5,720 bases of DNA from JACRDV01 sp024860865 [NCBI: Methanobacteriota archaeon] (GTDB lineage: Archaea; JACRDV01). The DNA lies in NCBI GenBank assembly GCA_024860865.1, contig JACRDV010000118.1:1-5720 (forward strand). Direction: 5' to 3'. The notes beneath the pieces were generated by a model. That model was not told the DNA's origin. It searched no databases and saw only the letters and a program-made list of their open reading frames with translations. Positions 1-5,720 of this stretch are shown piece after piece. Numbering within the stretch: position 1 is the first letter of the stretch; every line of letters starts with the position of its first letter. Made by a program: the position numbers and the translations under genes.

Positions 1-41
1 CAGAGTGCTTCTGTGTCCTATCCGAGCTAGACCACAGGGGC
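1..41 (-). tRNA. tRNA gene, 5' portion only (cut by the window edge), probably intron-containing
   Basis: Read on the minus strand from 41 down to 1, this is a textbook tRNA 5' half. The acceptor strand is GCCCCUG (41-35), with U8 and G9 at 34-33. The D arm has stem GUCU/GGAC (32-29 and 18-15) and a loop carrying the conserved A14, G15, G18, G19 and A21. Residue 26 is A. The anticodon stem would begin CAGAA (13-9). The next bases do not place a U at position 33, and an uninterrupted reading would give A at position 34, which archaea avoid. I therefore infer an intron beginning within or near the anticodon stem, at a position other than the usual 37/38. The 3' half lies outside the window, so the amino-acid identity cannot be stated. 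A tRNA pseudogene is the alternative. Confidence 0.72.
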
Positions 42-60
42 TTGAGCAGTTGTTCAATCG

Positions 61-72
61 TTTATTATAGGT
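61..72 (-). promoter_or_regulatory. TATA-box promoter of the tRNA gene
   Basis: On the minus strand the sequence reads CCTATAATAAA, with the TATA element CTATAATA at 70-63. Its centre is about 25 bp upstream of the tRNA first base at 41, the spacing known for archaeal TBP/TFB promoters. This would start transcription at or within a few bases of the mature 5' end. The preceding AAAC could serve as part of a BRE. Assignment is by position and composition only. Confidence 0.5.
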
Positions 73-162
73 TTGACGGGATAGACCAAATTTTTTCATA
101 TATTTATTTTAAGCTTGCTTTTTAAGTTATTTGTGCCATTTTTTGTACATAACAATTTTTAG

Positions 163-1095
163 TTATAAACGAAGCAATTTTTGAAATAAATTCACTAATC
201 CACCGTGGATAGTTACAGGGAGCCCATCCACAGATAGTTCAGGCTTTTTTGTAATACCGTCAACCGCACCTGCATCGACCATTGCTCGAGTCATGTTTTC
301 CTCAACAACATCTGAATGGATTAAATTCTGTTTTAAAAGTGCCGAGAGCATGGTTACAACTCCATAAGCTCCCCAATTAGAAACTCCTGCTACAACCAAT
401 TCATCTGTCTTGACTGAGCTTGCAATTCCGCTTTGGCATGGACAAATGCATTTTTCCCCAAATTGAATTGCTTCTCTAACAGTTTCTTCAACATTACCCA
501 TGCCTATCTCATTCCCACCATCACCAATTCCAATTGTAAGAATTTTATTTTCTTGAGCCATTTCGAATAAAAAATCAATTTTTGCAGTAAAATTAGAGAT
601 ATCAATGCCACGCATGTTATGATAAATGCCTTTTATATTCCATCCTGGGCGCTCAACAGCAACCAATGCACTTGGCTTGTATTGAGTTATAATTTCTTCT
701 GCAAATTCCTTAGGATTTTCAAATGGAAAAGCGATTACAGGTGACTCTAGCCCAAATACTTTTAATGGAGCTTGAACAATTTTGACTAAGTGGGGATCGG
801 ACAAAAACACAGTATTTATGCCCAACCCTTCGCTCAAGGCATTCGCAAATACCGCACACCCAGATGGACCATCGGTTTCTCCAGTTTGATTAGGGAGAAT
901 AGTAAATCCAGTTGCAACTAAAACTGTGCTATTTTTTGGCAACTCAGCTAGTCTACTAGCTGCTCGAAAACAAAGAGGATTTTTTGATATAGCTCTAGCA
1001 GCATCATAAAGCTTAGTCACATTTCGACTAGCCAAATCTAAGCAAACTAATCGATCAATTGCTTCAGAAAAATTTTCAAAAGCGCTCGAGGTCAA
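163..1095 (-). CDS. DUF4392 / D-glutamate cyclase-like protein
   Basis: This 310-residue protein matches the C-terminal domain family of mitochondrial D-glutamate cyclase (DUF4392), found as a stand-alone protein in archaea and bacteria. The mammalian enzyme converts D-glutamate to 5-oxo-D-proline; activity of archaeal members is not established, so the substrate here is inference. Visible motifs are ATGF (61-64), ETDGPSG (73-79), ERPGWN (148-153), the glycine-rich GIGDGGNEIGMGN (189-201) and GVSNWGAYG (237-245). There is no signal peptide or membrane helix, so it should be cytosolic. The start is TTG at 1095, inside the last codons of surE, with GGAG ten bases upstream. It is preferred because the family's helix FENFSEAIDRL begins only a few residues later and no ATG is available. 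The 20-bp overlap with surE implies one transcript and coupled translation. The protein looks complete. Confidence 0.85.
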   Translation of the reverse strand: MTSSAFENFSEAIDRLVCLDLASRNVTKLYDAARAISKNPLCFRAASRLAELPKNSTVLVATGFTILPNQTGETDGPSGCAVFANALSEGLGINTVFLSDPHLVKIVQAPLKVFGLESPVIAFPFENPKEFAEEIITQYKPSALVAVERPGWNIKGIYHNMRGIDISNFTAKIDFLFEMAQENKILTIGIGDGGNEIGMGNVEETVREAIQFGEKCICPCQSGIASSVKTDELVVAGVSNWGAYGVVTMLSALLKQNLIHSDVVEENMTRAMVDAGAVDGITKKPELSVDGLPVTIHGGLVNLFQKLLRL

Positions 1096-1873
1096 GCTTA
1101 AGTTTCTCCATATTTTTAATTACAGAATGCGCGGTCATATCAAGGGAAATTGGAGTGATCGAAATAAAATTTTCTATAAACACAGCATGAACGTCAGTTC
1201 CAGCTTCTGCATCTTTTTCAAGTATTTCACCATTAATAGTGAAATATGTCCCGCCTCTATCATCAGTCCCTTGTGTTAAAAATGCTTGATACATTCTTCT
1301 AGCAAGTTTTGTTACTACAATTGGAGTTTTATCCGTTGCATTATGGGGAATATTTACATTGAGCAAATCTACTTCGGCGGGCAAGCCATTTTCTAAAACC
1401 CATTTCGCAATTTTCTCAGTGACCTTTTGAGCGATTGAAAAATCGAGCTCAGCAGCAGACTCAGTCCGTTTGGTCCGCTTAATTTGAAGTGAAACAGCAA
1501 TAGCGGGTATACCTCCATTAGCGGCTTCCATTGCAGCAGCAGTTGTGCCGGAAGTAGTTAATTCCATGCTTAAGTTTTCACCAATATTTATACCGGAAAC
1601 AACTAGGTCTGGTTTTGTTTTGAATACAGCAAGTATCCCAAGAATTATACAATCAGTTGGAGTTCCAGTTACAACATATCCTTTCGTCCCATCAAGCAAA
1701 TTCATTTCTGAAATACGAACTGGATGAAAAAGAGTAATTGCTCTGCCCACACCGCTTTGTGGAGTTGCTGGTGTAACAACCGCAATATTCCCCAGCCCTT
1801 CAACAGCATTTTTGGCTGCAACTAGGCCAGGAGATCCTATTCCATCGTCATTAACTATCAAAATATTTTTCAT
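1076..1873 (-). CDS. surE: 5'/3'-nucleotidase SurE (survival protein E family acid phosphatase)
   Basis: SurE enzymes are cytosolic, metal-dependent phosphatases that remove phosphate from nucleoside 5'- or 3'-monophosphates and, in some cases, short polyphosphate. This 265-residue protein has the family signature near the N-terminus (NDDGI, residues 8-12, with metal ligands Asp9 and Asp10). It also has PQSG with Ser40, GTPTDC (70-75), SGIN with Asn96, and TSGTTAAAMEA (107-117), the counterpart of the usual YSGTVGAA stretch. Length agrees with the family (about 250-270). I start it at the ATG at 1873 because the first residues MKNILIVNDDG then match the family N-terminus and a strong AGGTGA lies five bases upstream. 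A GTG at 1882 is in frame but lies inside that binding site. It is the first gene of a two-gene minus-strand unit with the DUF4392 gene, and its leader contains a tandem 20-bp duplication. Confidence 0.95.
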   Translation of the reverse strand: MKNILIVNDDGIGSPGLVAAKNAVEGLGNIAVVTPATPQSGVGRAITLFHPVRISEMNLLDGTKGYVVTGTPTDCIILGILAVFKTKPDLVVSGINIGENLSMELTTSGTTAAAMEAANGGIPAIAVSLQIKRTKRTESAAELDFSIAQKVTEKIAKWVLENGLPAEVDLLNVNIPHNATDKTPIVVTKLARRMYQAFLTQGTDDRGGTYFTINGEILEKDAEAGTDVHAVFIENFISITPISLDMTAHSVIKNMEKLKLDLERF

Positions 1874-1876
1874 AAT

Positions 1877-1917
1877 ATTCACCTTTATGGTCTAATTATT
1901 CACTTTTATGGTCTAAT
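1877..1917. repeat. Tandem 20-bp direct repeat in the surE leader
   Basis: The plus-strand sequence ATTCACCTTTATGGTCTAAT at 1877-1896 recurs at 1898-1917 with a single C-to-T difference, giving 19 of 20 matches. The copies are separated by one base, so the period is 21 bp, two helical turns. The surE-proximal copy contains the ribosome binding site (AGGTGA on the minus strand). The distal copy carries the degenerate form AAGTGA and overlaps the predicted transcription start near 1909. It could be a pair of operator half-sites or a recent slippage duplication of the leader; the sequence alone does not choose. Confidence 0.85.
1879..1884 (-). promoter_or_regulatory. Shine-Dalgarno site that decides the surE start
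   Basis: The minus strand reads AGGTGA, followed by five bases and then ATG at 1873-1871. It complements the anti-Shine-Dalgarno end of archaeal 16S rRNA. The competing in-frame GTG (1882-1880) is part of this motif itself, which argues against that longer start. Confidence 0.75.
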
Positions 1918-1928
1918 CTGCATGGCAA

Positions 1929-1942
1929 TTTCTTATATTTAG
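1929..1942. promoter_or_regulatory. AT-rich TATA element in the divergent surE / surface-protein promoter region
   Basis: The stretch TTTCTTATATTTAG reads as a TATA-like element on both strands. On the minus strand CTAAATATAAG (1942-1932) would set a surE start near 1909-1911, giving a leader of about 36 bases. On the plus strand CTTATATTTA would start transcription near 1962-1964, roughly ten bases before the GTG at 1974. The same 12-mer AATTTCTTATAT (1927-1938) reappears upstream of the gene at 4654. A single box shared by both divergent genes is inference. Confidence 0.5.
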
Positions 1943-1973
1943 ATTCTAACTACTTTCTCATTACTTTTTTATA

Positions 1974-3029
1974 GTGAGCAATATAATTCAAATAGGGTCC
2001 TCTTTGCCACTTGCTCAAAGGCTTGGAGTTTTGTATCGAATAATCGGCATTGTATTGATATTTTTGTCTCTTTTTAGCTACCCATGCCTAGCACAGGAGA
2101 AAAAATTTGATGTGATAATTGTACGAAGCGACATCTCAATCGACTGGATAGTAGCCCAAGCTTATGCCCAAAAAATGAAAATCCCTATTTTAACTGCTGA
2201 AGAAGATTACCTGAGCCAAGAAGCGCAAATCGAGTTATATGGCTACAAGCAATTTGGTTGGACCAAAATTTTGGTAATAGGCGGATCAAATGCAGTTTCT
2301 GATAATATTGTTAATGAATTAAAAGCTTCTGGATTTGAAATTCAAAGAATTTGGGGGCTCCACAGATATGAAACGGCCGCAAAAGTTGCAGTTGAACTTT
2401 GGCAAAATCCAAAGACAGTTGTTGTTACAGATGGAGAAAAGTTCGAGGCAACCTTAGCTGCAGCAAGGATAGCACGGGAGTTAGAAGCGCCAATTCTTTT
2501 AATAAAAAAAGATGATTTAACAGAAGATACCAGACGTGCTCTTCTTGAATATCTCAAACCAGATGAAGCTATTATAATCGGTCCAGTTTCAGAGAGCGTT
2601 GAAAAGGAGCTAAGAGGAATTGCAAAAAAAGTAACCCTCATTGGAAGAGACATTGAAAGCACGCAATTGCTAGAGCGAACTAAATTTCCAATTTGGAAGG
2701 ACCCTAAGTTAATGGCGGTCCTCGGACTAATCTCCGGCATTGTTCTGTCTGTCCTAATAGTGTTTGGAGTTTCATTTATTCGAACAAGAAGGCTAAAGGC
2801 AAAGGAGCATTTACCAATAGCACTGCTGACTGAGGAAGAGCGCAAAGTTGTTGATGAAATAATAAGAGCAGGTGGAATTCTCAAGCAAGAAAACCTACCT
2901 GACCTTACAGGTTTTTCTAGGCCAAAAATTAGCAGATTGATTTCAGACCTTGAGGTTCGAGGCATACTTGTTCGGGAGAAGGATGGAAAATCATACCGAC
3001 TTAGTTTTGAAAAACGCTTCAAAACTTGA
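1974..3029 (+). CDS. Membrane-anchored surface protein: two CWB2-like repeats, one transmembrane helix, cytoplasmic winged helix
   Basis: An N-terminal hydrophobic segment (residues 23-40, ending PCLAQ) looks like a signal peptide or anchor. Two repeats resembling cell-wall-binding repeat 2 follow. The first (about 47-140) has VIGG at 101-104 and the hallmark RIWGLHRYETA (125-135). The second (about 148-225) runs from VVVTDGEKFEATLAAARIA through IIIGP to LIGR. A transmembrane helix spans about 246-269 and is followed by RTRR, placing the C-terminus in the cytoplasm. Residues 284-345 form a MarR/TrmB-like winged helix, with recognition-helix candidate SRPKISRLISDLEVRG and a wing at VREKDGKSYRL. 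I infer a one-component regulator with an external sensing or binding part and a DNA-binding tail; ligand and targets are unknown. The start is uncertain: GTG at 1974 has no clear Shine-Dalgarno, while TTG at 2031 would give a tidier signal peptide with GGAG close upstream. Its promoter is divergent from surE. Confidence 0.8.
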   Translation: MSNIIQIGSSLPLAQRLGVLYRIIGIVLIFLSLFSYPCLAQEKKFDVIIVRSDISIDWIVAQAYAQKMKIPILTAEEDYLSQEAQIELYGYKQFGWTKILVIGGSNAVSDNIVNELKASGFEIQRIWGLHRYETAAKVAVELWQNPKTVVVTDGEKFEATLAAARIARELEAPILLIKKDDLTEDTRRALLEYLKPDEAIIIGPVSESVEKELRGIAKKVTLIGRDIESTQLLERTKFPIWKDPKLMAVLGLISGIVLSVLIVFGVSFIRTRRLKAKEHLPIALLTEEERKVVDEIIRAGGILKQENLPDLTGFSRPKISRLISDLEVRGILVREKDGKSYRLSFEKRFKT

Positions 3030-3052
3030 ACGAATATTTTAATCTGCTTTTT
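3003..3052 (+). terminator. Possible terminator of the surface-protein gene (hairpin plus T tract)
   Basis: A perfect 9-bp inverted repeat, AGTTTTGAA (3003-3011) and TTCAAAACT (3018-3026), surrounds a six-base loop and ends just before the stop codon at 3027. A T-rich stretch with T4 (3037-3040) and T5 (3048-3052) follows. Archaeal RNA polymerase stops mainly at T tracts on the non-template strand, so the T runs are the more meaningful part. The hairpin lies in coding sequence and may be incidental. Confidence 0.35.
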
Positions 3053-3077
3053 ATGAGATAAATCCTTGAGAACCCGA

Positions 3078-3097
3078 TGAAAGCGTTTGAAAGCGTT
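3078..3097. repeat. Perfect tandem 10-bp repeat between the surface-protein gene and the sugar dehydrogenase
   Basis: TGAAAGCGTT occurs twice head to tail (3078-3087 and 3088-3097), a period of one helical turn. A near-inverse copy, AACGCTTCA (3013-3021), lies in the preceding gene end and lacks one T relative to the exact complement. The pair is about 80 bp upstream of the dehydrogenase TATA box. It could bind a dimeric regulator, but no function is shown. Confidence 0.6.
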
Positions 3098-3170
3098 CTA
3101 GAGATTTTCACAAGGTCTATAAACCATAGTATCTTCTATTATTTGTCTGACACAATCGTTTCAAAATTAG

Positions 3171-3181
3171 CCTTAAATATA
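3171..3181 (+). promoter_or_regulatory. TATA-box promoter of the nucleotide-sugar dehydrogenase
   Basis: CCTTAAATATA is a good archaeal TATA element centred near 3177. With normal spacing, transcription would start near 3202-3204, ten bases before the TTG at 3213 and downstream of the TTG at 3195. This is the main argument for the shorter start. The sequence TAGATAT occurs twice just downstream (3180-3186 and 3189-3195). A weaker alternative TATA candidate, CTATAAACC, lies at 3117-3125. Confidence 0.5.
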
Positions 3182-3212
3182 GATATCTTAGATATTGAGT
3201 GGGGCAATTAAA

Positions 3213-4535
3213 TTGAATTTTACAGAATTAAAAAAATTTATTGAAGATTCGAGCGCTAAAATTGTTGTAGTTGGATTAGGTTATGTTGGTCTTCCAACCT
3301 CAGCATTATTCGCGAGAGCTGGTTTCGATGTTACTGGAACTGATATCAATAGAGAGTTAATTGAGAAGATAAATCGAGGACAGTGCCCCGCGGTTGAACC
3401 AGGGCTTTTGGATTTAGTTGTGAAAGCTGTTAAGAAAGGTAAACTAAAAGCCGATAGCGATACTGTTTCGGCAGTCGAAAAGGCAAATGTGGCTGTAATA
3501 GTCGTAAATACACCAATTCAGGGCTCAGATATTGATTTAATGCCTCTGGAGGAAGCATCTAAAGCTGTTGGAAAAGGCTTACAAAAAGGAACTTTAGTTG
3601 TTATTGAGAGCACAATTCCACCTAAAACCACTGAAGATTTCGTGATTCCAATATTAGAAGAACAATCAAATTTAAAAGCTGGATATGATTTTTGGGTTGC
3701 TTATTCTCCTGAACAGGCGATTCCTGGTAAATTTTTAGATGAAATGCGAAATCAACCCAGAATTATTGCTGGAATAAATCCTGAAAGCACAGAGCTTGCT
3801 GCTACCTTATACAAAAAGATAGTTGATGCCAAAATCGTTGAAGTAAATAACCCGGCTGTTGCTGAGCTCGCAAAAATTTTACAAAATACTTATCGAGATG
3901 TTAACATTGCACTGGCAAATGAAATTGCATTAATATGTGAAAAACTTGGAATTGATGTCCATGAAGCAATTGAGCTTGCTAACATTCATCCAAGAGTGCA
4001 TCTTCACAAACCAGGAGCCGGTGTTGGCGGACCTTGTATACCGAGGGACCCACTTTTTCTAATTGAAAAAGCAAGGGAAGTGGAAGTTAAACCAAGATTG
4101 ATTGAGCTTGCGCGCCAGATAAACGAAGAGATGCCTGACCATGTGGTTCGCTTAACATTAGAGGCTTTTGAAGAATCAAAAAGACAAATTGCTAATGCAA
4201 AAATCGCAGTGCTCGGAGTGGCGTATAAAAAAGATGTTAACGATGTTCGAGCCTCACCTGCTAAACCTATCATTCAAGGCTTACTAAAACATGGGGCTGA
4301 AGTCGTTGTGCACGATCCTTATTGTAACGAAACCTTTGGCGGAAAGCCCGCAAAAACGCTTGAAGAAGCATTAGATTATGCAGCTGCCGCAATTATAGTA
4401 ACTGACCATTCAGCTTATGAAAGGATTAACATCGATTACCTAATGGAACACATGCAAAACGTGACTATTGTCATAGATGCTCGTGGAGTACTACCTTCTG
4501 TGTCCAAACCAAATCTGGTTTTCAAAAGGATTTAA
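3213..4535 (+). CDS. Nucleotide-sugar dehydrogenase (UDP-N-acetyl-D-mannosamine/glucosamine 6-dehydrogenase type, WecC/WbpA-like)
   Basis: This family oxidises C6 of a UDP-sugar to the uronic acid with two NAD+ in the cytosol, supplying precursors for surface polysaccharide or glycoprotein glycans. From the start used here (440 residues) the N-terminal Rossmann fold shows GLGYVGLP (21-28) with Asp44 after it. VNTPIQ (98-103) and IESTIPP (131-137) follow. YSPEQAIPGKF (164-174) follows, then the central helical domain with AELAKILQNTYRDVNIALAN (217-236). The catalytic cysteine is Cys275 in GVGGPCIPRDPLFL. GVAYKKDVNDVRASP (335-349) and HDPYC (367-371) mark the C-terminal UDP-binding domain. GGPCIPRDP resembles WecC/WbpA (GGHCI) more than UDP-glucose dehydrogenase (GGSCFPKD), so an N-acetylhexosamine substrate is likely but not proven. 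The TTG at 3213 fits the promoter and usual N-terminus; TTG at 3195 would add six residues. No other sugar genes adjoin it. Confidence 0.92.
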   Translation: MNFTELKKFIEDSSAKIVVVGLGYVGLPTSALFARAGFDVTGTDINRELIEKINRGQCPAVEPGLLDLVVKAVKKGKLKADSDTVSAVEKANVAVIVVNTPIQGSDIDLMPLEEASKAVGKGLQKGTLVVIESTIPPKTTEDFVIPILEEQSNLKAGYDFWVAYSPEQAIPGKFLDEMRNQPRIIAGINPESTELAATLYKKIVDAKIVEVNNPAVAELAKILQNTYRDVNIALANEIALICEKLGIDVHEAIELANIHPRVHLHKPGAGVGGPCIPRDPLFLIEKAREVEVKPRLIELARQINEEMPDHVVRLTLEAFEESKRQIANAKIAVLGVAYKKDVNDVRASPAKPIIQGLLKHGAEVVVHDPYCNETFGGKPAKTLEEALDYAAAAIIVTDHSAYERINIDYLMEHMQNVTIVIDARGVLPSVSKPNLVFKRI

Positions 4536-4541
4536 AATTTG

Positions 4542-4579
4542 CATTTTTTGCAAGATAAAACATTTTTTGCGAAATAAAA
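4542..4579 (+). terminator. Duplicated T6 terminator (19-bp tandem repeat)
   Basis: Directly after the dehydrogenase stop, a 19-bp unit beginning CATTTTTTGC occurs at 4542-4560 and again at 4561-4579, with 17 of 19 matches. Each copy supplies a T6 run (4544-4549 and 4563-4568). The first also sits in the small inverted repeat TTGCA/TGCAA. Paired T tracts downstream of a stop are the expected archaeal intrinsic termination signal, here apparently made double by local duplication. It insulates the dehydrogenase from the next promoter. Confidence 0.65.
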
Positions 4580-4585
4580 TTAGTT

Positions 4586-4597
4586 AATTTCTTATAT
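4586..4597 (+). promoter_or_regulatory. TATA-type promoter of the small membrane protein / ATP-grasp unit
   Basis: AATTTCTTATAT lies just downstream of the terminator and is identical over 12 bases to 1927-1938 in the surE divergent region. With the TATA centre near 4594, transcription would begin near 4620, giving a leader of about 34 bases before the ATG at 4654. Assignment is by motif and spacing. Confidence 0.45.
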
Positions 4598-4644
4598 CGT
4601 TCGCTCTAAGTTACTGAGATATCCAATACTCTGTATAGCAAACT

Positions 4645-4648
4645 GGAG
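4645..4648 (+). promoter_or_regulatory. Shine-Dalgarno site of the small membrane protein
   Basis: GGAG is followed by five bases and then ATG at 4654. This is the only ordinary SD-plus-ATG start on the plus strand of the window, and it supports translation of this short gene. Confidence 0.6.
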
Positions 4649-4653
4649 TCAAA

Positions 4654-4959
4654 ATGGGAAGCATATTATATATAGCGCTATTCTTTGCCTTTGAAATTAT
4701 CATTGCGATAACCATGGGCATTGCGCTATCTAGTATTTTTGGTAAAAGAAAGAAAAGCCTGACAATTTTGAGCTTATTTGTGCCTATCTGGTCAGCAATG
4801 GTAATATTTGCTGTGATATACTTTTGGATTTTTAGTGTGCAAATTTCTGGAACTGAACCTTTTATTTTGTATTTAGCTTTAGCTGTAATATCTTGGGGGC
4901 CAATTCTCGCTCTACTTTTTAATATGTTTTTATTTCCTATTGTTAGAATACATAAGTGA
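4654..4959 (+). CDS. Small integral membrane protein with three predicted helices, function unknown
   Basis: I do not recognise a family. The 101 residues form three hydrophobic helices at about 4-28, 36-62 and 69-96. The short loop KRKK (31-34) and the C-terminal RIHK are positively charged. By the positive-inside rule the N-terminus would be outside, the KRKK loop and C-terminus in the cytoplasm, and the short SGTEP loop (65-69) outside. No catalytic motif, cysteine pair or metal-binding pattern is visible. It has a clear ATG with GGAG upstream and its own promoter after a terminator, so it is likely a real gene. It lies 26 bp before the ATP-grasp ligase, so the two probably share a transcript. 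A role linked to that ligase (substrate transport, membrane tethering) is only a guess. Confidence 0.75.
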   Translation: MGSILYIALFFAFEIIIAITMGIALSSIFGKRKKSLTILSLFVPIWSAMVIFAVIYFWIFSVQISGTEPFILYLALAVISWGPILALLFNMFLFPIVRIHK

Positions 4960-4985
4960 AAACTGTTTGATCTGACGGGATAGTA

Positions 4986-5720
4986 TTGAATATTCTGGTT
5001 TTTGAATATGCTGTTGGTGGAGGATTTAAAAAAGAGATTGATCCATGGATACTTGCTGAAGGCTATGCGATGTTTTCAACAATTGCTAGTGGATTTAAAA
5101 AAGCAGGTCATATAATTACTGGATTGGTTGACAATAGATTCTACGCTTTAAAATTCTTGGATGAACAAATTAAAGTTGAGCCGGGTAAACATCTTGAAAA
5201 ACTAAAAAATGCAACTAAAGAATGTGATATTGATGCTGTTTTTGTTATAGCTCCTGAGTCAAATTCTGAACTTTATTTTGCAAGCAAAATAATAGAGGAT
5301 AACGGCATTGTTTTACTTGGGAGTTCAAGCGAGGGTATTAAAACAACTTCAATTAAGGCGCATACATATCGAATTCTTAAAAATAAAGTGCCATTGCCTC
5401 CAACAAAGATAACGACTTTTAAACTAACTGAGGCAAAACTTGCAGTTAAAGAGGTTGGAGGCTATCCAGTTGTTGTAAAATCAGTTGACGGCGTTGCTTG
5501 TTCGGGATTGAGTTTTGTTAAAAATGATGCGCAACTTTTGCAAGCGCTGATAAAAACAAATAAAATTTCAAAATTTCAATATTGCTTAGTTCAAAAATAT
5601 TTAGAGGGTATACATGCTAGCGTAAGTTTAATTTGCAACGGGCACTCTGCATTTCCGCTTTCACTTAATCAACAATTTATTAAACTTAATCTCCCAGAAG
5701 CTGAATCGAAATATTTTGGA
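4986..5720 (+). CDS. ATP-grasp ligase related to tyramine-L-glutamate ligase MfnD (COG1821-type), 3' end cut by the window
   Basis: The frame stays open for 245 codons to the last base; family members run to roughly 300-330 residues, so about a quarter is missing. ATP-grasp enzymes join a carboxylate to an amine through an acyl-phosphate. MfnD makes gamma-glutamyltyramine for methanofuran. Visible are the N-terminal strand ILVFEYAVGGG (3-13) and an acidic-helix region around FVIAPESNSEL (86-96). GSSSEGIKTTSIKAHTYRIL (112-131) matches the segment leading into the ATP-grasp domain. YPVVVKSVDGVACSGLSFV (160-178) carries the ATP-binding Lys165, and LVQKYLEGIHASVSLI (201-216) the adenine-contacting strand. 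The closing acidic metal ligands lie beyond the edge. The TTG at 4986 is the only usable start between an in-frame stop at 4968 and the conserved first strand; GGGA is a weak binding site. MfnD-like is from motif memory; a different amine or amino-acid substrate is possible. Confidence 0.82.
   Translation, partial: MNILVFEYAVGGGFKKEIDPWILAEGYAMFSTIASGFKKAGHIITGLVDNRFYALKFLDEQIKVEPGKHLEKLKNATKECDIDAVFVIAPESNSELYFASKIIEDNGIVLLGSSSEGIKTTSIKAHTYRILKNKVPLPPTKITTFKLTEAKLAVKEVGGYPVVVKSVDGVACSGLSFVKNDAQLLQALIKTNKISKFQYCLVQKYLEGIHASVSLICNGHSAFPLSLNQQFIKLNLPEAESKYFG

Follow-up and report, generated by a model that had tools for sequence, protein, structure and literature searches.

The open reading frame at positions 1974–3029 of the window (the whole 5,720-nucleotide stretch of archaeal DNA that was analyzed) is predicted to encode a one-component transcription regulator that is tethered to the membrane and controls the synthesis of surface glycans, a reading to which we give a probability of about three in four. 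The protein appears to join an outer domain of the wall-anchoring type to an inner DNA-binding domain, and the gene is accompanied by a putative control site; thus it probably adjusts the sugar coat from the membrane. The novelty lies in a candidate operator and regulon, proposed from sequence comparisons, for a membrane-bound regulator. Features of the locus are given in Table 1.

Table 1. Positions of features in the window (residue numbers are those of the 351 aa protein)
Feature	Position	Strand	Basis
Probable TATA box of the regulator gene	1933..1941	+	by eye
CWB2-TM-winged-helix protein, 351 aa	1974..3029	+	ORF, Pfam, AlphaFold2, co-linear relatives
Signal peptide, residues 1–41	1974..2096	+	hydropathy; likely cleavage CLA/QE by eye
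CWB2 repeat 1, residues 44–112	2103..2309	+	PILT motif at residue 71
CWB2 repeat 2, residues 125–204	2346..2585	+	RIWGLHRYETA at 125, PILL motif at 173
Transmembrane helix, residues 244–269	2703..2780	+	hydropathy and AlphaFold2; part of predicted helix 244–276
Winged helix, DUF7343, residues 284–347	2823..3014	+	Pfam, AlphaFold2, Foldseek, VIA-align
Recognition helix with SRPKISR, residues 315–328	2916..2957	+	alignment and AlphaFold2
Tandem operator-like element GAAAGCGTTTGAAAGCGTT, two half-sites, 10-bp period	3079..3097	+	pattern, PWM and layout searches
Inverted half-site AATCGTTTCA	3154..3163	-	75 bp past tandem start, 8 bp before TATA
Probable TATA box CTTAAATATAG of the dehydrogenase gene	3172..3182	+	by eye and promoter alignment
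Nucleotide-sugar dehydrogenase (TIGR03026), predicted target	3195..4535	+	profile matches

The open reading frame is not due to chance, since many archaea have co-linear relatives of it, 24–38% identical over the alignment. Its start codon is either GTG 1974 or TTG 2031, and by eye the signal peptide is kept with both. Pfam analysis shows the CW_binding_2 (CWB2) domain (PF04122) with a protein-level E-value of 9e-17, and both repeats are above the cut-off in the genome scan; with a profile match above the curated cut-off and a predicted CWB2 fold the protein is assigned to this family. The two repeats seen in the first-pass annotation are thereby confirmed, and the RIWGLHRYETA signature named there lies at residues 125–135, where it opens the second repeat. 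An AlphaFold2 model built with 53 aligned sequences (mean pLDDT 90.1, pTM 0.62) displays alpha/beta units over the CWB2 part, a helix at 244–276 and a canonical winged helix at 287–345. In structural comparison with VIA-align, residues 44–229 match Cwp6 (Z 18.9, 2.0 Å, 181 aligned residues) and residues 43–229 match Cwp8 (Z 18.2, 2.2 Å, 181 aligned). Anchoring by CWB2 proteins of Clostridioides difficile, as given in the accessible text of PMC4973711, takes three tandem repeats, and two are found per chain here.

The winged helix had been annotated as MarR/TrmB-like at residues 284–345. Structure prediction does place a winged helix there, and the family is DUF7343 (PF24034; residues 285–344, E-value = 3.2e-9, 36.9 bits against a cut-off of 27.6) rather than MarR or TrmB proper, because the MarR family profile MarR_2 (PF12802) gives 17.1 bits, below its cut-off of 27. 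TrmB (PF01978) is absent from the Pfam matches of the window protein at E-values up to 1 and is matched by 42 of 53 relatives at E-values up to 0.01. Residues 281–351 are best matched in VIA-align by MarR-type regulators (Z about 10–11, about 70 residues aligned), hence the winged helix of the window protein is MarR-like in its predicted fold alone. Residues S315, P317 and R321 of the recognition helix are invariant in the 53 aligned rows and the wing glycine G338 is nearly so. Conservation, as mean majority fraction, is highest in the winged helix (0.65), compared with 0.52 and 0.47 in the CWB2 repeats and 0.33 in the transmembrane segment.

A signal peptide followed by a single membrane helix had also been proposed, and this agrees with hydropathy, which peaks only around residues 11–35 and 246–264, and with the AlphaFold2 helix. 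From the signal peptide and the one helix the DNA-binding domain is predicted to be on the cytoplasmic side. Lys and Arg are more frequent in the 15 residues after the helix than in the 15 before it in 42 of the 53 members, equal in eight and fewer in three; net charge is higher after the helix in only 35 of 53. The topology check thus puts the winged helix inside by prediction, and the protein, whose single chain combines a predicted DNA-binding domain with a membrane helix, would count as a transmembrane transcription regulator.

When 394 genomes from the domain of the window organism (the archaea, as the named relatives suggest) were searched with a profile and up to five candidates per genome were scored, 64 of them gave one match of at least 204 bits each. 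At least three of these strong matches are cut by contig ends (G199, G271, G392). The next match, at 142 bits, is limited to the CWB2 part. Among the aligned members DUF7343 is found in 53 of 53 and CWB2 in 52 of 53; alignment A2 is without L114, L123 and the cut loci L084, L086, L101, L112 and L120, and alignment A1 is without L037. The named relatives are from Thermococcus, Theionarchaea, Methanofastidiosia, Hydrothermarchaeota, Methanodesulfokora, other Thermoproteota and Naiadarchaeum, with one Aenigmatarchaeota record, and the family tree mostly tracks these groups. The window gene forms a long branch of unsettled placement: placing it in a clade with the Hydrothermarchaeota-like loci, the Thermococcales or L064 gives AU p values of 0.31, 0.69 and 0.55, respectively, none of which decides. 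In five loci (L046, L048, L049, L051, L052) a tRNA-Arg(gcg) gene of the same orientation contains the start of the regulator frame or comes right before it.

By eye, the position of the TATA box makes TTG 3213 the more likely start of the nucleotide-sugar dehydrogenase gene downstream. No other PF03721 gene was found in the window organism's genome, which is 92% complete. In 10 of 59 loci, the window among them, the regulator is immediately followed by a dehydrogenase gene in the same orientation (the 59 are the window and 58 named loci, with those cut by contig ends kept in the count), and the gap between the two genes is 94–187 bp in these ten; in L072 the dehydrogenase gene is four genes away. 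A GT4-type glycosyltransferase gene is within seven genes in 18 of the 59 loci. Thermococcales-like loci, 18 in number, have a metallo-beta-lactamase-fold gene directly upstream, and FEN1, PTH2 and EF-1 beta genes are near the regulator in Thermoproteota loci. Outside the dehydrogenase, Thermococcales-like and Thermoproteota sets the gene order is variable.

Several other sequences are present around the locus. An MfnD-like ATP-grasp gene, whose match scores are under the NCBIfam cut-off, is found downstream of the dehydrogenase in the window (4986–5720, past a 101-aa open reading frame) and in L076, L095, L102 and L294; a hydantoinase-like gene comes after it in six of the 59 loci and in L294. 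Positions 1–49 appear by eye to be the 5′ half of a minus-strand tRNA gene cut by the contig end, and a 19-bp tandem repeat CATTTTTTGCRARATAAAA is located at 4542–4579, just past the dehydrogenase gene.

Two stretches had been suggested in the first-pass annotation for DNA-binding assays, 3078–3181 and 1877–1942. The first does contain the tandem operator-like element. The second fared otherwise: a window search finds a 21-bp tandem duplication TATTCACYTTTATGGTCTAAT at 1876–1917, with two copies 95% alike, at the surE leader and ribosome-binding region. This was rejected as a regulator operator and is taken to be a duplicated surE leader, because it covers, by eye, the surE ribosome-binding region.

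The tandem element has the consensus GRAANNGTT-N-GRAANNGTT and is situated between the regulator and the dehydrogenase. In 15 of 16 promoters the TATA box follows 93 bp after the tandem start, and in G107 94 bp after it; the spacing is likewise 93 bp in the window (3079 to 3172), where the TATA box departs from the TATA pattern used for the 16 promoters. In all, 17 other genomes have the layout before dehydrogenases at 93 bp (94 bp in one). About 75 bp downstream of the tandem start there is a proximal half-site, which is inverted in the window. In G065, G086 and G235, and less clearly in G341, the proximal half-site is in the forward orientation (e.g. GAAATGGTTGC) with the distance unchanged. 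Over 15 promoters the identity to the window sequence is 0.75–1.0 for the tandem core and 0.7–1.0 for the proximal site, compared with 0.44–0.67 for the TATA box and 0.23–0.37, the background level, for the spacer. Markov sequences of window composition contain the tandem in 1 of 20000 gaps; the pattern had been drawn up from the window first and then from other loci, i.e. with both in view.

The 350 bp upstream of dehydrogenase genes were scored for 68 of the 74 PF03721 matches in 37 genomes (six fragments were dropped) and for the window gene. Among the 14 regulator-paired dehydrogenases the tandem is exact in ten, a count which, like 15 of the 17 layout sites described below, is partly by construction because the pattern followed inspection of these loci. 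Three of the others show two mismatches and one (G217) shows three; the G217 tandem by itself is not significant (p 0.15). The 55 other dehydrogenase genes have no exact tandem, one tandem with one mismatch and seven with two. Of these eight, G145 (one mismatch) and G023 (two) keep the element at the usual distance while their regulator is elsewhere in the genome, and G253 (two) is within 450 bp of a contig end, as is its regulator. The remaining five, in G022, G027, G069, G138 and G353 (two mismatches each), are at other distances and partly on the opposite strand. In the dehydrogenase tree 13 paired genes together with those of G145, G023 and G253 form one group (SH-aLRT 89), and the window dehydrogenase is placed outside of it with weak support.

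The exact tandem occurs once in the 1.54-Mb genome of the window organism, at window position 3079. Across 40 chosen genomes there are 16 exact matches in 15 genomes, ten of which are the paired sites; none is in the nine of these genomes that are without the regulator. The six other exact tandems, all in regulator bearers (G341, G271, G217, G353, G265, G027), compare with ten matches of the reversed pattern, and single exact tandems elsewhere therefore mean little. The bare tandem with one mismatch is at background level in the window organism's genome (15 matches versus 15), and loose half-site patterns are at or near background within the window.

A position weight matrix (PWM), trained with the window and the Naiadarchaeum-type loci left out, was used to scan 825 kb of orthologous loci. 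Its top 12 matches are all located before the gene that follows the regulator or, in L072, before the dehydrogenase; the window ranks eighth (23.8), and two Naiadarchaeum-type loci, L071 and L087, rank ninth (20.2) and twelfth (16.9), with L112 and L120 at 17.1. The reversed matrix gives two matches of 16 or more in the same 825 kb. Counts from the PWM are not independent, because many of the L and G loci are identical contigs. The full layout, with up to two mismatches, is found at 17 sites in 16 of the 394 genomes, and its reversed control at none in 394. All 16 genomes carry the regulator, 15 being among the 64 with a strong match and the other being G306, and no site is found in the 329 genomes without a strong regulator match. 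Beyond 15 sites already known the search added only G306, where a contig-cut regulator is directly before the site and a dehydrogenase follows, and a second site in the window organism's own genome. The G107 (94 bp) and G217 (three mismatches) promoters fall outside the full-layout pattern. The layout search found no site in families f6 and f17, which make up 35 of the 64 bearers and are named, by sequence likeness to named loci, as Thermococcales and Methanodesulfokora-like Thermoproteota, respectively. Likewise no element is present near the regulator gene in Thermococcales and Thermoproteota loci.

The second site of the own genome is at L293 1828–1926 on the minus strand. Its proximal part is 0.89 identical and its spacer 0.35 identical to those of the window. 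It is located 45 bp before a 203-aa open reading frame that is without a Pfam match and, by eye, begins with a hydrophobic N-terminal part; the surrounding cluster contains genes for a DegT-type aminotransferase, a GT4 enzyme and an O-antigen polymerase. On the other side of the site starts a 297-aa open reading frame, also with no Pfam match.

L071 and L087 have a similar tandem, with one mismatch, directly behind the regulator gene. The operon that follows encodes DUF354, Glycos_transf_4 (PF00953), an epimerase, GT2 and DUF2304 proteins (identified by Pfam for L087 and by likeness for L071). The tandem-to-TATA distance is 92 bp in L071 and is compressed to 40 bp in L087. The third Naiadarchaeum-type locus, L079, has no element behind the regulator gene. 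Autoregulation would fit the half-site tandems that overlap the start codon of the regulator gene itself in L087 and L079.

Taken together, the proposed mechanism is as follows. The CWB2 ectodomain would be located outside, behind a cleaved signal peptide, with one helix passing through the membrane and the DUF7343 winged helix in the cytoplasm. Conservation and co-occurrence suggest that the winged helix binds the tandem half-sites together with the inverted half-site; bound just upstream of BRE/TATA, it would control the nucleotide-sugar dehydrogenase gene, and the second promoter, inside the glycan cluster of the same genome, would be under the same control. The sites are upstream of BRE and approximately whole helical turns apart, which suggests activation through TFB/TBP recruitment, and we lean modestly toward this over repression. 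Archaeal activators typically bind upstream of BRE, according to the accessible text of PMC5512572. The first-pass annotation had guessed at a one-protein route from the cell surface to DNA with a link to surface glycans. This has strong indirect support from the operator-like element that accompanies the gene and precedes glycan genes, and direct binding and signaling remain predictions; that interpretation as a whole is partly supported.

The chances are about even that the CWB2 part reads the state of a surface polymer or S-layer glycan and feeds back on its synthesis. In Clostridioides difficile, CWB2 repeats recognize the polymer PSII and three are needed (PMC4973711, accessible text), versus two in the window protein, so that oligomers would be required for a like arrangement. 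Only slightly less credible is that the glycan genes are indeed regulated but that the CWB2 part senses S-layer protein, a partner CWB2 protein or a metabolite, or serves only as an anchor. The presence of two CWB2 units, not three, fits such a reading, as do the other arrangements of the winged-helix module.

The genome of the window organism has six DUF7343 genes above the cut-off, including the window gene. The other five have membrane helices and no further Pfam match at an E-value of 0.01; the L010 product has almost no ectodomain, and those of L009, L011, L013 and L014 show a signal peptide, an ectodomain without a Pfam match, one transmembrane helix and DUF7343. As judged from their predicted domain order, the membrane winged helices of this genome are a module with exchangeable outer parts. 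Six further CWB2 loci in the genome are all without a winged helix. In G022 (L141:1840-4298) and G043 (L142:1481-4062) a gene of the order signal peptide, ectodomain, transmembrane helix, coiled coil and DUF7343 shares a ten-base overlap with a separate gene for a secreted CWB2 protein; here the TM-DUF7343 protein has an ectodomain of its own, which again fits a CWB2 part that senses something other than glycan or only anchors. A glycosyltransferase gene is next in both split loci (by Pfam in G022, by likeness in G043), an ftsZ-like gene (by eye) precedes the G022 pair, and no convincing tandem element is found near either pair (best scores 12.2 and 4.1). Against these observations stand the binding of surface polysaccharide by C. 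difficile CWB2 (PMC4973711, in its accessible text) and the predicted targets here, which are polysaccharide genes.

A broader and more tentative version of glycan sensing would have an ancient archaeal switch for envelope homeostasis. The CWB2 part would bind polymer and gauge finished glycan, genes for nucleotide sugars and glycan assembly would be controlled straight from the membrane, several tethered winged helices would meet one face of the DNA together at the fixed 75/93-bp geometry, and the switch would have been rewired to different glycan operons across phyla.

Control of the promoter element by the linked regulator has to be weighed against binding by a different, unlinked transcription factor, with the CWB2-winged-helix gene a mere neighbor that acts elsewhere. 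Binding of the element by the winged helix is a prediction, the element stays with the dehydrogenase in G145 and G023, where the regulator is elsewhere in the genome, and the Thermococcales and Thermoproteota loci are without the element near the gene, all of which would fit an unlinked factor. However, L071 and L087 have a similar element right after the regulator and ahead of another operon, tandem half-sites overlap the regulator start in L087 and L079, and the full layout is confined to the 16 regulator-carrying genomes as against none of the 329 without a strong match. An unlinked factor is on this evidence unlikely. It is least probable that the winged helix is non-transcriptional, binding protein or tethering the chromosome to the membrane while the ectodomain serves as an S-layer anchor: winged helices are able to bind protein, phmmer gives a weak match to an ESCRT-III chain (E 0.35) and the centromere-binding AspA and TubR winged helices are among weak Foldseek matches, but the best VIA-align matches are MarR-type regulators, the recognition-helix and wing residues are conserved as given above, and an operator-like element is linked to the gene.

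Membrane-bound one-component regulators are already known in archaea (PMC10269533; PMC6396743, accessible text of both). The transmembrane transcription regulators, among which archaeal members are counted, likewise combine a DNA-binding domain with one or more membrane helices in one protein (PMC10269533, in part). The terms CWB2, MarR, DUF7343 and “cell wall” do not appear in the accessible main text of PMC10269533. Compared with the regulators described there, the window protein has its predicted DNA-binding part at the C-terminal end, a signal peptide with an ectodomain of the wall-binding type, and a candidate operator and regulon. ArnR and ArnR1 of Sulfolobus acidocaldarius are also archaeal membrane-bound one-component regulators of surface structures; they differ in an N-terminal HTH, a putative HAMP and sensing domain, two C-terminal membrane helices, the lack of CWB2 and other targets, as far as the accessible text describes them (PMC6396743).

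The C. difficile proteins Cwp6, Cwp8 and SlpA (PMC4973711, accessible part; PDB 5j72, 5j6q) share the CWB2 fold (Z 18–19 to Cwp6 and Cwp8) and a PILL-type motif. There, three repeats anchor proteins to the wall, whereas here a winged helix is coupled to two repeats that are predicted to be held at the membrane. EarA of Methanococcus maripaludis, an activator, also has repeated sites immediately upstream of BRE/TATA, but these are four 6-bp sites, the target is the archaellum operon, and a CWB2 ectodomain is not described in the accessible text (PMC5512572). No prior report of the architecture or the operator was found among the matches listed, in titles and abstract openings of the open-licence literature, and no paper on DUF7343 was found in that literature. 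CipA and CipB of Pyrococcus furiosus are cold-induced membrane proteins. They were dropped as a comparison, being termed solute-binding proteins in the accessible text of PMC10746257.

The regulator family is widespread, with one strong match per genome, and is now paired with a candidate site, a promoter geometry and predicted target genes. To our knowledge, few archaeal membrane-bound regulators have a defined operator, and little is known of the way in which S-layer and surface-glycan synthesis in archaea is matched to the condition of the envelope. DNA binding, the direction of control and glycan sensing thus become direct questions for the bench. If the proposal is true, a wall-anchoring module would have been turned into a sensor.
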